DNA from: an uncultured Oscillospiraceae bacterium
GTDB taxonomy: Bacteria; Bacillota; Clostridia; Oscillospirales; Oscillospiraceae
DNA length: 64,000 nt
Assembly (NCBI GenBank): GCA_947632175.1
Contig: CANROC010000016.1
Coordinates: forward strand, 1-64,000
Direction of reading: 5' to 3'
A program made the translations under genes and the position numbers. Shown in pieces: positions 1 to 64,000 of this stretch; position 1 is the stretch's first letter, and each line of letters starts with the position of its first letter. The notes beneath the pieces are model-generated. The model saw nothing but the letters and a program-made list of their open reading frames with translations. It was not told where the DNA came from and ran no database searches.

Positions 1-323
1 TCTCTCAGCGAGTCAAAGGTGTACCGCTCCACGAGATAGATGCTGCCGGTGACAGGGTGGTACCCGAAGCTCACCGCACACCCGGCCGCGCGCTCCGGGA
101 GGTCAGAGCTCCCACCTGCCGTACTGCCGTCGGCGAACGGTGGCGTGAAGGCTCCGAAACTCCCCAGGAACTCCTCCAGCTCCTCCCGCAGCGCCCCGTC
201 CTCATCACCGGCCAAAAACGCCGTTGCCGCCATGCCTAACCGATATGGACCCTCATCGCCGATCCAATACTGACTGCCGGAAACATCGACAGTAAGCGGA
301 AAGGTCATCGAAGCGAAATCCAT
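1..323 (-). CDS. Hypothetical protein, partial (C-terminus beyond window)
   Basis: An open frame runs from an ATG at 323 to the left edge of the window without a stop, giving about 107 residues. A strong Shine-Dalgarno (GAGGAG) lies about 9 bases upstream of the ATG. The product is soluble and acidic, with a Glu-rich stretch near residues 45-55 and no predicted membrane segment or signal peptide. I recognise no family. It is divergent from the helix-turn-helix gene at 389 and belongs to the accessory module of the mobilizable element, so cargo is the likeliest role. Confidence 0.6.
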   Translation of the reverse strand, partial: MDFASMTFPLTVDVSGSQYWIGDEGPYRLGMAATAFLAGDEDGALREELEEFLGSFGAFTPPFADGSTAGGSSDLPERAAGCAVSFGYHPVTGSIYLVERYTFDSLR

Positions 324-388
324 GTGAGAAGACTCCTCTCAAAAGACAATCAACAGGCGAGCGTACATTTTTTGTAAGGAGGGTACAC

Positions 389-766
389 ATGGTTCTTGGA
401 GAACGCTTCTACCAGATGAGCAACGCCATCTTCCGCTATGACCTGACGCCGATGGAGTTTATGGTCTACAACTATCTGGTCAGTTGCGCTGGTCAGAAGG
501 ATATGTGCTGGCCGAGTATGCACAGGATCGCGGTCAACTGCAACTGCTCGGAGAACACAATTCGCAAGGCAATCGACGCGCTCGTTAAGAAGCGGTTCAT
601 CCGCAGGGTGGCGACATACGAGGATTGGGAAGACGGTCACAGCCGTCAGACGAACAACACCTACTACATCCTCGACCTCTCGCCGGTGCAAAGCGCCACC
701 GCGACTGCACCTGCAAAGAGATACCGGCAGGTCGAAAGCACGACGGCCTCACCACCTCCGCCGTGA
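389..766 (+). CDS. Helix-turn-helix domain protein of a mobilizable element
   Basis: 125-residue protein with a winged-helix fold typical of replication/mobilization-associated regulators. Residues 20-75 contain a MarR/GntR-like helix-turn-helix, with NCNCSENTIRKAIDALVKK as the recognition region. The start at 389 is preceded by AAGGAGG with good spacing. The C-terminal 25 residues are Pro/Thr/Ala-rich and probably disordered. It sits upstream of the relaxosome and relaxase genes in the same direction. By analogy with similar Clostridia elements it probably controls element genes or plays a replication-initiator-like role; that is inference. DNA binding is well supported, the exact target is not. 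Confidence 0.8.
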   Translation: MVLGERFYQMSNAIFRYDLTPMEFMVYNYLVSCAGQKDMCWPSMHRIAVNCNCSENTIRKAIDALVKKRFIRRVATYEDWEDGHSRQTNNTYYILDLSPVQSATATAPAKRYRQVESTTASPPPP

Positions 767-1075
767 GGCCGTGTGCCACGACGTGTGCGGTTCTTGGGCT
801 CTACATGGGACGCTTACACGTCAGACAAACGAAGGCCGACGTGGGCCGCCTTTCGAGGCTTTTCCGACCCCGGAGGGGAGGAAAAACGAGAAGCAGGATA
901 AACAACCGACATCACAACCAGCGTCGGTTGTCTCACATCTGCCCGCAGTGCGGGCAGTTTCGGGGGGACGAATGTGACATCTTAATGCAGAGGAAAAAGA
1001 AACAGTGACATCTTGGCGCCGAAACGCCTACGGACACGGGCATTTTGCGGTGTCAAACAGGAAAAGGAGGACAAT
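767..1075 (+). other. Intergenic stretch without a convincing gene
   Basis: About 310 bases between the helix-turn-helix gene and the relaxosome gene. A GTG-initiated 68-codon frame (771-977) and another frame ending at 1008 are open but lack a ribosome binding site and have low-complexity products. A Shine-Dalgarno (AAAGGAGG) at 1063-1070 belongs to the next gene. By position this interval could include oriT, next to the relaxase operon, but I cannot point to a nic site. Confidence 0.4.
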
Positions 1076-1492
1076 ATGAGCAAGGAAGGACAAGAACGGA
1101 TCACATTTCGGACGAGTGCGAAAACAAGGTCCGCCATCGAGCAGTTGATGGGGGATGAAGGCAGCCGGAGCATGAATGAGTTCATCGAACATGCGGTCAT
1201 CCGATACATCGACCAGATACTGATGTCAACGTCAACCACGCTACCAAAAGCCATCAGCAGCGCCATTGACGGACGGCTCAGTATGCTGGAGGACAGACTC
1301 TCGGCGTTGCAGTTCAACAACTCCGTGGAGCTGGACATGCTGGTACAGATTATCGCCGGCGAGTACGATCTCGACCCCGGCTACCTTCGCAAGCTCCGCT
1401 CCGAAAGCGTGAAGAACGTGAAGCAGACCAGTGGCCGCGTGTCGCTGGCGAACGCGGTGAAGGAGAGTGAAGAAACTGAATGGCAGGACTGA
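1076..1492 (+). CDS. MobC-like ribbon-helix-helix relaxosome accessory protein
   Basis: 138 residues starting at ATG 1076. The start is chosen because AAAGGAGG lies 6 bases upstream; a longer in-frame start at 1013 has no such site. The N-terminus (ITFRTSAKTRSAIEQLMG) looks like the beta-strand plus helix of a ribbon-helix-helix DNA-binding domain, as in mobilization accessory proteins that bind oriT and recruit the relaxase. A helical region follows (residues 55-85). The gene overlaps the downstream relaxase start by 13 bases, implying translational coupling. Its role is inferred from fold, size and the overlap with the relaxase. Confidence 0.75.
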   Translation: MSKEGQERITFRTSAKTRSAIEQLMGDEGSRSMNEFIEHAVIRYIDQILMSTSTTLPKAISSAIDGRLSMLEDRLSALQFNNSVELDMLVQIIAGEYDLDPGYLRKLRSESVKNVKQTSGRVSLANAVKESEETEWQD

Positions 1493-2979
1493 TCTTGAAG
1501 TCACCGTACATCAAAGCCAGCGGCGCGGGAAAGTACATGAGGTACATTGCGACCCGCGAGAACGTGGAGCGGCTGCCGGACAGCAGACCGCCGACGCAGA
1601 AACAGGTGGAGCTCGTGCAAAAGCTGGCTCACGACTTCCCTGCGTCAACGAAGTCGGATGAGTATTCGGAGTACAGCAAGTCTCCGACGCGGGCGAAAGC
1701 CTCCGCCTACATCTCGTCGACGCTCGAAGCAAACTGGAATACGGCTCAACGCTCCGACGTCTACATGAAGTACATCGCTACACGTCCACGCGTCGAGAAA
1801 CTGGGTATGCACGGTCTATTCGGCGACGAAGATGATGTGAATCTCGACGCCGCCATCGCGGAGATGGAAACAGTCCCCGGCAACGTGTGGACGCACATCA
1901 TCTCTCTGAAGCGTGAGGACGCGGAACGGTTGGGCTATGACAACGCTTCAACCTGGCGCAACCTCCTCCGCGCTCACCGCAACGACATCGCCGAGGCCAT
2001 GCGGATAGCGCCAAATGACTTCCGCTGGTACGCCGCGTTCCACAACGAGGGCAATCACCCCCACGTCCACATGATGGCGTGGTCAGCGGGCGGTGGGGGC
2101 TACCTCAGCCGTGACGGGATACGGAAAATCAAGTCCGGGTTAGTCAACGACATCTTCAAGCAGGAGCTGCTTCACACATACGAACAGAAGTCCGGTATGC
2201 GGGATGAGCTGGTCAACGAGGTGCGGCAATCCCTGCAAAATCTGTTCAACGAGATCCGCGACGGCCTGTGTGCCTGTCCTCAGATAGCGCCGATGTTGAT
2301 GGAGCTGTCCATGGAGCTGGGCACGGTCAAGGGGAAGAAGTCCTACGGCTACCTCAAGAAGCATCTCAAGGACACGGTAGACAGGATCGTAGACGAGCTG
2401 GAGTCAGTCCCCGCGGTGCATGAGTGCTACATGAAGTGGCTCGACCTGCAAGATGAGGTGGACAGTCACTACAAGGACGAACGCCGGGAACGCCTCCGCC
2501 TCTCTGAACAAAAAGAGTTTCGCTCTGTCAAGAACGCGGTCATCCAGGAGGCGGAACGCCTGCGGATGGGCGAGATCACCGTCGAAGAAGTCCCGTCCGG
2601 TCCGGTGGACGAGTGCGACCAACAGGAGCGTAGCTACATTGAGATGATGTTCCTGGATGAGACAACGCCTCTCGACGAGCGCGACAAAGCGGTGGAACGG
2701 GAGCGAAAGTACGCGGAGGATGGAGAGCCGGCATCGCAGTATGTGCTTGGCGTGCTCTACCGTGACGGTGGTCTGCTCATGCCGGACGCGGTGAAAGCCA
2801 GAGACTGGTTCACCCGGTCGGCACAGCAGGGTTACGTCCCGGCGCAGTACGCCCTCGGAAAGTCCTCCTCTCGGACGACCCGGAGGTACACGACCAGGAT
2901 GTCGGTCTCCGTTGGCTCCAAACCGCCGCTAAGAATGGCAGCGCCTATGCGACCTACGAGCTGGGGAAGGCGTACCTGA
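1480..2979 (+). CDS. MobP-type relaxase, C-terminus altered by frameshift
   Basis: Relaxase that would nick oriT and pilot the transferred strand. The histidine triad HNEGNHPHVHMM lies at residues 188-199. The N-terminus carries two copies of a YMRYIATR/YMKYIATR motif (residues 19-26 and 95-102), typical of the MobP3-like group in Clostridia. Residues 300-400 are charged and helical. From about residue 425 the sequence is Sel1-like (AEDGEPASQYVLGVLYRDGG, then QQGYVPAQYALGK). After the codon at 2860-2862 the frame goes wrong: the last 39 residues are Arg/Ser/Thr-rich and unrelated, and translation stops at 2979. The Sel1 repeats resume in another frame (next entry). Catalytic parts are intact, so nicking may survive. 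Confidence 0.85.
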   Translation: MAGLILKSPYIKASGAGKYMRYIATRENVERLPDSRPPTQKQVELVQKLAHDFPASTKSDEYSEYSKSPTRAKASAYISSTLEANWNTAQRSDVYMKYIATRPRVEKLGMHGLFGDEDDVNLDAAIAEMETVPGNVWTHIISLKREDAERLGYDNASTWRNLLRAHRNDIAEAMRIAPNDFRWYAAFHNEGNHPHVHMMAWSAGGGGYLSRDGIRKIKSGLVNDIFKQELLHTYEQKSGMRDELVNEVRQSLQNLFNEIRDGLCACPQIAPMLMELSMELGTVKGKKSYGYLKKHLKDTVDRIVDELESVPAVHECYMKWLDLQDEVDSHYKDERRERLRLSEQKEFRSVKNAVIQEAERLRMGEITVEEVPSGPVDECDQQERSYIEMMFLDETTPLDERDKAVERERKYAEDGEPASQYVLGVLYRDGGLLMPDAVKARDWFTRSAQQGYVPAQYALGKSSSRTTRRYTTRMSVSVGSKPPLRMAAPMRPTSWGRRT

Positions 2980-3365
2980 AAAGTGGTAACAAACAACAGG
3001 CTGAGACGTACTTCACCCAGGCCGCCGAAGGAGAGAATCCCAACGCCATGTACATGCTTGGCAAACTTTTCTATGACCGCAACCCCAAACGGGCCAACTA
3101 CTGGCTGCGCGAATCTGCATCCTACGGCAACCCCCACGCCCAACGTGCCCTCGACCAGAAAATTTCCCCGACCATTGCCGCTGGCGTCACTCGTCTGCTC
3201 TACCACCTGAGCCGCGTCATCCGAGACAGCACAGAGCAAACATCGCAAGGCCCCGGCTTCGGCATCGACCGCAAGAGATGGAGAGAACTGATGGAGAAAA
3301 GAATTGCCACGGGCCACAAGCCGGACGACCATGAGGATGTACAGATGCAGGGGTTCAGCATGTGA
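2865..3365 (+). pseudogene. Detached Sel1-repeat tail of the relaxase (frameshift)
   Basis: Reading the frame of 2865 gives LLLSDDPEVHDQDVGLRWLQ and then continuous Sel1/TPR-like repeats (ATYELGKAYLKSGNKQQAET; AMYMLGKLFYDRNPKRANYW) to a stop at 3363-3365. This is the natural continuation of the relaxase broken at about 2863. One missing base after the codon AAG (2860-2862) explains the shift. Restored, the protein would be about 628 residues. Nothing resembles a programmed slippery site, so I read it as a mutation or a sequencing error. Internal ATGs such as 3048 lack ribosome binding sites. Confidence 0.8.
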
Positions 3366-3453
3366 GGGCCACCCCCCTGCAAATTCTGCGGGGGAAATAT
3401 ACAATAATACGAATAAGCAACAAATATAAAGCCCTTCGGAAAGAGGTGAAATC

Positions 3454-3660
3454 ATGGAAAAACAATTCAGAACCTACGATGACCTGCCGCTGATGTTGTC
3501 CGTGCAGGACGTGGCGACAGTGCTTGGAATATCCAGAGCCGGAGCGTATGAGCTGGTCAAGAGCGAGGGCTTCCCGGCGATGAACATTGGCAACAGAATC
3601 ATCGTGCCGAAGGAGGAATTTATCCTCTGGATTAAGCAGAAAGTTTCTGAGAAAAAATAG
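3454..3660 (+). CDS. xis: Excisionase (Xis), MerR-like helix-turn-helix
   Basis: 68-residue helix-turn-helix protein. SVQDVATVLGISRAGAYELV (residues 15-34) followed by FPAMNIGNRIIVPKEEF is the layout of Tn916-type excisionases and DNA-binding domains annotated as excisionase-family. Such proteins bend DNA at the element end and direct the integrase towards excision. The start has the Shine-Dalgarno AAAGAGGTG. It lies 60 bases upstream of the integrase in the same direction, the standard xis-int pair. No other recombination factor is visible at this end. Confidence 0.88.
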   Translation: MEKQFRTYDDLPLMLSVQDVATVLGISRAGAYELVKSEGFPAMNIGNRIIVPKEEFILWIKQKVSEKK

Positions 3661-3720
3661 TAGCTTTTTCCCGGAAAGTGTGGTATGTTCTGTTGCTAAC
3701 AAAAGGAAGGAGGCTACCAT

Positions 3721-4872
3721 ATGGCAAAACGAAGGGCACAAGGTGAGGGTAACATCCGCAAACGCGCCGATGGACGATGGGAGGGCAGATATACGGCGGG
3801 GCATGACCCGACCACCGGCAAGCGGATCGTGAAAAATGTCCTCGGCAAGACGCAAGCCGAGGTAAAGCAGAAGTTGCGGCTTGCCATTGCGGAGAGCCTG
3901 GAGATGGACGTTGGGAAGTCCGGCGAGTACACCGTCGCAACGTGGCTCAAGACTTGGTACGACCTCTACGCCAAACCCAACGTCCGCACGGCGACGGCCA
4001 ACCGGTATGAACTGATGATCAACACCTATACCGTCCCCCGCATAGGGAACATCAAGCTGAGCAAACTCACGGGGCGTGATTTGCAGAAACTCTACAAAGA
4101 CCTTCAAGAAAACGGACGAGTCCATCGAGGGAAGAAGGGAACGCCAGGACTCAGCAGCACCACCGTCCGAAGCCTCCATCTGATGTTACACAATGCTTTC
4201 AAGCGCGCGGTAAAGGAGCGGCTCATCGTACGGAACCCCACTGAAGACTGTATCGCACCAAAAGCCCGGAAGATTGAAATGAAAATACTCCCGCCTGAAA
4301 AGATGAAAGCCTATCTCGATGCGGCCCGTGACCGCGATGTTCTCCCGATGTTCTACCTGGAGCTCACAACCGGCCTACGCAAAGGTGAGATCGTCGCCTT
4401 ACTCTGGTCCGACCTCGACGAAGAAAACCGCACGATTTCCGTCACAAAACAGTACATTCGAAACCCCGACGGTACGCTTGCCCTCACCGAACCCAAGACT
4501 GAGACCTCCATTCGCCAAGTCTCTATCCCCCAAACCGCCGTGGAACTCCTCAAAGAGGAACACACCAAGCACCCGGACAACAAGTACATGTTCCCCTCAC
4601 CCCTGACCGGCGAGATGTACCACCCCGACTCGGTGGTGAACATCCACAAGAAACTCCTCAAAGCCGCCGGGATTGAGCATATCCGATTCCACGACCTCCG
4701 CCACACATTCGCCACAACAGCCCTCCAAAACGGCGTAGATGTCAAGACCGTCTCCACGATGCTGGGTCACTACGACGCTGGCTTCACCCTCCGCACCTAC
4801 ACCCACGCCACAAGACAAATGCAGGATAAGGCCGCAGAGACAATGGGCAGCTTCATGGAGCAGGTAATGTGA
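3721..4872 (+). CDS. int: Tyrosine site-specific integrase (Tn916 Int-like)
   Basis: 383-residue tyrosine recombinase that integrates and excises the element. The N-terminal arm-binding domain (residues 1-55, starting MAKRRAQGEGNIRKRADG) is followed by a SAM-like core-binding domain (about 70-165) and the catalytic domain. Visible catalytic residues are Arg220 (TTGLRKGE), His324 and Arg327 (HDLRH), His350 (LGH) and Tyr360 (TYTHAT). The start at 3721 has AAGGAGG upstream. The gene is the last one of the element and points at the 3' end of tRNA-Thr, the expected position next to an attachment site. All catalytic residues are present, so it should be active. Confidence 0.95.
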   Translation: MAKRRAQGEGNIRKRADGRWEGRYTAGHDPTTGKRIVKNVLGKTQAEVKQKLRLAIAESLEMDVGKSGEYTVATWLKTWYDLYAKPNVRTATANRYELMINTYTVPRIGNIKLSKLTGRDLQKLYKDLQENGRVHRGKKGTPGLSSTTVRSLHLMLHNAFKRAVKERLIVRNPTEDCIAPKARKIEMKILPPEKMKAYLDAARDRDVLPMFYLELTTGLRKGEIVALLWSDLDEENRTISVTKQYIRNPDGTLALTEPKTETSIRQVSIPQTAVELLKEEHTKHPDNKYMFPSPLTGEMYHPDSVVNIHKKLLKAAGIEHIRFHDLRHTFATTALQNGVDVKTVSTMLGHYDAGFTLRTYTHATRQMQDKAAETMGSFMEQVM

Positions 4873-4888
4873 ACACAGAAGTCAAAAA

Positions 4889-4919
4889 GCACCGGGCACG
4901 TCCTGCCCGGTGCTTTCTT
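4889..4919 (+). terminator. Intrinsic terminator after int
   Basis: Perfect 10-bp stem (GCACCGGGCA / TGCCCGGTGC) with a 5-base loop, followed by TTTCTT, 17 bases after the integrase stop codon. Confidence 0.85.
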
Positions 4920-4933
4920 GTCCTATCCCGTAG

Positions 4934-4977
4934 TGGGTCAAAGTGTGGGTCGCCCGGTTGACCCACACTTTGACCCA
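4934..4977. repeat. 18-bp perfect inverted repeat near element end
   Basis: TGGGTCAAAGTGTGGGTC (4934-4951) and its exact reverse complement (4960-4977) flank an 8-base spacer. A T-run follows at 4980-4985. TTGACCCA occurs twice on the right arm. The repeat sits between the integrase terminator and tRNA-Thr, so it could be a second terminator, or arm-type integrase/excisionase binding sites at the element end. The sequence does not separate these. Confidence 0.7.
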
Positions 4978-5001
4978 CATTTTTTCAGGCAAAAACACAA
5001 C

Positions 5002-5037
5002 AAAAATCCCCGAAATCTCACGATTTCGGGGATTTTT
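5002..5037 (-). terminator. Terminator of the tRNA-Thr/Asp unit
   Basis: 16-bp perfect stem (AAAAATCCCCGAAATC and its complement) with a TCAC loop, directly after the encoded CCA of tRNA-Thr on the minus strand. A-runs and T-runs on both sides make it bidirectional in form. Confidence 0.85.
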
Positions 5038-5113
<76 letters not shown>

Positions 5114-5115
5114 GT

Positions 5116-5192
<77 letters not shown>

Positions 5193-5247
5193 GTATCCGG
5201 TCTTCCTTAACGGCGCTCGATCATTTTATAATAACTGAGGCCGCTTG

Positions 5248-6180
5248 TCAAGTGGTATTTTCAAAAAATTTGTCCAACTGACGCATATCCCGCCTTTTGA
5301 CGGGGGCGGTGAGAGTGAGGAGGCCGCCGGTGAGGGGGTCCCGAAAGCTCAGACGCGCGGCGTGGAGGAGGTGGGCGGTGAGGCCCAGAGCGGCGCTGAA
5401 AGCGCGGGACTCCGCCGAGCCGTAGAGCTCGTCGCCCAAAAGGGGACAGCCCAGGTGGGCGCAGTGGACGCGGATCTGGTGGGTGCGGCCGGTCATCAGG
5501 GAAAACCGCGCGCGGCTCACCCGCTGTCCGCCGATCACCGCCGTGCCCAGCGTCTCATAGGCCGTGACGGCCCGCTTGCCGTCGGGGCGGACGACGCGCT
5601 TTTGGAAGCCCGCCCGCTCCCGGGCGATGGGCAGGTCGATGACGCCGCGCCCCTCGGGCAGCTCGCCCCATATATACGCCAGATACGTCTTCTCCGCCCC
5701 CGGGGCGTGGAGGGCGTCTGTGGCCAGCGCCTTGGCGTGGGCGTCCTTCGCCAAAAGAACCACGCCGGAGGTGTCCCGGTCCAGCCGGTTCACGGCGTGG
5801 ACCGCCCCGGTCCCGGCGGTGTCCGCCAGATACCCGGCGGCGAGGTTGAGGAGCGTCCCCGTGTACCGCCCTCTGGACGGGTGGGACAGCATCCCGGCGG
5901 GCTTGTTGACGGCCAGGTACGCCTCGTTTTCAAAGATCACATCCAGCTCCCCCCGCTCCGGGGGGATGTCCGGGGCCGCCTCGGTGAGATCCAAATCCGC
6001 CTCCACCGTCTCCCCGGCCCGAAGCCGCCGGTCCATCCAAACCGGCTCTCCGTCCACGGTGACGGCATTGGCGGCCTTCAGCCGCTTGATGCCTCCGGCG
6101 GAGACGCGAAGCTCGTTTTTCAAAACGGAATAGACCTTCCGCCCCTCGTCCCGCTCCGAGGCGGTATAGCGAAGCCTCAT
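5248..6180 (-). CDS. RluA/RluD-family pseudouridine synthase
   Basis: 310 residues. An S4-like RNA-binding N-terminus (residues 10-75, with LKAANAVTVDGEPVWMDRRL) precedes the pseudouridine synthase domain. The catalytic aspartate is in the signature RLDRDTSG (about residue 134). The later motifs GRTHQIRVH and PLLGDELYG are typical of the RluA family, which isomerises uridines in rRNA (and some in tRNA). The ATG overlaps the murF stop as ATGA, so the two genes are cotranscribed. The exact rRNA position modified cannot be told from sequence. Confidence 0.93.
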   Translation of the reverse strand: MRLRYTASERDEGRKVYSVLKNELRVSAGGIKRLKAANAVTVDGEPVWMDRRLRAGETVEADLDLTEAAPDIPPERGELDVIFENEAYLAVNKPAGMLSHPSRGRYTGTLLNLAAGYLADTAGTGAVHAVNRLDRDTSGVVLLAKDAHAKALATDALHAPGAEKTYLAYIWGELPEGRGVIDLPIARERAGFQKRVVRPDGKRAVTAYETLGTAVIGGQRVSRARFSLMTGRTHQIRVHCAHLGCPLLGDELYGSAESRAFSAALGLTAHLLHAARLSFRDPLTGGLLTLTAPVKRRDMRQLDKFFENTT

Positions 6181-7562
6181 CGGAGGGCCTTCAGGGCCTC
6201 GACGATGCGCTCAAAGCCCATGGAGTGGCTGGCTTTCACCAGCACCACGTCCCCCAGGTCCACCGTCTCGGCGATGTCCTCCAGGAAGTCGTCCCGCCGC
6301 AGATAGTACCTGGCCTTGCCGCCCCCGGCGGCCAGGAAGCCGTCGTACATGGCCTTGGCCTCCTCGCCGCAGCAGACCAGCGAGTCGATGCCGCACTTTG
6401 CCGCCAGCTCCCCGATAGACCGGTGGAGCTGGGCGGAGTCGGCCCCCAGCTCCTTCATGTCGCCCAAAACGGCCACCCGCTTATTCTGCGGGGCGCTGAG
6501 CGAGCGGATGGTCCCCAGGGACCTTATGGCGGCGGCCATGGAGTTGGGATTGGCGTTGTAGCAGTCGTCGATGAGAGTGATGTATCCGGTATCCGTCACG
6601 TTGGCGCGCCCGCCCACCGGGCGGTAGTCGGCGATGCCCCGCAAAATCTGCTCCCCGCTGTCGCCCAAAATGCGCCCCACCGCCGCGGCGGCCAGCGCCC
6701 CGTAGACGATGTGGCTGCCAAAGGCGGGGATGAGCGTGAAGACCCGCTCGTTGTCAAAGACGATGTCGCAGCTGACGCCGTCAAAGCCCAGATTCTCCAC
6801 GTTCTCCGCCCGGACGTCGCAGTCCCCGCCGGTGCCGTAAAGCACCCGCCGTGTGCCGGTGTCCAGGTCGCGCAAAAGCTCGTCGTCGCCGTTGAGGACG
6901 GCGATGGCGTCGGCGTCCATGAACTCAAAGACCTCCGATTTGGCCCGCAGAACGCCCTGGAGGTCCCCCAGCTTCTCCAGATGGCAGTACCCCACCGAGG
7001 TGAAGACCACGATATCCGGCCGCACCATCCGCGCCAGCGTGCGCATCTCGCCGAAATCCGAGATGCCCATCTCAATGACCGCCGCCTCGTGCTCCTCCCG
7101 CAGCTGCAAAAGCGTCAGCGGGACGCCCAGCTCGTTGTTGAGATTGGCGGGGGTCTTCAGCGTATGATACCGCCGGGACAGTACCCGGGCGGTGAGCTCC
7201 TTGGCCGTGGTCTTGCCCACGCTCCCGATGATGCCCACCACGGGGATGGAAAAGAGCTTGCGGTAATACTCCGCCAGGTCCCGGAGGGCCTTTTTCGTGT
7301 CCTCCACCACCACGCAGGGCAGGTCCGGCAGGGCCCGCTCGGCAAGGCACGCCAGCGCGCCGCTTTTCTCCACCGCGTCCCGGGCAAAGCTGTGCCCGTC
7401 CACTCGCTGGCCCTTGATGCACACAAAAAGCCCGCCCTCGTCGATCTCCCGGCTGTCCATGGAAACGCAGGTAATCCGGTCGTTCCGGTACCGCATGGGC
7501 CCCACATACTTCCCCCCGGTGACCTCGGCGATTTTGTCCAAGGTGAGAGACTTCATTTTCAT
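6177..7562 (-). CDS. murF: UDP-MurNAc-tripeptide--D-Ala-D-Ala ligase
   Basis: 461 residues. It adds the D-Ala-D-Ala dipeptide to the UDP-MurNAc tripeptide in the cytoplasm, the last cytoplasmic step of the peptidoglycan precursor. The P-loop is GSVGKTTAKELTARV (about residue 112). The Mur-ligase central motif follows (ANLNNELGVPLTLL, AVIEMGISDFGEM), and the C-terminal domain contains DDCYNANPNSM. The start at 7562 is chosen because GGAGG lies 8 bases upstream; longer open frame upstream lacks conservation. ddl, which makes the dipeptide substrate, is the next gene upstream on the same strand, across a 500-base repeat-filled spacer. Confidence 0.95.
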   Translation of the reverse strand: MKMKSLTLDKIAEVTGGKYVGPMRYRNDRITCVSMDSREIDEGGLFVCIKGQRVDGHSFARDAVEKSGALACLAERALPDLPCVVVEDTKKALRDLAEYYRKLFSIPVVGIIGSVGKTTAKELTARVLSRRYHTLKTPANLNNELGVPLTLLQLREEHEAAVIEMGISDFGEMRTLARMVRPDIVVFTSVGYCHLEKLGDLQGVLRAKSEVFEFMDADAIAVLNGDDELLRDLDTGTRRVLYGTGGDCDVRAENVENLGFDGVSCDIVFDNERVFTLIPAFGSHIVYGALAAAAVGRILGDSGEQILRGIADYRPVGGRANVTDTGYITLIDDCYNANPNSMAAAIRSLGTIRSLSAPQNKRVAVLGDMKELGADSAQLHRSIGELAAKCGIDSLVCCGEEAKAMYDGFLAAGGGKARYYLRRDDFLEDIAETVDLGDVVLVKASHSMGFERIVEALKALR

Positions 7563-8065
7563 GGCTAAGACCTCCGTATGGTAAATGGAATAAGACGCGG
7601 CGGGCGGTTTTCCGGGACGGCTCAAAGCCCTCCGCCATCGCCGCAGTTTTGTTTTCCGCGCGGCGGGGACGGGAGGACGAAGGACCGGGGGACGGGCGGA
7701 CACATGGGTCCGCCCCTACGGTGACATTTAAAGAGGTTGCAATTTATTTTGCGTGTCTATCCGTCAAGTCTGTAGGGGCGGACCCGCGTGTCCGCCCGTG
7801 CGCGGTTGCGGAACAGACCGGTTCCGGTATACCGAATCCGCCCCAATCACCGCCGTAGGGGCCGCCACTCCTGGCGGCCCGCGTTTCGATGACCTTCGGC
7901 GTCAATTGAATGGGATAACCTTCCATATCCCCTGTAGGGGCGGACCCGCGTGTCCGCCCGTGCGCGGTTGCGATAACAGACCGGTTCCGATAACCCGCAC
8001 CCGCTCCCAATACGTCAGCCCCTCCCAGGTCGGGGACAGACGCGCAGCGGCAGGAGCGGTTCCGC
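7563..8065. repeat. Intergenic spacer with modular palindromic repeats
   Basis: Between ddl and murF. It holds three copies of a palindromic module of the form GTAGGGGCGGACCCGCG + TGTCCGCCCG (about 7691-7720 inverted, 7781-7806 and 7937-7962), and one copy of module GTAGGGGCCGCC + GGCGGCCCGC at about 7856-7882. Both orientations occur. The two direct copies share flanks (GCGCGGTTGCG, ACAGACCGGTTCCG), so a longer unit was duplicated. The same modules recur at 16000, 29400 and 44500. No gene is seen here. Confidence 0.8.
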
Positions 8066-9100
8066 TTACCCTTTCCTCAGGCTCGCCTCCAGAATCCTCT
8101 CCACCAGCTCGTTATACCCGATGCCGGCGACCTTGGCCTCCTTGGGCAAGAGGCTGGCGGGGGTCATGCCGGGGAGAGTGTTGGCCTCCAGGCACCAGAC
8201 GGCGCCCTTTTCGTCCACGATGAAGTCCATGCGGGCGTAGACCTCCAGCCCCAGGGCCTCGTAGACGCGCAGGGCGGCGTCCCTGAGGGCCGCGTCCCAG
8301 CCCTCGGGCAGGTCGGGGATGGGGCAGATCTCCTCCGTGGCCCCGTCCTGGTATTTGTTCTTGTAGTCGAAAAAGCCGCTTTTGGGCCGGATCTCGATGG
8401 GCGGCAGGGCCTCGCCGTCCAGGACGCCCACGTCGATCTCCCGCCCCTTGATGTACCGCTCGATCAAAAGCTCCCGGCTGTACGAAAACCCCAGCGCCAG
8501 GGCGTCGGCGTACTCGGCCTCGGTGTGGGCGATGGAGGTGCCCACGGAGGACCCGCCGGCGCGGGGCTTCACCACGCAGGGGAGGAAGGGCGCGGGGGCG
8601 TGGGCGCCAGCGCGTGTCAGATTGACCCCCTCCGCCACGCGGATGCCCGCCGCCGCTATCAGCCGCTTAGCCGTCTCCTTGTCCATGGCCAGGGCGGAGG
8701 CCAGATGCCCCGCGCCGGTGTAGCGGATGCCCGCCACGTCGAACATGGCCTGGAGCCGCCCGTCCTCCCCGTCGGCCCCGTGGAGTCCTAAAAAGACGAT
8801 GTCCGCCGCGCGGCAGATATCTAAAAGGTTGTCGCCTACGCGGGAATCGTTGGCCTGTCTCCGGCTTGCCTTCACGGCCTCCAGGTCCGGCACGTCGGCG
8901 GCGATATCCGCCAGGGTGTCGGCGATCGGCTTGTCAAATATCTCCTTGGGGTCCGTATACGCCCCCGTATAGCCGAAAAAGGCGTCCACAAGCACCGCCC
9001 GGTGCCCGTTCTCCCGCAGGGCCCTGGCGATCATGGCCCCGCTCTTGAGCGACACGTCCCTCTCCGTAGAGAGCCCGCCGCAAAGCACGATAATGTCCAT
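8066..9100 (-). CDS. ddl: D-alanine--D-alanine ligase
   Basis: 344 residues. ATP-grasp enzyme that joins two D-alanines for peptidoglycan synthesis. Visible hallmarks are the N-terminal VLCGGLSTERDVSLKSG, the ATP-grasp stretch CVVKPRAGGSSVGTSIA, and the C-terminal metal/substrate region ARMDFIVDEKGAVWCLEANT followed by LPGMTPASLLPKEA. The start at 9100 is chosen for the GGGAGG site 5-6 bases upstream; the open frame continues upstream without homology. A SigA-type promoter lies at 9131-9159. murF follows on the same strand. Confidence 0.95.
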   Translation of the reverse strand: MDIIVLCGGLSTERDVSLKSGAMIARALRENGHRAVLVDAFFGYTGAYTDPKEIFDKPIADTLADIAADVPDLEAVKASRRQANDSRVGDNLLDICRAADIVFLGLHGADGEDGRLQAMFDVAGIRYTGAGHLASALAMDKETAKRLIAAAGIRVAEGVNLTRAGAHAPAPFLPCVVKPRAGGSSVGTSIAHTEAEYADALALGFSYSRELLIERYIKGREIDVGVLDGEALPPIEIRPKSGFFDYKNKYQDGATEEICPIPDLPEGWDAALRDAALRVYEALGLEVYARMDFIVDEKGAVWCLEANTLPGMTPASLLPKEAKVAGIGYNELVERILEASLRKG

Positions 9101-9130
9101 TCCTGACCTCCCGTGGAGTATTCTGACTAA

Positions 9131-9159
9131 ATTATACACCCCATGTCGGCGGGATACAA
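9131..9159 (-). promoter_or_regulatory. SigA-type promoter of ddl
   Basis: Minus strand TTGTAT, 17-base spacer, TATAAT. The predicted start of transcription is about 25 bases upstream of the ddl ATG. Confidence 0.75.
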
Positions 9160-9180
9160 CCGAAAATTCTGTTTCCCCAC

Positions 9181-9209
9181 TTGCTTTTTTCCCGCCGGTT
9201 TGATATAGT
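9181..9209 (+). promoter_or_regulatory. SigA-type promoter of the folT leader
   Basis: TTGCTT, 17-base spacer, TATAGT. Predicted transcription start about 9216, a few bases before the riboswitch. Confidence 0.7.
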
Positions 9210-9220
9210 GGTCTCGCTGT

Positions 9221-9318
9221 GCAGAGTAGGCCGGCGCGCGTTAAGTGCCCGAAGGACGGAGAGTTGCCTTTGGGACGAAGAGGAACTCCCTCGCGGTGCG
9301 CCCGCCGCATCCCGCTGC
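9221..9318 (+). promoter_or_regulatory. Tetrahydrofolate (THF) riboswitch
   Basis: The leader has the conserved strings of the THF riboswitch in the right order: GAGTAG near the 5' end, GCGCGTTAAGTG (9236-9247), GGGACGAAGAGG in the middle, TCGCGGTGCG, and GCATCCCGCTGC at the 3' side. The outer GCAG/CTGC can pair to close the aptamer. A GGAGCTGTCTCC hairpin and the GGAAGGAGG ribosome binding site (9358-9365) follow, so control of translation or attenuation is plausible. The aptamer directly precedes a folate-type ECF S component, a standard THF-riboswitch target in Clostridia. Confidence 0.85.
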
Positions 9319-9372
9319 GACAGAGGAGCTGTCTCCTGCCGTGTGGATTTCTGCATGGAAGGAGGCTTTTTT

Positions 9373-9939
9373 GTGAAAAAATTCAAAGACGATCTCATAA
9401 GCTCCGCGCGGGAGCTCAAGAACCTCCGGGCGCTGTGCGCCCTGGCGGTGATGGGGGCGCTGGCCATCGCCCTCAAATCCGTCTCCATCGACATCGGCGG
9501 CTTTGCCTCCATCGGCTTCTCCGGGCTTCCCAACCAGGTGGTGGATATGCTCTTCGGGCCGGTGACGGGGGCCCTCTTCGGCGGGGCCATGGACGTGCTC
9601 AAGTTCTTCCTGAAGCCCACCGGCGCTTTCCACTTCGGCTACACCTTCAACGCCATGCTGGCGGCTTTCATCTACGGATGCTTCTACTACAAGCGCCCCG
9701 TGCGCTTCTGGCGCGTCCTCACGGCCAAGGGGCTCATCGAGGTGGTGGTCAACCTGGGCTTCGGCACGCTGTGGTCCGCCCAGCTCTACGGGCGGGCGTT
9801 CCTGGCGGCGTTGAAGCTGCGCGTGGGCTGGAGCCTTTTGATAAACTGGCCCCTGAACACCGCGGTCTTCTACGTCATCGCCCTGGCCCTGGAGCGGGCC
9901 GGGGTATTCCGGTACTTCAAAGAGCGTCAAAGACCGTAA
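9373..9939 (+). CDS. folT: Folate-specific ECF transporter S component
   Basis: 188-residue integral membrane protein with about six hydrophobic segments. It binds folate and docks on the shared EcfA/A'/T module. Motifs include SIDIGGFASIGFSGLPNQVVD, split here as SIDIGG and FSGLPNQVVDMLFGP, and LKPTGAFHFGYTFNAMLAA, typical of the folate family. The start is GTG 9373, chosen because GGAAGGAGG lies 7 bases upstream; an ATG at 9355 precedes that site. The THF riboswitch upstream supports the substrate. Its last 13 bases overlap the end of convergent tatD. The ECF energising genes are not in the window. Confidence 0.9.
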   Translation: MKKFKDDLISSARELKNLRALCALAVMGALAIALKSVSIDIGGFASIGFSGLPNQVVDMLFGPVTGALFGGAMDVLKFFLKPTGAFHFGYTFNAMLAAFIYGCFYYKRPVRFWRVLTAKGLIEVVVNLGFGTLWSAQLYGRAFLAALKLRVGWSLLINWPLNTAVFYVIALALERAGVFRYFKERQRP

Positions 9940-10685
9940 AGCCGCTTCCCGTTCTCCAATGTGACCCTTGCCACATCTTCCACGCTCATCCCCCGGATCT
10001 CGGCGATCCTCTCCGCCACCAGGTGGACGAGAAGCGACGAGTTGCGCTCCCCCCGGTGGGGGACCGGGGCCATGTAGGGGCTGTCCGTCTCGATGACCAT
10101 CCGCTCCAGAGGCATCTTCTCCACCACCTCCAGGCACCGCCGGGCGTTTTTGAAGGTGACGACGCCGGTGAAGCCCAGGTAAAACCCCCAGTCCAGCAGC
10201 ACCTTCGCCGTCTCCCAGCTCCCGGAGTAGCAGTGGACCACGCCCCGAACGCCGGAGTGGGCTTTGAGAATATCCAGGTTGTCCTGTACCGCCTCCCGCT
10301 CGTGGATGATGACGGGCATGTCAAGCTCCTGAGAGAGCTCCAGCTGTTCGCCGAACACACGCCTTTGTGTGTCCCGGGGCGAGAAGTCGTAGTGGTAGTC
10401 AAGCCCGATCTCCCCCACCGCCACGCACTTGGGGTCGGCGCAGAGCTTTCTCAGCGCGTCCGGGTATCCCGGCGCGGCGCCTGACGCCTCGTGGGGATGG
10501 ACGCCGGCGGCGAAGTATACGAAGGCGTGGGCGCGGGCGATCTCCCGCGCCTTTTCGGCGGAGGCAAGGTCCGAGGCCGGGTCCACGATGAGCTCCACGC
10601 CGGCTTCCGCCATTTTGGACAGCACCTCCTCCCGGTCGCCGTCGAATTTTTCGTCGTCGTAGTGGGCGTGGGTATCGAAGAACAT
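9927..10685 (-). CDS. tatD: TatD-family metal-dependent hydrolase/DNase
   Basis: 252-residue TIM-barrel metallohydrolase. The metal-binding DTHAHYDDEKFD is at the N-terminus. GEIGLDYHYDFSPRDTQ, PVIIHEREA, GVVHCYSGS and ETDSPYMAPVPHRG complete the TatD signature set. Family members act as 3'-5' exonucleases or D-aminoacyl-tRNA-related hydrolases. It is divergent from secG and convergent with folT, overlapping it by 13 bases. Length is normal. Confidence 0.93.
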   Translation of the reverse strand: MFFDTHAHYDDEKFDGDREEVLSKMAEAGVELIVDPASDLASAEKAREIARAHAFVYFAAGVHPHEASGAAPGYPDALRKLCADPKCVAVGEIGLDYHYDFSPRDTQRRVFGEQLELSQELDMPVIIHEREAVQDNLDILKAHSGVRGVVHCYSGSWETAKVLLDWGFYLGFTGVVTFKNARRCLEVVEKMPLERMVIETDSPYMAPVPHRGERNSSLLVHLVAERIAEIRGMSVEDVARVTLENGKRLYGL

Positions 10686-10726
10686 GACTTTTCCCTCCGA
10701 ATTTCCATCATTTTTTGAAAAAACTC

Positions 10727-10755
10727 TTGCATTCTTGTGAAACTTATGATACCAT
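10727..10755 (+). promoter_or_regulatory. Possible secG promoter
   Basis: TTGCAT, 17-base spacer, TACCAT in the AT-rich gap between tatD and secG. The -10 match is weak, so this is tentative. Confidence 0.35.
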
Positions 10756-10807
10756 AAAAGTCCCGCGAATAAAAGACTAAAAAATTCTAAAGTAAGGATT
10801 GATCATT

Positions 10808-11053
10808 TTGGGTGCTCTCGAGATCACAATCACCGTCATTCAGCTTCTGGCGTGCCTGGCCATCGTCGTCATCGTCCTGATGCAGAGCGGCAAAAGCGCC
10901 GGCCTCTCCGGGGCCATCGGCGGCGGCAGCGGCGACACGTTCCTGTCCAAGAACAAGTCCAAGACCCTGGACGCGCGCCTGGCCCGCATGACCAAGTGGG
11001 TCGCCGTCGTCTTCATCGTCCTGACCCTGGTCCTGGACTTCGTGGTCAAATAA
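10808..11053 (+). CDS. secG: Preprotein translocase subunit SecG
   Basis: 81-residue membrane protein with two hydrophobic helices (residues 5-25 and 58-78). They are joined by the Gly/Ser-rich loop SGAIGGGSGDTFLSKNKSK, which is the SecG signature. It is an accessory subunit of the SecYEG channel. The TTG at 10808 is preferred because AAGGA lies about 10 bases upstream; an upstream TTG at 10799 would leave almost no spacing. A strong terminator follows within 20 bases, so it is monocistronic. Confidence 0.92.
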   Translation: MGALEITITVIQLLACLAIVVIVLMQSGKSAGLSGAIGGGSGDTFLSKNKSKTLDARLARMTKWVAVVFIVLTLVLDFVVK

Positions 11054-11071
11054 AAGCCTTCCACAAAAGAA

Positions 11072-11104
11072 AACTCCTCCTGCCTTGCGCAGGAGGAGTT
11101 TTTT
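11072..11104 (+). terminator. Bidirectional intrinsic terminator
   Basis: 12-bp perfect stem (AACTCCTCCTGC / GCAGGAGGAGTT) with loop CTTGC and T-run. It serves secG and, from the other strand, the gene ending at 11103. Confidence 0.9.
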
Positions 11105-11450
11105 AATCAGCGGCCTCTTCGAAGAGGAAGAGGTCCTTGTCGTAGTAGTAGGTGAAAGTCAGGCGCAGGGAGGGGAGGGACTCCTTCGGGGCGCGGACGA
11201 GGAGCTTATCTCCGTCCAGCGTCAGATCCACGCCATCGGCGTCCAGCTTGGGCAGGAGGTTGGCTTGAAGCTCCTCCAGCAGCTCCTCCGGGTGGGCGGC
11301 GTAATAGGCGCTGTCCCGGGGCGGTTCGTAGCCCTCCACGGCCCCGCCACGGCTGGTGAAGAGGAGGACGGTGAAGATGACGCCCATGGCCAGCACCAGC
11401 ACGCACCCCACGACCCCCAGCTTTTTGGCAAATTCTTGTCCGGTCCCCAT
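11103..11450 (-). CDS. Hypothetical single-pass membrane protein
   Basis: 115 residues from ATG 11450 (a GTG at 11459 immediately after the upstream stop is the alternative). One hydrophobic segment near residues 10-31 (VVGCVLVLAMGVIFTVLLF) is followed by an extracytoplasmic region of about 80 residues. I recognise no family. It lies directly after the LTA-synthase-like gene with no gap (TAG then GTG), so it is cotranscribed with it and may be a small partner in envelope polymer synthesis; that is inference from position only. Confidence 0.7.
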   Translation of the reverse strand: MGTGQEFAKKLGVVGCVLVLAMGVIFTVLLFTSRGGAVEGYEPPRDSAYYAAHPEELLEELQANLLPKLDADGVDLTLDGDKLLVRAPKESLPSLRLTFTYYYDKDLFLFEEAAD

Positions 11451-11459
11451 GGCGCTCAC

Positions 11460-13355
11460 CTACCTGCTGAAATAATTGACTTTCATGGTGTTCCAGCTCA
11501 TCTCCAGGCGCTTGGCGATTTCCGCGTTGCGGTCCGCCACGGCTTCCGTGGGCGCCTCGCCGCCTAGGGCGTACCAGTAGGTCTCGCCGTCGTACCAGGA
11601 GTAGTCGGCGAAAATGGCGTAGCCGCCGTTTTCGGAGAAAGCGTCGTTGCCAAAGTAGTGGGAGCCGTCGGTGGGCAGATCGAAGAGGTTGACGAGGGTG
11701 GGCAGGATGTCATAGGCCCCCATGGCTTTGTCCACCGTCATGGCCGGGGTGTTCTTCTCGTAGATGAAAAAGGGGGTCCTGGTGATCATGTTCATGTCCT
11801 GAGCGCCCTTTTTCGCCAGGATGTAATCGTTGCTCATAGCATAGTAGTCAAAGTGGTCGGCGTAGAAAACCAGCACCGTGTTGTCCAAAAGCCCATCCGC
11901 CTCCAGACGGTCCACAAGCCCGCCCACGAAGAGGTCCGTCTCGTGCGCGCCAGCATAGCCCCGGATGACCATATCCGGGGTGTCCTCCGGCAGGCGCTGG
12001 GCGGCATAGTCGTACCAGTGCTCCGCCACGGAGCTGCTGGCATAGGGCCCATGGGCGGAGTAAGTGATGATGAAGGTGAAGAACGGCCCGTCCGGCGTCA
12101 TGAGGTCATAGGCGGAAAGCATATGTGAGTCAAAATCCAGGTTCTCCATCCCCATGGCCGCGCCGTCGTAATAGTTGGCGTAGCCCAGATTCTTGTGGAC
12201 CTCCGCCCGGTTGTACGTCTCCCCGGTGGAGCGGTGGAACACGTTGGCTGTGTACCCCTGCCCGGTCATCAGGTGTGCCAGGGACTCCGGGTAGGCGTTG
12301 CGGCTGTACATGGACGCCTTGCTTCCCGTGAAGGGGGATACAAGGCCGGTGTTGACGATCATTTCCGTGTTGAAGGTGCCGGCGTCATAGTAGAGGGGCG
12401 TGAAGTTGCTGGTGAAGTTGATGCCCTCCTCCCGCAGACGGTAGAGATTGGGCGTCAGCTCCTCGTCGATGAGCCAGGTATCCATGGCCTCCAGCTGGAT
12501 CATGATCAGATTCTTGCCCTTAAAGCGCCCCGTCCACTCGTTGTCCGGGTCGATGGGCCTTGTGGCGTACCAGTTGTCCAGCTCCTCCATGATCTCCTGG
12601 TGCTCCACGTGATTGAGAAGGTCATAGACGCCGTAGGTCAGGTTGAAGTCCCGGAAGGCGTGCTGATATAGGCCCGTGAGCATCACGCATTGGGTGGTGT
12701 CGGAGAAGTGGTCGTAGAGGAGGCTCGACTGCATGATGTCAAAGTGGCTGGCGAGCCTGTCCGTCAGGTTGTCCTGCTTATTCTTGTTCACCGTGAAGAC
12801 GCTGGCGGCGATGAGCACCAGACAGATCACCGGCTCGAACCAGCGGCGCTTTACCTTCGGCGCCAGCCAGATGGAAAGCGTCAGCCCCACGATGCCGCAG
12901 ACGAACACGAACCACGCAAGCCAGCTCACCTGGATGTAAGAGGCGTCCAGGTACCGGAACCCGTCCTCGGCGAAGATCATGGCGGAGAAGGAGAAGAAGT
13001 TCCCCTTGGCCTTGAAAAGCATGGCGTGGACCATGAAGAGGATCACCGCGCCGCCGCCGATGAGGCCCATGGCGATCCGGGAGACAAGACGCGGCAGGAG
13101 CTTCACGAACGCCGTGAGCCCCACCGCCCAGGCCAGGGTAAAGACCCAGGGGATGGACGAGGTCCACAGGGTGATGGCACAGCCGTTGTGGAGGTAACGC
13201 AGACTCCCGTCCAGCCCCACAAGCGTCAGGAAGAACGCCGCCGCGCTGAGAACGTCGCACAGGCGCGTCCTGGCCTTCAGCTCACGGAGCAAACGCCCGA
13301 CGGATGCCCAAGCCTCCCGGAGCCTCCGCTTATAATAGATGACTTTTCCGTTCAT
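11460..13355 (-). CDS. LTA synthase-family sulfatase (glycerol-phosphate transferase)
   Basis: 631 residues. About five transmembrane helices occupy residues 30-200, followed by an extracellular alkaline-phosphatase-like catalytic domain. The nucleophile region is YYDAGTFNTEMIVNTG, where the Thr of GTFNTE matches the active-site threonine of LtaS. The metal/phosphate motifs YSAHGPY and VLVFYADHFDYYA follow. LtaS-type enzymes polymerise glycerol phosphate from phosphatidylglycerol. The family also contains phosphoglycerol transferases for other polymers, so I give no gene symbol. The small membrane gene downstream is directly coupled. Confidence 0.88.
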   Translation of the reverse strand: MNGKVIYYKRRLREAWASVGRLLRELKARTRLCDVLSAAAFFLTLVGLDGSLRYLHNGCAITLWTSSIPWVFTLAWAVGLTAFVKLLPRLVSRIAMGLIGGGAVILFMVHAMLFKAKGNFFSFSAMIFAEDGFRYLDASYIQVSWLAWFVFVCGIVGLTLSIWLAPKVKRRWFEPVICLVLIAASVFTVNKNKQDNLTDRLASHFDIMQSSLLYDHFSDTTQCVMLTGLYQHAFRDFNLTYGVYDLLNHVEHQEIMEELDNWYATRPIDPDNEWTGRFKGKNLIMIQLEAMDTWLIDEELTPNLYRLREEGINFTSNFTPLYYDAGTFNTEMIVNTGLVSPFTGSKASMYSRNAYPESLAHLMTGQGYTANVFHRSTGETYNRAEVHKNLGYANYYDGAAMGMENLDFDSHMLSAYDLMTPDGPFFTFIITYSAHGPYASSSVAEHWYDYAAQRLPEDTPDMVIRGYAGAHETDLFVGGLVDRLEADGLLDNTVLVFYADHFDYYAMSNDYILAKKGAQDMNMITRTPFFIYEKNTPAMTVDKAMGAYDILPTLVNLFDLPTDGSHYFGNDAFSENGGYAIFADYSWYDGETYWYALGGEAPTEAVADRNAEIAKRLEMSWNTMKVNYFSR

Positions 13356-13380
13356 AGCTGTCTTTCTCTTTCGCCGCGGA

Positions 13381-14778
13381 TCAGAAGGCCACGCGCTGGG
13401 CGATGTACGCCTGAAGCCCGCTTATGGGGATGCGCACCTGTTCCATGGTATCCCGCTCCCGGACGGTGACGCAGTTGTCGTTCTCGGAGTCGAAGTCGTA
13501 GGTCACGCAGAAAGGCGTGCCGATCTCGTCCTCCCGGCGGTAGCGTTTGCCGATGGACCCGGCGTCGTCGAAGTCCACCATGAAGCTCTTCGCCAGCTCA
13601 TTTCTGATCTCCATGGCCTTGTCGGAGAGCTTCTTACTGAGCGGCAGAATGGCGCACTTGTAGGGGGCTAAAAACGGATGGAGCCGCAGGACCACGCGCA
13701 CGTCCTCCTTGCCCTTGGCATCGACCAGATGCTCCTCGTCGTAGGCCTCGCACAGGAACGCCAGCGCCACGCGGTCGCAGCCGAGAGAGGGCTCAATGAC
13801 GTAGGGGATATAGTGCTCGTTGGCCTCCTGGTCGTAGTAGGTGAGGTCCTTGCCCGAGGCCTCCTGGTGCCGCGTGAGGTCGTAGTCCGTGCGGTCGGCG
13901 ATGCCCCAGAGCTCCCCCCAGTCGGTGAAGGGGAAAGCGTACTCGATGTCGGTCGTCGCCTTGGAGTAGAAGGCCAGCTCCGCCGGCTCGTGGTCGCGGT
14001 AGCGCATGTTCTCCTCCTTGAGCCCCAGGGACTTGAGCCAGTCGATGCAGAACTTCTTCCAGTAAGCGAACCACTCAAGGTCGGTGCCGGGCTTGCAGAA
14101 GAACTCGCACTCCATCTGCTCGAACTCCCGGGTGCGGAAGGTGAAGTTGCCCGGGGTGATCTCGTTGCGGAACGCCTTGCCCACCTGGCAGACGCCGAAG
14201 GGCAGCTTGCGGCGGGTGGTGCGCTGGATGTTGGGGAAGTTCACGAAGATGCCCTGGGCCGTCTCAGGCCGCAGGTAGCAGGTGGAGGAGGAGTCCTCCG
14301 TCACGCCGATGGCCGTCTTGAACATCAGGTTAAATTTGCGGATGGGGGTGAAGTCGTGCTTGCCGCAGACGGGGCAGATGACGTCCTCGTGTTCGGCGAT
14401 GAACTTGTCCATCTCGTCGAAGGTCATGGCGTCGGTGTTGACCTCCGGGTGCTCGTCGCCGATGAGCTTATCCGCCCGGTGGCGGGATTTGCAGGCGCGG
14501 CAGTCCAAGAGGGGATCGGAGAAGCTGGAGACATGCCCCGTGGTGACCCAGGTCTGGGGGTTCATGAGGATGGCGGCGTCCAGCCCCACGTTGTAGGGGG
14601 ATTCCTGGACGAACTTCTTGAGCCACGCCTTCTTCACGTTGTTCTTGAACTCCACGCCCAGGGGGCCGTAGTCCCAGGAGTTGGCAAGGCCGCCGTAGAT
14701 CTCGCTCCCGGCGTAGATGAAGCCCCGGCTCTTGCACAGGTTCACGATCATGTCCAGCGTTTTTTCGGAATTTTTCAT
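13381..14778 (-). CDS. glyS: Glycyl-tRNA synthetase (single-chain, alpha2 type)
   Basis: 465 residues, class II synthetase charging tRNA-Gly. The motif 2 region is [19 protein letters not shown], and motif 3 is [13 protein letters not shown]. Two Cys pairs (CRACKS... and CPVCGK) suggest a zinc-binding insertion. The C-terminal anticodon-binding domain begins near [10 protein letters not shown]. The start is at ATG 14778 ([16 protein letters not shown]); the frame stays open far upstream only because of GC-rich non-coding sequence. This is the eukaryote/archaea-like GlyRS used by many Firmicutes. No T-box motif is visible in the short leader. Confidence 0.95.
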
Positions 14779-14841
14779 AAGGCTGTCCTTCCCGCGGCTG
14801 GCTGCCGCGTAAATTTTTTCGCCAAAAGGCGGTTTGCGTGT

Positions 14842-14870
14842 ATTATATACCTTTTTCGCCTGATTTTCCA
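14842..14870 (-). promoter_or_regulatory. Probable glyS promoter
   Basis: Minus strand TGGAAA, 17-base spacer, TATAAT about 65 bases upstream of the glyS start. The -35 is only a partial match. Confidence 0.6.
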
Positions 14871-14952
14871 CCGTTATTTTGAATTGATTCGCCGTGTGGA
14901 AACGCCGGGAATTGGGCAGGATAACCCTACAAAGTGTTTGGGAGGGACCAAT

Positions 14953-15957
14953 ATGGAAAAAATAGCCTTTTATGACGCCAGGAGCTACGACCGGACGTAT
15001 TTCGACGCGCTGGCCCCCAAGGCGGGACTGGAGCTTATGTACCTGGAGAACAAGCTGACGCCCCAGACGGCGGTGCTGGCCCGGGGGTGCGCCGGCGTGT
15101 GCGCCTTTGTGAACGACGACCTGGGGGCCGAGACGCTTGCGGAGCTTGCCGGCGCGGGCGTGCGGTGCGCGGCGCTGCGGTGCGCCGGGTTCAACAACGT
15201 GGATCTGGCGGCGGCGGAGCGGTGCGGCATCCGGGTCTTCCGCGTCCCGGCCTACTCGCCGGAGGCGGTGGCGGAGCACGCCCTGGCGCTGCTGCTGACC
15301 CTGACCCGCCAGACCCACAGGGCCTTTACCCGCACGCGGGAGCGCAACTTCAGCCTGGAGGGCCTGGTGGGGACGAACCTGGCGGGCAAGACCGTGGGCG
15401 TGGTGGGTACCGGCAAGGTGGGGACCCGCTTCGCCGCCGCCGTCCGGGCCCTGGGGACCACGGTGCTGGCCTGCGATGTCCGCCCCCAGTGGGGCGCGGG
15501 CCTTGCCTATGTGCCCTTCCCGGAGCTCATCCGCCGGTCCGACGTCATCTCCCTCCACTGCCCCCTGACGCCGGAGACATACCACATGCTCTCCCGCGCC
15601 GCCTTCCACGACATGAAGCGCGGCGTCATCCTCATCAACACCTCCCGCGGCGCCCTCATCGACTCCGAGGCCCTCCTGGACAACGTCAAATCCGGCAAGG
15701 TGGGCGCGGCGGGCCTGGACGTCTACGAGGAGGAGGCCGACGTCTTCTACGAGGACGTGTCCGCCAAGGTCATGCGCGACGATACCCTGAACCTCCTCCT
15801 GAGCCAGCCCAACGTCCTGGTCACCAGCCACCAGGCGTTCCTCACCAACGAGGCCCTCCAAGCCATCGCCGAGACCACAGTAGACAACCTCCGCCGCTTC
15901 TTCGCCGGCGAGCCCACCGAAAACGAGCTCCGCCCCGCCGCCCCCGCCGGGGTATGA
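14953..15957 (+). CDS. D-2-hydroxyacid dehydrogenase (D-lactate dehydrogenase-like)
   Basis: 334-residue NAD-dependent dehydrogenase. The Rossmann motif is [13 protein letters not shown] (about residues 146-158). Catalytic Arg lies in [14 protein letters not shown], the Glu in LDVYEEEAD and the His in [13 protein letters not shown]. The late sequence [12 protein letters not shown] resembles LdhA-type D-lactate dehydrogenases, which reduce pyruvate to D-lactate in fermentation. Substrate cannot be fixed from sequence. The start has GGGAGGG upstream. It is divergent from glyS. Confidence 0.9.
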
Positions 15958-16714
15958 CCTCCACGGCGGCCCTTTTCCCCGGTTAACCGACATGTACCGT
16001 TTTATCGGAACCGTTCCCGTCACGCAACGTGGCCCGGGCGGACACATGGGTCCGCCCCTACGGGGGATGTGGGAGGTTATCCCATTCAACCGACACCGGA
16101 GGTTATCGAAACGCGGGTCGCCGAGGACGGCGACCCCTACGGCGTTCATCGGGGGCAATCCGAAACAACAACGCGGGCCGCCAGGAGTGGCGGCCCCTAC
16201 AGGGCGCGTTGCCCGAACAGTTTCGATAAAACGAATCCGCCCCAATTATGCCGTAGGGGCCGCCACTCCTGGCGGCCCGCACGCAGTAAGTTTCGTTTAC
16301 CGGAAGCCCCAGCGACGCCCCACGGGCTCGAATACCCCGCCGCTGCGGCGGCACCCCTTTTTCCGAAAAAGGGGTCGGGGGAATAAGGATGCGGCGCTTC
16401 GCGCCGCGTTTATATTAAAATTGCGCCGCTATGCGGCGCAAAACCTTTTTACCCCCCTTTCCGGGAAAGGGGGGTAGGGGGGATTCGAGCCCCCGTCCTT
16501 CGTCCCCCGTCCCCGCCGCGCGGGCAAATCAAAAGCTGCGGCGAACCCGCAAACCTTTTTAAGCCCCCCTCCTCGTAGGAGGGGGGCAGGGGGGCAGCGA
16601 GCGTTGGTCGATAGAGCTCTATCGACCAACCTTCGAGCCCTCAGTCTCGCTTCGCTCGACAGCTCCCCTTACGAAGGGGAGCCCCAAAATGGTTGCGCTT
16701 CCGCTTCCGCACAG
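15958..16714. repeat. Repeat-filled intergenic spacer
   Basis: About 750 bases without a gene. It holds one copy of the GGCGGACACATGGGTCCGCC module (16032-16060), one GGGTCGCCGAGGACGGCGACCC module (16104-16131) and two GGGCCGCCAGGAGTGGCGGCCC modules (about 16168-16200, 16250-16282). It also has a TGCGCCGCTATGCGGCGCA hairpin (about 16422-16441) and the CTCCTCGTAGGAGGGGGGC module (16569-16590). Linkers such as TTCAACCGACA and GGTTATCGAAACGC recur between modules here and at 29600 and 44540-45000. Confidence 0.8.
16603..16630. repeat. 28-bp perfect palindrome
   Basis: GTTGGTCGATAGAG followed directly by its exact reverse complement, with no spacer. It begins at the AGCGAGCGTTGG end that other copies of the CTCCTCGTAGGAGG module share, so it looks like a head-to-head junction of two repeat ends. 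Confidence 0.8.
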
Positions 16715-16744
16715 AAAGGGGCCGTGAGTGATCACGGCCCCTTT
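16715..16744 (-). terminator. Terminator of the gene at 16774-17250
   Basis: 13-bp perfect stem AAAGGGGCCGTGA / TCACGGCCCCTTT with a 4-base loop, 29 bases beyond the stop codon on the minus strand. Confidence 0.7.
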
Positions 16745-16773
16745 GGGTGGCGCTATAACGTTATGGGTTTGGG

Positions 16774-17250
16774 TCAGTCTTTTGTTACCAGCTCATACAT
16801 TTGCCGGGGACTGCGGCCGGTCAGGTCGTCGTACATCTTCTCGTAGAACCGCAGGAGCTGCTGGTTGGTGGTCTCCCGGCAGGTGATGACGGTCTCCAGA
16901 GCCCGGGCCTTGGCCTGGCCCTGGATGTTGCCGGGACTGCCCGGCTCGCCGCTGTCACCGTCGGACATGGCGGCCAGCTTTTCGGCCACCTCGCTGAGAT
17001 GGGCGGTATCCGCCTGTATGGCGGCGATCTGACGAAGAATGTAGGGGATGCTGTACTCTATATCGGTGTTCTGCTCGGACATGATTTTTTCCTCCAAATG
17101 TTCTTTTTCACTTGGCGGAGCGCGGAGGACAATGGCGTCGTCCGATGCGTACCGCGCCCTGCCCTTTTTCACGAGCCCCCGGGCCCGCTTGGGCCAGGTG
17201 GTCCCGTACTCGTTTCCGTTTTCATCCAGAACTCGCACGTTTTTTTCCAT
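16774..17250 (-). CDS. Conserved hypothetical protein, unknown function
   Basis: 158 residues. The start is at ATG 17250 because GGGGGAGG lies 6 bases upstream. The N-terminal 45 residues (MEKNVRVLDENGNEYGTTWP, then KRARGLVKKGRARY) form a small basic module I have the impression of seeing in other Clostridia. The middle (residues 55-85) is helical and coiled-coil-like, and the C-terminal third is helical and charged. There is no membrane segment or known catalytic motif. It is divergent from typA and has its own terminator. I do not assign a function. Confidence 0.75.
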   Translation of the reverse strand: MEKNVRVLDENGNEYGTTWPKRARGLVKKGRARYASDDAIVLRAPPSEKEHLEEKIMSEQNTDIEYSIPYILRQIAAIQADTAHLSEVAEKLAAMSDGDSGEPGSPGNIQGQAKARALETVITCRETTNQQLLRFYEKMYDDLTGRSPRQMYELVTKD

Positions 17251-17412
17251 GGGTGCCTCCCCCCTGTGTCCTGTATGCGACCGCCGTTTTTTGTGATGGG
17301 TGCCGTCCCCAGGTCCCTTACAGGATACCATATCCCCGGGGAAAACGCAAGGGGATAAGCACTTTTCACATATTTTCTCTCAAAAACCCGCCCCGCTTTT
17401 CCGTTTGAACGC

Positions 17413-17441
17413 TTGAAAAGCGGTTTTTTGGCGATTATAAT
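17413..17441 (+). promoter_or_regulatory. SigA-type promoter of typA
   Basis: TTGAAA, 17-base spacer, TATAAT, followed after about 40 bases by the typA start. Confidence 0.75.
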
Positions 17442-17481
17442 AAATCGGTTGAAAATCGCACAGGGAGAGAGTGTGTAAGAT

Positions 17482-19314
17482 ATGGAGAAAAACATCCGCA
17501 ACGTCGCCATTATCGCCCACGTGGACCACGGGAAGACCACGCTGGTGGACGAGATGCTCAAGCAGTCCGGCGTGTTCCGGGAGAACCAGGCCGTGCAGGA
17601 GCGGGTCATGGACTCCAATGACCTGGAGCGCGAGCGGGGCATCACGATTTTGGCCAAGAACACCGCCGTGCAGTACGGCGACATCAAGATCAACATTGTG
17701 GACACCCCGGGCCACGCCGACTTCGGCGGCGAGGTGGAGCGCATTTTGAAGATGGTCAACGGCGTCATTTTGCTGGTGGACGCCGCCGAGGGGCCCATGC
17801 CCCAGACGCGCTTCGTGCTCAGCAAGGCCCTGGAGTTGGGCCACCGGGTCATCGTGGTCCTCAACAAGATAGACCGCCCCGACCAGCGGATGCTGGAGGT
17901 GGTGGACGAGATCCTGGAGCTTCTCATCGAGCTTGGCTGTACCGACGAGCAGATCGACTCGCCCATGCTCTTCTGCTCCGGCCGCCAGGGCACCGCCAGC
18001 TACTCCGCCGACGTGCCGGGAACCGACCTCAAGCCCCTCTTTGACACCATCGTGGACTACATCCCCGCCCCGGAGGACCACGACGGCGAGCCTCTCCAGA
18101 TGCTGGTGAGCTCCCTGGACTACAACGACTACGTGGGCCGCATCGCCATCGGCCGCATCGAGCGGGGCACCATCCGGCAGAATCAGGAGCTTTCCGTCGT
18201 CAACTACCACGACCCCGACGCCGCGCCCAAAAAGGCCCGGGCTGTGAGCCTTTACGAGTTTGCGGGCCTTGCCCGCGTGCCCGTCACCGAGTCGAGCTCC
18301 GGGAACATCATCGCCCTTAGCGGCATCCCGGACATCTCCATCGGCGACACTGTCTGCGCCCCGGAGGCCCCGGAGGCCCTGCCCTTCGTGAAGATCTCCG
18401 CCCCCACCATGGAGATGACCTTCTCCGTCAACGACTCGCCCTTTGCCGGTAAGGAGGGCAAGTACGTCACCTCCCGGCAGCTCCGGGACCGGCTCTTCCG
18501 GGAGACGATGAAGGACGTGTCCCTGCGGGTCTCCGAGGTGGAGGGCTCCGACCACAGCTTCAACGTGGCCGGGCGCGGCGAGATGCACCTTTCTATCCTC
18601 ATCGAGACCATGCGCCGGGAGGGCTACGAGTTCGCCGTCTCCCCCCCGCGCGTGCTCATGCGGGAGATCAATGGGGAAAAGTGCGAGCCCATCGAGCGGG
18701 TGGTCGTGGACGTGCCCGAGGACAGCGTGGGCGCGGTCATTGAAAAGCTCAGCTCCCGCCGGGGCGAGTTTGTGGAGATGAACCCCGTGGGCGCGCGGAT
18801 GAAGATGACCTTCTTCGTCCCCAGCCGCGGCCTCTTCGGCTACCGCAACGAGTTTTTGACCGACACGAGAGGCGAGGGCATCATGAGCTCCGTCTTTGAG
18901 AAGTACGAAAAATATAAGGGCGAGCTCTCCCGCCGGGGCACCGGGTCCCTGGTGGCCTCCGAGACCGGCGAGGCCGTGGCCTACGGCATCTTCGGCGTCC
19001 AGGACCGGGGCGTCATGTTCGTCTCCCCCGGCGTGCCGGTCTACGGCGGCATGGTGGTGGGCGAGACGCCCAAGGACGAGGATATCACGGTGAACGTCTG
19101 CAAGAAAAAGCAGCTCACCAACATGCGCGCCGCCGGCTCCGACGAGGCCCTCCGCCTGGTCCCGCCCCGGACCATGTCCCTGGAGCAGTGCCTGGAGTTC
19201 CTGGCCGACGACGAGCTCCTGGAGGTCACCCCCCAGTCCCTGCGCATCCGCAAATCCATCCTCGACCACGCTCTCCGGATGAAGGCCCTCAAGGGCGCGA
19301 AGAACGTCCAGTGA
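17482..19314 (+). CDS. typA: GTP-binding ribosome-associated protein TypA/BipA
   Basis: 610-residue translational GTPase of the EF-G family that binds ribosomes and helps assembly and stress adaptation. GTPase motifs are AHVDHGKTTL (G1), RERGITI (G2), DTPGHADF (G3), NKIDRP (G4) and SGRQG/CSG near residue 175 (G5). A beta-barrel domain II (about 200-300), EF-G-like domains III and V, and the BipA-specific C-terminal domain ending in LRIRKSILDHALRMK follow. Length is normal. The gene is monocistronic, between a SigA-type promoter and a 44-bp palindromic terminator. Confidence 0.96.
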   Translation: MEKNIRNVAIIAHVDHGKTTLVDEMLKQSGVFRENQAVQERVMDSNDLERERGITILAKNTAVQYGDIKINIVDTPGHADFGGEVERILKMVNGVILLVDAAEGPMPQTRFVLSKALELGHRVIVVLNKIDRPDQRMLEVVDEILELLIELGCTDEQIDSPMLFCSGRQGTASYSADVPGTDLKPLFDTIVDYIPAPEDHDGEPLQMLVSSLDYNDYVGRIAIGRIERGTIRQNQELSVVNYHDPDAAPKKARAVSLYEFAGLARVPVTESSSGNIIALSGIPDISIGDTVCAPEAPEALPFVKISAPTMEMTFSVNDSPFAGKEGKYVTSRQLRDRLFRETMKDVSLRVSEVEGSDHSFNVAGRGEMHLSILIETMRREGYEFAVSPPRVLMREINGEKCEPIERVVVDVPEDSVGAVIEKLSSRRGEFVEMNPVGARMKMTFFVPSRGLFGYRNEFLTDTRGEGIMSSVFEKYEKYKGELSRRGTGSLVASETGEAVAYGIFGVQDRGVMFVSPGVPVYGGMVVGETPKDEDITVNVCKKKQLTNMRAAGSDEALRLVPPRTMSLEQCLEFLADDELLEVTPQSLRIRKSILDHALRMKALKGAKNVQ

Positions 19315-19325
19315 AAAACGCGCGG

Positions 19326-19369
19326 AAACCCCTCCGCGAAAGGTCCGCGGACCTTTCGCGGAGGGGTTT
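19326..19369 (+). terminator. 44-bp perfect palindrome, typA terminator
   Basis: AAACCCCTCCGCGAAAGGTC... is followed by its exact reverse complement (22 + 22 bases, no loop), 11 bases after the typA stop. A T-run is only partial (TTTCGTGCTGTTTT). It is unusually long for a terminator. Confidence 0.7.
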
Positions 19370-19481
19370 CGTGCTGTTTTGGACCGCCCTCGTACGGCGT
19401 TTGACAGAAGCGATCCGAAACCTGAAAAAGGGGCCGCCAAGAGGCGGCCCCAATAAAATGCTTCTAAATACTAAAAAATAC

Positions 19482-19510
19482 TTGACAAATCCATCGTTTT
19501 GTGGTATAAT
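19482..19510 (+). promoter_or_regulatory. Perfect consensus promoter facing the 3' end of argS
   Basis: TTGACA, 17 bases, TATAAT, then ACGCACA. Flank and spacer match the promoters at 29926 and 44124 (TTGACAAATC, TTTGTGGTATAATACGCACA). It reads toward argS, which is on the opposite strand and ends 30 bases away. No sense gene follows, so the product would be an antisense or small RNA. The RNA body seen in the other copies is missing here. Confidence 0.8.
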
Positions 19511-19539
19511 ACGCACAATGACTTTCAAAGCCGGCGCTT

Positions 19540-21285
19540 TTACATCTTTTCCGGCGCGGTGACGCCCAGCATAGCAAGGCCGTTCTCGAGGACCGCCCGC
19601 ACGGTGTCGGCCAGCTTCAGCCGCGCCTCCAGAAGGTCCGGCTCGGCGCCGCGGATGCGGCAGGCGTTGTAGAAGCGGTGGAACCGGGCGGCAAGCTCCA
19701 TGAGGTACCGGTTGACCCGGCTGGGGTCGTAGTCCCGGGCGGCCAGCTTCAGCTCCTCGGGGTAGGCGGCCAGCTCCTTGATAAGCGCCGTCTCCGTCTC
19801 GTCGGTCAAAAGCTCCAGCCGCAGCGCCCTGGCGGGCTTGACCGCAAAGCCGTCGGCGGCCAGCGTGGAGCGCAGGGTGCAGATGCGGGCGTGGGCGTAC
19901 TGGACGTAGTAGACCGGGTTCTCGCTGTCCTGCCGGACGGCCAGGTCCAGGTCAAAATCCAGGGGGCTGGTGGCGGCGCGGTTATTGAAGTAGTACCGGG
20001 CGGCGTCCACGCTGATCTCGTCCAGCAGGTCGTTGAGGGCGATGGCCTTGCCGGTGCGCTTGGACATGCGCACGGGCTGTCCGTCCTGTAAAAGATTGAC
20101 CAATTGCATAAGGACGATGACGATGCGCTTGGAGCCCTCCAGCCCCAGCCCGTCCACGGCGGCCTGGAGCCGCGCCACGTGGCCGTGGTGGTCCGCGCCC
20201 CAGACGTTGATGACCTTGTCAAAGCCCCGCTTTTCCAGCTTGTTGCGGTGGTAGGCGATGTCGGCGGCGAAGTAGGTGTAAAACCCGTTGGCCCGGCGCA
20301 GGACGTCGTCCTTGAGGTCCAGCTTCTCCGCCTCCTCCGGCGTTTTGCCCTCGGCGATGTACTTCCGGCGCAGGAGCTCGGCGGTCTTCAGCCACAGCGC
20401 CCCCTCCTTTTCGTAGGCCCAGCCGTTTTTCGCCAAAAGCTCCACCGTCTCGGCCACGTAGCCGGACTCGTGGAGGCTCGATTCCAGGAACCACTGGTCG
20501 TACTCGATGCCGTACTTTTGGAGGTCCGATTTCATCTTCGGAATGTTCCGCGCAAGGCCGAAGCTTGCCATCTCCTCCTGCCACGCCTCCTCGGACGCGC
20601 CCTCGGGGAAGTCCGGGCGCTCCCGGAGGAAATCCCGGGCCAGCTCCCGGATGTCCTCGCCGTGGTAGCCGTCCTCGGGGAAAGGATAATTTTCCTCCCC
20701 CAGCTTCTCCTGCATGGCCCGGGCGTAGATGGACACGGCGAACTTGTGGACCTGGTTGCCCGCGTCGTTGACGTAGAACTCCTTCCACACGTCGTACCCC
20801 GTGGCCTTCAGCACGTTTGCCAGGGTATCTCCCAGCACGCCGCCCCGGGCGTTGCCCATGTGCATGGGCCCCGTGGGGTTGGCGGAGACGAATTCCACCA
20901 TCACACGCTCATGGCCGCCCAAATCCGACGAGCCGTACCCGGCCCCCTCGGCCTCAATGCCGGCAATCACCTCAGTATACCACTTGGCGCCCAGGCGGAA
21001 GTTGATGAACCCCGCCCCGGCCACGCTGACGCTGTCAAAGTAGCTGTCCCGCAGGTCCAGCTCCGCCGTCAGGGCGTCCGCGATCTTGCGGGGAGCCATG
21101 CGCATGGCCCTGGCCGCCGCCATGGCGGCGGAGGAGGCGTAGTCCCCGAACACCACGTCCTTGGGGATCTCCACCGTCCCGCCCAAAACCGCGCCGGCGG
21201 GGAGGGTCCCCTTTTCGGCGGCCCGCTCATAGGCGGCGTTCAAAAGCTCGCCGATCTCTCTTTTTGCCTCGTCGATATAGTTCAT
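19540..21285 (-). CDS. argS: Arginyl-tRNA synthetase
   Basis: 581-residue class I synthetase. The N-terminal Add1 domain (residues 1-115) includes FGDYASSAAMAAA. The HIGH-like motif is ANPTGPMHMGNARGG, and the KMSKS-like motif is RMSKRTGKAIAL. WGADHHGHVARLQA and the C-terminal helical anticodon-binding domain (from about residue 455) are typical. It charges tRNA-Arg in the cytoplasm. It is the last gene of a minus-strand group with murI and a DUF1934 protein, with an 8-base gap to the latter. Confidence 0.96.
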   Translation of the reverse strand: MNYIDEAKREIGELLNAAYERAAEKGTLPAGAVLGGTVEIPKDVVFGDYASSAAMAAARAMRMAPRKIADALTAELDLRDSYFDSVSVAGAGFINFRLGAKWYTEVIAGIEAEGAGYGSSDLGGHERVMVEFVSANPTGPMHMGNARGGVLGDTLANVLKATGYDVWKEFYVNDAGNQVHKFAVSIYARAMQEKLGEENYPFPEDGYHGEDIRELARDFLRERPDFPEGASEEAWQEEMASFGLARNIPKMKSDLQKYGIEYDQWFLESSLHESGYVAETVELLAKNGWAYEKEGALWLKTAELLRRKYIAEGKTPEEAEKLDLKDDVLRRANGFYTYFAADIAYHRNKLEKRGFDKVINVWGADHHGHVARLQAAVDGLGLEGSKRIVIVLMQLVNLLQDGQPVRMSKRTGKAIALNDLLDEISVDAARYYFNNRAATSPLDFDLDLAVRQDSENPVYYVQYAHARICTLRSTLAADGFAVKPARALRLELLTDETETALIKELAAYPEELKLAARDYDPSRVNRYLMELAARFHRFYNACRIRGAEPDLLEARLKLADTVRAVLENGLAMLGVTAPEKM

Positions 21286-21292
21286 CTTCCGT

Positions 21293-21742
21293 TCACTCCT
21301 TGATTTCGATCTCCACCTTGTTCCGAGTGGTCATGGCGCTGTCCAGGTCCATGAGGTAGCTGACCTCCAGCCGGCCGCCGCTGCGGCCCAGCTCGTTTTT
21401 GATGCTCTGCGTGGCCAGCCCCATGGTCATGGAGCCGTAGGGCGTGTCGTAGTTGAAGTAGTGCTTGCGCCCCTTGGCGAAGATCATCTGCATGTTCACG
21501 GTCCCGCTGCGGGTGATGAGCACCGCCTCCGGGTCCACGGTGACGCGGGTCTTGGTGCCCTTCATGCCGGTGAGCTCGCTCTCCATGTACTCAAAGGCCG
21601 CCCGCTTGTCCTCAAAGGCGTACCGCCCGCCGGTGACCAGCTCAATGTCCTCCCCGTCCTCGTCGGTGCCCATGAGGCCCTTGATGGAGATGCGCACGTC
21701 CTTGGTAAGCGCGGGGTCGAAAAAGCCCTTTTCCTCTCTCAT
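21293..21742 (-). CDS. DUF1934 domain protein (YwiB-like)
   Basis: 149 residues forming a lipocalin-like small beta-barrel family commonly found next to argS in Firmicutes. The visible pattern is alternating strands: DVRISIKGLM, RVTVDPEAVLITRSG, QMIFAKGRKHYFNYDTPYGS, RLEVSYLMDLDS. No catalytic residue is known for the family. The ATG overlaps the murI stop (ATGA), and argS follows after 7 bases, so the three are one operon. Function unknown. Confidence 0.88.
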   Translation of the reverse strand: MREEKGFFDPALTKDVRISIKGLMGTDEDGEDIELVTGGRYAFEDKRAAFEYMESELTGMKGTKTRVTVDPEAVLITRSGTVNMQMIFAKGRKHYFNYDTPYGSMTMGLATQSIKNELGRSGGRLEVSYLMDLDSAMTTRNKVEIEIKE

Positions 21743-22554
21743 ACTCTCTCCTCCAGTGTGACGCGGTGTACGTCCCCCTCCATGTGGGTCCCCAGGAAGA
21801 GCGCCGCGCTCCTGCCGAAATCCTCGGCGCTGTCCGTGACATAATAGGTGTATCCGCCGCGCGCCCGCTCCGCCAGCGCCCCGGTCCGGGCCAGCTCACG
21901 GCGCAGGCGCTCCGCCGTCTCCGCGCCGGTGTCGATGAGCGTCACCTCCGGGCCCATGACCTCGCGCACCGTCCCGGCGATGAGGGGGTAGTGGGTACAG
22001 CCCAAAATCAGCGTGTCGATGCCCGTGGCCCGCAGCTCCGTCAAATACCCCTCCGCCACCAGGCGAAGGACCTCATCGTCCTGGCCGATCCGGCCCTCCT
22101 CCACCAGGGGGACAAAGAGGGGACAGGCCTTTTTGAAAATCTCCGCCCCGGGCCGCGCCCGCAGGATCTTTTCGTCGTAGGCGCGGCTGCGGATGGACGC
22201 CGTGGTGCCGATGAGGCCGATTTTCCCGTTGCGCGTGGCGCGCGCCGCCGCCTGGGCCGCCGCGTCCGCCACGCCGAAGACGGGGATATTGTAGTCCCCG
22301 GCGATCTCCTCCAGCCCGTTGGTGCTCACCGTCCCGCAGGCGGCCACCACCGCCTTGATGTCGAAGGACCGGAGAAAGGCGATGTCCTGTCTTGCGTATT
22401 TCAGGATGGTCTCCCGGCTCTTGCCCCCGTAGGGCACGCGGCCGGTGTCTCCCAGGTAAATGATATCCTCCCCGGGCATCACGTCCATGAGGCGCTTGAC
22501 GCACGTCAGCCCCCCCAGTCCCGAGTCGAATACCCCGATGGGTCTTGGGTCCAT
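21739..22554 (-). CDS. murI: Glutamate racemase
   Basis: 271 residues. Converts L- to D-glutamate for peptidoglycan. Both catalytic cysteines are visible: VVAACGTVSTNG (about residue 75) and ILGCTHYPLIA (about 185). The N-terminal IGVFDSGLGGLTCVK and DTGRVPYGGKS are signature. The first Cys motif is AACGT rather than the usual AACNT, a substitution seen at the substrate pocket edge. It is the first gene of the murI-DUF1934-argS group, divergent from the gene at 22720. Confidence 0.95.
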   Translation of the reverse strand: MDPRPIGVFDSGLGGLTCVKRLMDVMPGEDIIYLGDTGRVPYGGKSRETILKYARQDIAFLRSFDIKAVVAACGTVSTNGLEEIAGDYNIPVFGVADAAAQAAARATRNGKIGLIGTTASIRSRAYDEKILRARPGAEIFKKACPLFVPLVEEGRIGQDDEVLRLVAEGYLTELRATGIDTLILGCTHYPLIAGTVREVMGPEVTLIDTGAETAERLRRELARTGALAERARGGYTYYVTDSAEDFGRSAALFLGTHMEGDVHRVTLEERV

Positions 22555-22658
22555 AAATCCCTCCCGCGCGAAGCCCGCGCAAAAACTCTCAAAAAACCTC
22601 TTTACAAATGCCTCTCTATATCTTATTCTATCAGGATAAATAAAACAAGTGCAAAATG

Positions 22659-22687
22659 TAGAATTTCTTTTCTCTTTTTGCTATAAT
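22659..22687 (+). promoter_or_regulatory. Probable promoter for 22720-23133
   Basis: TAGAAT, 17-base spacer, TATAAT in an AT-rich gap, 32 bases before the start codon. The -35 is weak. Confidence 0.5.
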
Positions 22688-22719
22688 GAAAGAGGCAACC
22701 AGCCGAAGGAGGGCGCTCC

Positions 22720-23133
22720 ATGATACATTTCGACCTGACCACCACACAATTCCGGCGTCTTTTGGACCTGGTGTATATCGGCAACTGGATCCTCAACTCC
22801 CAGCGGGGAGAGGACCGCATCGGCGACTACGACGTGATGGAGAGCCTCATCTTCTCCGGCTGTCTCCAGGAAAAGGGCATGGAGCAGCTCTTCGGGGTGG
22901 ACTCCGGCGTCATCGTCCCCTCCGACGCCTTCGCCGAGGGCGGCATCCACGAGGCCATCATGGACTATGAGGACGCAGTCTTCTTCGACATCCTGGCCGA
23001 GGAGCTGGCAAGGCGGGACATGGACTTCGTCCCCATCACCGACCAGAACTACAACGAGCTCACCGAGCGCATGGACGAGTATCTGGACGAGTTTGACGCC
23101 AACGGCGTGGAGAATCTTGTACTTGACAAATAA
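22720..23133 (+). CDS. Hypothetical acidic protein
   Basis: 137 residues. The start has AAGGAGG about 8 bases upstream. The protein is strongly acidic and helical (ELTERMDEYLDEFDANGVEN near the C-terminus), with no Cys pairs, signal or membrane segment. I do not recognise a family. It precedes the XpaC-like gene by 47 bases in the same direction and may be cotranscribed with it. Confidence 0.8.
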   Translation: MIHFDLTTTQFRRLLDLVYIGNWILNSQRGEDRIGDYDVMESLIFSGCLQEKGMEQLFGVDSGVIVPSDAFAEGGIHEAIMDYEDAVFFDILAEELARRDMDFVPITDQNYNELTERMDEYLDEFDANGVENLVLDK

Positions 23134-23180
23134 GCCCATTTGCAATACTGTTATAGAGTCAAGAAGGAAGGAGGGGTCGC

Positions 23181-24563
23181 ATGGCCGGTCCGGCGAAAAA
23201 CGGGAATCGCGGGTCATTGCCCTGGTGGGTGTGGCTGGTGGGGTTCATTGTCCTGACGGGCACCGGCGTCGGCGTGGGGGTGCTGCCGTTCATCGTCTTC
23301 TGGATCATCTACCGCCTGGTGAAGGCCAATGCCGGCCCCAGCCCCAAGGCCATGGCCTCCGATGCCAAACAGGATACCCGCATAGAAAAATACCTCATCA
23401 TGACCGAGGGGCGCAGCGCGGAGTCCATCGAATACCTGGCCTCCGCCGTGGGCGTCAGCTACGATACGGTCCTCCGGGACCTCCAGAAAATGGTGTCCGA
23501 GGGCCGCTTCGGCCCGGCGGCCTATATCAACTACGTGGACAGGACCGTGGTTCTGAAGCCCTCCGCTCAAAAGGCCGCCGCGCCGAAGACCCCCGCCGCC
23601 GCTCCGGCGAAGGACCGCCCCTCCGGCGGGACCCAGGGCTCCAACATGATCTCCCGTGCCGCCGCCTCCGACGCCAGGAAGAAGGCGGACCTGCCCAGGA
23701 CCACCGTGGAGGCGGACAAGTCCGACGATAAGGTCCGCACCGCCCTCCTCATCGCCGGCATCGTCCTCATCGGCATCGGCGTGCTGCGCCTGGCCCTCGG
23801 CGGGGACACGGTCTTCGGCATCATCTCCGGCGTCCTCACGGCCCTGGGCGGCGTGGGCCTCTTCGGGTACCGGGGCTTCCTCAAAAAGCGGGAGAACCGC
23901 TTCAAGCTTTACGAGGCCGCCTGCGAGGGACGGGACTTCGTCCCCATCGCCGAGCTTTCGAAGAAGGCCGGCATCTCCCCGAAAAAGTGCCGCCGGGACC
24001 TGGAGGCCATGCTGGAAAAGGGGTATCTGCCCAAATCCGCCTACATCGACAACGGCGAGGGCGCCCTCATCCTCAAGCCCGGCGCCGCCCCCAAGGCGGA
24101 GACGGACCCCGCGCCCCCGGACGACGGGGAGGACCGCTACAAGGCCATCCTCCGCCGCATCCGTAAGCTCAACGACGACATCCCCGACGAGACCATGTCC
24201 CGCCGCATCGACGAGATCGAGGACCTGACGGGCCGCATCTTCAAGGCCGTCCAGGAAAAGCCTGAGAAGGAGCCCCAGATCAAGTCCTTCATGAGCTACT
24301 ACCTGCCCACCACCTTAAAGCTCCTCCAGTCCTACGCCGACTTCGAGCGCTCCGGCGTCCGCGGCGAGAACGTGGAGAGCGCCAAGGCCGAGATCGAGCG
24401 CATCCTGGACACCCTGGTGGACGGCTTCCGCAAGCAGCTGGACAAGCTCTTTGAAACCGAGGCCATGGACATCTCCTCCGACATCGACGTTTTGGAGACT
24501 ATGCTCCGCCGCGACGGCCTCTCCTCCGACGGCAGCGCCTTTCAGGTGAAGAAGAAGCCGTGA
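23181..24563 (+). CDS. XpaC-like (5-bromo-4-chloroindolyl phosphate hydrolysis family) membrane protein
   Basis: 460 residues with a modular layout. It has an N-terminal pair of hydrophobic segments (residues 14-50) and a winged-helix-like module (SIEYLASAVGVSYDTVLRDL, about 88-125). A Pro/Ala linker leads to a second hydrophobic pair (190-232). A second copy of the module follows (FVPIAELSKKAGISPKKCRR, about 255-290), then a C-terminal helical XpaC domain (about 320-450, FMSYYLPTTLKLLQSYADF). The two modules both end in a RDL(Q/E)KM-type helix, so the front half looks internally duplicated. XpaC-family function is poorly known; it sits at the membrane in Firmicutes. Confidence 0.8.
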   Translation: MAGPAKNGNRGSLPWWVWLVGFIVLTGTGVGVGVLPFIVFWIIYRLVKANAGPSPKAMASDAKQDTRIEKYLIMTEGRSAESIEYLASAVGVSYDTVLRDLQKMVSEGRFGPAAYINYVDRTVVLKPSAQKAAAPKTPAAAPAKDRPSGGTQGSNMISRAAASDARKKADLPRTTVEADKSDDKVRTALLIAGIVLIGIGVLRLALGGDTVFGIISGVLTALGGVGLFGYRGFLKKRENRFKLYEAACEGRDFVPIAELSKKAGISPKKCRRDLEAMLEKGYLPKSAYIDNGEGALILKPGAAPKAETDPAPPDDGEDRYKAILRRIRKLNDDIPDETMSRRIDEIEDLTGRIFKAVQEKPEKEPQIKSFMSYYLPTTLKLLQSYADFERSGVRGENVESAKAEIERILDTLVDGFRKQLDKLFETEAMDISSDIDVLETMLRRDGLSSDGSAFQVKKKP

Positions 24564-24587
24564 CGGGCCCCGCCGCAGGGACATATC

Positions 24588-24616
24588 TTGACAAACTACC
24601 TTTAAACGTCTAAGCT
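24588..24616 (+). promoter_or_regulatory. Promoter of metY
   Basis: TTGACA, 17-base spacer, TAAGCT, about 35 bases upstream of the metY start. No SAM riboswitch or T-box is visible in the short leader. Confidence 0.55.
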
Positions 24617-24651
24617 GTATCCATCCAATCCAACCGAAGAGAGGGTTCCTT

Positions 24652-25935
24652 ATGAGCGAGCAGGGCATTGGCACCAAGTGCGTACAGGCCGGGTACACCC
24701 CCGGGAACGGGGAGCCGCGGCAGATCCCCATCATCCAGTCCACCACCTTCAAATACGACACCAGCGAGCACATGGGCAGGCTCTTCGACCTGGAGGAGTC
24801 CGGCTACTTCTACACCCGCCTCCAGAACCCCACCAACGACATGGTGGCGGCGAAGATCGCGGCGCTGGAGGGCGGCACGGCGGCCATGCTGACTTCCTCC
24901 GGCCAGGCGGCCAACTTCTACGCCGTCTTCAACATCGCCACCTGCGGGGACCATGTGGTGGCCAGCTCCACCATCTACGGCGGCACCTACAACCTCTTCC
25001 ACGTCACCATGCGGAAGATGGGCGTGGACTTCACCTTCGTTGCCCCGGACTGCACCCCGGAGGAGCTGGACGCCGCCTTCCGGCCCAACACCAAGGCCGT
25101 CTTCGGCGAGACCATCGCCAACCCCGCCCTCACGGTGCTGGACATCGAGAAGTTCGCCCGCGCCGCCCACGCCCACGGCGTGCCCCTCATCGTGGACAAC
25201 ACCTTCGCCACCCCGGTGAACTGCTGCCCCTTTGCATGGGGCGCGGACATCGTCACCCACTCCACCACCAAGTACATGGACGGCCACGGCGCCGGCGTGG
25301 GCGGCGCTATCGTGGACAGCGGCAAATTCGACTGGCTGGCCCACGCGGATAAGTTCCCCGGCCTCACCACGCCGGACGACAGCTACCACGGCGTCACGTA
25401 CGCCGAGAAATTCGGCCTGGGCGGGGCGTTCATCACCAAGTGTACCGCCCAGCTCATGCGGGACTTCGGCTCCATCCAGTCCCCGCAGAACGCCTTTATC
25501 CTGAACCTGGGGCTGGAGAGCCTCCACGTCCGGATGCCCCGCCACTGCGAAAATGCCCTGGCCGTGGCCAAATTCCTTAAGGACCACCCGAAGGTGAGCT
25601 TCGTCATCTACCCCGGCCTTGAGGGGGACAAGTACCACGAGCTGGCCGGGAAGTATATGCCGAATGGCACCTGCGGCGTGGTGAGCTTCGGCTTCAAGGG
25701 CGGCCGCCCCGCCGCCGAGACGTTCATGAAGCACTTAAGGCTGGGCGCCATCGAGACCCACGTGGCCGACGCCCGCACCTGCTGTCTCCATCCGGCCAGC
25801 GCCACCCACCGCCAGATGAACGACGAGGAACTGATCGCCGCCGGCATCACTCCGGACCTCGTCCGCATGTCCTGCGGCCTCGAGGACGCCGCCGACCTCA
25901 TCGCCGACATCGCCCAGGCGCTGGAGAAGGTGTGA
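24652..25935 (+). CDS. metY: O-acetylhomoserine sulfhydrylase (Cys/Met metabolism PLP enzyme)
   Basis: 427-residue PLP-dependent enzyme that makes homocysteine from O-acetylhomoserine and sulfide. The PLP lysine is in VTHSTTKYMDGHGAG (about residue 207). FYTRLQNPTNDMV and MLTSSGQAA near the N-terminus, VDNTFATPVNCCPF before the lysine, and the C-terminal CCLHPASATHRQMNDEEL are typical of the O-acetylhomoserine group. Length fits that group rather than the shorter cystathionine gamma-synthases. It is monocistronic, with its own promoter and terminator. Confidence 0.93.
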   Translation: MSEQGIGTKCVQAGYTPGNGEPRQIPIIQSTTFKYDTSEHMGRLFDLEESGYFYTRLQNPTNDMVAAKIAALEGGTAAMLTSSGQAANFYAVFNIATCGDHVVASSTIYGGTYNLFHVTMRKMGVDFTFVAPDCTPEELDAAFRPNTKAVFGETIANPALTVLDIEKFARAAHAHGVPLIVDNTFATPVNCCPFAWGADIVTHSTTKYMDGHGAGVGGAIVDSGKFDWLAHADKFPGLTTPDDSYHGVTYAEKFGLGGAFITKCTAQLMRDFGSIQSPQNAFILNLGLESLHVRMPRHCENALAVAKFLKDHPKVSFVIYPGLEGDKYHELAGKYMPNGTCGVVSFGFKGGRPAAETFMKHLRLGAIETHVADARTCCLHPASATHRQMNDEELIAAGITPDLVRMSCGLEDAADLIADIAQALEKV

Positions 25936-25950
25936 AAAAGTAGAAACGTT

Positions 25951-25986
25951 CAGGGGCCCGGCGCCGAACCGGGCCCCTGATTTTTG
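25951..25986 (+). terminator. metY terminator
   Basis: 11-bp perfect stem CAGGGGCCCGG / CCGGGCCCCTG, then ATTTTTG. Confidence 0.9.
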
Positions 25987-26435
25987 CGTTGGGGGCGGGC
26001 GTGATTGTTCGGAACCGGTTCATCATCCAACGCTCGCTTCCCCCCTGCCCCCCCTCCTACGAGGAGGGGGCACTAAGACCGGGATGGGTGCGTTTTATCG
26101 GAACCGCTCCGATATCGCAACCTCTTTTGCCCCTCCTAGGCCGGGGTGGTTTCGAAATACGCCTCCCGGAAGCCCCAGTTACGCCCAACGGGCTCGAATA
26201 CCCCGCCGCCGCGGCGGCACCCCTTTTTCCGAAAAAGGGGTCAAGGGGAATAAGGATGCGGCGCTTCGCGCCGCCGTTATAAAAATTGCGCCGCATTGCG
26301 GCGCAAACCTTTTAAAAGCCCCCTCCTCGTAGGAGGGGGGCAGGGGGGAAGCGAGCGTTGGATGCGGGGGCCCTTCCGGCGCTGCGCGCCACCTCCTCCA
26401 GGGGGGAGGTTAAAATGTTGCGGCTTATGCCGCCT
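25987..26435. repeat. Repeat-filled spacer after metY
   Basis: No gene. Two copies of the CTCCTCGTAGGAGGGGG module lie at about 26036-26070 (inverted) and 26322-26362. A TGCGCCGCATTGCGGCGCA hairpin (about 26287-26305) is followed by AACCTTTT. A longer block (26165-26290, with CGAATACCCCGCCG, CTTTTTCCGAAAAAGGGG and GCGGCGCTTCGCGCCGC) also occurs at 16320-16440. Confidence 0.75.
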
Positions 26436-28025
26436 TTACCCCTCTCCCGCCTGCGCCACCACCGCCTCGGCGGTGAGGATGCCGTCCAGGGCGGCGGAGG
26501 TGATGCCGCCGGCGTGGCCGGGACCCTCGCCGCAGGGGTAGAGGCCGGGGAGGGCCTGACGGGCGACGTCGCGGGGGATGCGCAGGGGAGAGGAGCTGCG
26601 GGTCTCCGGGGCGGTAAGCACCGCGCCACAAGCGTCGAAGCCCGCAAGACGCCGGCCCAGCTCCGGGAGGGCCAGCCGCAAGGGCGTCACGATCCGCTCC
26701 GGCAGGACCCGGCCCAGGTCCACATAGGCCACGCCGGGGCGGCAGGTGGGGGTCACCGTGGGGGCAAAGCGGGGCCCGCCGGGGGCGCTTAAGAAGTCCC
26801 CCACGGTCATGGCCGGGGCCAGATAGCCGCCTCCGGCGGCCTCGAAGGCCCGCCGCTCCAGCTCCCGCTGCCACTCCATCCCGCCCAGCGGCCCCGTATA
26901 GGGGAAGTCGGCGGGACTGAGACCGGCCAAGAGCGCCGCGTTGGCGTTCTCACCGCCTCGTCCGGAGTAGCTCATGCCGTTGGTGACGACGCCCTCGGGC
27001 TCGGAGGCCGCGCCCACCACGTACCCGCCGGGGCACATGCAGAAAGTGTACACATCCCCGGCAACGGTGTGGACCGCCAGCTTATAATCCGCCGCGCCCA
27101 GGGCCTTGAGGCCGGCGAAGGCGCCGTACTGGGCCCGGTCGATGTCCCTCTGCCGGTGCTCGATGCGCACGCCCATGGCGAAGGGCTTGGGCTCCATGGG
27201 GATCTGAAGGGCGTTAAGCCTCCGGAAAGTGTCCCGGGCGCTGTGGCCGGGGGCCAGGATCACCGTGTCGCAGGCGATCTCCTCCCCGCCGTTCACCATG
27301 ACCCCCGCCACCCGGCCCCGGCGCAGAAGGAGGTCCGTGACGCGCGCGCCGAAGCGCACCTCGCCGCCCAGGGCGACGATGTGCTCCCGGAGGTTTTTCA
27401 CCACGATCCGCAAGCGGTCCGTGCCCACGTGGGGCTTGGCATCATACGCCACGTTTTCCCTGGCCCCGAACTCCACGAACCGGTCCAGGATCCACTGGAC
27501 GCGGGGATTTTTGACGCCGGTGTTGAGCTTGCCGTCGGAGAAGGCCCCCGCGCCGCCCTCGCCGAACTGGACGTTGGAATCCGGGTCCAGAAGGCCCGTC
27601 TCCCAGAAGCGCTCCACGCTCCGGGCCCGGTCCTCCACGGCCTGGCCCCGCTCCAGAATGAGCGGCGGGACGCCGGCCATGGCCAGAGTGAGCCCCGCGA
27701 ACATCCCCGCCGGTCCGAAGCCCACGATGACCGGGCGGTTGACTGGCGCCTTCGCGGCCCTGGGCGGGGCGTAGCCCTCCACCGGCGCGGGAGCAATATG
27801 GCCGCCGGCGCGGCGCAGGACGGCGTCCTCGCCGCCGTCCAGGGACACGTCTACGGTGTAAATAACGCGCACGTCGGTTTTCTTCCGGGCGTCCACGGAC
27901 CGGCGGCGGACGGTAAAGGCGGTAAACGCCCCCGCGTCTACCCCCAGCGCCCTGGCTACGGCGCGGCGCAGGGCTTGAGGGCCGTCCTCCCGGGCGGGGA
28001 GGGAGAGGTCGCGGACGCGGATCAT
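26436..28025 (-). CDS. FAD-dependent dehydrogenase (COG2509-like)
   Basis: 529 residues. The N-terminal domain of about 95 residues precedes the FAD-binding Rossmann motif VIVGFGPAGMFAGLTLAMAG. Conserved blocks include NVQFGEGGAGAFSDGKLNTG and EGPGHAGGITSAALDGI near the C-terminus, which carries the second FAD contact. Members are uncharacterised flavoproteins thought to act as dehydrogenases. The start is ATG 28025, overlapping the stop of the upstream FAD gene as ATGA. The two flavoproteins are translationally coupled, which suggests a shared redox task that I cannot name. Confidence 0.88.
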   Translation of the reverse strand: MIRVRDLSLPAREDGPQALRRAVARALGVDAGAFTAFTVRRRSVDARKKTDVRVIYTVDVSLDGGEDAVLRRAGGHIAPAPVEGYAPPRAAKAPVNRPVIVGFGPAGMFAGLTLAMAGVPPLILERGQAVEDRARSVERFWETGLLDPDSNVQFGEGGAGAFSDGKLNTGVKNPRVQWILDRFVEFGARENVAYDAKPHVGTDRLRIVVKNLREHIVALGGEVRFGARVTDLLLRRGRVAGVMVNGGEEIACDTVILAPGHSARDTFRRLNALQIPMEPKPFAMGVRIEHRQRDIDRAQYGAFAGLKALGAADYKLAVHTVAGDVYTFCMCPGGYVVGAASEPEGVVTNGMSYSGRGGENANAALLAGLSPADFPYTGPLGGMEWQRELERRAFEAAGGGYLAPAMTVGDFLSAPGGPRFAPTVTPTCRPGVAYVDLGRVLPERIVTPLRLALPELGRRLAGFDACGAVLTAPETRSSSPLRIPRDVARQALPGLYPCGEGPGHAGGITSAALDGILTAEAVVAQAGEG

Positions 28026-29218
28026 GCCCTTACCCCCAGCTGTCCCGCCAGACGGCCGCTGGACCAGGCCCACTGGAGGTTGTAGCCGCCGCAGTCGCCG
28101 TCCACGTCCAGCACCTCGCCGCAGGCGAAAAGGCCGGGGACCAGGCGGCTTTCCAGCGTCCAGGGGTCAAATTCCGCCGTCCGGACGCCCCCGGCGGTGA
28201 CCTGGGCGCTCTCCATGCCCAGCGTCCCGGTGGCGGCCAGCTCCACACACTTGACGGCCCGGGCCGCGCGGGCCAGGTCCCCGTCCGTCAGCTCGGCGAT
28301 GGGGCGGTCCAGCTTGTAACCCAACGAGACCAGCAGGGTCCGGCCAAGCTTGTTGTGGAGGATGCCGGTGAGGAGATTTTCCACGGTGAGGCCGGAATCC
28401 CGGCGGGCTAGGAGCAGCGCCTCCAGCTCCGAAAGCGCCGTCTCCCGGAGGAGGTCCAGCCGGATGACGCCCGCGCTTACCCGCGCGGCCTCGCGGGAGA
28501 TATCGAAAATCGCGGGGCCGGAAAGGCCGTATTCGGTGAACTGCACCTCCCCGGCGCTCCGGCACACCTCGCGCCCGCCGTCGAAAAGCGCCACGGCGGC
28601 GTCGGCCCGGACGCCCTTCAGCGGGCGGGTGAGGGCGTTGTCGGTCTTCAGCGGCACCAGGGAGGGCGTCCGGGGGACGCAGGTGTGGCCCAGGGTCTGG
28701 AGAAGCCGGTACCCGTCAGCGCCGCCGCCGAACCGGGGCGACGCCTCCCCGCCGGCGGCCACGATGAGCTTCTGGCAGAAGAGCGTTCCGGCGGTGGTGG
28801 CGACCTCAAAAGAGTCGTCCATGCACCGCACGCCGGTGACGGCGGTGTCACAGCGGACGTCGGATACCCGCCCGGCGGCGAAGCGCAGTACGTCCACCAC
28901 GCTTCCGGCCTGGTCGGAGTGGGGGTAGACGCGCCCAGAGACCTCCGCGACGGTGAGCAGGCCCAGCTCCCGGAAAAACCGGAGGGTATCCTCTACGCCG
29001 AAGCGCGTGAGGGCCGGCAGGACGAAGTCCCCATCCTCCCCGCGGTAGTGGGCGGGGGAGAGGTCGAGGTTTGTAAGATTGCACCGCCCGTTCCCCGAGA
29101 CCGCCAGCTTCCGCCCCACCCGGGGGCCTTTCTCCAGCACGGTCACACGCCCAAGCTTCGCGGCCTCAATGGCGGCAACAAGCCCCGCCGCGCCGCCTCC
29201 GACGATCAAAATATCCAT
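28022..29218 (-). CDS. NAD(P)/FAD-dependent oxidoreductase (YhiN/HI0933 family)
   Basis: 398 residues. The FAD motif MDILIVGGGAAGLVAAIEAA starts the protein. The family blocks GRKLAVSGNGRCNLTN, FTEYGLSGPAIFDISR and GLFACGEVLDVDGDCGGYNL all appear in order. Biochemical role is unknown. ATG 29218 is chosen over an upstream TTG because AAAGGGG lies 7 bases ahead and the -10 box TATAAT (29249-29254, minus strand) lies only about 30 bases upstream. It is first in a two-gene operon with the COG2509 protein. Confidence 0.9.
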   Translation of the reverse strand: MDILIVGGGAAGLVAAIEAAKLGRVTVLEKGPRVGRKLAVSGNGRCNLTNLDLSPAHYRGEDGDFVLPALTRFGVEDTLRFFRELGLLTVAEVSGRVYPHSDQAGSVVDVLRFAAGRVSDVRCDTAVTGVRCMDDSFEVATTAGTLFCQKLIVAAGGEASPRFGGGADGYRLLQTLGHTCVPRTPSLVPLKTDNALTRPLKGVRADAAVALFDGGREVCRSAGEVQFTEYGLSGPAIFDISREAARVSAGVIRLDLLRETALSELEALLLARRDSGLTVENLLTGILHNKLGRTLLVSLGYKLDRPIAELTDGDLARAARAVKCVELAATGTLGMESAQVTAGGVRTAEFDPWTLESRLVPGLFACGEVLDVDGDCGGYNLQWAWSSGRLAGQLGVRA

Positions 29219-29248
29219 TCCTCCGCCCCTTTCATCCAATGATGGGGC

Positions 29249-29254
29249 ATTATA
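29249..29254 (-). promoter_or_regulatory. -10 box of the flavoprotein operon
   Basis: TATAAT on the minus strand, preceded by TGG. No good -35 is seen in the GC-rich upstream sequence. Confidence 0.45.
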
Positions 29255-29269
29255 CCACGCCCGCGCCCG

Positions 29270-29925
29270 GATTGCAAGGGCGACGAAAAAAAGGCCGCCG
29301 CGGCGGCGGGGTATTCGAGCCCGTGGAGCGTAACGGATGCTTCCGGTAAACCGGATGTGTTGCGTGCGGGCCGCCAGGAGTGGCGGCCCCTACAGGGTAA
29401 GTTATGGGAAACGTTCCAATAATTCGCGTCTGCCTCCGTCCCAGTGCCCCCTCCTCGTAGGAGGGGGGCAGGGGGGCAGCGAGCGTTGGACGACAGAACG
29501 GTTCCGGCAAATCGAACCCGTTCCATTTACGCCGTAGGGGTCGCCGTCTCGGCGACCCGCGTTTCGATGATTTCCCATGTCGGTTGAATGGGATAACCTC
29601 CCACATCCCCCGTAGGGGCGGACCCATGTGTCCGCCCGTGCCCACGTTGCGTGACGGAAACGGTTCCGATAAAACGGTACATGCCGGTCAACGAAAGCAT
29701 GGTCCGCCGTGGGCAGCGGCCCGTACGGCGGTGATTGGGACGTGTCAATTTTCGATAGGCGGGTCGCCGGGGACGGCGACCCCTACGGACAAAATAGATG
29801 CCCTCACCCTGCCCATCGCTTCGCGCGGGCACCCCTCCCGGAGGGAGGGGCTTTGGTGCAGAACGGCGGCGGGCGGGTTTGGAACCCGCCCCTGCAAAAA
29901 ATACTTCAAAATACTAAAATAATAC
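29270..29925. repeat. Repeat-filled spacer next to spoVT 3' end
   Basis: No gene. In order there are a GCCGCCAGGAGTGGCGGCC module (about 29368-29394), CTCCTCGTAGGAGGGGGGC (29450-29470), GTAGGGGTCGCCGTCTCGGCGACCC (about 29534-29558) and GTAGGGGCGGACCCATG + TGTCCGCCC (about 29612-29637). Further on come GGGTCGCCGGGGACGGCGACCC (about 29760-29785) and GGGCGGGTTTGGAACCCGCCC (about 29871-29891). The last module and its flank (CTTTGGTGCAGAACGGC) recur inverted at 44160-44215, just before another copy of the promoter/RNA element. Confidence 0.8.
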
Positions 29926-29954
29926 TTGACAAATCACTCATTTTGTGGTATAAT
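29926..29954 (+). promoter_or_regulatory. Perfect consensus promoter of RNA element copy 2
   Basis: TTGACA, 17 bases, TATAAT. Predicted transcription start about 29961. It reads toward the end of the recombinase-spoVT fusion on the other strand. Confidence 0.85.
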
Positions 29955-29960
29955 ACGCAC

Positions 29961-30165
29961 ATCAGAAGAAAGCGGACAAACCCCCATCGAGCATTTTTTC
30001 CGGCGGCATGTACGTCGGGAAAAATACCTTTTGTCACGCAAGTGTGCCGCTTGCGGCGCGCGCAGCGTGACAGCAGGAAGACCTCCGGGAAAAGCCCGCA
30101 GGCTTTTCCCAGAGGTCTTCCGCACGTTCTCCTTTGGCCGAAAAATGGCGCAGCCATTTTTCGCC
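29961..30165 (+). ncRNA. Candidate structured RNA, copy 2
   Basis: After the promoter come GAAGAAAGCGGACAAAC and a block shared with two other loci (ATCGAGCATTTTTTCCGGCG, then GCATGTACGTCGGGAAAAAT). Three helices follow. P1 is GTCACGC (30033-30039) with GCGTGAC (30065-30071), enclosing AGTGTGC and an inner hairpin. P2 is 21 bp with one mismatch (30076-30096 with 30101-30121) and loop CGCA. After GCACGTTCTCC, P3 spans 30136-30165. Copy 4 forms the same helices from unrelated stem sequence. No open reading frame is conserved between copies. Transcription is inferred from the promoter. Confidence 0.65.
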
Positions 30166-30169
30166 AGCT

Positions 30170-32320
30170 TCAGTTTTCCATCTGCTTCCCCAAGAATCCG
30201 GCTACGGTCTGGGCGAGCTTGTACTCCACCTCGCCTGCGGTGCTGTCGCCCTCGGCGAAGAAGAGGACACAGCCCATGACGTCGCCCTCGGTGAGGATGG
30301 GCGCGGCCACGGTGACGGCGTACTTCTCCGCGCCGTCGGCGGGGCTCATGGGCTTCTCCCCTTGGCCCCGGTGGTAGACCTGGCGGCCCTCCATGACGGC
30401 CTCCAGCTCGGGGCTGACGGCCTTGCCGTAAAGCTCCCGGCGGTTGACGCCGCACACGGCGATGACCGTGTCCCGGTCGCAGATGGCCGCCGGCAGGCCC
30501 GTGGACTTGCTCAGCGTCTCGCACATCTGCCCGGCAAAGTCGCTGAGCTCTCCCATGGGGGAGTATTTCTTGAAAATGACCTCCCCGTCCTTCTCCGTGT
30601 ATATCTCCAAGGGGTCGCCGTCGCTGACAACATGGACATGGTAGACCTTGTCCCCGTGGTGGACGGAGGACTGGATGACGGCTGTCGGTGCGTTATCCGC
30701 CATGTCCGGCTCAAAATTTGCGTTTGCCGGGAGCGTCCCGCATTGGAGAAGACTGTCGATGTCGGCCCGGAGCTGGACCTCGATGTGGTCCTCGAAGACC
30801 CGGATCTTTTTCACGATGAGTTGGATGTCGTTCCGGTCCAGCTTCTCCTTGCTCAGAATGTCGTCGAAGACCTCCATAGCGGTTTTTGCCGCCCGGTTGA
30901 CGCGGATGATGGTGTTGCGCCGGTCTTCGGTGAGGCGCAGCTGGTTCTCGATGCCCTCGATGCGGCGCAGAAGATCGTCCTCCAGCTCGTCGTAGGTCTC
31001 CTCCAGCGCCTCCTCCCGGTCCGGGTGCCTCATGATGTCCCGGATGCGCTGGCGTTTGGTGGCCCGAAGCTCCTCCCGTAGGTCCCGGAGGACCTCCTCC
31101 AGATTGGCCGCCGCCCGTTCCGCCTCGGCCACGTCCTCCCGCTCGCTTTCCAGCTCCCGGTTGAGCCGGTCCAGCATGGCGGAGGAGTTGTCCCTGACCT
31201 TCCGAACGTAGATCTTCAAAAGCTCGTCCAGCTTGTCCACGCGGATGTGGTGGCTGGTACAGCCCTTGAGCCCCCGGCGGTGGTAGAGTCCGCACCGGTA
31301 GGCGTCCCTGAGGTCGGCGCGGCTCATGGCGAACATGGGGCTCCCGCAGTCGCCGCACTCCAGGAAGCCGGAGTAGGCGTTGTCGTACTTCTTCTGTCCC
31401 CGGTAGTGGGCGGTGGTGCGCTCGGCAAGCTGGGCGCGGGCGATGGCGAAAGTCCGGTAGTCGATGACGGCCTGGTGGTGGTTTTCAATGACGATGTGGT
31501 CCTGCGCGTCGCGCTTCACGTCCCGGCCGTTGATCTTCCCCCGGGTATATTTGCCCTGCCGGAGGGTGCCGATGTAGAAGTCGTTTTTCAAAATGCTCTC
31601 CACGGTCATAATGGCCCACTCCCGGCGGGCCTCCCGGGTGGAGTCCAGGCCCTCCGCCTCCCGGCGCTGCCTCTCGGACATGCGCGGCGTGGGGACGCCC
31701 TCGTCGGTGAGGTAATTGGCGATGCGCTTGTAGCCCCAGCCGGAGATGTATAATTGGAAGATATCTCGCACGATCTGGGCCTCAGTGGGGACCACTTCAA
31801 ACTCCTGACGCTGGTTGACGATGTACCCGTAGGGCGCGGCGCAGATCCACTTCCCGTCCTCCTGGCGCCGGCGTATGACGGACTTGACCTTTTTGCTGGC
31901 GTCGGTGACAGGCATCTCGTTGATGAGGAACTGGAACTGGATCTTCAGCCAGTCATCGTCGTTGGGGAAGTCGATGTTGTCCCCTATGGAGATGATGCGC
32001 ACCCCGGCGTCCCGCAGGTCCTCCAGCTCCACCAAGCCCCGGGAGTTGCGGCGGGAGAAGCGGGAGAAGTCTTTCACCACTAAGATGTCCAGCCGGTGCT
32101 CCACAAGCTCCCGCCGCATTTTCCGGTAGCCCTCCCGCTGTTCAAAGGTGTAGCCGGAGCGGTCCCGGTCCTCGTAGAAGGTCAGCGCGCTTCCCGGGAA
32201 CCGGCGCTTCACAAAGTCCTCGATGATGGCTTTCTGGTTCTCAATGGACGTATTGTCCCGGTCCAGCTCCTCATCCACGGAAATCCGGCAGTACCCGGCG
32301 ATGTCGTATGTTTCTGTCAA
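30170..32320 (-). CDS. Large serine recombinase fused in frame to the C-terminal part of SpoVT
   Basis: 716 residues with two origins. Residues 1-570 are a large serine recombinase. Arg12 and catalytic Ser14 lie in GYCRISVDEE, with DFSRFSRRNSRGL and IGDNIDFPNDDDW in the catalytic domain. A recombinase domain (about 165-280), a zinc ribbon (CGDCGSPMF..YRCGLYHRRG..C, about 318-350) and a coiled coil (about 365-450) follow. From residue 571 the sequence is SpoVT: LEIYTEKDGEVIFKKYSP (end of the AbrB fold), ELSDFAGQ, ICDRDTVIAVCG, and AGFLGKQMEN, as in the C-terminal GAF domain of SpoVT. The junction is at the 13-bp core 30612-30624. The start is TTG 32320, with GGTGAT upstream. Confidence 0.92.
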   Translation of the reverse strand: MTETYDIAGYCRISVDEELDRDNTSIENQKAIIEDFVKRRFPGSALTFYEDRDRSGYTFEQREGYRKMRRELVEHRLDILVVKDFSRFSRRNSRGLVELEDLRDAGVRIISIGDNIDFPNDDDWLKIQFQFLINEMPVTDASKKVKSVIRRRQEDGKWICAAPYGYIVNQRQEFEVVPTEAQIVRDIFQLYISGWGYKRIANYLTDEGVPTPRMSERQRREAEGLDSTREARREWAIMTVESILKNDFYIGTLRQGKYTRGKINGRDVKRDAQDHIVIENHHQAVIDYRTFAIARAQLAERTTAHYRGQKKYDNAYSGFLECGDCGSPMFAMSRADLRDAYRCGLYHRRGLKGCTSHHIRVDKLDELLKIYVRKVRDNSSAMLDRLNRELESEREDVAEAERAAANLEEVLRDLREELRATKRQRIRDIMRHPDREEALEETYDELEDDLLRRIEGIENQLRLTEDRRNTIIRVNRAAKTAMEVFDDILSKEKLDRNDIQLIVKKIRVFEDHIEVQLRADIDSLLQCGTLPANANFEPDMADNAPTAVIQSSVHHGDKVYHVHVVSDGDPLEIYTEKDGEVIFKKYSPMGELSDFAGQMCETLSKSTGLPAAICDRDTVIAVCGVNRRELYGKAVSPELEAVMEGRQVYHRGQGEKPMSPADGAEKYAVTVAAPILTEGDVMGCVLFFAEGDSTAGEVEYKLAQTVAGFLGKQMEN
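30612..30624 (+). repeat. attachment core, left (recombinase/spoVT 3' junction)
   Basis: GGGTCGCCGTCGC on the plus strand. It is identical to 38556-38568; the next bases differ on both sides (G..T here, C..G there), so the identity is exactly 13 bases. Confidence 0.9.
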
Positions 32321-32356
32321 TTAATATCACCACGCTTGCCTTAGTTTGCAGATAAT

Positions 32357-32385
32357 ATTGTATCACGATCTCAGGGAAACAGCAA
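32357..32385 (-). promoter_or_regulatory. Recombinase promoter
   Basis: Minus strand TTGCTG, 17-base spacer, TACAAT, giving a leader of about 30 bases before the TTG start at 32320. Confidence 0.6.
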
Positions 32386-32435
32386 GAACGATTTGTGCCT
32401 TGCGCAAAAATCGTTCTATGATAGAAAAACGTAAA

Positions 32436-32530
32436 AAGTTGCAAAAATCTATTATAGGCTCTTGACCTTTGGCATATTATTTGCTATTCTATGGTTGAAA
32501 ACCGCGTCAAGTTGCAATAATCTATTATAG
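32436..32530 (+). promoter_or_regulatory. ATPase promoter flanked by 22-bp direct repeats
   Basis: AAGTTGCAAAAATCTATTATAG (22 bases; 32436-32457) recurs with one mismatch at 32509-32530. Between them is a promoter TTGACC-17-TATTCT (32462-32490). The downstream repeat falls in the leader, 14 bases before the GTG start. The arrangement suggests a pair of regulator binding sites bracketing the promoter. Confidence 0.6.
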
Positions 32531-32543
32531 ACGAGGTGATTTT

Positions 32544-33842
32544 GTGGAGATCGGGCGTGACGACTATCTGAATAAGCTGATCAGCCGGAAAGGCAACGGG
32601 CTGATTAAGATCATAACCGGGGTCCGCCGGTGCGGGAAGTCCTATTTGCTGAACACCATCTTTTACCGGCACCTGTTGGAGTGCGGTGTGCCGGAGGACC
32701 ACATCATCCGGTTCGCTTTTGACTCCGCCGACGACCTGTATCTGATCGGTGAGAGCCTCATCGACATGCGCAAGGCGGGCCGGGGCGCCGACCCGGAGCG
32801 ATTCATGGCCTACATCCGGAACAGAACGGCGGAGCAGGGGACATATTATCTTCTCCTGGACGAGGTGCAGATGATGGACTCCTTTGAAGCCGTTCTGAAT
32901 GGGTATCTGCGGCGGGACAATGTGGACGTCTTTGTGACCGGGAGCAACGCCAAATTCCTGTCCAGCGACATCATTACGGAGTTTGCCGGCCGGGGGGACG
33001 AGATCCATATGTACCCCCTGAGCTTTGCGGAGTTCATGACCGCTTACCCCGGCGACAGGTACGAGGGCCTGTCCCAGTATATGCTCTACGGCGGCATCCC
33101 GTTGGTGGTCCTGCGGGAGAGCCCTCAGGACAAGGCCGCCCTCTTAGAGAATCTGTTCAGTGAAATCTATATTCGTGACATCGTGGACCGCCACGGAGTC
33201 CGGAACAGGGGAGAGCTGGAGGACCTTTTGAACATCGTGTCCTCCGCCGTGGGGTCCCTGACCAATCCCGAGAAGCTGAAAAACACCTTCCACAGCGTCA
33301 AAAGGTCCCGTATCACCTCCGCTACCATCAAGAGGTATCTTGACTATTTCCAGGACTCCTTCCTGCTGGAGGCGGCACAGCGGTACGACATCAGAGGGAA
33401 GGCGTATATCGAGACCCCAAGGAAGTATTACTTCTCCGATTTGGGCCTCCGCAACGCGAGGCTTAACTTCCGGCAGTTCGAGCCCAACCATGCCATGGAG
33501 AACGTGCTGTACAACGAGCTGCGGATGCGAGGGTATCGGGTGGACGTGGGCGTAGTCCCAGTGGCGGAGAGGGACCGGCTGGGCCGGGTGACCCGGCGGC
33601 AGCTGGAGGTGGACTTCGTCTGCAACCTGGGCTCCGCCCGCGCCTACATTCAATCCGCCTGGTCCCTGCCGGATGAGGACAAGCGCGCCCAGGAGACGAG
33701 GCCTTTCGCCAAAATCGACGACTCCTTTAAGAAAGTCATTGTCACCCGCGACGTGGTCCCCGCCCAGTACGACGACCGGGGGATCCTGACGGTCAACGTC
33801 TACGACTTTCTGTTGGATCCCAACCTGCTGGCCGGGAGTTGA
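32544..33842 (+). CDS. AAA-family ATPase with DUF4143 domain (cargo)
   Basis: 432 residues. The Walker A is ITGVRRCGKSYLL (about residue 30), and the Walker B region is YYLLLDEVQMMDSFEAV. FVTGSNAKFLSSDI is the sensor-type motif. The C-terminal DUF4143 region includes ETPRKYYFSDLGLRNARLNF and a nuclease-like EVDFVC. These proteins are abundant in gut bacteria; their molecular role is unclear. The start is GTG 32544 with GAGGTGATTT upstream. It is divergent from the recombinase and is paralogous in architecture, not closely in sequence, to the ATPase at 36898. Confidence 0.85.
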   Translation: MEIGRDDYLNKLISRKGNGLIKIITGVRRCGKSYLLNTIFYRHLLECGVPEDHIIRFAFDSADDLYLIGESLIDMRKAGRGADPERFMAYIRNRTAEQGTYYLLLDEVQMMDSFEAVLNGYLRRDNVDVFVTGSNAKFLSSDIITEFAGRGDEIHMYPLSFAEFMTAYPGDRYEGLSQYMLYGGIPLVVLRESPQDKAALLENLFSEIYIRDIVDRHGVRNRGELEDLLNIVSSAVGSLTNPEKLKNTFHSVKRSRITSATIKRYLDYFQDSFLLEAAQRYDIRGKAYIETPRKYYFSDLGLRNARLNFRQFEPNHAMENVLYNELRMRGYRVDVGVVPVAERDRLGRVTRRQLEVDFVCNLGSARAYIQSAWSLPDEDKRAQETRPFAKIDDSFKKVIVTRDVVPAQYDDRGILTVNVYDFLLDPNLLAGS

Positions 33843-33849
33843 GGTACTC

Positions 33850-34059
33850 CTACGGCTCCCGCCCCGCCAGCGCCTTTTTGTTGTGGACCAGCAGTCCGGC
33901 GGTGAGCTCTGTCAGGTCCTCGGCGCCGGAACGGTATACCGCCGCCAGATACCCCCGCTCCCGGCACCGGACGTACAGCTCCCGGAGCCCCGCACCCTCC
34001 TCGCCGCCCCGCAGCCAGACCTCCACGATTTTTCTTTCCTCGCAAACCGTGATCTCCAA
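33850..34059 (-). CDS. Small conserved hypothetical protein (cargo)
   Basis: 69 residues from TTG 34059, preceded by GGGGGTG. The sequence YLAAVYRSGAEDLTELTAGL followed by LVHNKKALA resembles a group of short Firmicutes proteins with a YLVxVYxSGxxDLxxNTxxLLxHN pattern that I have seen near mobile genes. No function is known. It is convergent with the ATPase, 8 bases from its stop codon. Confidence 0.6.
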   Translation of the reverse strand: MEITVCEERKIVEVWLRGGEEGAGLRELYVRCRERGYLAAVYRSGAEDLTELTAGLLVHNKKALAGREP

Positions 34060-34298
34060 ACATCACACCCCCGCCGGTTATTTTTTCCACCGGCGGTGGC
34101 GCTTTATTCACACGGACCAGGTCTGCTGTCAGCGCAGGGTACCCTCAGAACCGGGCGTCCCGGTTGACTTTGCTCAATCGGATATCGGCTGTGGCTTTTT
34201 TGGGGAAAAATAGAGTTTTTTGTTTCCCTTTCCCGTCAGGTGTGATATAGTATCCTTTGCTGAACACATATTCTACATTTTTTTGCGGAGGCGGCTCG

Positions 34299-34787
34299 AT
34301 GACAGAGAAAGAATCGTTTATCCTCCAGCTGCGTGAAAAATACTCCACTTTTTTGATAAAAATAGCCAAAACCTACGAGGTTCCTCCGGACGACATAGAA
34401 GACCTTGTCCAGGATGTTTTTGAGATCGCGATCAGAAAAGCTGACATACTCATGACATATAAGGACGCCAAAGTGTGGCTGGGCAAAACGATGAGAAACT
34501 GCATCAGAAATTACCGGAGGCTTCACGCAAACAGATACACATTTTCTCTGGAGGACTACAGCGATTTCCCCGCGCCGGAGGGAGACGAGCCGCTTTCACA
34601 CTTCCTGCCGGCCCAGCTCTCCGACAGCGAGCAGCAAATTCTGATTTGGTACATCGAGCAGAGGCTCGACTACGAGGAAATGAGCAAAAGATTGGGCATA
34701 ACCGAAATATATTGCCGCGTAAAGGTAAGCCGGATCATCAAAAAATGCCGGAAGCTGATGAAAAATGATAAATCTTATTTTTCCTGA
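34299..34787 (+). CDS. ECF-like RNA polymerase sigma factor (cargo)
   Basis: 162 residues. Region 2 is visible as IEDLVQDVFEIAIRKADIL with VWLGKTMRNCIRNYRRLH. Region 4 is SDSEQQILIWYIEQRLDYEE followed by a helix-turn-helix (MSKRLGITEIYCRVKVSRII). ATG 34299 has GGAGG upstream; the open frame starts earlier. It is followed after 54 bases by a membrane DUF4367 gene, the common sigma/anti-sigma arrangement. It would let the element transcribe its own or host genes. Codon usage is more A+T-rich than the surrounding chromosome. Confidence 0.82.
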   Translation: MTEKESFILQLREKYSTFLIKIAKTYEVPPDDIEDLVQDVFEIAIRKADILMTYKDAKVWLGKTMRNCIRNYRRLHANRYTFSLEDYSDFPAPEGDEPLSHFLPAQLSDSEQQILIWYIEQRLDYEEMSKRLGITEIYCRVKVSRIIKKCRKLMKNDKSYFS

Positions 34788-34841
34788 TAACAATACCCTG
34801 TTGTCAACACACGTATATACTGAGGAGAAAGGAGTGAGCCC

Positions 34842-35687
34842 ATGGACGCTCATGTAGGTCCCGGCGAGAACATGTCAAATTGCCCTCACGATATGGACGA
34901 GCTGGCAAAAGAGCTGGACGCCATGTCTGTTGAAGATCTCAGGGAGGAGTTTGATATACTCCTGTCCGAGATGGATGAGAATTCCTCTTGCGGCGATTTG
35001 CTGGACTTGTACCTGGACGCCATTGCCCGCAAGGAGCCTCAGCCGCAGGATATGGATGCCCGGACGACGTATGAGCACTCCCTGAAGCGGATGAAAGCCA
35101 AGGGCAAGAGACGCCATGGTTCCCGTACTCTCGTGAAGGTGTGTATCGTCGCCGCGGTGATCGCCGCCCTCCTGGCGGCCTCCGTCATCGTGGCCTATGC
35201 CAAGGGGTTTGACCTGTTCAATCGGATCGCCCAGTGGACGGCGGAGGCTTTTGGACTTTCGCCGGATGGTACGCTGGTCAAGACTGGTACTGAACTCCCG
35301 CCACAGTTGCAGGGAATGAAGGAAGCAATGGAACAGTATGGCATCAGTTCTGCTCGTCTTCCCACCTATTGGCCGGAGGGATACGAGCAGTCACAGCTAT
35401 ATTCTTCAGATAGCCCAGAATCATACATAGTTTCAGGCGCGTTTGGAGAAGGCGGAACTCGCATTATTTTATCCTATATTCAGCACCTATCAGGAACGCC
35501 TAAGGACTCATTTAACATTGATGACCAATCGCTTGAAAACTATGAACATGACGGGATCAAATTCCACATCATGACAAATGATGGCGGTTTTCTTGCCGTT
35601 TGGGTTCAGGACACCGTTGAAGGAAGTTTATCAGGGGTAAACTCATACGAGGAACTTACCAAAATACTTGATTCGATTGGAGGCTGA
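34842..35687 (+). CDS. DUF4367 membrane protein, possible anti-sigma partner
   Basis: 281 residues with AAAGGAGTG upstream. The cytoplasmic N-terminus (residues 1-95) is acidic and helical (MDELAKELDAMSVEDLREEF). One membrane segment spans about 100-122 (VCIVAAVIAALLAASVIVAY). The external part (about 125-281) ends in a DUF4367-like fold (RIILSYIQHLSG; FHIMTNDGGFLAVWVQDTVE). Position directly behind a sigma factor and this topology suggest an anti-sigma or sensor role; the classic zinc-type anti-sigma motif is absent, so that is inference. Confidence 0.78.
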   Translation: MDAHVGPGENMSNCPHDMDELAKELDAMSVEDLREEFDILLSEMDENSSCGDLLDLYLDAIARKEPQPQDMDARTTYEHSLKRMKAKGKRRHGSRTLVKVCIVAAVIAALLAASVIVAYAKGFDLFNRIAQWTAEAFGLSPDGTLVKTGTELPPQLQGMKEAMEQYGISSARLPTYWPEGYEQSQLYSSDSPESYIVSGAFGEGGTRIILSYIQHLSGTPKDSFNIDDQSLENYEHDGIKFHIMTNDGGFLAVWVQDTVEGSLSGVNSYEELTKILDSIGG

Positions 35688-35692
35688 CATTT

Positions 35693-36127
35693 TTGAAAAA
35701 AAGCATAAAATACCTGGTCTTGATAGTCATGGTCGTTTCGGTTCTCAGCTCCTCCGTATTGGCAGCGGAACAGACCAACAAGTATATCAGGTCAGGTGGG
35801 GGCTATATCCACAGGTGGGGTCCCGGGGATATCTCCGTTGAATTTCATGTCATTGGGACAGACATTATGGACACAATTGGGGCGCATAGAGTCACCGTCT
35901 TCAAAATGAATGGTGATCTAATAGATAGCGGAAGTGATGAGCTTGTTGCGACATACTACTACGGAACATACCCCGGCTTGATGATCACCAACAGTGTCGC
36001 TTATTCCAATTCCATAAGGCTCCAGGTAGAGACCGGTCATCAGTATTATGCCGTGATGATCTATTATGCCACCCTTAACGGAGGCGGAGATGATATGGCA
36101 TTCTGCACCGACCCCGTCTGGGCATGA
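35693..36127 (+). CDS. Small secreted protein (cargo)
   Basis: 144 residues from TTG 35693 with GGAGG 9 bases upstream, 5 bases after the previous stop. The N-terminus MKKSIKYLVLIVMVVSVLSS then VLAAEQ is a signal peptide with a likely cleavage after VLA. The mature part is rich in Tyr, Gly and Ser with beta-strand alternation (YYYGTYPGLMITNSVAYSNS). I recognise no family. Coupling with the DUF4367 gene suggests it belongs to the same signalling unit. A terminator follows 17 bases on. Confidence 0.78.
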   Translation: MKKSIKYLVLIVMVVSVLSSSVLAAEQTNKYIRSGGGYIHRWGPGDISVEFHVIGTDIMDTIGAHRVTVFKMNGDLIDSGSDELVATYYYGTYPGLMITNSVAYSNSIRLQVETGHQYYAVMIYYATLNGGGDDMAFCTDPVWA

Positions 36128-36144
36128 CCCCCTCACAATGAAAG

Positions 36145-36179
36145 AAGACCGAGAGGCCGCGCCTCCCGGTCTTTTCTTG
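36145..36179 (+). terminator. Terminator of the sigma-factor operon
   Basis: Stem AAGACCGAGAGGC / GCCTCCCGGTCTT with one mismatch and a 3-base loop, then TTCTTGT. Confidence 0.8.
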
Positions 36180-36227
36180 TGTATCGTACCAATTTACTTA
36201 AATACAGATATAAGGAGAACATACATC

Positions 36228-36746
36228 ATGAAAAAACAGAATCACATCGTGTCGCTCATAACAAACAAAAAGTTTAAGGAGTCCCAGCCAGAATCTCTTT
36301 CCGGCCGCGAGGACCTCGACGCGGACACCATCGAGCTTCTGGCACAGGGCATGAGGATGACCCCCTTGCAAATGGCGTCCGGGGGAGCCGCGCCCGTCGA
36401 GACCGCCTTCGCTCTCATCAGCGGCATGGTGGATTGTCTGCACCCGGCGACACAGCGTTCCGCCAGGCTCCTCTTGGAGGAGCTGCGCCAGCTCTTTCAG
36501 GAGTCTGAGGAGCTCTACGCCCAGCGCGCCTGCTGGCAGTACGCCGTCACGGAGCCTTGTCCCTCCCGCTACGCCCTCAAGGTGGCGGAGCGGACGGGCA
36601 GAGGCTGGCTGATCACCCCCGTGGAATCCCAGCCCTTCACCAACGACCGCGCCGTCGCCGAATCCGCCGCCGAGCTCTTCACCCGCTGCGCCCTCTCGCC
36701 CATCCACCTGGACGAGGCCCTCAAGGACTTCCTGACCACACTCTGA
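36228..36746 (+). CDS. Conserved hypothetical protein (DUF6514-like)
   Basis: 172 residues from ATG 36228 with AAGGAGAA upstream. The C-terminal 65 residues (YAVTEPCPSRYALKVAERTG, then WLITPVESQPFTNDRAVAES) match my recollection of a family in Oscillospiraceae whose members end in a region around SPIHLDEALKDFL. Function unknown. Base composition here is GC-rich like the host, unlike the A+T-rich genes just before it, so it may have entered the element from a related genome. A terminator follows. Confidence 0.7.
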   Translation: MKKQNHIVSLITNKKFKESQPESLSGREDLDADTIELLAQGMRMTPLQMASGGAAPVETAFALISGMVDCLHPATQRSARLLLEELRQLFQESEELYAQRACWQYAVTEPCPSRYALKVAERTGRGWLITPVESQPFTNDRAVAESAAELFTRCALSPIHLDEALKDFLTTL

Positions 36747-36771
36747 TTCCCCCGCCCCCGTCGGCCCCTCC

Positions 36772-36791
36772 AAGCCCCGGGGGCTTTTTTT
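36772..36791 (+). terminator. Terminator after 36228-36746
   Basis: AAGCCCC / GGGGCTT stem followed by TTTTTTT. Confidence 0.7.
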
Positions 36792-36804
36792 GCCGCAAAA
36801 AATC

Positions 36805-36875
36805 AATCTTTGTCAACAAAGATTGCAACTATACTTATAATATTTGTTGACAAAGATGAAAGTTTCGGCTATAAT
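36805..36875 (+). promoter_or_regulatory. Strong promoter with two palindromic operator-like sites
   Basis: A perfect 20-bp palindrome AATCTTTGTCAACAAAGATT lies at 36805-36824. A second, 3-mismatch copy (ATATTTGTTGACAAAGAT, 36840-36857) contains the -35. The promoter is TTGACA (36847-36852), 17 bases, TATAAT (36870-36875). A repressor bound at both sites would block RNA polymerase directly. Confidence 0.75.
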
Positions 36876-36897
36876 AGCTGCAAAGGGAGGGTACAGC

Positions 36898-38346
36898 ATG
36901 GCTATTATCAATAAAGAAAGCATCCTCAAGGTGCTGACATCTTTTAACCCGTGGTGGAAGACAGGGACGATCAATCCGAAGCTCTCAAAGACATATAAGA
37001 GATTCGCGTTTTACGAGGCCATGAAGCGGCTCATGCGGGAGGATATTCGCCGGACCGTTATCCTGACAGGAACACGCCGGGTGGGAAAGACTACGATCCA
37101 ATATCAAATGATCGAAGAGCTGCTCAAAAGGGGCGTTCCTCCGCAGAAGATCGTTTTTATCTCCATGGATCACCCCATGCTGAAGCTCAGCGGATTTAAT
37201 GATATTTTGGAGTGCTACCACGAGAATATTTACCCCGAACAGGATGTCTACTACTTTTTTGACGAGGTGCAGTACGCCCAGGATTGGGACAAATGGCTCA
37301 AAACGATCTATGATACACAGCCGGACACAAGGGTCGTCGCTACGGGCTCGGCAAGTCCCGCGCTGATAAAGGGCAATCAGGAAAGCGGCGCCGGCCGTTG
37401 GTCTACGATCCAGGTCCCCACAATGTCCTTTTATGAGTACTGCGAGCTTCTTGACGTGGACAGGCCCGTACTTCCAAAGGATCTGAAAATAACGCCGCTG
37501 CTCTATAAGACCCAGCAGGAGCGCACGAGCATCATGCTCCAGCTGTCCAAGGTGCAAAATCATTTCAACCGCTATTTGCAGGTGGGTGGCTTCCCTGAGC
37601 TGGCGTTGGCCGACAGCGACGTGATGGCGCAGCAGATCATGCGGGAGGACGTGGTGGATAAGGTCCTGAAAAGGGACCTCCCGTCCCTCTATAACATCAG
37701 AAATGCCACGGAATTGGAGCGGATATTTTTATACCTCTGCAACGTCTCGTCGGAGGTCGTCTCCGTTGACGCCATAGCAAGAGAGCTGAGCGGCGTGTCC
37801 CGCCCGACCGTAGAGAACTATATCCAATATTTAGAGAGCGCCAATCTCATCTACCAAAGCTGGCCGGTCAATATGGCGGGGAAAAAGGTCCTGAAAGCGA
37901 GCCCCAAGATTTACATCGCGGACGCCGCCATCAGGAACGCCGTTTTGATGGATGATTCATTGCTCACCGACCCTGTTGAGATGGGAAAGATCGTAGAAAC
38001 CGCCGTATATAAGCATGTGGCGGCATTTTACTACCAACAGGCGACCTCTGTCGGCTATTACCGAGGCGGCAGAAAGGGGAAAGAGGTCGATATAGTCGTA
38101 GAGTACACGAATAAAAAGAATATTTTGATAGAGGTCAAATATCGCGAAAACGCCCCCATCGCCGACGACGATGCCATCTCCGAGCTGTGCGGCGAGGCCG
38201 CGGCGTCCATCGTCGTGACAAAAAACGCAAACGACTTCGGCATCCACAACACAAAAGCAGGCAAGGACCTGATCCGCATCCCCGCCTTCGCCTTCCTGTA
38301 TCTCTTGGGCCACGCGGAAAAACACGGGTATCGGGGGATGGAGTAA
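36898..38346 (+). CDS. AAA-family ATPase with DUF4143 domain (cargo)
   Basis: 482 residues from ATG 36898, downstream of the promoter, with AAAGGGAGG upstream. Walker A is LTGTRRVGKTTIQYQMI (about residue 56). The Walker B region is VYYFFDEVQYAQDWDKWL. RVVATGSASPALI follows. The helix-turn-helix VDAIARELSGVSRPTVENYI near residue 300 and the C-terminal nuclease-like EVDIVVEYTNKKNILIEVKY fit DUF4143-type ATPases. It is the last gene before the right attachment core. The two operator-like palindromes suggest tight repression, perhaps by a product not visible here. Confidence 0.87.
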   Translation: MAIINKESILKVLTSFNPWWKTGTINPKLSKTYKRFAFYEAMKRLMREDIRRTVILTGTRRVGKTTIQYQMIEELLKRGVPPQKIVFISMDHPMLKLSGFNDILECYHENIYPEQDVYYFFDEVQYAQDWDKWLKTIYDTQPDTRVVATGSASPALIKGNQESGAGRWSTIQVPTMSFYEYCELLDVDRPVLPKDLKITPLLYKTQQERTSIMLQLSKVQNHFNRYLQVGGFPELALADSDVMAQQIMREDVVDKVLKRDLPSLYNIRNATELERIFLYLCNVSSEVVSVDAIARELSGVSRPTVENYIQYLESANLIYQSWPVNMAGKKVLKASPKIYIADAAIRNAVLMDDSLLTDPVEMGKIVETAVYKHVAAFYYQQATSVGYYRGGRKGKEVDIVVEYTNKKNILIEVKYRENAPIADDDAISELCGEAAASIVVTKNANDFGIHNTKAGKDLIRIPAFAFLYLLGHAEKHGYRGME

Positions 38347-38476
38347 ACCGCGGTTCGTTATTTCTTAATGCCCGGCAACGTTCGCGCGCCCCTTTGCACT
38401 GCCGGATAAACCGTTCAGAGGCCGGCTTCGCGTCCTCCCTCTTCGGGCGCGTTATGTCATTGCCATAGCATATGTA

Positions 38477-38653
38477 CTATTCCGCCCCCAGCCTCTCCGC
38501 CAATCCCATCATCGCGAGGCAAAAGCGCTCCCACCGTGTCAATGCTGTCAGTGACGGGTCGCCGTCGCGGATGCGCAGGGTGCGGCGGATCTCCTTGGGG
38601 ATGACGACCCTACCCAGGTCGTCGATCCTGCGAACGATTCCAGTTGCCTTCAT
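38477..38653 (-). pseudogene. spoVT: SpoVT 5' fragment with foreign 25-residue tail
   Basis: 58 codons. Residues 1-33 (MKATGIVRRIDDLGRVVIPK, then EIRRTLRIRDGDP) match the start of SpoVT, the forespore AbrB-type regulator, essentially identically to what I recall for B. subtilis. After the Pro codon the frame enters the element and reads SLTALTRWERF...LGAE before a stop. The missing half of the AbrB fold (LEIYTEKDGEVIFKKYSP) is at 30170-30610. AGGAGG precedes the ATG, and a SigG-like promoter lies upstream. As it stands the fragment cannot form the AbrB swapped-hairpin dimer. The foreign tail is best read as the recombinase's own native C-terminus. Confidence 0.93.
38556..38568 (+). repeat. 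attachment core, right (spoVT 5' junction)
   Basis: GGGTCGCCGTCGC on the plus strand, encoding (minus strand) the Gly-Asp-Pro of SpoVT. Identical to 30612-30624. Confidence 0.9.
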
Positions 38654-38690
38654 ATGAAGTCCTCCTGTCTCTATTTGTATCGACAGGAAT

Positions 38691-38720
38691 TAGTATCCGC
38701 CGATTCCCCGCCAATATGCA
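38691..38720 (-). promoter_or_regulatory. SigG/SigF-like forespore promoter of spoVT
   Basis: Minus strand TGCATA, 17-base spacer, GATACTA, about 38 bases upstream of the spoVT ATG. Known SigG promoters have TGnATA and CATACTA-type boxes, so 11-12 positions agree. SpoVT is forespore-expressed in B. subtilis, which fits. Confidence 0.55.
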
Positions 38721-38818
38721 CCTGCCTCAATTTGCCAAAGCGGCGGTCTTTTTCATTCGCCATTATCATTCATGCGCCGCGTTGCGGCGCATAAGATCGA
38801 GAACGCGCGGACCCGCTC

Positions 38819-39370
38819 CTACTGATCCAGCTGCGAATACGGGATAAACGCCCCCGGCTTGCCGTCGTCCTCACGGAGGATCTTCTGCATGTAGACGATG
38901 TCCACCCAGCGGCCCAGCTTGTAGGCGCACTTGGTGAACCGGGCCACGCGCTCAAAGTCCAGGCACGAGTGGAACTTGACGCTCTCCCGGTTGGGGCGGG
39001 AGATGCAGGCGGCCATGCTGGCCACGTTCTGGCGGCGCAAAATTTCCTCCAGCATGGTATAGAGCGTCCGGCCGATGCTGCGCCGGTGCATGTCCGGGCG
39101 GACGTAGACGCTGACCTCGGCGCTCCAGATGTACGCCGCCCGCTCCCGGAAAGGCCCGGCGTAGGCGTAGCCCACCACCTCGCCGCCGGCTTCCGCCACC
39201 AGGTACGGGTAGTTCACGAGCGTCCTGCGGATGCGCTCCTGAAACTCCTCCACCGTGGGTACCGTGTACTCAAAGGTGACGGTGGTGTGCTCCACGAAGG
39301 GGGCGTAGATCTTCAAAATCTGCTCCGCGTCCTCCGGGCGGGCAACGCGGTAGGTGATCTCTTCCGGCAT
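38819..39370 (-). CDS. GNAT N-acetyltransferase (phosphinothricin acetyltransferase-like)
   Basis: 183 residues. It opens with YRVARPEDAEQILKIYAPFV. The acetyl-CoA motif region is VSVYVRPDMHRRSIGRTLYT (Q/RxxGxG/A-like), and FHSCLDFERVARF follows near the end. EFQERIRRTLVNYPYLVAEA and YIWSAEVSVYV are typical of the Pat/MddA subgroup that acetylates methionine sulfoximine or sulfone-like amino-acid analogues. Start at ATG 39370 with AGGGA upstream. It precedes spoVT on the same strand. Confidence 0.85.
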   Translation of the reverse strand: MPEEITYRVARPEDAEQILKIYAPFVEHTTVTFEYTVPTVEEFQERIRRTLVNYPYLVAEAGGEVVGYAYAGPFRERAAYIWSAEVSVYVRPDMHRRSIGRTLYTMLEEILRRQNVASMAACISRPNRESVKFHSCLDFERVARFTKCAYKLGRWVDIVYMQKILREDDGKPGAFIPYSQLDQ

Positions 39371-39474
39371 GGCTGTCCCTCTACGATCGTATTTTTGATA
39401 AGTATACCTGAAAAAAATCAGGAGAAAAAGCGCCAATTCCCATAAAGTCTCTTGCCGAGGGAAGTAAAATTTTG

Positions 39475-39503
39475 TTGACTTGCCGAGGAAGTGCCGTTAT
39501 ACT
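39475..39503 (+). promoter_or_regulatory. Promoter of 39547-40339
   Basis: TTGACT, 17-base spacer, TATACT. Confidence 0.75.
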
Positions 39504-39546
39504 AGAGGTTATCAAAGCGTTGACCGGCCGGCAGGGAGGTGGCGAC

Positions 39547-39903
39547 ATGCGCGTGATCCGGTTTTTTGAGATCCTGGTGGCTTTCGTGCTCATGCTCATC
39601 TTCGCCGCGGCCCTGGTGGGCGGGGTCTTCCGCTGGCCCTTTTTCATCCTGGCCGCCGTGGCGCTGGGGCTGTACCTCGTGTGGGAATATGTGTGCCTCC
39701 GGTGCCCCTGGTGCGGGTCCGTCATGGAGCCCAGCCGGCTCCTGAGGGGCCTTCGGCGGGCCTGCCACTGTCCCTCCTGCGGGCATGAGATCACCGTCGT
39801 CTGGCGGGTGAACAAGCGCGTCCCCGAGCACGGTCCGGACGGCGCCGAGGACGCGGAGGCTGAAACGCCCACTCCCGCGCCGGAGACAAAAACAAATTTA
39901 TAA
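39547..39903 (+). CDS. Hypothetical membrane protein with zinc-ribbon-like Cys pairs
   Basis: 118 residues from ATG 39547, with GGGAGG upstream. Two adjacent hydrophobic segments (about 5-28 and 30-48) are followed by CLRCPWCGS and, 20 residues later, CHCPSCGHE. That gives CxxC pairs able to bind zinc on the cytoplasmic side. The C-terminal 30 residues are acidic and Pro/Thr-rich. No family recognised. It is 16 bases upstream of the HIT-family gene and probably cotranscribed. Confidence 0.75.
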   Translation: MRVIRFFEILVAFVLMLIFAAALVGGVFRWPFFILAAVALGLYLVWEYVCLRCPWCGSVMEPSRLLRGLRRACHCPSCGHEITVVWRVNKRVPEHGPDGAEDAEAETPTPAPETKTNL

Positions 39904-39919
39904 GAAAGGGAGCATCACC

Positions 39920-40339
39920 ATGAAGGATCCAACCTGCGGCTACTGCGTCGGAGGCGCGCCCCTGGCGGCTTTCGGCATCAAGATCTGCGACCTCACCGTC
40001 TCCCAGCTCATCCTCTTCAAGGAGCAGTCCCACCCCGGCCGGTGCATCGTGGCCTATAAGGACCACGTCAGCGAGATTGTGAACATCTCAGACGCCGAGC
40101 GGGACGCTTTCTTCGCCGATGTGGACCGCGCCGCGAAGGCCATCCACGCCGCCTTCCACCCCGACAAGCTCAACTACGGCGCCTACGGCGACACCGGCTG
40201 CCACCTCCACATGCACCTGGTCCCCAAGTATAAGGACGGCTTTGAGTGGGGCGGCACTTTTGCCATGAACCCCGGCCAGACTTTCCTCACCGACGAGGAA
40301 TACGCCGAAATGATCGAGAAGATCAAAGCCAATCTCTGA
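39920..40339 (+). CDS. HIT-family nucleotide-binding hydrolase
   Basis: 139 residues. The histidine triad is GCHLHMHLVPKY (about residues 93-104), where the central His attacks the alpha-phosphate of nucleotide substrates. The N-terminal CGYCVG is reminiscent of zinc-binding HIT members, and PGRCIVAYKDHVSEI is the usual strand before the triad. Substrates of bacterial HIT proteins include adenosine 5'-phosphoramidates and dinucleoside polyphosphates. A terminator follows. Confidence 0.9.
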   Translation: MKDPTCGYCVGGAPLAAFGIKICDLTVSQLILFKEQSHPGRCIVAYKDHVSEIVNISDAERDAFFADVDRAAKAIHAAFHPDKLNYGAYGDTGCHLHMHLVPKYKDGFEWGGTFAMNPGQTFLTDEEYAEMIEKIKANL

Positions 40340-40344
40340 ACCCA

Positions 40345-40372
40345 CCCCCGCCAAAAGGCGGGGGTTCATTTT
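40345..40372 (+). terminator. Terminator of the HIT gene
   Basis: 8-bp stem CCCCCGCC / GGCGGGGG with AAAA loop, then TTCATTTTC. Confidence 0.8.
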
Positions 40373-40419
40373 CGCCGGATTCTCCCGCAAAAGGGCGCGC
40401 GATTTGGCGATTCTCACAG

Positions 40420-40448
40420 TTGCAAAGGGGACGCTTTGGTGGTATTAT
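40420..40448 (+). promoter_or_regulatory. Promoter of the oad operon
   Basis: TTGCAA, 17-base spacer, TATTAT, about 55 bases before the oadA start. Confidence 0.65.
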
Positions 40449-40510
40449 AAACTGGGTCGGGATTGGAGAATCCCGGGTTGAACGTTATCCCTGACGGAGG
40501 TAAAACTTTC

Positions 40511-41911
40511 ATGAAAAGGGTCCAGTTTACAGAAACGGTGCTGCGGGACGCCAACCAGTCGCTGATGGCCACGCGCCTGCCTTACGCCGACTATGAGAAG
40601 ATCCTGTCCACCATGGACAAGGCCGGGTACTACTCCGTGGAGTGCTGGGGCGGCGCGACCTTTGACTCGTGCCTGCGCTACCTCAATGAGGACCCCTGGG
40701 AGCGGCTGCGGAAGATCCGGGAGCGGATGCCCAATACCCGCCTCCAGATGCTCCTCCGAGGCCAGAACCTTTTAGGCTACAAGCACTACCACGACGACGT
40801 GGTGGAGAAGTTCGTGGAGCTCTCCATCAAGAACGGCATCGACGTCATCCGCATCTTCGACGCCCTCAACGATTTCCGCAACATCAAAACCGCCCTGGAG
40901 GCCACCAAGAAGTACGCCACCGCCCGCACCGTGGCGTCCGGGTGCATCTCCTACACCCAGAGCCCCGTGCACACCGTTCAGAAGTACGTGGAGATGTGCA
41001 AGGAGCTCAAGCACATGGGCTTTGACACCATCTGCCTCAAGGACATGGCCGGCACCATGTCCCCCGCCGAGGCCGAAGGGCTCATCAAGGGTATCAAGGA
41101 CGAGGTGGGCGACATCCCCCTCATCCTCCACACCCACTGCACCACCGGCATGGCGTACATGACGCTCCTGAAGGCCGTGGAGTCCGGCGTGGACGTCATC
41201 GACACCGCCACCTCCTGCTTCTCCAACGGCACCAGCCAGGCCGCCACGGAGACGCTCTACTACGCCCTCACCCAGCTGGGGTACGAGACGGGCCTCGACG
41301 AGGCAGTGCTCAACAAGGTCAACGATTTCTTCAAGCCCGTGAAGCAGAAGTACATCGACTCCGGGCTCATCAGCCCCAAGTCCATGGGTACCGACTCCCA
41401 GGCGCTGGTCTACAAGGTTCCCGGCGGGATGCTCTCCAACATGATCGCCAACCTCAAGGATATGAACGCCATGGACAAGTTCGACGAGGCGCTGGTCGAG
41501 ATCCCCAACGTGCGGCGCGACCTGGGCTATCCCCCGCTGGTGACGCCCCTTTCCCAGATGGTGGGCAACCAGGCGGTGGTCAACGTCCTCATGGGCGAGC
41601 GCTATAAGCAGATTTCCAACGAGATCAAAAACTACTTCCGTGGCGAGTACGGCATCGCCCCCGCGCCTGTGAGCCAGGAGCTCCAGGACAAGATCATCGG
41701 CGCGGGCAGCGAGCCCGCCGACTGCCGCGTGGAGGACGCCAAGCGCACGGGGCAGGAGTTTGCCGACGCCAGGGCGGCCCTGGGGAACCTTGCCCGGACC
41801 GAGGAGGACTTGATGAGCTGGATCTGCTACCCCGACCAGACGGTGAAGTTCCTGCAGAGCCGCCGGGAGGAAGAGGAGCACCACGTGAAGTACACCATCG
41901 TGGAGGAGTGA
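40511..41911 (+). CDS. oadA: Oxaloacetate decarboxylase alpha / carboxyltransferase subunit
   Basis: 466 residues from ATG 40511, with GGAGG upstream. TIM-barrel carboxyltransferase that moves CO2 from oxaloacetate to biotin. Visible hallmarks are TVLRDANQSLMATR (metal Asp), CLKDMAGTMSP (lysine carbamylated in this family), ILHTHCTTGMA (metal His-x-His) and ATSCFSNGTSQ. The barrel is followed by a conserved domain to about residue 460. The biotin domain is not fused but encoded separately downstream. It is first of a tight four-gene Na+-pump operon. Confidence 0.92.
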   Translation: MKRVQFTETVLRDANQSLMATRLPYADYEKILSTMDKAGYYSVECWGGATFDSCLRYLNEDPWERLRKIRERMPNTRLQMLLRGQNLLGYKHYHDDVVEKFVELSIKNGIDVIRIFDALNDFRNIKTALEATKKYATARTVASGCISYTQSPVHTVQKYVEMCKELKHMGFDTICLKDMAGTMSPAEAEGLIKGIKDEVGDIPLILHTHCTTGMAYMTLLKAVESGVDVIDTATSCFSNGTSQAATETLYYALTQLGYETGLDEAVLNKVNDFFKPVKQKYIDSGLISPKSMGTDSQALVYKVPGGMLSNMIANLKDMNAMDKFDEALVEIPNVRRDLGYPPLVTPLSQMVGNQAVVNVLMGERYKQISNEIKNYFRGEYGIAPAPVSQELQDKIIGAGSEPADCRVEDAKRTGQEFADARAALGNLARTEEDLMSWICYPDQTVKFLQSRREEEEHHVKYTIVEE

Positions 41912-41916
41912 GCGCC

Positions 41917-42255
41917 ATGAAAATGAAGCTGTCCGAGGCGCTCATCGACGCCGTCATGGGCTACGCCATCGTCTTTTTGGGCATCGCCCTTCTCGTGCTG
42001 GTGGTGGTGCTGGTGGGCAAGGTCATGAACCTCAAAAAGCCCGCCCAGCCCCTGCCCATCCCGGAGACGAAAGCCCCCGCCGCTCCCACGCCCAAGCCCG
42101 AGGAGCCCAAGGCCCCCGGCTCGGCGGGCGAGCTGAAGCTCTACGACACGCCCGACCGGGACGCGGCCATGATCATGGCCATCGTGGCCGACGAGCTTAA
42201 AATACCCATCAACGAATTGCGCTTCATCTCGATCAGGGAGGTCAGGAAGAAATGA
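41917..42255 (+). CDS. OadG-family gamma subunit of the sodium pump decarboxylase
   Basis: 112 residues. One N-terminal membrane helix (about 14-36, [20 protein letters not shown]) is followed by a Pro/Ala-rich linker and a short C-terminal domain ([20 protein letters not shown]). Gamma subunits assemble the alpha and beta subunits at the membrane. Start at ATG 41917, since GGAGGAG lies 8 bases upstream. The stop overlaps the biotin-carrier gene as ATGA. Sequence is poorly conserved in this family, so context carries the call. Confidence 0.8.
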
Positions 42256-42650
42256 AATATCTGGTAACTTTGAACGGAAAGACCTACGAGGTCGAGGTGG
42301 AGCACGGCGAGGCCATGCTCCTTTCCGAGTACGACGCGGCGGCCCCCGCCCCCGCAGCCCCCGCCGCCCCGGCGGCCCCGGCGGCCCCGGCGCCCGCCGC
42401 CCCTGCCGCTCCCGCGCCCGCCCCGACGGTGGCCGGGGGAGAGCCTGTCAACGCCCCCATGCCCGGGACCATCGTGAAGGTCAACGTGGCGGCGGGCCAG
42501 GCGGTGAAGTCCGGCGACGTGCTGGTGGTTTTAGAGGCCATGAAGATGGAGAACGAGATCATGGCGCCCCGCGACGGCACCGTGTCCCAGGTGGTCATCC
42601 AGAAGGGCGCCAAGGTGGAGACCGGTTCCCCCCTGGTGATCCTGGCGTAA
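42252..42650 (+). CDS. Biotin carboxyl carrier protein of the decarboxylase
   Basis: 132 residues. A short N-terminal domain (residues 1-28) and a linker of alternating Ala-Pro (about 29-58) lead to the biotinyl domain. The biotinylated lysine is Lys98 in LEAMKMEN. The swinging arm carries CO2 from the carboxyltransferase to the membrane decarboxylase subunit. Translation is coupled to the gamma gene by overlap. The same domain layout is used by methylmalonyl-CoA and glutaconyl-CoA decarboxylases; oadA as the neighbour favours oxaloacetate. Confidence 0.93.
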
Positions 42651-42663
42651 GGGGGCGTAGACC

Positions 42664-43974
42664 ATGGGAAAGATCCTGGAGACCCTGAAGGGCCTTTGGA
42701 TGGACTCCGGCTTCAACGCCTTCTTCCTCGCCGGCGGCTGGAAGTCCCTCCTCATGATCGCCGTGGCCCTGGTGCTCCTGTACCTGGGCATCAAGAAGAA
42801 ATTCGAGCCCCTGCTGCTGGTGGGCATCGCCTTCGGGACGCTCCTCACCAACCTCCCCGGCGCGGGACTCTACCACATGGCCATGTGGGACGCCTACACC
42901 TATGAGTGCCCCTACGACGCCGCCAACGACGCCATCCTCTATAACGTGGAGGAGGAGCGGGTCATAACCCTGGAGGAGTACCGGGCCTCCCTCCCTGAGG
43001 ACGCGGAGGAGCCGGAGATCATCGAGAAGCTCTCCTTCACCGACATCGCCCACTACGGCGGGCTTCTGGACATCCTCTATATCGGCGTGAAGGCCGGCAT
43101 CTACCCCTGCCTCATCTTCATCGGCGTAGGGGCCATGACGGACTTCGGGCCGCTGATCGCCAACCCCAAGAGCTTCTTCCTGGGCGCGGCGGCGCAGTTC
43201 GGCGTATTCTTCGCCTTCTTCGGGGCGATCCTGCTGGGCTTCACCGGCAATCAGGCCGCCTCCATCGGCATCATCGGCGGCGCGGACGGGCCCACGGCCA
43301 TTTTGACGTGTATGCTTTTAGCCCCGGCGCTTTTGGGCCCCATCGCCATCGCCGCCTACTCCTACATGGCCCTCATCCCCATGATCCAGCCGCCCCTCAT
43401 GCGTGCGCTGACCACGGAGAAGGAACGCAGCGTCAAGATGGAGCAGCTGCGGGAGGTCAGCAAGACCGAGAAGATCGTCTTCCCCATCGTGGTGGCGGGC
43501 TTCGTCATCCTGCTTCTCCCGTCCACCGCGCCCCTCATCGGGTGCCTCATGTTCGGCAACCTCCTGCGGGAGACCGGCGTCACCGAGCGCCTCTCCGACG
43601 TGGCGCAGAATGCCCTCATGAACATCGTCACGCTGTTCCTGGGCATCAGCGTGGGCGCCACCACCGTGGCCGCGCGGTTTTTGACGCTGAACACGCTGAA
43701 GATCGTGGTCCTGGGCCTCATCGCCTTCTGCTTCTCCACCGTGGGCGGCCTTCTCGTGGGCAAGCTCATGTATAAGTTCTCCGGCGGGAAGATCAACCCC
43801 CTCATCGGCGCGGCGGGCGTCTCCGCCGTCCCCATGGCCGCCCGCGTCGCCCAGGTGGAGGGCCAAAAGGCCAACCCCTCCAACTTCCTCCTGATGCACG
43901 CCATGGGCCCCAACGTCGCCGGCGTCATCGGCTCCGCCATCGCCGCTGGGTTCCTCATCAAGGTGTTCGGTTAA
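42664..43974 (+). CDS. oadB: Sodium ion-translocating decarboxylase subunit beta
   Basis: 436-residue membrane protein with about ten hydrophobic segments. It decarboxylates carboxybiotin and pumps Na+ outwards. The Na+/catalytic Asp lies in GNQAASIGIIGGADGPTAI, and NPLIGAAGVSAVPMAARVAQ is the second conserved signature. It ends AIAAGFLIKVFG as usual. Last gene of the operon; its stop is 4 bases from the promoter-bearing RNA element copy 3 on the opposite strand, with no terminator between. Confidence 0.95.
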   Translation: MGKILETLKGLWMDSGFNAFFLAGGWKSLLMIAVALVLLYLGIKKKFEPLLLVGIAFGTLLTNLPGAGLYHMAMWDAYTYECPYDAANDAILYNVEEERVITLEEYRASLPEDAEEPEIIEKLSFTDIAHYGGLLDILYIGVKAGIYPCLIFIGVGAMTDFGPLIANPKSFFLGAAAQFGVFFAFFGAILLGFTGNQAASIGIIGGADGPTAILTCMLLAPALLGPIAIAAYSYMALIPMIQPPLMRALTTEKERSVKMEQLREVSKTEKIVFPIVVAGFVILLLPSTAPLIGCLMFGNLLRETGVTERLSDVAQNALMNIVTLFLGISVGATTVAARFLTLNTLKIVVLGLIAFCFSTVGGLLVGKLMYKFSGGKINPLIGAAGVSAVPMAARVAQVEGQKANPSNFLLMHAMGPNVAGVIGSAIAAGFLIKVFG

Positions 43975-43978
43975 GCAC

Positions 43979-44094
43979 TGGCTTTGAAGGCCGCGAGGCG
44001 GCTTTCAACTGCCAAACGGAACGTGCGCATTTTTTCCGACGTACATGCCGCCGGAAAAATGCTCGATGGGGAGATTTGTCCGCTTTCTTCCGAT
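43979..44094 (-). ncRNA. Candidate structured RNA, copy 3 (short form)
   Basis: Minus strand from a predicted start near 44094: GAAGAAAGCGGACAAAT, then ATCGAGCATTTTTCCGGCGG and CATGTACGTCGGAAAAAAT as in copies 2 and 4. It jumps directly to GCACGTTCCGTTTGGC and a terminal hairpin (43979-44014). Helices P1 and P2 of the other copies are missing. The end lies 4 bases from the oadB stop, so a transcript would be antisense to oadB mRNA if it ran on. Confidence 0.6.
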
Positions 44095-44100
44095 GTGCGT

Positions 44101-44129
44101 ATTATACCACAAATCGAGCGATTTGTCAA
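44101..44129 (-). promoter_or_regulatory. Perfect consensus promoter of RNA element copy 3
   Basis: Minus strand TTGACA, 17 bases, TATAAT, then ACGCACATC. It points at the 3' end of oadB. Confidence 0.85.
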
Positions 44130-44159
44130 GTATTTTTTAAGTAAAATAGAAATATTTTT

Positions 44160-45235
44160 ATGTACGGGCGGGTTCCAAACCCGCCCGCTGCCGTTCTGCA
44201 CCAAAGCCCCTCCCTCCGCGAGGGGCGCCCGAGCGCAGCGATGGGCAGAGTGGGCGCGTCTATCCCGCGGCGGCGGGAAAAGGTTTGCGGCTGACGCCGC
44301 ATTCTGTGATTCCCCACCCGCCCCCGCCGCCGCGCCACCGGCCTGCGAAATTCGCCGTAGGGGTCGCCGTCCTCGGCAACCCGCCCCACGTCTATTGACA
44401 CGTTCCATGCAACACCGTAACGGCCGCCGCCCACGGCGGCCCATTTTCGTTGACCGATGTTTTCCGTTTTATCGGACCCGTTCCCGTCACGCAACGTGGG
44501 CAGGAGCGGACACATGGGTCCGCCCCTACGGGGGATATGGAATGTTATCCCATTCAACCGACATGGGAGGTTATCGCAACGCGGGCCGCCAGGAGTGGCG
44601 GCCCCTACGGCATAATTGGGGCGGATTCATTTTATTGGAACCGTTTCGTCAACGCCCCTTGTAGGGGCCGCCTCTCTTGGCGGCCCGCCTATCGTCCATT
44701 GACCCGTCCCGAACACCGCCGTAGGGGTCGCCGTCCTCGGCGACCCGCCCATCGACCATTGACCCGCCCCGAACACCGCCGTAGGGGTCGCCGTCCTCGG
44801 CGACCCGCCCCGAACACCGCCGTACGGGCCGCCGCCCACGGCGGCCCATGCCCCCGATGACCGATGTTTTCCGTTTTATCGGACCCGTTCCCGTCCCGCC
44901 ACGTGCCACGGGCGGACACATGGGTCCGCCCCTACGGAAAAAGTGGAATGTTATCCCATTCAACCGACATCGGAGGTTATCGAAACGCGGGTCGCCGAGG
45001 ACGGCGATCCCTACGGCGTCCATCGGGGGCAATCCGAAACCTGCAACGAGGGCCGCTGTGGGCAGCGGCCCGTACGGCATAGATTGGAAGCAATCCAAAA
45101 ACTGTAGGGGCGGACACATGTGTCCGCCCGTCCCCCGTCCCCGCCGCGCGGGGAAATATAATCTGCGGCGAAGCCGCAACCTTTTAGAAAGCCCCCTCCT
45201 CGTAGGAGGGGGGCAGGGGGGAAGCGAACGTGAGA
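44160..45235. repeat. Large array of modular palindromic repeats
   Basis: About 1.1 kb without a gene, the densest array of the window. Modules include GGGCGGGTTCCAAACCCGCCC (44165-44185) and GTAGGGGTCGCCGTCCTCGGC types (about 44357, 44721, 44781, inverted 44987). There are GCGGACACATGGGTCCGC types (about 44505, 44910, 45103), GCCGCCAGGAGTGGCGGC types (about 44584, 44660), GGGCCGCCGCCCACGGCGGCCC types (about 44420, 44825, 45050) and CTCCTCGTAGGAGGGGGGC (about 45195). They alternate with recurring linkers (GTTTTATCGGACCCGTTCCC, ATGTTATCCCATTCAACCGA). Confidence 0.85.
44696..44815. repeat. 60-bp tandem duplication inside the array
   Basis: 44696-44755 and 44756-44815 align as consecutive 60-base units (CCATTGACCCG.CCCGAACACC, then the GTAGGGGTCGCC module). 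They differ by one base in the linker and diverge at the last few positions. Confidence 0.8.
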
Positions 45236-45250
45236 GGACAGACAGGACAG

Positions 45251-45283
45251 AAAAAACGGGAAGTGTTCTTGACACTTCCCGTT
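45251..45283 (-). terminator. Terminator of tRNA-Arg
   Basis: 13-bp stem AAACGGGAAGTGT / ACACTTCCCGTTT with a 5-base loop. On the minus strand it is followed by a T-run. Confidence 0.85.
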
Positions 45284-45360
45284 TGGTACGCCTGAAGGGA
45301 CTCGAACCCCCGATCTCACGGTTCGTAGCCGCGCACTCTATCCAGCTGAGCTACAGGCGC
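45284..45360 (-). tRNA. tRNA-Arg (ACG)
   Basis: 77-nt minus-strand cloverleaf with encoded CCA. The acceptor stem is GCGCCTG/CAGGCGT. Anticodon stem CGCGG/CCGTG holds loop CTACGAA with anticodon ACG, whose A34 would be deaminated to inosine. T-loop GGTTCGAGTCC. Confidence 0.96.
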
Positions 45361-45468
45361 GTATAGGGCGCTTTTTGAGCGCCCTATTATCATAGCATCG
45401 GCGGCGGGAAAATGCAAGCATTATTTTTGATTTTTCAAAGATTTTTTGCCCCGTGGCAAAAAAAGTGT

Positions 45469-45496
45469 TGACAACCCCGCCGTCATGGGGTACAAT
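45469..45496 (+). promoter_or_regulatory. Promoter of tRNA-Val
   Basis: TTGACA, 16-base spacer, TACAAT, 13 bases before the tRNA. Confidence 0.8.
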
Positions 45497-45509
45497 AAGT
45501 GACGCTGAC

Positions 45510-45586
45510 GGACGATTAGCTCAGCTGGTATGAGCATCCGCTTGACGTGCGGAGGGTCACAGGTTCAAGTCCTGTATCGTCCACCA
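45510..45586 (+). tRNA. tRNA-Val (GAC)
   Basis: 77-nt cloverleaf with encoded CCA. The acceptor stem is GGACGAT/ATCGTCC. Anticodon stem TCCGC/GCGGA encloses loop TTGACGT with anticodon GAC, and the T-loop is GGTTCAAGTCC. It has its own promoter and terminator. Confidence 0.96.
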
Positions 45587-45624
45587 AAAAGCCTTAGAGC
45601 CTTGGGGCCCTAAGGCTTTTTATT
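45586..45624 (+). terminator. Terminator of tRNA-Val
   Basis: AAAAGCCTTAG / CTAAGGCTTTT stem with an inner GCC/GGC pairing, then TATTTTA. It also faces the end of the MBL gene from the other side. Confidence 0.8.
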
Positions 45625-46824
45625 TTACTCAATGGCCTCCCACCAGGCTTCGGCGTATTGGGCCCGGTCCGGCCAGAAGACGGTCTCGCCGAGCTTGGGG
45701 GTCAGCGTCTGGAGGCCCTGCTCGGCGGCGTACTGGGTGAGGCGGTGGGCCGGGTCGTCCCAGGCGTGGTCGGAGAGGGAGAAGGCGCCCCAGTGGATGG
45801 GCATGACGGTGTCCGCGCCCAGGATTTTGGCGGCCTCCACGGCCTCCTCGGGGAACATGTGGACGCCGTGCCAGCGGGTATTATACTGGGCGCAGTCCAC
45901 CAGCGCCAGGTCCACCTCGCCGTACCGGCGGTATATCTCCTCGAAATGCTCGCCGAAGCCGGTGTCGCCGCTCTCAAAAACCTTATAGGCGTCGTTCATC
46001 AGCAGATATCCGGCCCAGAGGGTCTTGTTCTTGTCGATGATGTTCCGTCCGGAGTAGTGCTGGGCCGGGGTACAGACCAGGGTGAGGCCATCGCCCAGGT
46101 CCTGCTCCTCCCACCAGGCCACGGTGAGGATCTGCGCGGCGGGGATGTCCCAATTCTTAAGGTCATTTTCGATGCCCAGGGGGACGATGAAGCGGCCTGT
46201 CTTGTCCTTCAGGGCCTGGACAGAACCCATGTCCAGGTGGTCGTAGTGGTCGTGGGTGATGACCACGTAGTCGATATACGGCAGGTCCTCCACCTCCCAG
46301 ACGAGGTCGCTGTACCGGTGGGAGCCGATGAGGGGCACGGGGGAGGCGAGGTCCGTGAACACCGGATCGAAGAGGATGTTCTTCCCGCTCATCTGCAGGA
46401 GCACTGTGGAGTGCCCGAACCAGGTGACGGTGAGGTCCTCCGGCCCCGGATCGGTGAGAAGCGACGGCTCTACCGTGGGCAGGTCCCCCTCCGGCTTATC
46501 GTCCTTGCCGGTGGTGCGGTCGGCGTAGGGGTCCGTGTCGTCGGTGTAAAGCTCGTCGGAGCCCATGTTGGTGAAGGCCTCGCCGTCATAGTTCACGGCG
46601 CGGGAGACGTACCCCAGCTTGCTGACGCCGCTGATGCGGGCGCTGAAGGGCGGCCAGAAGCGCACAAAGAGCCACAGCGCCAGGGCGATGAGCAGCAGCG
46701 CGATCACCGTCCGGCGCAGATGCTTGTGCCGCCGCCAGAAATCCCGGACCTTCCGGAAAAAGCCGGGGATCTTGCCCAGGAAGTTGACCACGCCGTCAAA
46801 GAGCTTGGAAAAGAATTTTTTCAT
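45625..46824 (-). CDS. Membrane-anchored MBL-fold metallo-hydrolase (NAPE-PLD/UlaG-like)
   Basis: 399 residues from ATG 46824 with GGGAGG upstream. A basic N-terminus and one membrane helix (about 38-57, TVIALLLIALALWLFVRFW) place the enzyme outside. The metallo-beta-lactamase fold starts at LTVTWFGHSTVLLQM, and the metal motif is ITHDHYDHLD. Further ligands lie in TPAQHYSGR, ESGDTGFG and PIHWGAF. The arrangement fits N-acylphosphatidylethanolamine phospholipase D-like hydrolases, but bacterial substrates vary. It overlaps the HAD gene stop as ATGA, so it is cotranscribed with mreB and the HAD gene. Confidence 0.87.
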   Translation of the reverse strand: MKKFFSKLFDGVVNFLGKIPGFFRKVRDFWRRHKHLRRTVIALLLIALALWLFVRFWPPFSARISGVSKLGYVSRAVNYDGEAFTNMGSDELYTDDTDPYADRTTGKDDKPEGDLPTVEPSLLTDPGPEDLTVTWFGHSTVLLQMSGKNILFDPVFTDLASPVPLIGSHRYSDLVWEVEDLPYIDYVVITHDHYDHLDMGSVQALKDKTGRFIVPLGIENDLKNWDIPAAQILTVAWWEEQDLGDGLTLVCTPAQHYSGRNIIDKNKTLWAGYLLMNDAYKVFESGDTGFGEHFEEIYRRYGEVDLALVDCAQYNTRWHGVHMFPEEAVEAAKILGADTVMPIHWGAFSLSDHAWDDPAHRLTQYAAEQGLQTLTPKLGETVFWPDRAQYAEAWWEAIE

Positions 46825-47447
46825 CGAGCCTCCCACCTTTCTATCTCGTTGGGGATCTGACGTAAATTGGATACGATAATGTCCTCCCGTCCCGTGGGGA
46901 CGGCGGGACTGCCGGCGGGGAGGAAGAGGACGCTGCGCACCCCGGCCCGCTCGGCGCACTCCACGTCGATGGGTCTGTCCCCTATGTAAAAGGTCCGGCA
47001 TTTGTCCAAACCGAACCGCCGGACAAGCCACTCGATGCCGTCCGGCGCGGGCTTGCGGGGAAGACCCTCGTCGGAGGTGAGCACGTAGGTAAAGCATGTC
47101 CCGATGCCCAGCCCGTCCAGAACGCGTGTGGCGGTCCTGGCCTTGTGGGAGTAGACGAACTGCGCCGCGCCTGCGAGCTTGAGCGCGTCCAGCGCCTCCC
47201 GCGCCCCGTCCATGAGGCGCACCTCCCCGTCCCGGGCGGTGCTGACCTCCACGTACCGCGCCCAGAGCCTGTCGCCCTCCGGGTATCGGGCCAAAAAGGT
47301 CTTGGTGGACCCGGCAATCAGGGCGGCGTGGGTCTTCTCATAGTCAAGCGTGACGCCGGCCTCCGCCATCACCTGGAGGACGCTTGCCACAATGACCTTG
47401 TAGGAGTCGAGAAGCGTCCCGTCCAGGTCCCAGATGACCGCCGTCAC
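46821..47447 (-). CDS. HAD-superfamily phosphatase (Gph/PgmB-like)
   Basis: 208 residues from GTG 47447, chosen for GGAGG 8 bases upstream. HAD motif I is IWDLDGTLLDSYK, motif II is the VYSHKA region, motif III the lysine of LPRKPAPDG, and motif IV FYIGDRPIDVECA. A helical cap domain (about 15-80) marks a subfamily I enzyme for a small phosphorylated substrate. The start overlaps the mreB stop (GTGA) and the stop overlaps the next ATG, so all three are coupled. Confidence 0.87.
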   Translation of the reverse strand: MTAVIWDLDGTLLDSYKVIVASVLQVMAEAGVTLDYEKTHAALIAGSTKTFLARYPEGDRLWARYVEVSTARDGEVRLMDGAREALDALKLAGAAQFVYSHKARTATRVLDGLGIGTCFTYVLTSDEGLPRKPAPDGIEWLVRRFGLDKCRTFYIGDRPIDVECAERAGVRSVLFLPAGSPAVPTGREDIIVSNLRQIPNEIERWEAR

Positions 47448-48469
47448 CGCAGCTGCCTCCGGCGGGAGAGGTTCAGCGGCCCCTCCTGCATCTGGCCGAT
47501 GAGCTCCAGGGACTTCCCCAGGCCGTAGGCCACGCACATGTCCGCGTCGTCGGCGATGCGGGTCTGGATGCTGGTGGAGCTTTCGATGAGCCGGTCAAAG
47601 CCCCACAGCAGCGCCCCACCGCCGGTGATCACGATGCCGTTTTCGGAGATATCCGCCACCAGCTCCGGCGGGGTGTTCTCCAGCACGTTGTGGATGGACT
47701 CCAAAATCTGCCGGGACACCTCGTCAAAGGCCTCGATGGTCTCCGTGGAGCTCACCGACACCATCCGGGGAAGCCCCGTCATCAGGCACCGGCCCTTTAC
47801 CTCCACACTCATCTCGTCGCTGCGGGGGAAGACACAGCCGATGGATTTTTTCAGCTCCTCGGCGGTGTTCTTGCCGATGAGGAGGTTGTGCTTGCGGCGG
47901 ATGTACTTGATGAGCGCCTCGTCAAAGGCGTCCCCGGCGGTCTTGATGGACTCCGACTGCACAACGCCGGAGAGGGAAATCACCGCGATATCCGTGGTTC
48001 CCGCGCCCACGTCCGCCACCATGTGGCCCTCGGCCTTGGAGATATCCACCCCGGCCCCCAGTGCCGCCGCTACCGGCGACTCCACCAGATACACCTTCCG
48101 CGCCCCGGCGCGGATGCCGGCGTCGATGACCGCCCGCTCCTCCACCTCCGTGATGCCCGAGGGCACGGAGACCACCAGGCGCGGCTTGAGAAGGCTGAAG
48201 GAGATGACCTTGCGCAGAAGCTCCCGGATCATCCGCTCCGTCATGTCAAAGTCCGAGATGACGCCCCCCTGTAGGGGGTGGATGGCCACGATGTTCCCCG
48301 GCGTGCGCCCCAGCATCCGCTGGGCGGCGGCGCCCACCTTCAGGAGCCTGCCCGTATTCTTGTCCATGGCCACCACCGAGGGCTCCCGGGTGACGATCCC
48401 CTTGCCCCGCACGGCCACCGCCACCGTGGCGGTGCCCAGGTCGATGCCGATGTCGCGTCCAAAAAGCAT
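47444..48469 (-). CDS. mreB: Rod shape-determining protein, MreB/Mbl type
   Basis: 341-residue actin-like ATPase forming membrane-associated filaments that guide side-wall peptidoglycan synthesis. Phosphate-1 motif DIGIDLGTATVAV, connect-1 VSVPSGITEVEERAVIDA, phosphate-2 VADVGAGTTDIAVISL and adenosine motif GIVITGGGALLWGFD are all present. Length is standard. There is no mreCD behind it; instead a HAD and an MBL gene follow, so this is likely an Mbl or MreBH-like paralogue rather than the mre-operon copy. Confidence 0.92.
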   Translation of the reverse strand: MLFGRDIGIDLGTATVAVAVRGKGIVTREPSVVAMDKNTGRLLKVGAAAQRMLGRTPGNIVAIHPLQGGVISDFDMTERMIRELLRKVISFSLLKPRLVVSVPSGITEVEERAVIDAGIRAGARKVYLVESPVAAALGAGVDISKAEGHMVADVGAGTTDIAVISLSGVVQSESIKTAGDAFDEALIKYIRRKHNLLIGKNTAEELKKSIGCVFPRSDEMSVEVKGRCLMTGLPRMVSVSSTETIEAFDEVSRQILESIHNVLENTPPELVADISENGIVITGGGALLWGFDRLIESSTSIQTRIADDADMCVAYGLGKSLELIGQMQEGPLNLSRRRQLR

Positions 48470-48520
48470 AGTCTTACCTCCGATGGGATGAGTTCTTGTA
48501 TAGTATACCCATTTCTATGG

Positions 48521-49183
48521 TTAATTCTTCCTTTTCTTGGCGGAGGGCCGCGCGGCGGCGGTACAGCAGACCACGTCCTCCGCCCCGGCCATCAGGAGCA
48601 TCCTGGCGCACTCGGAGAGGGTCGCCCCGGTGGTGTAGATGTCGTCCACCAGCAAGATTCGCTTGTCCCGCACCGCCTCCGGGGCCGCCGCCTCGTAGGC
48701 CCCCAGCACATTGGCGGCGCGGGCCTCCGGGGTGTCGATGGTGGAGTTGGCGGCGGTGTGGCGGACCTTTCTGAGAGTGCGGATGTAAGGCTGACCGAGA
48801 TTCTTCGCCATTTCCCGGCAGAGAAGCTCCGACTGGTCGTAGCCCCGCTTGCGCCGCCGCTTATCGCTCACCGGCGCCCAGGTGATGAGGTCGTAGGTGC
48901 CCATAAGGTGCTCCCGCACCGTCTCGGCCATGAGCGAACCCAGCCCCACGGCGAAGGCCTGCCTGCCCCGGAATTTGAAGAGCAGCAGCGCCCGCCGCAC
49001 GTCGTCCACGTAGTAGAGGGCCGCGGCGCACTGGGAGAAAAATTCCCCGCGCCCTTTCACCAATCCGCACCGGGGGAGCCTGTCCCGGCAGGTCTGGCAG
49101 ATATCCCCCTCGTCCACGATCCGCCGGCAGAACATGCACCGCGGCGGGAAGAGGAGCGCCGTGAGGCGCTTTGCAAGATTCAT
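48521..49183 (-). CDS. ComF-family phosphoribosyltransferase-like protein
   Basis: 220 residues from ATG 49183. An N-terminal zinc finger (CMFCRR...CQTC, about residues 16-36) is followed by the double-stranded-DNA-uptake ComF fold. The PRPP-binding-like loop is ILLVDDIYTTGATLSEC near residue 180. DKRRRKRGYDQSELLCREMA is the other signature. In B. subtilis ComFC is needed for transformation; in Clostridia its role is less clear. TGATG overlap couples it to recD2 upstream. Confidence 0.9.
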   Translation of the reverse strand: MNLAKRLTALLFPPRCMFCRRIVDEGDICQTCRDRLPRCGLVKGRGEFFSQCAAALYYVDDVRRALLLFKFRGRQAFAVGLGSLMAETVREHLMGTYDLITWAPVSDKRRRKRGYDQSELLCREMAKNLGQPYIRTLRKVRHTAANSTIDTPEARAANVLGAYEAAAPEAVRDKRILLVDDIYTTGATLSECARMLLMAGAEDVVCCTAAARPSAKKRKN

Positions 49184-51408
49184 CAGCCGACCTCCCCGCA
49201 AAGGCGGGCGCGCAGGCCGGAGTAGCGCCGGGCGCGGCGGTCGTTGGCCACCATGGCGGAGAAAACGTCCGGCCCGCCGGCGATGACCAGCAGCTCCCGG
49301 GCCCTGGTGACGGCGGTGTAGAGGACGCCCCGGGTCACAAGCCCCGGCGGGCACTTGGGCAGGGCCAGGACGACGGCCCTATACTCGCTTCCCTGGGATT
49401 TGTGGACCGTCACGGCGTAGGCCAGCTCCAGCTCTCCCATCTGCTCGAAAGGGTAGGGGACCAGCCGCTCGTCGAACCGGACGGAGGCCGTCCCGGCGCT
49501 CTCGTCCATGTCCTCGATGTACCCCACGTCGCCGTTGAAGATGCCGTAACCGGGTTCGGCGCGGGCGTCCTCCCCTTCCCCGGTCTCCCGCGTCCACAGA
49601 ATGTCGTAGTTGTTCCTGGTCTGCATCACCCGGTCGCCTACGCGGAAGGTGACGGACCCCACGGTCTTTTCCTTTTTCCCCGGCGCGGCGGGGTTCAGCG
49701 CCTCCTGAATCGCCAGATTCAGGGCGTTCACGCCGCCGCCGTACCGGCGGGAGGGAGCGAGGACCTGGATCTCCCGGGCGGGGATGCCCATGTTGTTGGG
49801 CAGGCGCTTCGAGATGAGCTCCGTCACCGTGGCGGTGACGCTCTCGGGGTCTGAGCGCTTCAAAAAGAAGAAGTCCCCGCCGGTATTTTTGAGGCTGGGC
49901 ACCTCGCCGGCGTTGATCTTATGGGCGTTTTTCACGATGTCGCTGAGGCTCGCCTGACGGAAGATGTCCGTGAGGGCGATGACCGGCGCCACGCCGCTGC
50001 GGATGATGTCCCCAAAGACGTTCCCCGGCCCCACGGAGGGCAGCTGGTCGGCGTCCCCCACCAGCACCAGCCGCGCGTCCGCCGGCATGGCGTCGAGAAG
50101 CGCGGCCATGAGGCGGATATCCACCATGCTCGTCTCGTCCAGTACCACGGCGTCGCACTCCAAGGGGTCGGCGGCGCACTTTTCAAACTCCCGCTCGCCC
50201 GCCTCCGGCATCCCGGCCCCCAAAAGCCGGTGGACCGTCTGGGCCTCCCGGCCCGTGAGCTCCGAAAGGCGCTTGGCCGCCCGCCCGGTGGGGGCGGTGA
50301 GCAGGGTGGTAAGGCCCATCTCGTCAAAGAGGTTCAAAATGCCCCGGACGGTGGTGGTCTTGCCGGTGCCGGGGCCGCCGGTGAGCACCAGCACCCGGCG
50401 GTTCGCCGCCAGCTCCAGCGCCGCGCGCTGCTTGTCCGCGAACCGGATGCCGCAGGCGTACTCCGCCCGCTCCATGAGGATCTGCAAGCCCTGGACCTTG
50501 TCCACCGGCGTCTTCGTCATCAGCAAAAGCCGCCGGGCGACCAGCTCCTCGGCCTCAAAGAGGTCGCGCATATAGAGGGCGTCCACGGTGGTGACCCGCT
50601 GGGAAACCAGCTCCCCCAGCTGCGCCATGTCCTCCGCCGCCGCCCGGACGCTGTCCGGGTCGATGCTCAGAAGCTGCGCCGTGGCGGCGACCAGCTTGTC
50701 CCGGGGGAGGAACACGTGCCCGTTCCCCTCGTTGTGCCGGAGCTCGAAAATGAGCGCCGCGCGGACCCGCTCCACGCAGTCCGGGGCGAAGCCCAGCTTC
50801 CGGGCCAGCTCGTCGGCGGCGAAGAAATCAAGGCCCAGCTCCTCGCCGGCCAATATGTAGGGGTTTTCCGTGACGGCGCTCTCCGCCTCGTCCCCGTAAA
50901 GCCGCCAGAGGCGCACGGCGGCAACGGGCTTGACGCCGTTGTCCGCCAGAAACTCCATGAGCCGCCGCATCCCCGTCTGCTCCCGGAACCGCTGGGAGAT
51001 GGCGGCGGCCTTCTTCTCCGTGATGCCCTTGACGCGGGTCAGCTCCTCCGGGGAATTTTCGATGACCTCCAGGGACGACCTTCCAAATTCGTCCACAATG
51101 GCCCGCGCCAGCTTCGCCCCCACGCCGCGAATGGCGCCGGAGGCCAGGTAATCGTAAATAGCGGCGCTCCCCTCGGGCAGGAAGCTCTCGGCGTGCTCGG
51201 CCTTGAACTGCTGGCCGTAGGAGGCGTGGCTGGTCCAGGAGCCGTAGAGCCGCAGCTTCTCCCCCGGGGCCACCCCCGGCAGGGTCCCCACGCAGGTGAC
51301 CGTCTCGTCCCCCGCGCCGAGGCGCAGGACGGTGTAGCCGTTTTCCGGATTTTGAAAAATAACGGCCCTCACGTCCCCCTCGATGGCCACAAGCTCAACC
51401 TCGTCCAT
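49183..51408 (-). CDS. recD2: RecD2-type 5'-3' DNA helicase
   Basis: 741 residues. The N-terminal region has OB-like and helix-hairpin-helix segments (YDYLASGAIRGVGAKLARAI; VKGITEKKAAAISQRF), typical of RecD2 and absent from RecBCD RecD. Walker A is LTGGPGTGKTTTVRGIL (about residue 345), Walker B VVLDETSMVDIRLM, and motif VI AVTVHKSQGSEYRAVVLALP. It works without RecBC in replication-fork repair. It is followed by comF in a coupled pair. Confidence 0.95.
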   Translation of the reverse strand: MDEVELVAIEGDVRAVIFQNPENGYTVLRLGAGDETVTCVGTLPGVAPGEKLRLYGSWTSHASYGQQFKAEHAESFLPEGSAAIYDYLASGAIRGVGAKLARAIVDEFGRSSLEVIENSPEELTRVKGITEKKAAAISQRFREQTGMRRLMEFLADNGVKPVAAVRLWRLYGDEAESAVTENPYILAGEELGLDFFAADELARKLGFAPDCVERVRAALIFELRHNEGNGHVFLPRDKLVAATAQLLSIDPDSVRAAAEDMAQLGELVSQRVTTVDALYMRDLFEAEELVARRLLLMTKTPVDKVQGLQILMERAEYACGIRFADKQRAALELAANRRVLVLTGGPGTGKTTTVRGILNLFDEMGLTTLLTAPTGRAAKRLSELTGREAQTVHRLLGAGMPEAGEREFEKCAADPLECDAVVLDETSMVDIRLMAALLDAMPADARLVLVGDADQLPSVGPGNVFGDIIRSGVAPVIALTDIFRQASLSDIVKNAHKINAGEVPSLKNTGGDFFFLKRSDPESVTATVTELISKRLPNNMGIPAREIQVLAPSRRYGGGVNALNLAIQEALNPAAPGKKEKTVGSVTFRVGDRVMQTRNNYDILWTRETGEGEDARAEPGYGIFNGDVGYIEDMDESAGTASVRFDERLVPYPFEQMGELELAYAVTVHKSQGSEYRAVVLALPKCPPGLVTRGVLYTAVTRARELLVIAGGPDVFSAMVANDRRARRYSGLRARLCGEVG

Positions 51409-51419
51409 GGAACCTCCTT

Positions 51420-51734
51420 CTACAAATACCGTCTCAATTCCTCTGTCAAAGTTTCCTCATCTGTCAATGCCGCGCCAAACCGCAGGGCCAGAAGCCGCGC
51501 GCGCGTCAGCGCCTCCGGGGTCATGCCGGCGTCCAGAATGACCGCGCCCTTCCCGGCGCGCCCGTCCCGCAAGCGCCCCTCAAGCCCCTCGGCCTCGCCC
51601 CGGCACACCAGCACCGTCACGCACGCCACGTCGGTTGTTTGCACCCGCGCCCTGCCCAGCAGGCAGTCGATTACCAGAATGACCCCGATGACCCCCACCG
51701 CGATGGCGATCCCCAACAATGTCTCCACGACCAT
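51420..51734 (-). CDS. Hypothetical single-pass membrane protein
   Basis: 104 residues from ATG 51734, with GGGGGTG upstream. One hydrophobic helix (about 4-26, LLGIAIAVGVIGVILVID) precedes a soluble domain with alternating beta/alpha pattern (ACVTVLVCRGEAEGLEGRLR; AVILDAGMTPEALTRARLLA). No family recognised. It lies 11 bases upstream of recD2 on the same strand and may be cotranscribed. Confidence 0.7.
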   Translation of the reverse strand: MVVETLLGIAIAVGVIGVILVIDCLLGRARVQTTDVACVTVLVCRGEAEGLEGRLRDGRAGKGAVILDAGMTPEALTRARLLALRFGAALTDEETLTEELRRYL

Positions 51735-51837
51735 ATGCGCACCCCCTGACACAGACTATGCCGAAAGGGCGAAAATGTCAGCGTTCATGCGCCGATTTCC
51801 TTTTGTGTTTCCTGTATCGGGGCCTCTGAACGGGCAT

Positions 51838-52236
51838 TCACAGGCACTTCAGTTCGCTGATAAATTTTGGAAAAACCGTCTGGTCTGTCGGAAATTCAAA
51901 TTTTAGAGCATGGCCGCCCGTAGCGCTTCGTAGTTCGCCGGACACCAGTATATGTCCTGTCCTGTCGCAATTGAATTTGATCGTGTTCCCAACCCCAATT
52001 TCGACAAACGTGACTTCTTTTCTCTTAAAGGAGAGCATCTCTTCCAGCGCCTTGATGCATTTTTGCAGCTCAGGATAATCACATTCACAGCCGTCCGCCA
52101 CACCGGAGAACACACCCGATCTCACGTTGAGGTCAAACGAACAATTATATGGATTTCCGTTTTTCTCGTCATCCACGGAGTGGTAAAAATTTATGATTTC
52201 AATATAGTTACCACAATATTCAAGTCTTGCCCCCAT
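51838..52236 (-). CDS. Orphan WapI-family immunity-like protein
   Basis: 132 residues from ATG 52236. Composition is more A+T-rich than its neighbours. The pattern SFDLNVRSGVFSGVADGCEC, then DYPELQKCIKALEEML, NTIKFNCDRTGHILVSGEL and FPTDQTVFPKFISELK is what I know from WapI-type immunity proteins (with FSG, GHI.V.G and DQT as anchors). Those neutralise contact-dependent toxins. No toxin gene is next to it, and it is wedged between recD2 and uvrB. Acquisition as an orphan immunity gene is the natural reading. Family call is by eye. Confidence 0.55.
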   Translation of the reverse strand: MGARLEYCGNYIEIINFYHSVDDEKNGNPYNCSFDLNVRSGVFSGVADGCECDYPELQKCIKALEEMLSFKRKEVTFVEIGVGNTIKFNCDRTGHILVSGELRSATGGHALKFEFPTDQTVFPKFISELKCL

Positions 52237-52261
52237 AGATCTTTCACTTCCACATCCCGCT

Positions 52262-54238
52262 TTATTTCCCGTTGACCTGTCCCCGCAGCTTGATGATCCT
52301 GTCGCGCAGGACCGCCGCGTACTCGAATTCCAGCATCTGGCTGGCCTTGCGCATCTCCTTCTCCAGCTTGGCGATGGCCTCCTCACGCTCGCGCTTTGTG
52401 AGGTACTTGCCGTCGTCGTCGGTGACGCCCCGGGCGGGCTTTTCCTCCTCGTGCTCCAGCACCGAGCGGATGTCCTTGACGATGGTCTTGGGCACGATGC
52501 CGTGGGCCTTGTTGTAGGCGTCCTGCTTTTTCCGGCGGCGGTCCGTCTCGTCCATGGCCGCCTTCATGGAGGGGGTCACCGTGTCGGCGTAGAGGATAAC
52601 GAGGCCCTCCGCGTTCCGGGCGGCGCGGCCGATGGTCTGGATGAGGCTCGTTTCACTGCGCAAGAAGCCCTCCTTGTCCGCGTCCAGAATGGCCACTAAG
52701 CTCACCTCGGGCAGGTCCAGCCCCTCCCGGAGGAGGTTGATGCCCACCAGCACGTCGAAGGTCCCCAGTCTCAGGTCCCGGATGATCTCCATGCGCTCGA
52801 TGGCGTCGATGTCGTGGTGCATGTAGCGGACCTTGATGCCCGCCTTTTGAAGGTACGCCGTCAGGTCCTCCGCCATGCGCTTGGTGAGGGTGGTGACCAG
52901 GACACGCTCCTTTTTGGCCGTGCGGGCGTTGATCTCCCCGATGAGGTCGTCGATCTGGCCGTTGACAGGCCGGACCTCCACGCGCGGGTCCAGAAGGCCC
53001 GTGGGACGGATGATCTGCTCGGCGATCTGGCCGGCGCGTGAGCGCTCATATTCCGCCGGCGTTGCGGAGACGTAAATGGCCTGGTGGATGCGCTCGTTGA
53101 ACTCGTCAAACTGGAGGGGCCTATTGTCGTAGGCCGAGGGCAGGCGGAAGCCGTACTCCACCAGCGCCTCCTTGCGCGCCCGGTCGCCCCGGTACATGGC
53201 GCGGACCTGGGGCAGGGTGACGTGGCTTTCGTCCACGAAGAGGATAAAATCCTTGGGGAAGTAATCGAGGAGCGTCATGGGCGCGGACCCCACGGGCCGG
53301 CCCGAGATGATGCGGGAGTAGTTCTCGATGCCGGAGCAGTAGCCCAGCTCCTGGAGCATCTCCACGTCGTACATGGTCCGCTGGCGGATGCGCTGGGCCT
53401 CGATGAGCTTGTCGTGGTCCTTGAACCAGGCGACCCGCTCGTCGCACTCCCGCAGGATTTCCTGAATGGCCCGGTCCATCTTCTCCCGGGGCGTCACGTA
53501 GTGGGTGGCGGGCCAGATGGGGATGTTGGTGAGCCGCCGCACCACCGCGCCGGTGACGGTGCTGATCTCGCTGATCCGGTCCACCTCGTCGCCGAAAAAC
53601 TCGATCCGCAGCGCCGTGTCCTTCCAGTAGGCCGGCCAGACCTCCACCGTGTCCCCCCGGACGCGGAACATGTTCCGCTCCCAGGCCAAATCGTTGCGCT
53701 CGTAGCGGATGTCCGCGAATTTTTTGAGAAGGTCGGGGATTTTGATCTCCATCCCCACCCGGATAGGCACCATCATGGCCTCAAAGTCGTCGGGCTCGCC
53801 GAGGCCGTAGATACAGCTCACCGAGCTCACCACCACCACGTCCCGCCGCTCCAGGAGCGACGCCGTGGCCGAGAGCCGCAGACGGTCTATTTCGTCGTTG
53901 ACGGAGCTGTCCTTCTCGATATACGTGTCCGTGTGGGGGATGTACGCCTCCGGCTGGTAGTAGTCGTAGTAGCTGACGAAGTACTCCACCGCGTTTTCCG
54001 GGAAGAACTCCTTGAACTCCTCAAAAAGCTGGGCCGCCAGCGTCTTGTTGTGGGCCAGCACCAGCGTGGGCCGGCCCATCCGGGCGATGACGTTGGCCAT
54101 GGTGAAGGTCTTGCCGGAGCCCGTGACGCCGAGTAAGACCTGCTCGTCCAGCCCCAGCTCCAGCCCCCGGCACAGCGCGTCGATGGCCTCCGGCTGGTCC
54201 CCCGTGGGCTTGTAGGGGGCATGTAATTTAAATTCCAC
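52262..54238 (-). CDS. uvrB: Excinuclease ABC subunit B
   Basis: 658 residues. Damage-verification helicase of nucleotide excision repair. Walker A is [15 protein letters not shown] (about residue 40). The beta-hairpin region contains [20 protein letters not shown]. Helicase motifs include [30 protein letters not shown] and [15 protein letters not shown]. The C-terminal UVR domain, which contacts UvrC, is at about 622-657 ([20 protein letters not shown]). uvrA and uvrC are not in the window. Confidence 0.97.
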
Positions 54239-54654
54239 GGCGCGCCCTCCTTCCTGCCGACGATTACAAACTGTAATAATGAATTTCTTCCTGCAAGCGG
54301 GCCCATTTTTGGCTCCCCGAGGCCGCGGCGGCAGGTTCCGGCTTTTTCACGAAAGCCCCGCTTTCCGCGTGCTTCTCCCGCCGAAAATTTTGTCGCCCGC
54401 CGCCCTTCCGGTTGACGGTAACGGGCTCCCGGAACGGCCTTTACAAGGAGTTATTCACATTCTCCACCGGGTTTTCCACAGGCAAAAAGCCCGTTATCCC
54501 TAAGAATGGGCCGAAATTTACCAGAAAATTCCGATTCCCGGACCGCAAGGTTGTGGAAAACCTCCGCAGGTCCCGCGTTTGACATAACGCCCGATTTTTC
54601 GGTTTCTCTTGAAGAAAACGCCATTTTTGCACCGCAAGAGGACATAACTTTCGG
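54239..54654. other. Intergenic region with DnaA-box-like sites
   Basis: About 415 bases without a gene, between tsaD and uvrB. TTATTCACA (54451-54459), TTTTCCACA (54472-54480) and, on the other strand, TTTTCCACA (54552-54560) each differ by one base from the DnaA box TTATCCACA. No palindromic repeat module occurs here, unlike most other long spacers in the window. Confidence 0.45.
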
Positions 54655-55680
54655 TCAAAACCTGACCTTGTCGATGTCCATGGTGGCGTAGGCGTTGAGC
54701 TCCTGCCCCGCCGTGACGCCGGCGAGGTATTCGTAAAACCCCTGACAGCCAATCATGGCGGCGTTATCACCGCAAAGCCTTAAGGGCGGCACGAAAAGCC
54801 GCCGGCCCTCCCGCCGGCAGGCCGCCTCAAAATCGGCGCGGATGCGCGCGTTGGCCGCCACGCCCCCGGCCACCACCACGGTATCGTAGCCCAGGTCGCG
54901 GGCGGCGTCCATGGTCCGGGGGACCAGCGTCTCGCTGACGGCCCGCTGGAAAGAGGCCGCGAGGCCCGCCCTATCGAGGTCCCCGCCCTTTTGCGCCGCC
55001 GTGTGGGCGGCGTTCACCACGGCTGTCTTGAGGCCGGAGAAGGACATGTCGTAGGGGCGCCCCTCCACGTGGGCGTGGGGGAGCTTGAAGGCGGCATCGT
55101 CGCCGCCCTCCGCCAGCCTTTGGAGGGGCAGTCCGCCGGGGTAGGGGAGGCCCAGCACCCGGGCGGCCTTATCGAAGCACTCGCCCGCCGCGTCGTCCAC
55201 GGTGGCGCCCACGATGGACATGTCCGTATACCCCCGCACATCCACAATGGCGGTGTTCCCGCCGGAAATGGCCAGGCAGAGAAACGGCGGCTCCAGCTCC
55301 GGAAAGGCCAGGTAGTTGGCGGCGATGTGCCCCCGGACGTGGTGGACCGGGATGAGGGGAATCTTCAGCGCCAGCGCCGCGCCCTTGGCGAAGTTCACCC
55401 CCACGAGCAGGGCCCCGATAAGCCCCGGCGCGGCGGTGACGGCCACGGCGTCCAGGTCCGCTTTCGTCAGCCCCGCCTTTCTCACCGCCTCGTCGGCTAA
55501 GCGCGCAATCACGGTGATATGGCTGCGGGAGGCGATCTCCGGCACCACGCCGCCGTAGAGGGCGTGCATGTCCGCCTGGGAAAAAATCTCGTTTGACAGC
55601 ACCGTCCTGCCGTCCCGGACCACCGCCGCGGCGGTCTCGTCGCAGGAGGATTCAATGGCCAATATGTTCATCTGCTCCAA
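54655..55680 (-). CDS. tsaD: tRNA N6-threonylcarbamoyladenosine transferase
   Basis: 341 residues. Transfers threonylcarbamoyl to A37 of ANN-decoding tRNAs with TsaB/TsaE. ILAIESSCDETAAAVV starts the ASKHA fold. The metal ligands lie in HHVRGHIAANYLAFP. Nucleotide motifs are CLAISGGNTAIVDVRG and VVAGGVAANARIRADFEAAC. The last metal Asp is in LRLCGDNAAMIGCQG. It overlaps the end of rimI by 29 bases. tsaB and tsaE, often adjacent, are not seen here. Confidence 0.96.
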   Translation of the reverse strand: MEQMNILAIESSCDETAAAVVRDGRTVLSNEIFSQADMHALYGGVVPEIASRSHITVIARLADEAVRKAGLTKADLDAVAVTAAPGLIGALLVGVNFAKGAALALKIPLIPVHHVRGHIAANYLAFPELEPPFLCLAISGGNTAIVDVRGYTDMSIVGATVDDAAGECFDKAARVLGLPYPGGLPLQRLAEGGDDAAFKLPHAHVEGRPYDMSFSGLKTAVVNAAHTAAQKGGDLDRAGLAASFQRAVSETLVPRTMDAARDLGYDTVVVAGGVAANARIRADFEAACRREGRRLFVPPLRLCGDNAAMIGCQGFYEYLAGVTAGQELNAYATMDIDKVRF

Positions 55681-56110
55681 GCTCCCGATCCATCAAAATC
55701 GCGTCCTCCGCGGGGTCCTGATAGTACCCCCGCCGCTCGCCGCACACCGTAAAGCCCGCGCTTTTGTAAAGCGCCCTGGCGGCGAGATTGGACTTGCGGA
55801 CCTCCAAAAAGAGTTTCTCCGCGCCCCGCTCTCCGGCGCGGCGCAGGACTTCTTTGAGAAGCGCCCCGCCCACGCCCCGCCGCCGCAGGTCCGATCGGAC
55901 GGCGAGGCTCAGAAGCTCCCCCTCGTCGGCGGCAACCAGGTAGATGGCGAAGCCCGCCACCGTCCCGTCCTCCACCGCCGCTAAAATCTCCCCGCAGCCG
56001 CTCCGGAGGTACGCCTCCACGCCGCCATGGCTCCAGGGGTCGGTGAAGCTCGCTCGCTCGATGTCCATAATGGCGTCCAGGTGTTCATAGGTGGCTTTTA
56101 CGATCTCCAT
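55652..56110 (-). CDS. rimI: Ribosomal protein alanine N-acetyltransferase
   Basis: 152-residue GNAT protein. The acetyl-CoA motif is SLAVRSDLRRRGVGGALLKE, and the late FLEVRKSNLAARALYKSAGF matches RimI enzymes that acetylate the N-terminus of ribosomal protein S18. Start at ATG 56110, coupled to the polA stop (TGATG). Its 3' end overlaps tsaD. rimI-tsaD neighbourhood is common in Firmicutes and supports the name. Confidence 0.92.
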   Translation of the reverse strand: MEIVKATYEHLDAIMDIERASFTDPWSHGGVEAYLRSGCGEILAAVEDGTVAGFAIYLVAADEGELLSLAVRSDLRRRGVGGALLKEVLRRAGERGAEKLFLEVRKSNLAARALYKSAGFTVCGERRGYYQDPAEDAILMDRELGADEHIGH

Positions 56111-58770
56111 CACTTGGCCTCGTACCAGTTGCGGCCCACGTGGGCCTCCGCCGTCAGGGGCACGGTGAGCTCCGCCGCCCCCTCCATGGCCTCCACCAAA
56201 AGCGCCCGGACCGCCTCGGCGTCCCCGGCGGCGCACTCCACAATGAGCTCGTCGTGGACCTGCAGCAAAAGCCGCGCGTCCAGCCCGGAGTCCAGAAGCG
56301 CCCGGTCGGCCCGGACCATGGCGATCTTCATGATGTCCGCCGCCGTGCCCTGGATGGGCATATTCCGCGCCACACGCTCGCCGAAGGAGCGGACGTTGAA
56401 GTTCTGGGCCTTCAGCTCCGGCATGGGCCGCCGGCGGCCGTAGAGCGTGGCGGCCACGCCGGTCTCCTTGGCCTCTTTCACCACCCGCTCCATATACTGC
56501 GCCACGCCCTTGTACATGGCCATGTAGGTGTTGATAGTTTCCCGCGCCTCCGCCATGGAGACATGGATGTCCTCGGCCAGGGAGAAGGCGGAGATGCCGT
56601 AGACGATGCCGAAATTCACCGCCTTGGCCCGGCTCCTCTGCTCGTGGGTGACCTCCTCGGGGTCGATGCCCAGCACCTGCGCCGCCGTGGCCCGGTGGAT
56701 GTCCTCCCCGTCGAGGTACGCCTTGCGCATCCGCTCGTCCCCGGAGATGTGGGCGAGGATGCGCAGCTCGATCTGGCTGTAGTCGGCATCCACCAGGACC
56801 CTGCCCTCCGGGGCCACGAACATCTTCCGGATCTCGCCGCCCAGCTCCCGCCGGACGGGGATATTCTGCAAATTGGGCTCGGTGGAGCTTAGCCGCCCCG
56901 TGGCCGTGGCGGTCATCTGGAAGCTTGTGTGGATGCGCCCGTCGGGCCCGATGACCTTGGCAAGGCCGTCGGCGTAGGTGGATTTGAGCTTGGCAAGCTC
57001 CCGGTACTCCAGCACCAGCCCCACCGCGGGGTGGCGGGAGCGGAGCTTTTCCAGCACGTCCGCGTTGGTGGAGTACCCCCGGGCCGTCTTCTTGGGCGCG
57101 GGCAGACCCAGGTCGTCAAAGAGCACCTCGCCCAGCTGCTTGGGGGAGTTGATGTTGAACTTTTTCCCCGTGAGCGCGTATATTTCCGCCGAGACGGCGT
57201 CGATCTGCGCCCCCAGGAGCTTACCGAAATCCGTTAGCGCCTGCCGGTCCACCAAAAACCCGGCCCGCTCCATCCGTGCCAGCACCGGGCACAGGGGAAG
57301 CTCCACCTCCCGGAAGAGGAAGGTGAGGTTGTATGCCTCCAGCTTGGGCTCCAGCGTATCCCGCAGGGCCGACACGCCCGCCGCCTCGGAGAGGAGCCGC
57401 GCCGCGGTCCTCACCCCGTCGTCCAGGAGGGAGAACTGCCCGTCCTCCGCCGCCACGTCCATGGGCGTAAAGCCGCACCAGCGCCGGCACAGAGCCCCCA
57501 GCTCAAAATTTCCCGCCGTGGGGTCGATGAGATACGCCGCCAGGGCCGCGTCGAAGACCCAGCCGCCGGCCTCCAAGCCCATGTCCATGAGCTTACGGAG
57601 GGTATCCTTGACCTCGTGGCCCTCTTTTTGTATGCTGTCAGCACACAAAGCCTCCAGGGCCTGACGCCACACCGGGGTCCCCTCCCGCAGGATGAACCCC
57701 AGGCCCTCGGGCCCGTCGTCGTCCACGCTGACACAGCACAGGGCCATGTCCTCGGAAAACCGCACCGCCACCGGGGCGGCGGCGATCGCCTTTTGAAACG
57801 CCGCCAGCGTCTCGGCGTCCGTCACCTCCACGCTGACGCACTCCCCCTTGAAGACCGGGGCCTCGCCCTCCTCCCGGACAGGAGGGGTGAGCTTATACTG
57901 CTCCATGAGCCGCGCGAAGCCCAGCCGGTCGAAGATGCGGTAGAGGGCGTCGTTGTCAACGGGCGCGACCAGGTTCTCCTCCGGCGTAAAGGTGAGGGGC
58001 GCGTCACAGCGGATGGTGGCCAGGTCCTTGGACATCATGGCCTGCTCCCGGCCCTCCGTGAGCTTTTTGATAAGGCTGGGACTGGCCGGCTTGTCCGGGG
58101 CCTGACAGATGTCCGGCAGGCGGTCGTAAAGGCTCTCCACCGTATCGTAGAGCTGTATGAGCCCCATGGCCGTCTTTGTCCCCACGCCATGGACGCCGGG
58201 GATGTTGTCGGAGGTGTCGCCCATCAGGGCCTTGAGGTCGATGAGGCGGATGGGGTCGAAGCCGTACTCCTCCCGGAAGACCTCCGGCGTCACGGCCCTT
58301 GTGGTGGTCTCGCCCATCCGCGTGGTCACCAGCCGCACGGTGACGGCGTTGGAGACCAGCTGCAGGGAGTCCTTGTCCCCGGTGCAGACCACGCACTCCC
58401 ACCCGGCCTCGGTACATTTTTTCGAGATGGTCCCCAGGAGGTCGTCCGCCTCCCAGCCGGAAAGCTCATAGCGCCGGATGTTCATGGCGTCCAGCGTCTC
58501 CTTCAGAATGGGCATCTGCGCCGCCAGCTCCTCGGGCATTCCATGGCGCGTGGCCTTGTAGCCCTCAAACAGCAAATGCCGGAAGGTGGGGGCCGGCAGG
58601 TCGAAGGTCACGCACAGGGCGTCCGGCTCCTCCTCGGCCTCGATGCGCCGGAGGATGTTGAGGAACCCGAAGATCGCGTTGGTAGGCGTCCCGTCCGGGG
58701 CGTTGAGCATCCGCACCCCAAAAAACGCCCGGTTCACAATGCTGTTTCCGTCCACCGCCACAAGCTTCAT
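56110..58770 (-). CDS. polA: DNA polymerase I
   Basis: 886 residues from ATG 58770 with GGGAGG upstream. The 5'-nuclease domain (1-300) contains VAVDGNSIVNRAFFG, GWEADDLLGTISKK and GDTSDNIPGVHGVGTKTA. The middle domain (about 320-490) keeps the fold but lacks the DxE exonuclease motif: the position reads VAVRFSEDMALC, so proofreading is probably absent, as in Bacillus-type enzymes. Polymerase motifs are VDADYSQIELRILAHI (A), RSRAKAVNFGIVYGIS (B) and LLQVHDELIVE (C). It fills gaps in Okazaki processing and repair. First of the polA-rimI-tsaD unit. Confidence 0.97.
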   Translation of the reverse strand: MKLVAVDGNSIVNRAFFGVRMLNAPDGTPTNAIFGFLNILRRIEAEEEPDALCVTFDLPAPTFRHLLFEGYKATRHGMPEELAAQMPILKETLDAMNIRRYELSGWEADDLLGTISKKCTEAGWECVVCTGDKDSLQLVSNAVTVRLVTTRMGETTTRAVTPEVFREEYGFDPIRLIDLKALMGDTSDNIPGVHGVGTKTAMGLIQLYDTVESLYDRLPDICQAPDKPASPSLIKKLTEGREQAMMSKDLATIRCDAPLTFTPEENLVAPVDNDALYRIFDRLGFARLMEQYKLTPPVREEGEAPVFKGECVSVEVTDAETLAAFQKAIAAAPVAVRFSEDMALCCVSVDDDGPEGLGFILREGTPVWRQALEALCADSIQKEGHEVKDTLRKLMDMGLEAGGWVFDAALAAYLIDPTAGNFELGALCRRWCGFTPMDVAAEDGQFSLLDDGVRTAARLLSEAAGVSALRDTLEPKLEAYNLTFLFREVELPLCPVLARMERAGFLVDRQALTDFGKLLGAQIDAVSAEIYALTGKKFNINSPKQLGEVLFDDLGLPAPKKTARGYSTNADVLEKLRSRHPAVGLVLEYRELAKLKSTYADGLAKVIGPDGRIHTSFQMTATATGRLSSTEPNLQNIPVRRELGGEIRKMFVAPEGRVLVDADYSQIELRILAHISGDERMRKAYLDGEDIHRATAAQVLGIDPEEVTHEQRSRAKAVNFGIVYGISAFSLAEDIHVSMAEARETINTYMAMYKGVAQYMERVVKEAKETGVAATLYGRRRPMPELKAQNFNVRSFGERVARNMPIQGTAADIMKIAMVRADRALLDSGLDARLLLQVHDELIVECAAGDAEAVRALLVEAMEGAAELTVPLTAEAHVGRNWYEAK

Positions 58771-58966
58771 CGGAGCACCTCCCAAAAAATCCTTAACCAA
58801 TCCATTTTATCACCCCCCGCCCCGTTATGCAACCCCGCCAAGCCAAGTTTTTCGAAACCGCTCAGAAACCTCACACTTCGCTGCCCCCCTGTCCCCCTCC
58901 TGCGAGGAGGAGGCGTAAAAAGGATGCGCCGCTTTGCGGCGCATTTCAGTCTGTCAAAAAACTCAA
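58771..58966. repeat. Spacer upstream of polA with repeat modules
   Basis: CTGCCCCCCTGTCCCCCTCC with TGCGAGGAGG (about 58880-58912) is an inverted, diverged CTCCTCGTAGGAGG module. A GCGCCGCTTTGCGGCGC hairpin follows at 58926-58942. No gene. Confidence 0.65.
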
Positions 58967-59152
58967 ATCGAGCATTTTTTCCGGCGGCATGTACGTCGGA
59001 AAAAATACCTTTTGTTTTGCGGAGTGTGCGGCCCCAAAGGGGCCGTGCGCGGAGCAAAACGGCAGAAACTCCCGTCCTGAATTCCGCAGAATTCAGGACG
59101 GGAGTTTCGCACGTTCCCCTTTGTCGGAAAAGGCCGCAGGCCTTTTCCGACA
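58967..59152 (+). ncRNA. Candidate structured RNA, copy 4 (no promoter)
   Basis: Starts ATCGAGCATTTTTTCCGGCG, GCATGTACGTCGGAAAAAAT, ACCTTTTGT as in copy 2. P1 is GTTTTGC (59014-59020) with GCAAAAC (59054-59060), enclosing AGTGTGC and a GGCCCC/GGGGCC hairpin. P2 is a perfect 20-bp stem (59065-59084 with 59089-59108), loop CGCA. After GCACGTTCCCC, P3 is a perfect 14-bp stem (59122-59135 with 59139-59152), loop GCA. Stem sequences are unrelated to those of copy 2 but pairing is retained. The promoter found in copies 1-3 is absent. Confidence 0.6.
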
Positions 59153-59443
59153 GGCTGACCTCCCCCCTGGGGGAGGTGCCGAGCGAAGCGAGGCGGAAGG
59201 GTTGACCCCTTTTTCGGAAAAAGTAGGGGCGGGTTCCAAAACCCGCCCGTGCCACGCCGCTTGACAAAACCGTTCCGAAAACCCGCACCCGCCCCCGTCT
59301 CAGGGCCCCCTCCTCGTAGGAGGGGGGCAGGGGGGAAGCGAGCGTGGGATGACGGGGCAGGTTCGATAATTCGCAGCCGCCCCCGACGCGGCTGTCCCTC
59401 CCGTCTCTGGGACGGCCGCGTATCGGCGGCTGAGGTTGAGGGG
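59153..59443. repeat. Repeat modules after RNA copy 4
   Basis: A GTAGGGGCGGGTTCC + AAAACCCGCCCG module (59224-59250) and a CTCCTCGTAGGAGGGGGGC module (59310-59328) with the usual AGCGAGCG end. No gene. Confidence 0.75.
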
Positions 59444-61696
59444 TCAGGGGTTCATGTATGTTTGGTAGATCTCCGCCATGTCGGTGTCGTAGTACCAATC
59501 TCCCAGGTCCTGGTAGTTCCCGTCGGGGCGGAGGGGGGTCGCGTCGCCTGTTACGGTATGGACGAGCACCTCTTGCTTGCTTACCCACAGGCCGAACTGA
59601 CTGCAGAAGGAGCACCAGGGGATGTGGGCCTCCTCCAGGACGCCCAGCAGCGCGTCCGCGGCGGACCGGGCGGTCTCCCGCGGGATGGAGGCGTTGAAGC
59701 CGAACTCCTGGACCATGATGGCCACGCCGGTCCGTTCCCGAAACGCCGTATACTCGGTGAAGCGTTCCGCCAGAGTGTCCCGGTCCATCCGGAACAGGGT
59801 GTCCGGGTCGGCGGCGGAGACGGTCCCGTCGCTTTGGAAGGTCAGCTCGGGGACCGTCTCGTTGGGGACAAAATCATGCTGGGCCGAGAGGCAGACGTGC
59901 CCGTCAGACGTTTCCACGGTGATGCCGCGCACCGCGTACCAACAGCCCTCCTCCTGGATGAGCCGGAGGCAATGCGCCGCCTGCGCCAGCTCCACCGTCC
60001 AGGTCCTGCCCTCATAGACGCGAAACTCCCCGCCGGTACCGGGGTCCTCTATGGAGACACAGCCGTCCTGGCCCCATTCCTCGCCGCCCAGCCCCATGCT
60101 GTCGATCTCCCGGCCGTCCGCCAGCCACCGCATGGTGCTCACGGCGTGGGCGCTGTCCACGTCCACGGTGACGGTCGTCCCGGCGGGGAAGTCCCCGTTG
60201 AGCGTAAGGACCCCGTTGTCCCGGTGGATAAAGCCGTTGATGAAGAGCGCGGGCCACTGAGAGGCGCCGTCAGGCAGGAAGTAGGGGTGGATGGACTGGG
60301 CCACCCGGGCGTCGGCCAGCCCCTCCACCGGCACGCCCCTGGTGACCTCCAGGGCGTCGGCGAAGATCAGCCGGTCGGGGGAATGCTCCCGAATGGCGGC
60401 GATCGCCCGCTTCATCAGGGAGGAATAGACCTCGTCCGTCAGGGGCTGGGCCCCGCGGGGCTCGTTGATGAGGTTGAAGCTCAGCAAATTGGAGGGGACG
60501 TCTTTGAAATGCTCCGCGAACCACCCCCAGAACCGGCAGAACAGCTCCTGCTGCTCCGGGTCGTCCCAGAGGGTGATGTTGCCGTCGCCTCCCACCGGGT
60601 CGAAGCCCGGAAATTCGTGGCAGTCAAAGCAGAGGTGGATGCCGTATTTCGCGCACCAGTTCACCAGGTCGTCTATGTTCGCCACCACCGCCTCCCGGAC
60701 CTGCTCCGTGCCGCCGGACTGTCCGAAGACGGTCTGAAAGGCCGTCCCCGCCCGGATAAAATCAAAGCCTGCCTCGGCGATGCGCGCCACCTCTTCCTCG
60801 TAAAAATACTTCCCGCACTCTCCCACGGCGTAGCCGTCGAAGGGCGAGGCGATGGTATAGCCCCTCCAGTCCGGCAGGTCGTTCCAGGCCGCCGCCGGCA
60901 TTTCCCGCGCCAGACGGATCGTCTCCTCCGTCACGCCGCTGACGACGCTGTCGCCGGGGACGAACACCGTGTAGCGAAGACCTCCGTACAACCGGTACGC
61001 CGCCTGGATGGCCTCCGCGCGGGTAAAGGGATCTTTAAAGCGCATGGAGGCCGTCTCCGGGTCGTACTCCAGGTACGGCTTTCCGTTTTGGTAGGAGATC
61101 CCCTCCGCAAACAACCCGGCATTCGTAAGAAGGCTGCTCCCGGTTCTCCCCTCGTCGTCTGTGCCGATGAGGGAGGGGTTCACATACAGCTCGCGCAGGC
61201 TGGGGATCAGCGGATTGTTCAGCTCCAGCCCTTTCCAGAAGTTCTGCTCGATGGGCGTCATGGCCTCAAACCAGTATGCCCGCTGTAGGATGGGCTCCGC
61301 CCGGTCAAAGCCGGAGGCCATCGCCGCGTAAAAGAGGACCGCGGCCCCCTCGCCGCGGGTCATGGTCTCAGCGGCGTCGCGGAACGTGGCGGAACGCTCA
61401 CGCCACGCCGGCACTGTATCGGGCAGCGTCAGCTCCAGGAGCTTTTCCAGCATCAGGCAGTCCTGGGCATAGGTGACGGGGCTGTCGTAGTCGCTCTGAA
61501 GCGCCTCCGGCACGAACCCCAGGGCGATGGCCGCGTCGATCTCCGGGTCCCCGCTGGGCTGGGGCGGCCGAAAGCTCTCCTGAGGGGCCCGGGACGCGTC
61601 CGTGGAGGACAGACCGCCGCCCTTTCCACAGCCGCCCAGGGAGAGGAGCAGGACAAAGGCCAACAGAAAACACGCAAGACGCCCGGCCGCTTTCAT
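59444..61696 (-). CDS. Glycoside hydrolase family 5 (cellulase-type) lipoprotein
   Basis: 750 residues. The lipoprotein signal is MKAAGRLACFLLAFVLLLSL with lipobox LSLGGC. The N-terminal 250 residues are helical and include an SLH-like segment (FKDPFTRAEAIQAAYRLYGG). The GH5 barrel covers about 265-750. The acid/base Glu is in LLSFNLINEPRGAQP and the nucleophile Glu in VAIMVQEFGFNAS, with an insertion of about 150 residues between them that looks like a beta-sandwich. It would be displayed outside and cut beta-glucans or mannans. Start at ATG 61696 with GGAGG upstream. No other carbohydrate gene adjoins. Confidence 0.87.
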   Translation of the reverse strand: MKAAGRLACFLLAFVLLLSLGGCGKGGGLSSTDASRAPQESFRPPQPSGDPEIDAAIALGFVPEALQSDYDSPVTYAQDCLMLEKLLELTLPDTVPAWRERSATFRDAAETMTRGEGAAVLFYAAMASGFDRAEPILQRAYWFEAMTPIEQNFWKGLELNNPLIPSLRELYVNPSLIGTDDEGRTGSSLLTNAGLFAEGISYQNGKPYLEYDPETASMRFKDPFTRAEAIQAAYRLYGGLRYTVFVPGDSVVSGVTEETIRLAREMPAAAWNDLPDWRGYTIASPFDGYAVGECGKYFYEEEVARIAEAGFDFIRAGTAFQTVFGQSGGTEQVREAVVANIDDLVNWCAKYGIHLCFDCHEFPGFDPVGGDGNITLWDDPEQQELFCRFWGWFAEHFKDVPSNLLSFNLINEPRGAQPLTDEVYSSLMKRAIAAIREHSPDRLIFADALEVTRGVPVEGLADARVAQSIHPYFLPDGASQWPALFINGFIHRDNGVLTLNGDFPAGTTVTVDVDSAHAVSTMRWLADGREIDSMGLGGEEWGQDGCVSIEDPGTGGEFRVYEGRTWTVELAQAAHCLRLIQEEGCWYAVRGITVETSDGHVCLSAQHDFVPNETVPELTFQSDGTVSAADPDTLFRMDRDTLAERFTEYTAFRERTGVAIMVQEFGFNASIPRETARSAADALLGVLEEAHIPWCSFCSQFGLWVSKQEVLVHTVTGDATPLRPDGNYQDLGDWYYDTDMAEIYQTYMNP

Positions 61697-61776
61697 ATCG
61701 CACCTCCGAAAAACAAAAATGAAAAGATACAAATATTGTACAGCGCCGGGCGCGGGGATGTCAAGCCGCGCGGGCG

Positions 61777-61805
61777 TTGCTTTTTTGCCGCTCCTTTGGT
61801 ATAAT
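61777..61805 (+). promoter_or_regulatory. Promoter of the 61828 gene and rsmI
   Basis: TTGCTT, 17-base spacer, TATAAT, 22 bases before the start codon. Confidence 0.75.
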
Positions 61806-61827
61806 GGTCCCAAAAGGCGGTGAGGGG

Positions 61828-62535
61828 ATGGACAGCTTCGCTCTTTGGCCGGGAGGACCGGTGATGAGCGCCGCGGCGGGGGAGCCGGTGACCACGGACA
61901 GCGTGCTGCTGGGGCACTTCCCGTCGCTGACGGGGGTGACCAGGGCCATGGACCTGGGGTGCGGGTCCGGGGTGCTGGGGCTCATTCTGGCGGCGCGGTC
62001 GGAGAAAATCTGCGTGGACATGGTGGAGCTGGACCCCGCTGCGGCGGCGGTTTGCGCCGAAAATGTGGCGAAAAACGGCCTTTCTGGCCGGTTGCGGGTC
62101 TTGAACCGGGACCTCCGGTCCCTGACGGAGCGGGAGGTGGGCAAGACGCAGCTCATCGTCTCCAACCCGCCCTACTACCCCGTGGGGGCCGGGACCGCCC
62201 CGGAGGAGGGGCGCCGACAGGCCCGGGAGGAGCTCTCCTGTACCCTCTCGGACCTGGCTCGGACGGCCTTCCGACTACTTAAGGAGGGGGGTCGGATGGC
62301 CCTCGTATACCCCTGCGGCAGGCTTGCGGAGGCCCTCCGAATCATGTCCGAGACGGGCCTGGAGCCCAAGCGCCTGCGCCTTGTGCAGGCGCGGCGGGAC
62401 ACCGCCCCCTCGGTGGCGCTCATCGAATGCCGCCGGGGCGGGAAGCCGGGGCTGCGGGTGGAGCCCGTGCTGATCCTGAAAAACCCCGACGGCACGGATA
62501 CCGCCGAGGTACGGACGATCTATCATCTTGACTGA
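61828..62535 (+). CDS. tRNA1(Val) (adenine-N6)-methyltransferase-like protein
   Basis: 235 residues. The SAM motif I is AMDLGCGSGVLGLILAA. Motif IV IVSNPPYYPVG (NPPY) marks an N6-adenine or glutamine methyltransferase. The VSTDSVLLG-like VTTDSVLLGHF near residue 25 is the family's usual start. TrmN6/YfiC enzymes methylate A37 of tRNA-Val. Start at ATG 61828 with GGTGAGGGG upstream. rsmI follows after 11 bases, so both are RNA-modification genes in one operon. Confidence 0.88.
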   Translation: MDSFALWPGGPVMSAAAGEPVTTDSVLLGHFPSLTGVTRAMDLGCGSGVLGLILAARSEKICVDMVELDPAAAAVCAENVAKNGLSGRLRVLNRDLRSLTEREVGKTQLIVSNPPYYPVGAGTAPEEGRRQAREELSCTLSDLARTAFRLLKEGGRMALVYPCGRLAEALRIMSETGLEPKRLRLVQARRDTAPSVALIECRRGGKPGLRVEPVLILKNPDGTDTAEVRTIYHLD

Positions 62536-62546
62536 CGGGAGGACAT

Positions 62547-63377
62547 ATGGCCGGAAAGCTTTTTCTTGTAGGGACCCCCATCGGGAATCTGGGGGACCTG
62601 TCGCCCCGGGCGCTGGAGGCGCTGGGGGAGGCGGATTTCATCGCGGCGGAGGACACGCGGGTGACGCTGAAGCTCCTCACTCACTTCGGGCTCAAGAAGC
62701 CCCTGGTGAGCTACTATGAGCACAATAAGGCCGAGGCCGGGCCGCGGATCGTGGAGCGGCTTCTTGCCGGGGAGACCTGCGCCCTGGTGACGGACGCGGG
62801 GATGCCCGCCATCTCCGACCCCGGCGAGGACCTGGTCCGCCTGTGCCACGAGGCGCGGGTGCCGGTGCTGGCCGTCCCCGGACCCTGCGCCGCCGTGACG
62901 GCGCTGGCCCTCTCGGGCCTGCCCACGGGGCGGTTCACCTTCGAGGGGTTTTTGTCGGTCAACAAGTCCGCCCGGTTCGAGCATCTCGACGCCCTGCGGG
63001 GGGAAAAACGCACCATGGTCTTCTACGAGGCGCCCCACAAGCTGCGCCAGACGCTGCTGGATATGCTGGAGGTGCTGGGGGACCGGGAGATCGCCCTGTG
63101 CCGGGAGCTCACCAAGCTCCACGAGGAGACCCTCCGCACCACCCTCGGCGAGGCCGCGCGCCTTTATGAAACGGAGGAGCCCCGGGGCGAGTACGTCCTG
63201 GTCCTGGCGGGGGCCAGGGGAGAGGCGGAGATCACCGTTACCCCGGAGGAGGCCGTCGATCTGGCCCTCCGGCTCCGGAAGGAGGGCATGAGCCTCAAGG
63301 ACGCCGCCAAGCGCGCCTCCCAGCGCACCGGGATTTCCAGAAATGTCATCTACGACGGGGCATTGAAGCGAAAATGA
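62547..63377 (+). CDS. rsmI: 16S rRNA (cytidine1402-2'-O)-methyltransferase
   Basis: 276-residue SPOUT-independent, tetrapyrrole-methylase-fold enzyme. LFLVGTPIGNLGDLSPRALE, AEDTRVTLKLLTHF, ALVTDAGMPAISDPGE and VPGPCAAVTALALSGLPTGR are diagnostic of RsmI. The C-terminal helical domain with LKDAAKRASQRTGISRNVIY completes it. It methylates the ribose of C1402 in the decoding centre. Second gene of an operon with the tRNA methyltransferase. Confidence 0.96.
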   Translation: MAGKLFLVGTPIGNLGDLSPRALEALGEADFIAAEDTRVTLKLLTHFGLKKPLVSYYEHNKAEAGPRIVERLLAGETCALVTDAGMPAISDPGEDLVRLCHEARVPVLAVPGPCAAVTALALSGLPTGRFTFEGFLSVNKSARFEHLDALRGEKRTMVFYEAPHKLRQTLLDMLEVLGDREIALCRELTKLHEETLRTTLGEAARLYETEEPRGEYVLVLAGARGEAEITVTPEEAVDLALRLRKEGMSLKDAAKRASQRTGISRNVIYDGALKRK

Positions 63378-63504
63378 CATTAATTCACAATACGCATAGA
63401 TAACGGATTTATGCACTTTGACTGGAAAAGCTTTTACGCCATTTATTAAGAGATTTTAAAAAAATATGAATCCAGAAAACGCCTTTTTTCGACAACGCAG
63501 GCAC

Positions 63505-63537
63505 AAAAAAAGTCCGCCTTTCGGCGGGCTTTTTTTC
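63505..63537 (-). terminator. Terminator of the AbrB-family gene
   Basis: Stem AAAAAAAGTCCGCC / GGCGGGCTTTTTTT with one mismatch and a 4-base loop, symmetrical A/T-runs, just beyond the stop at 63543. Confidence 0.8.
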
Positions 63538-63542
63538 CTCGC

Positions 63543-63785
63543 TTAAAGATGCTTGATCTCATCGAGGCACGTGTCGCAGATGTTCTTGCCCTTGTGGACG
63601 CTGAGGCCCTTGGTCTTCCCGCAGAAAACGCAGGAATCCTCGTGCTTGGCCAGGACAATCTTTTCGCCGTCCACGAAGATCTCCAGGGAGTCCTTCTCAG
63701 CGATGTCCAGGGTGCGACGAAGTTCGATGGGGATGACGATCCTGCCCAGTTCGTCAACCTTGCGTACGATGCCAGTGGATTTCAT
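63543..63785 (-). CDS. AbrB/SpoVT-family transition regulator with C-terminal zinc-ribbon-like motif
   Basis: 80 residues. The N-terminal 50 (MKSTGIVRKVDELGRIVIPI, then ELRRTLDIAEKDSLEIFV) form the AbrB swapped-hairpin DNA-binding domain. Unlike plain AbrB, the tail has CVFCGK and CDTCLDE, two CxxC pairs about 20 residues apart that could bind zinc. The start has GGGAGGAG upstream and a SigA-like promoter at 63817-63844. It resembles the spoVT start in this window but is a separate gene. AbrB-type proteins repress post-exponential genes. Confidence 0.9.
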   Translation of the reverse strand: MKSTGIVRKVDELGRIVIPIELRRTLDIAEKDSLEIFVDGEKIVLAKHEDSCVFCGKTKGLSVHKGKNICDTCLDEIKHL

Positions 63786-63816
63786 ATGATCTCCTCCCTT
63801 TTTGATTCCTGAAATG

Positions 63817-63844
63817 ATTGTAACATTTTTAAAAAATTTGTCAA
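63817..63844 (-). promoter_or_regulatory. Promoter of the AbrB-family gene
   Basis: Minus strand TTGACA, 16-base spacer, TACAAT. Confidence 0.75.
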
Positions 63845-63968
63845 GATTTAAAGGAAAAATTTTTTAATTTTTTTGTAAAATTTGAATAAATTCCTGGCCT
63901 GCGTGTCGAAAAAACTCGATTTTTGAGAGAAAATGCCACTTTCCCGTTTGGAAAAAGGTCTAATGGCC

Positions 63969-63997
63969 TTGCAAAAGCGTGGAAAATCCCCTATAAT
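63969..63997 (+). promoter_or_regulatory. Promoter reading out of the window
   Basis: TTGCAA, 17-base spacer, TATAAT ending 3 bases before the right edge. Its gene lies beyond the window. Confidence 0.6.
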
Positions 63998-64000
63998 AGA

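Follow-up and report, generated by a model that had tools for sequence, protein, structure and literature searches.

The sporulation gene spoVT of an uncultured Oscillospiraceae bacterium is interrupted by a 7.94-kb element (7944 bp from core to core) carrying a large serine recombinase (LSR), as seen in the 64,000-nucleotide stretch of DNA analyzed here (the window). We consider it very probable that this is an LSR integrative element whose own attachment site, attP, lies in the LSR gene, that insertion swapped the C-termini of the recombinase and its target, and that the exchange is reversible in principle. Such an arrangement resembles a switch that turns a spore gene off and can be reset.

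Codons 1–33 of spoVT, which end in RIRDGDP and encode the AbrB-type DNA-binding part, were located at 38556..38653 on the minus strand from open reading frames and a TIGR02851 match. Codons 34–179 and the stop codon were located on the same strand at 30170..30610, where the translation matched PF15714 (SpoVT_C) with an E-value of 3e-39. The N-terminal piece matched positions 1–32 of TIGR02851 and the C-terminal piece positions 27–180. The 13-mer GCGACGGCGACCC had exactly two copies in the window (0.00 expected), one at each junction and both read on the minus strand: the attL core at 30612–30624 and the attR core at 38556–38568. A split after codon 33, with its coordinates and strand, and 13 bp common to the two element ends had been claimed in a preliminary description of this DNA, and both were borne out on checking. 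The GC content of the element cargo, LSR excluded, was 53.4% vs. 63–65% in the flanks. In the congener G014, an uninterrupted spoVT of 179 aa was present, and its DNA aligned to both window flanks, joining at the core; compared with this gene, a rejoined spoVT would be complete and in frame. The preliminary description had also named a second intact spoVT as an observation that would count against it. None was found in the source genome, a 3.54 Mb draft of 82 contigs and 97.7% completeness in which a copy could still lie in a gap. The third genome hit of the SpoVT search (63645–63782) covered positions 1–46 only, which is the AbrB-type part.

The LSR gene runs into the interrupted target. One open reading frame of 716 aa with a TTG start (30170..32320, minus strand) encodes an LSR with Resolvase (PF00239), Recombinase (PF07508), and zinc ribbon (PF13408) domains, followed in frame by SpoVT from about its residue 28. 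The LSR proper comprises 565 codons (30625..32320, minus strand). Residues Y10, R12, and S14 and the motif DFSRFSRR, which we take to be catalytic, were invariant in 23 aligned sequences. Searched by sequence, the PDB gave SpoVT (2w1t) as the best match to the C-terminal part, and the LSR part was closest to YokA of SPbeta. An AlphaFold model built from 23 chimeras was confident for the SpoVT domain (blocks from residue 591 mostly 83–91) and not for the junction; with a mean pLDDT of 66.7 and a pTM of 0.31, the relative placement of its domains carries no meaning. The dN/dS of the LSR across eight copies was 0.11, which indicates constraint. In practical terms, an annotation of such a genome would show a recombinase of ~720 aa and no normal spoVT. 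This reading frame, and a 25-codon element tail on the N-terminal half of spoVT, had escaped the preliminary description.

The tail (38477..38555, minus strand; SLTALTRWERFCLAMMGLAERLGAE followed by a stop codon) is in frame with the spoVT N half, and we infer that, when the element is a circle, this tail forms the C-terminus of the LSR itself. Of 40 distinct N-half tails, a set that leaves aside the rearranged G246 (L248) and L183, whose N half is cut, 37 were 23–28 codons long. The other three (L230, L251, and L295) belong to G376, G174, and G181; the LSRs of these genomes are only 47–49% identical to that of the window and are not fused to SpoVT, in keeping with the tail being where the LSR itself ends. 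Within the genus, third positions varied most in tail codons 10–21 (0.44 vs. 0.24 and 0.18 for the other two positions), as expected if the tail is translated. All core pairs share GGYGACCC, with GA as the probable central dinucleotide. When the element ends were joined, they formed an inverted repeat centered on GA in 17 of 17 pairs, with 13–20 of 24 positions matching, vs. 9–13 for attB on the spoVT side; an attP inverted repeat around a central dinucleotide with a less symmetric attB is the pattern of serine integrases. In shuffle tests, the attP dyad was reached in 0 of 1000 trials in 16 pairs and in 2 of 1000 in the weakest pair, G280. Taken together, the dyad of the joined ends, the tail, and the in-frame chimera argue for an attP inside the LSR gene, such that insertion swaps the LSR and SpoVT C-termini; the simplest reading of the DNA is an attP lying across the last LSR codons in the same frame as spoVT. 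A literature search, at the level of its listings, returned no account of an attP inside a serine integrase gene. As far as these searches go, that a recombinase and its target trade C-termini with each other appears to be new.

The preliminary description had called for a search of relatives for an intact spoVT at this locus and for other split copies, and both kinds proved common. In a sample of 34 genomes of the genus, 19 carried an uninterrupted full-length spoVT, 11 carried spoVT split at the same codon, and four (G006, G007, G016, and G021) had no resolvable copy. The LSR was present at an identity of at least 86% in exactly the 11 split genomes, and the best match elsewhere reached 31%. 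Eight of these LSR copies were full-length and open, one was frameshifted (G024), and two were cut by contig ends (G023 and G032). The two halves of spoVT lay on different contigs in nine of the 11; in single-contig genomes with the split, the distance between the halves was ~15.6 kb (G159) and 40 kb (G110). In a family sample, 62 of 400 genomes, from 28 of the 106 genera, encoded the LSR (E up to 1e-60); in an order sample, 35 of 394 genomes did, from 28 of the 168 genera (E up to 1e-100, with fusion judged by the length of the reading frame only). On rechecking the family carriers without the window's genome and two congeners, 49 of the 59 genomes had the SpoVT C half in one open reading frame of 657–830 aa, two had a full spoVT (G061 and G047), and eight had other or broken arrangements. 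The LSR of G061 adjoins lepA and that of G047 is frameshifted, each with a full spoVT elsewhere in the genome, so spoVT is not the sole insertion site. A named collection held 233 loci encoding an LSR relative, and among the best 80, which were kept, LSR and SpoVT shared one reading frame in 77; L118 and L129 run off their contigs before reaching the junction, and L142 (the same as G061) is inserted elsewhere. The split junction also occurred in isolates such as Flintibacter muris, Butyricicoccus pullicaecorum, and Oscillibacter valericigenes. Two rearrangements were observed: in G246, the LSR is flipped beside the N half, and in G063, the halves face outward around 18.6 kb of chromosome-like genes.

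Within the window's element, the cargo genes on the plus strand were an AAA_14/DUF4143 ATPase (32544..33842), an ECF-type sigma factor (34257..34787), and a second AAA_14/DUF4143 ATPase (36844..38346), all identified by domain match, together with a DUF4367 protein that is perhaps an anti-sigma factor (34842..35687) and two proteins of unknown function, one with a signal-like N-terminus by eye (35693..36127) and one whose true start may be internal (36066..36746). No phage gene, and no phage structural family, was seen among its nine open reading frames scanned with Pfam and NCBIfam; other elements were judged by eye only. Relaxase, NikA/MobC-like, and RhuM genes adjoin the LSR in G280, and G159 carries relaxase/mobilization genes by sequence likeness, which points to mobilizable elements among the relatives. 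The same two databases gave no relaxase or mobilization gene in the window's own element, which could be immobile. The label "skin-like" used in the preliminary description is therefore not supported, given these mobilization genes in relatives and the lack of a Pfam or NCBIfam phage gene here. The ECF–DUF4367 cluster lies inside the element in G000, G013, and G032, but G014 and G028 have it immediately upstream of an uninterrupted spoVT, a cargo placement for which simple insertion gives no account.

A minus-strand gene between the cargo genes (33850..34059) encodes a protein of 69 aa that falls in no named family, as Pfam, NCBIfam, and PHROG gave no convincing match. Counted from two seeds read from DNA, 48 of the 50 eligible named loci (those with at least 4 kb upstream of the LSR among the best 80 of 233) encode a relative no more than 9.9 kb upstream of the LSR; L113 and L165 were the exceptions. 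A genus search with a 13-row alignment, 12 rows of which were matched in the locus translations, found the protein in nine of 11 split genomes vs. none of the 23 others. No copy turned up in G023 and G024, which are 90% and 76% complete, respectively, and the sole copy carries stop codons in G022 and G031. Its structure model (pLDDT 72.1, pTM 0.48) was too weak for use. Since the protein tracks the LSR, we propose it as a candidate recombination directionality factor, although the copies with stop codons and the two genomes without one weigh against this role.

These observations are best brought together as follows. The element would be LSR-driven and integrative, related to mobilizable elements, with its usual attB around codon 33 of spoVT. 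By the sequence of the junctions, insertion leaves SpoVT as 33 residues plus a 25-residue LSR tail, and the LSR gains the SpoVT C-terminal domain. The AbrB fold of the truncated and tailed SpoVT should break, and excision would restore both LSR and SpoVT exactly, making spoVT OFF when the element is inserted and ON when it is excised. Any excision must be the work of the chimera, because the chimera is the sole product of the inserted LSR gene, and the 69-aa protein is perhaps its directionality factor in that reaction. We think ordinary mobile-element behavior, with occasional excision allowing a part of the cells to form good spores, more likely than a dedicated developmental program.

Evidence for mobility came from comparing the two parts of the chimera. 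Across 74 chimeras, LSR and SpoVT_C distances were only loosely related (Spearman 0.37, a value reached by 0 of 500 permutations); in L180 and L188, for example, the LSR differs by 6% and SpoVT_C by 61%. The element thus moves between hosts, with new chimeras made in new hosts, and the idea that the chimera was inherited as one old gene was dropped. Between G024 and G032, dS was 0.08 for the LSR (over 108 codons only), 0.55 for LepA, and 0.71 for SpoVT_C. Intact and split states alternate between sister species: a LepA tree of 10 split and 15 intact genomes required at least six changes of state, the sisters G000/G014 and G033/G028 differ in state, and the label was not clearly clustered on the tree: for split, 89 of 500 shuffles gave as low a value. 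Searches of IMG/VR, plasmid, and phage records found no attP/attB junction or circular form in a carrier. IMG/VR gave no LSR relatives (three pattern matches), 17 plasmid records matched the LSR, all below 60% identity, and there were seven phage records, among which MT839487.1 stops a few codons short of the core and MT836658.1, which resembles a piece of chromosome, carries SpoVT_C fused to a 51% LSR. Contig breaks at the core were considered as a sign of mixed states and set aside, as only G334 and L129 break within bases of the core, which is too few.

Horizontal spread and the mobilization genes of relatives would also be expected of a plain parasite, by which spoVT is permanently inactivated, carriers sporulate poorly if at all, and the element is simply absent from intact relatives. 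The damaged copies of the 69-aa gene and one broken LSR agree with such a history, and we hold this explanation to be possible, with less than even weight. Against it, all 17 pairs examined have intact attachment arms, and spread needs excision or copying at some point. Constraint is also undiminished in the halves of spoVT, its promoter motif, and the LSR, a pattern that recent insertions would produce as well. Specifically, the dN/dS of SpoVT_C was 0.14 in split and 0.14 in intact species (nine of the 19 intact species). As the insertions may be recent, this constraint is no proof that the split gene is used, and it could be a leftover from before insertion.

The promoters bear on a domesticated switch, in which excision would be programmed in sporulating cells and would serve the host. 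Upstream of the LSR, a promoter-like motif, TTGCTG-N17-TACAAT (32357..32385, minus strand), resembles sigma-A promoters and looks vegetative; TTGCNN-N17-TACAAT was present in eight of nine genus elements and not in G019, and a sporulation promoter for the LSR was dropped as a candidate. The 69-aa gene showed a hairpin and, by eye, no sporulation-type promoter. Upstream of spoVT, the motif TGCATAT...GCGGATACTA (38691..38720, minus strand) belongs to a block, TGMATAT...GCGGATACTA, kept in all 20 split and intact congeners aligned, which resembles sigma-F and sigma-G promoters. The sequence of sigG was kept in 41 of 43 genomes (40 LSR carriers and three intact congeners), with only the C part matched in five at the threshold used. 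This second forespore gene was itself in two pieces in four of the 43 genomes, and its first part was missing in a fifth; LSRs of another kind adjoin the split sigG in the two loci scanned, and a literature search gave no account of a split sigG. In C. difficile, spoVT is under sigma-F and sigma-G control in the forespore, its promoter resembles both types, and a spoVT mutant makes no heat-resistant spores (PMC3789822).

Sporulating carriers should therefore need excision, and the forespore-like promoter motif conserved in split copies, the retained sigG, and the unrelaxed constraint on SpoVT_C in split species lean the same way. We nevertheless judge programmed, sporulation-timed excision unlikely. 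The LSR promoter is sigma-A-like, the candidate directionality gene has no visible sporulation-type promoter, and the element moves horizontally with frequent changes of state; nothing in the DNA appears to tie excision to sporulation. Excision in the forespore would, moreover, strip the element from the spore genome. A mother cell can discard an element, but one excised in the forespore is lost from the lineage unless its circle re-inserts, so that a forespore target should lead to re-insertion, to excision that is rare, or to carriers that sporulate poorly. Of the switch proposed in the preliminary description, the broad idea of insertion as off and excision as on survives, and the developmental timing remains a hypothesis.

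A more elaborate version makes the swap itself the switch: a free, short-tailed LSR would insert, and the LSR bearing the SpoVT domain would be an excisase that senses the signal to which SpoVT itself normally responds, cuts out the element, and rebuilds SpoVT. We think this improbable. If true, the forespore role of SpoVT would make it a spore switch acting in the germ line, and the circle would have to insert again once the spore has germinated. An assembly artefact or chance gene fusion, for which one might cite the many drafts and metagenome assemblies and the separate contigs in nine of 11 split congeners, has a negligible chance of being correct: it is refuted by the same junction in the single-contig genomes G110 and G159, and the junction recurs in the isolates and in 77 among the best 80 of the 233 named loci.

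An LSR integrative element that exchanges C-termini with spoVT would matter on several counts. The target of one recombinase family, which occurs in 28 of the 106 genera sampled in the family, is a forespore regulator, and its hosts include cultured as well as uncultured gut bacteria; the split sporulation genes known earlier were a handful in Bacillus and Clostridium, acting in the mother cell. In carriers, spore formation and hence transmission may hinge on which state the mobile element is in. The exchange of C-termini also raises the question of whether a captured domain changes the direction of recombination.

Like the known intervening elements (skin, vfbin, gin, SPbeta/spsM, and yin), this one bears an LSR and sits in a sporulation gene, its two ends sharing a short core. 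To our knowledge, all known split sporulation genes act in the mother cell, yabG among them, a trait common to the known cases rather than part of a formal definition, and we know of no recombinase–target chimera for skin. The spoVT element does not share the mother-cell target, as its gene has a forespore-like motif here and is a forespore gene in C. difficile (PMC3789822). Documented split genes are sigK, spsM, spoVFB, gerE, and yabG (PMC10747680); the preliminary description did not place spoVT on the list of known cases, and our literature searches agree, with no account of a split spoVT. Skin in sigK (B. subtilis and C. difficile) is likewise an LSR element that splits a sporulation gene in frame, and there excision restores the gene; it differs in being prophage-like and in its mother-cell target (PMC10747680). 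Gin in gerE of Bacillus cereus is, as described in PMC5595907, also a non-prophage element with serine recombinases, an att inverted repeat on the element, and a shared core, of 9 nt in that case. It differs in that gerE is a mother-cell gene and that sporulation-specific excision has been demonstrated for gin. Yin in yabG of C. botulinum is a further intervening element, integrated and excised in one culture and with a putative small directionality factor of 72 aa; in contrast to ours, it is prophage-like, known from one strain, and placed in a different gene (PMC10747680).

Engineered fusions of a serine integrase to its directionality factor indicate that an appended domain can reverse the direction of an LSR (PMC5737554); there the partner is a known factor, whereas in the predicted chimera it is a domain of a host regulator. 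The PDB listing also contains a YokA–YotN fusion chain. In mycobacteriophage integration-dependent immunity, attP lies inside a coding gene and insertion alters the C-terminus of that protein, which is a repressor; here the altered proteins are the recombinase and, reciprocally, the host regulator. Tn4451/TnpX-type elements and other mobilizable elements that combine an LSR with a relaxase resemble the relatives of this element in their LSR, relaxase, and MobC and share the GA central dinucleotide. Tn4451/TnpX-type elements are less site-specific, whereas the spoVT family is found mostly in spoVT. In its working, the element resembles a sporulation-gene intervening element, and its relatives have the look of site-specific mobilizable elements.

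The ECF sigma/DUF4367 gene cluster occupies positions 34257-36746 of the window, where it is carried as cargo of the element. In the congeners G014 and G028 (loci L314, 8473-10984, and L316, 4096-5686), the cluster instead lies directly upstream of an intact spoVT. The G014 copy is 80.8% identical to that of the window, with flanks beyond it at 92-94%, and the G028 copy is 73% identical.

Rearranged spoVT loci were observed in two relatives. The spoVT halves of G246 (L248-L250; contig C2, 15000-62000) are ~41 kb apart, and the large serine recombinase (LSR) is flipped in orientation and adjoins the N half. The large genes between these halves resembled, by eye, a BREX/Pgl-type defence cluster. 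The order of the halves is reversed in G063 (L223-L224; contig C23), with ~18.6 kb of chromosome-like genes separating them.

In G061 (L255; contig C59), whose spoVT is intact, a member of the spoVT element's LSR family ends beside lepA, so spoVT is one of two or more insertion sites used by this family. The family was also present in two records deposited as human-gut phage. MT836658.1 (L261) looks like a bacterial chromosome fragment carrying an LSR-SpoVT_C chimera, and MT839487.1 (L260) looks like a piece of a mobilizable element.

The forespore sigma factor gene sigG is intact in the window's own genome. Among the 43 genomes sampled, four (G037, G205, G253 and G019) contained sigG in two pieces, with the break near codon 95, and G083 contained the C part only (broken or partial loci L301, L302, L304 and L306-L309). 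Stops were present in the first piece of G019. Pfam searches placed an LSR, of another kind than that of spoVT, adjoining the sigG C part in L301 and L304, the two loci scanned, accompanied in L301 by a Mob_Pre relaxase.
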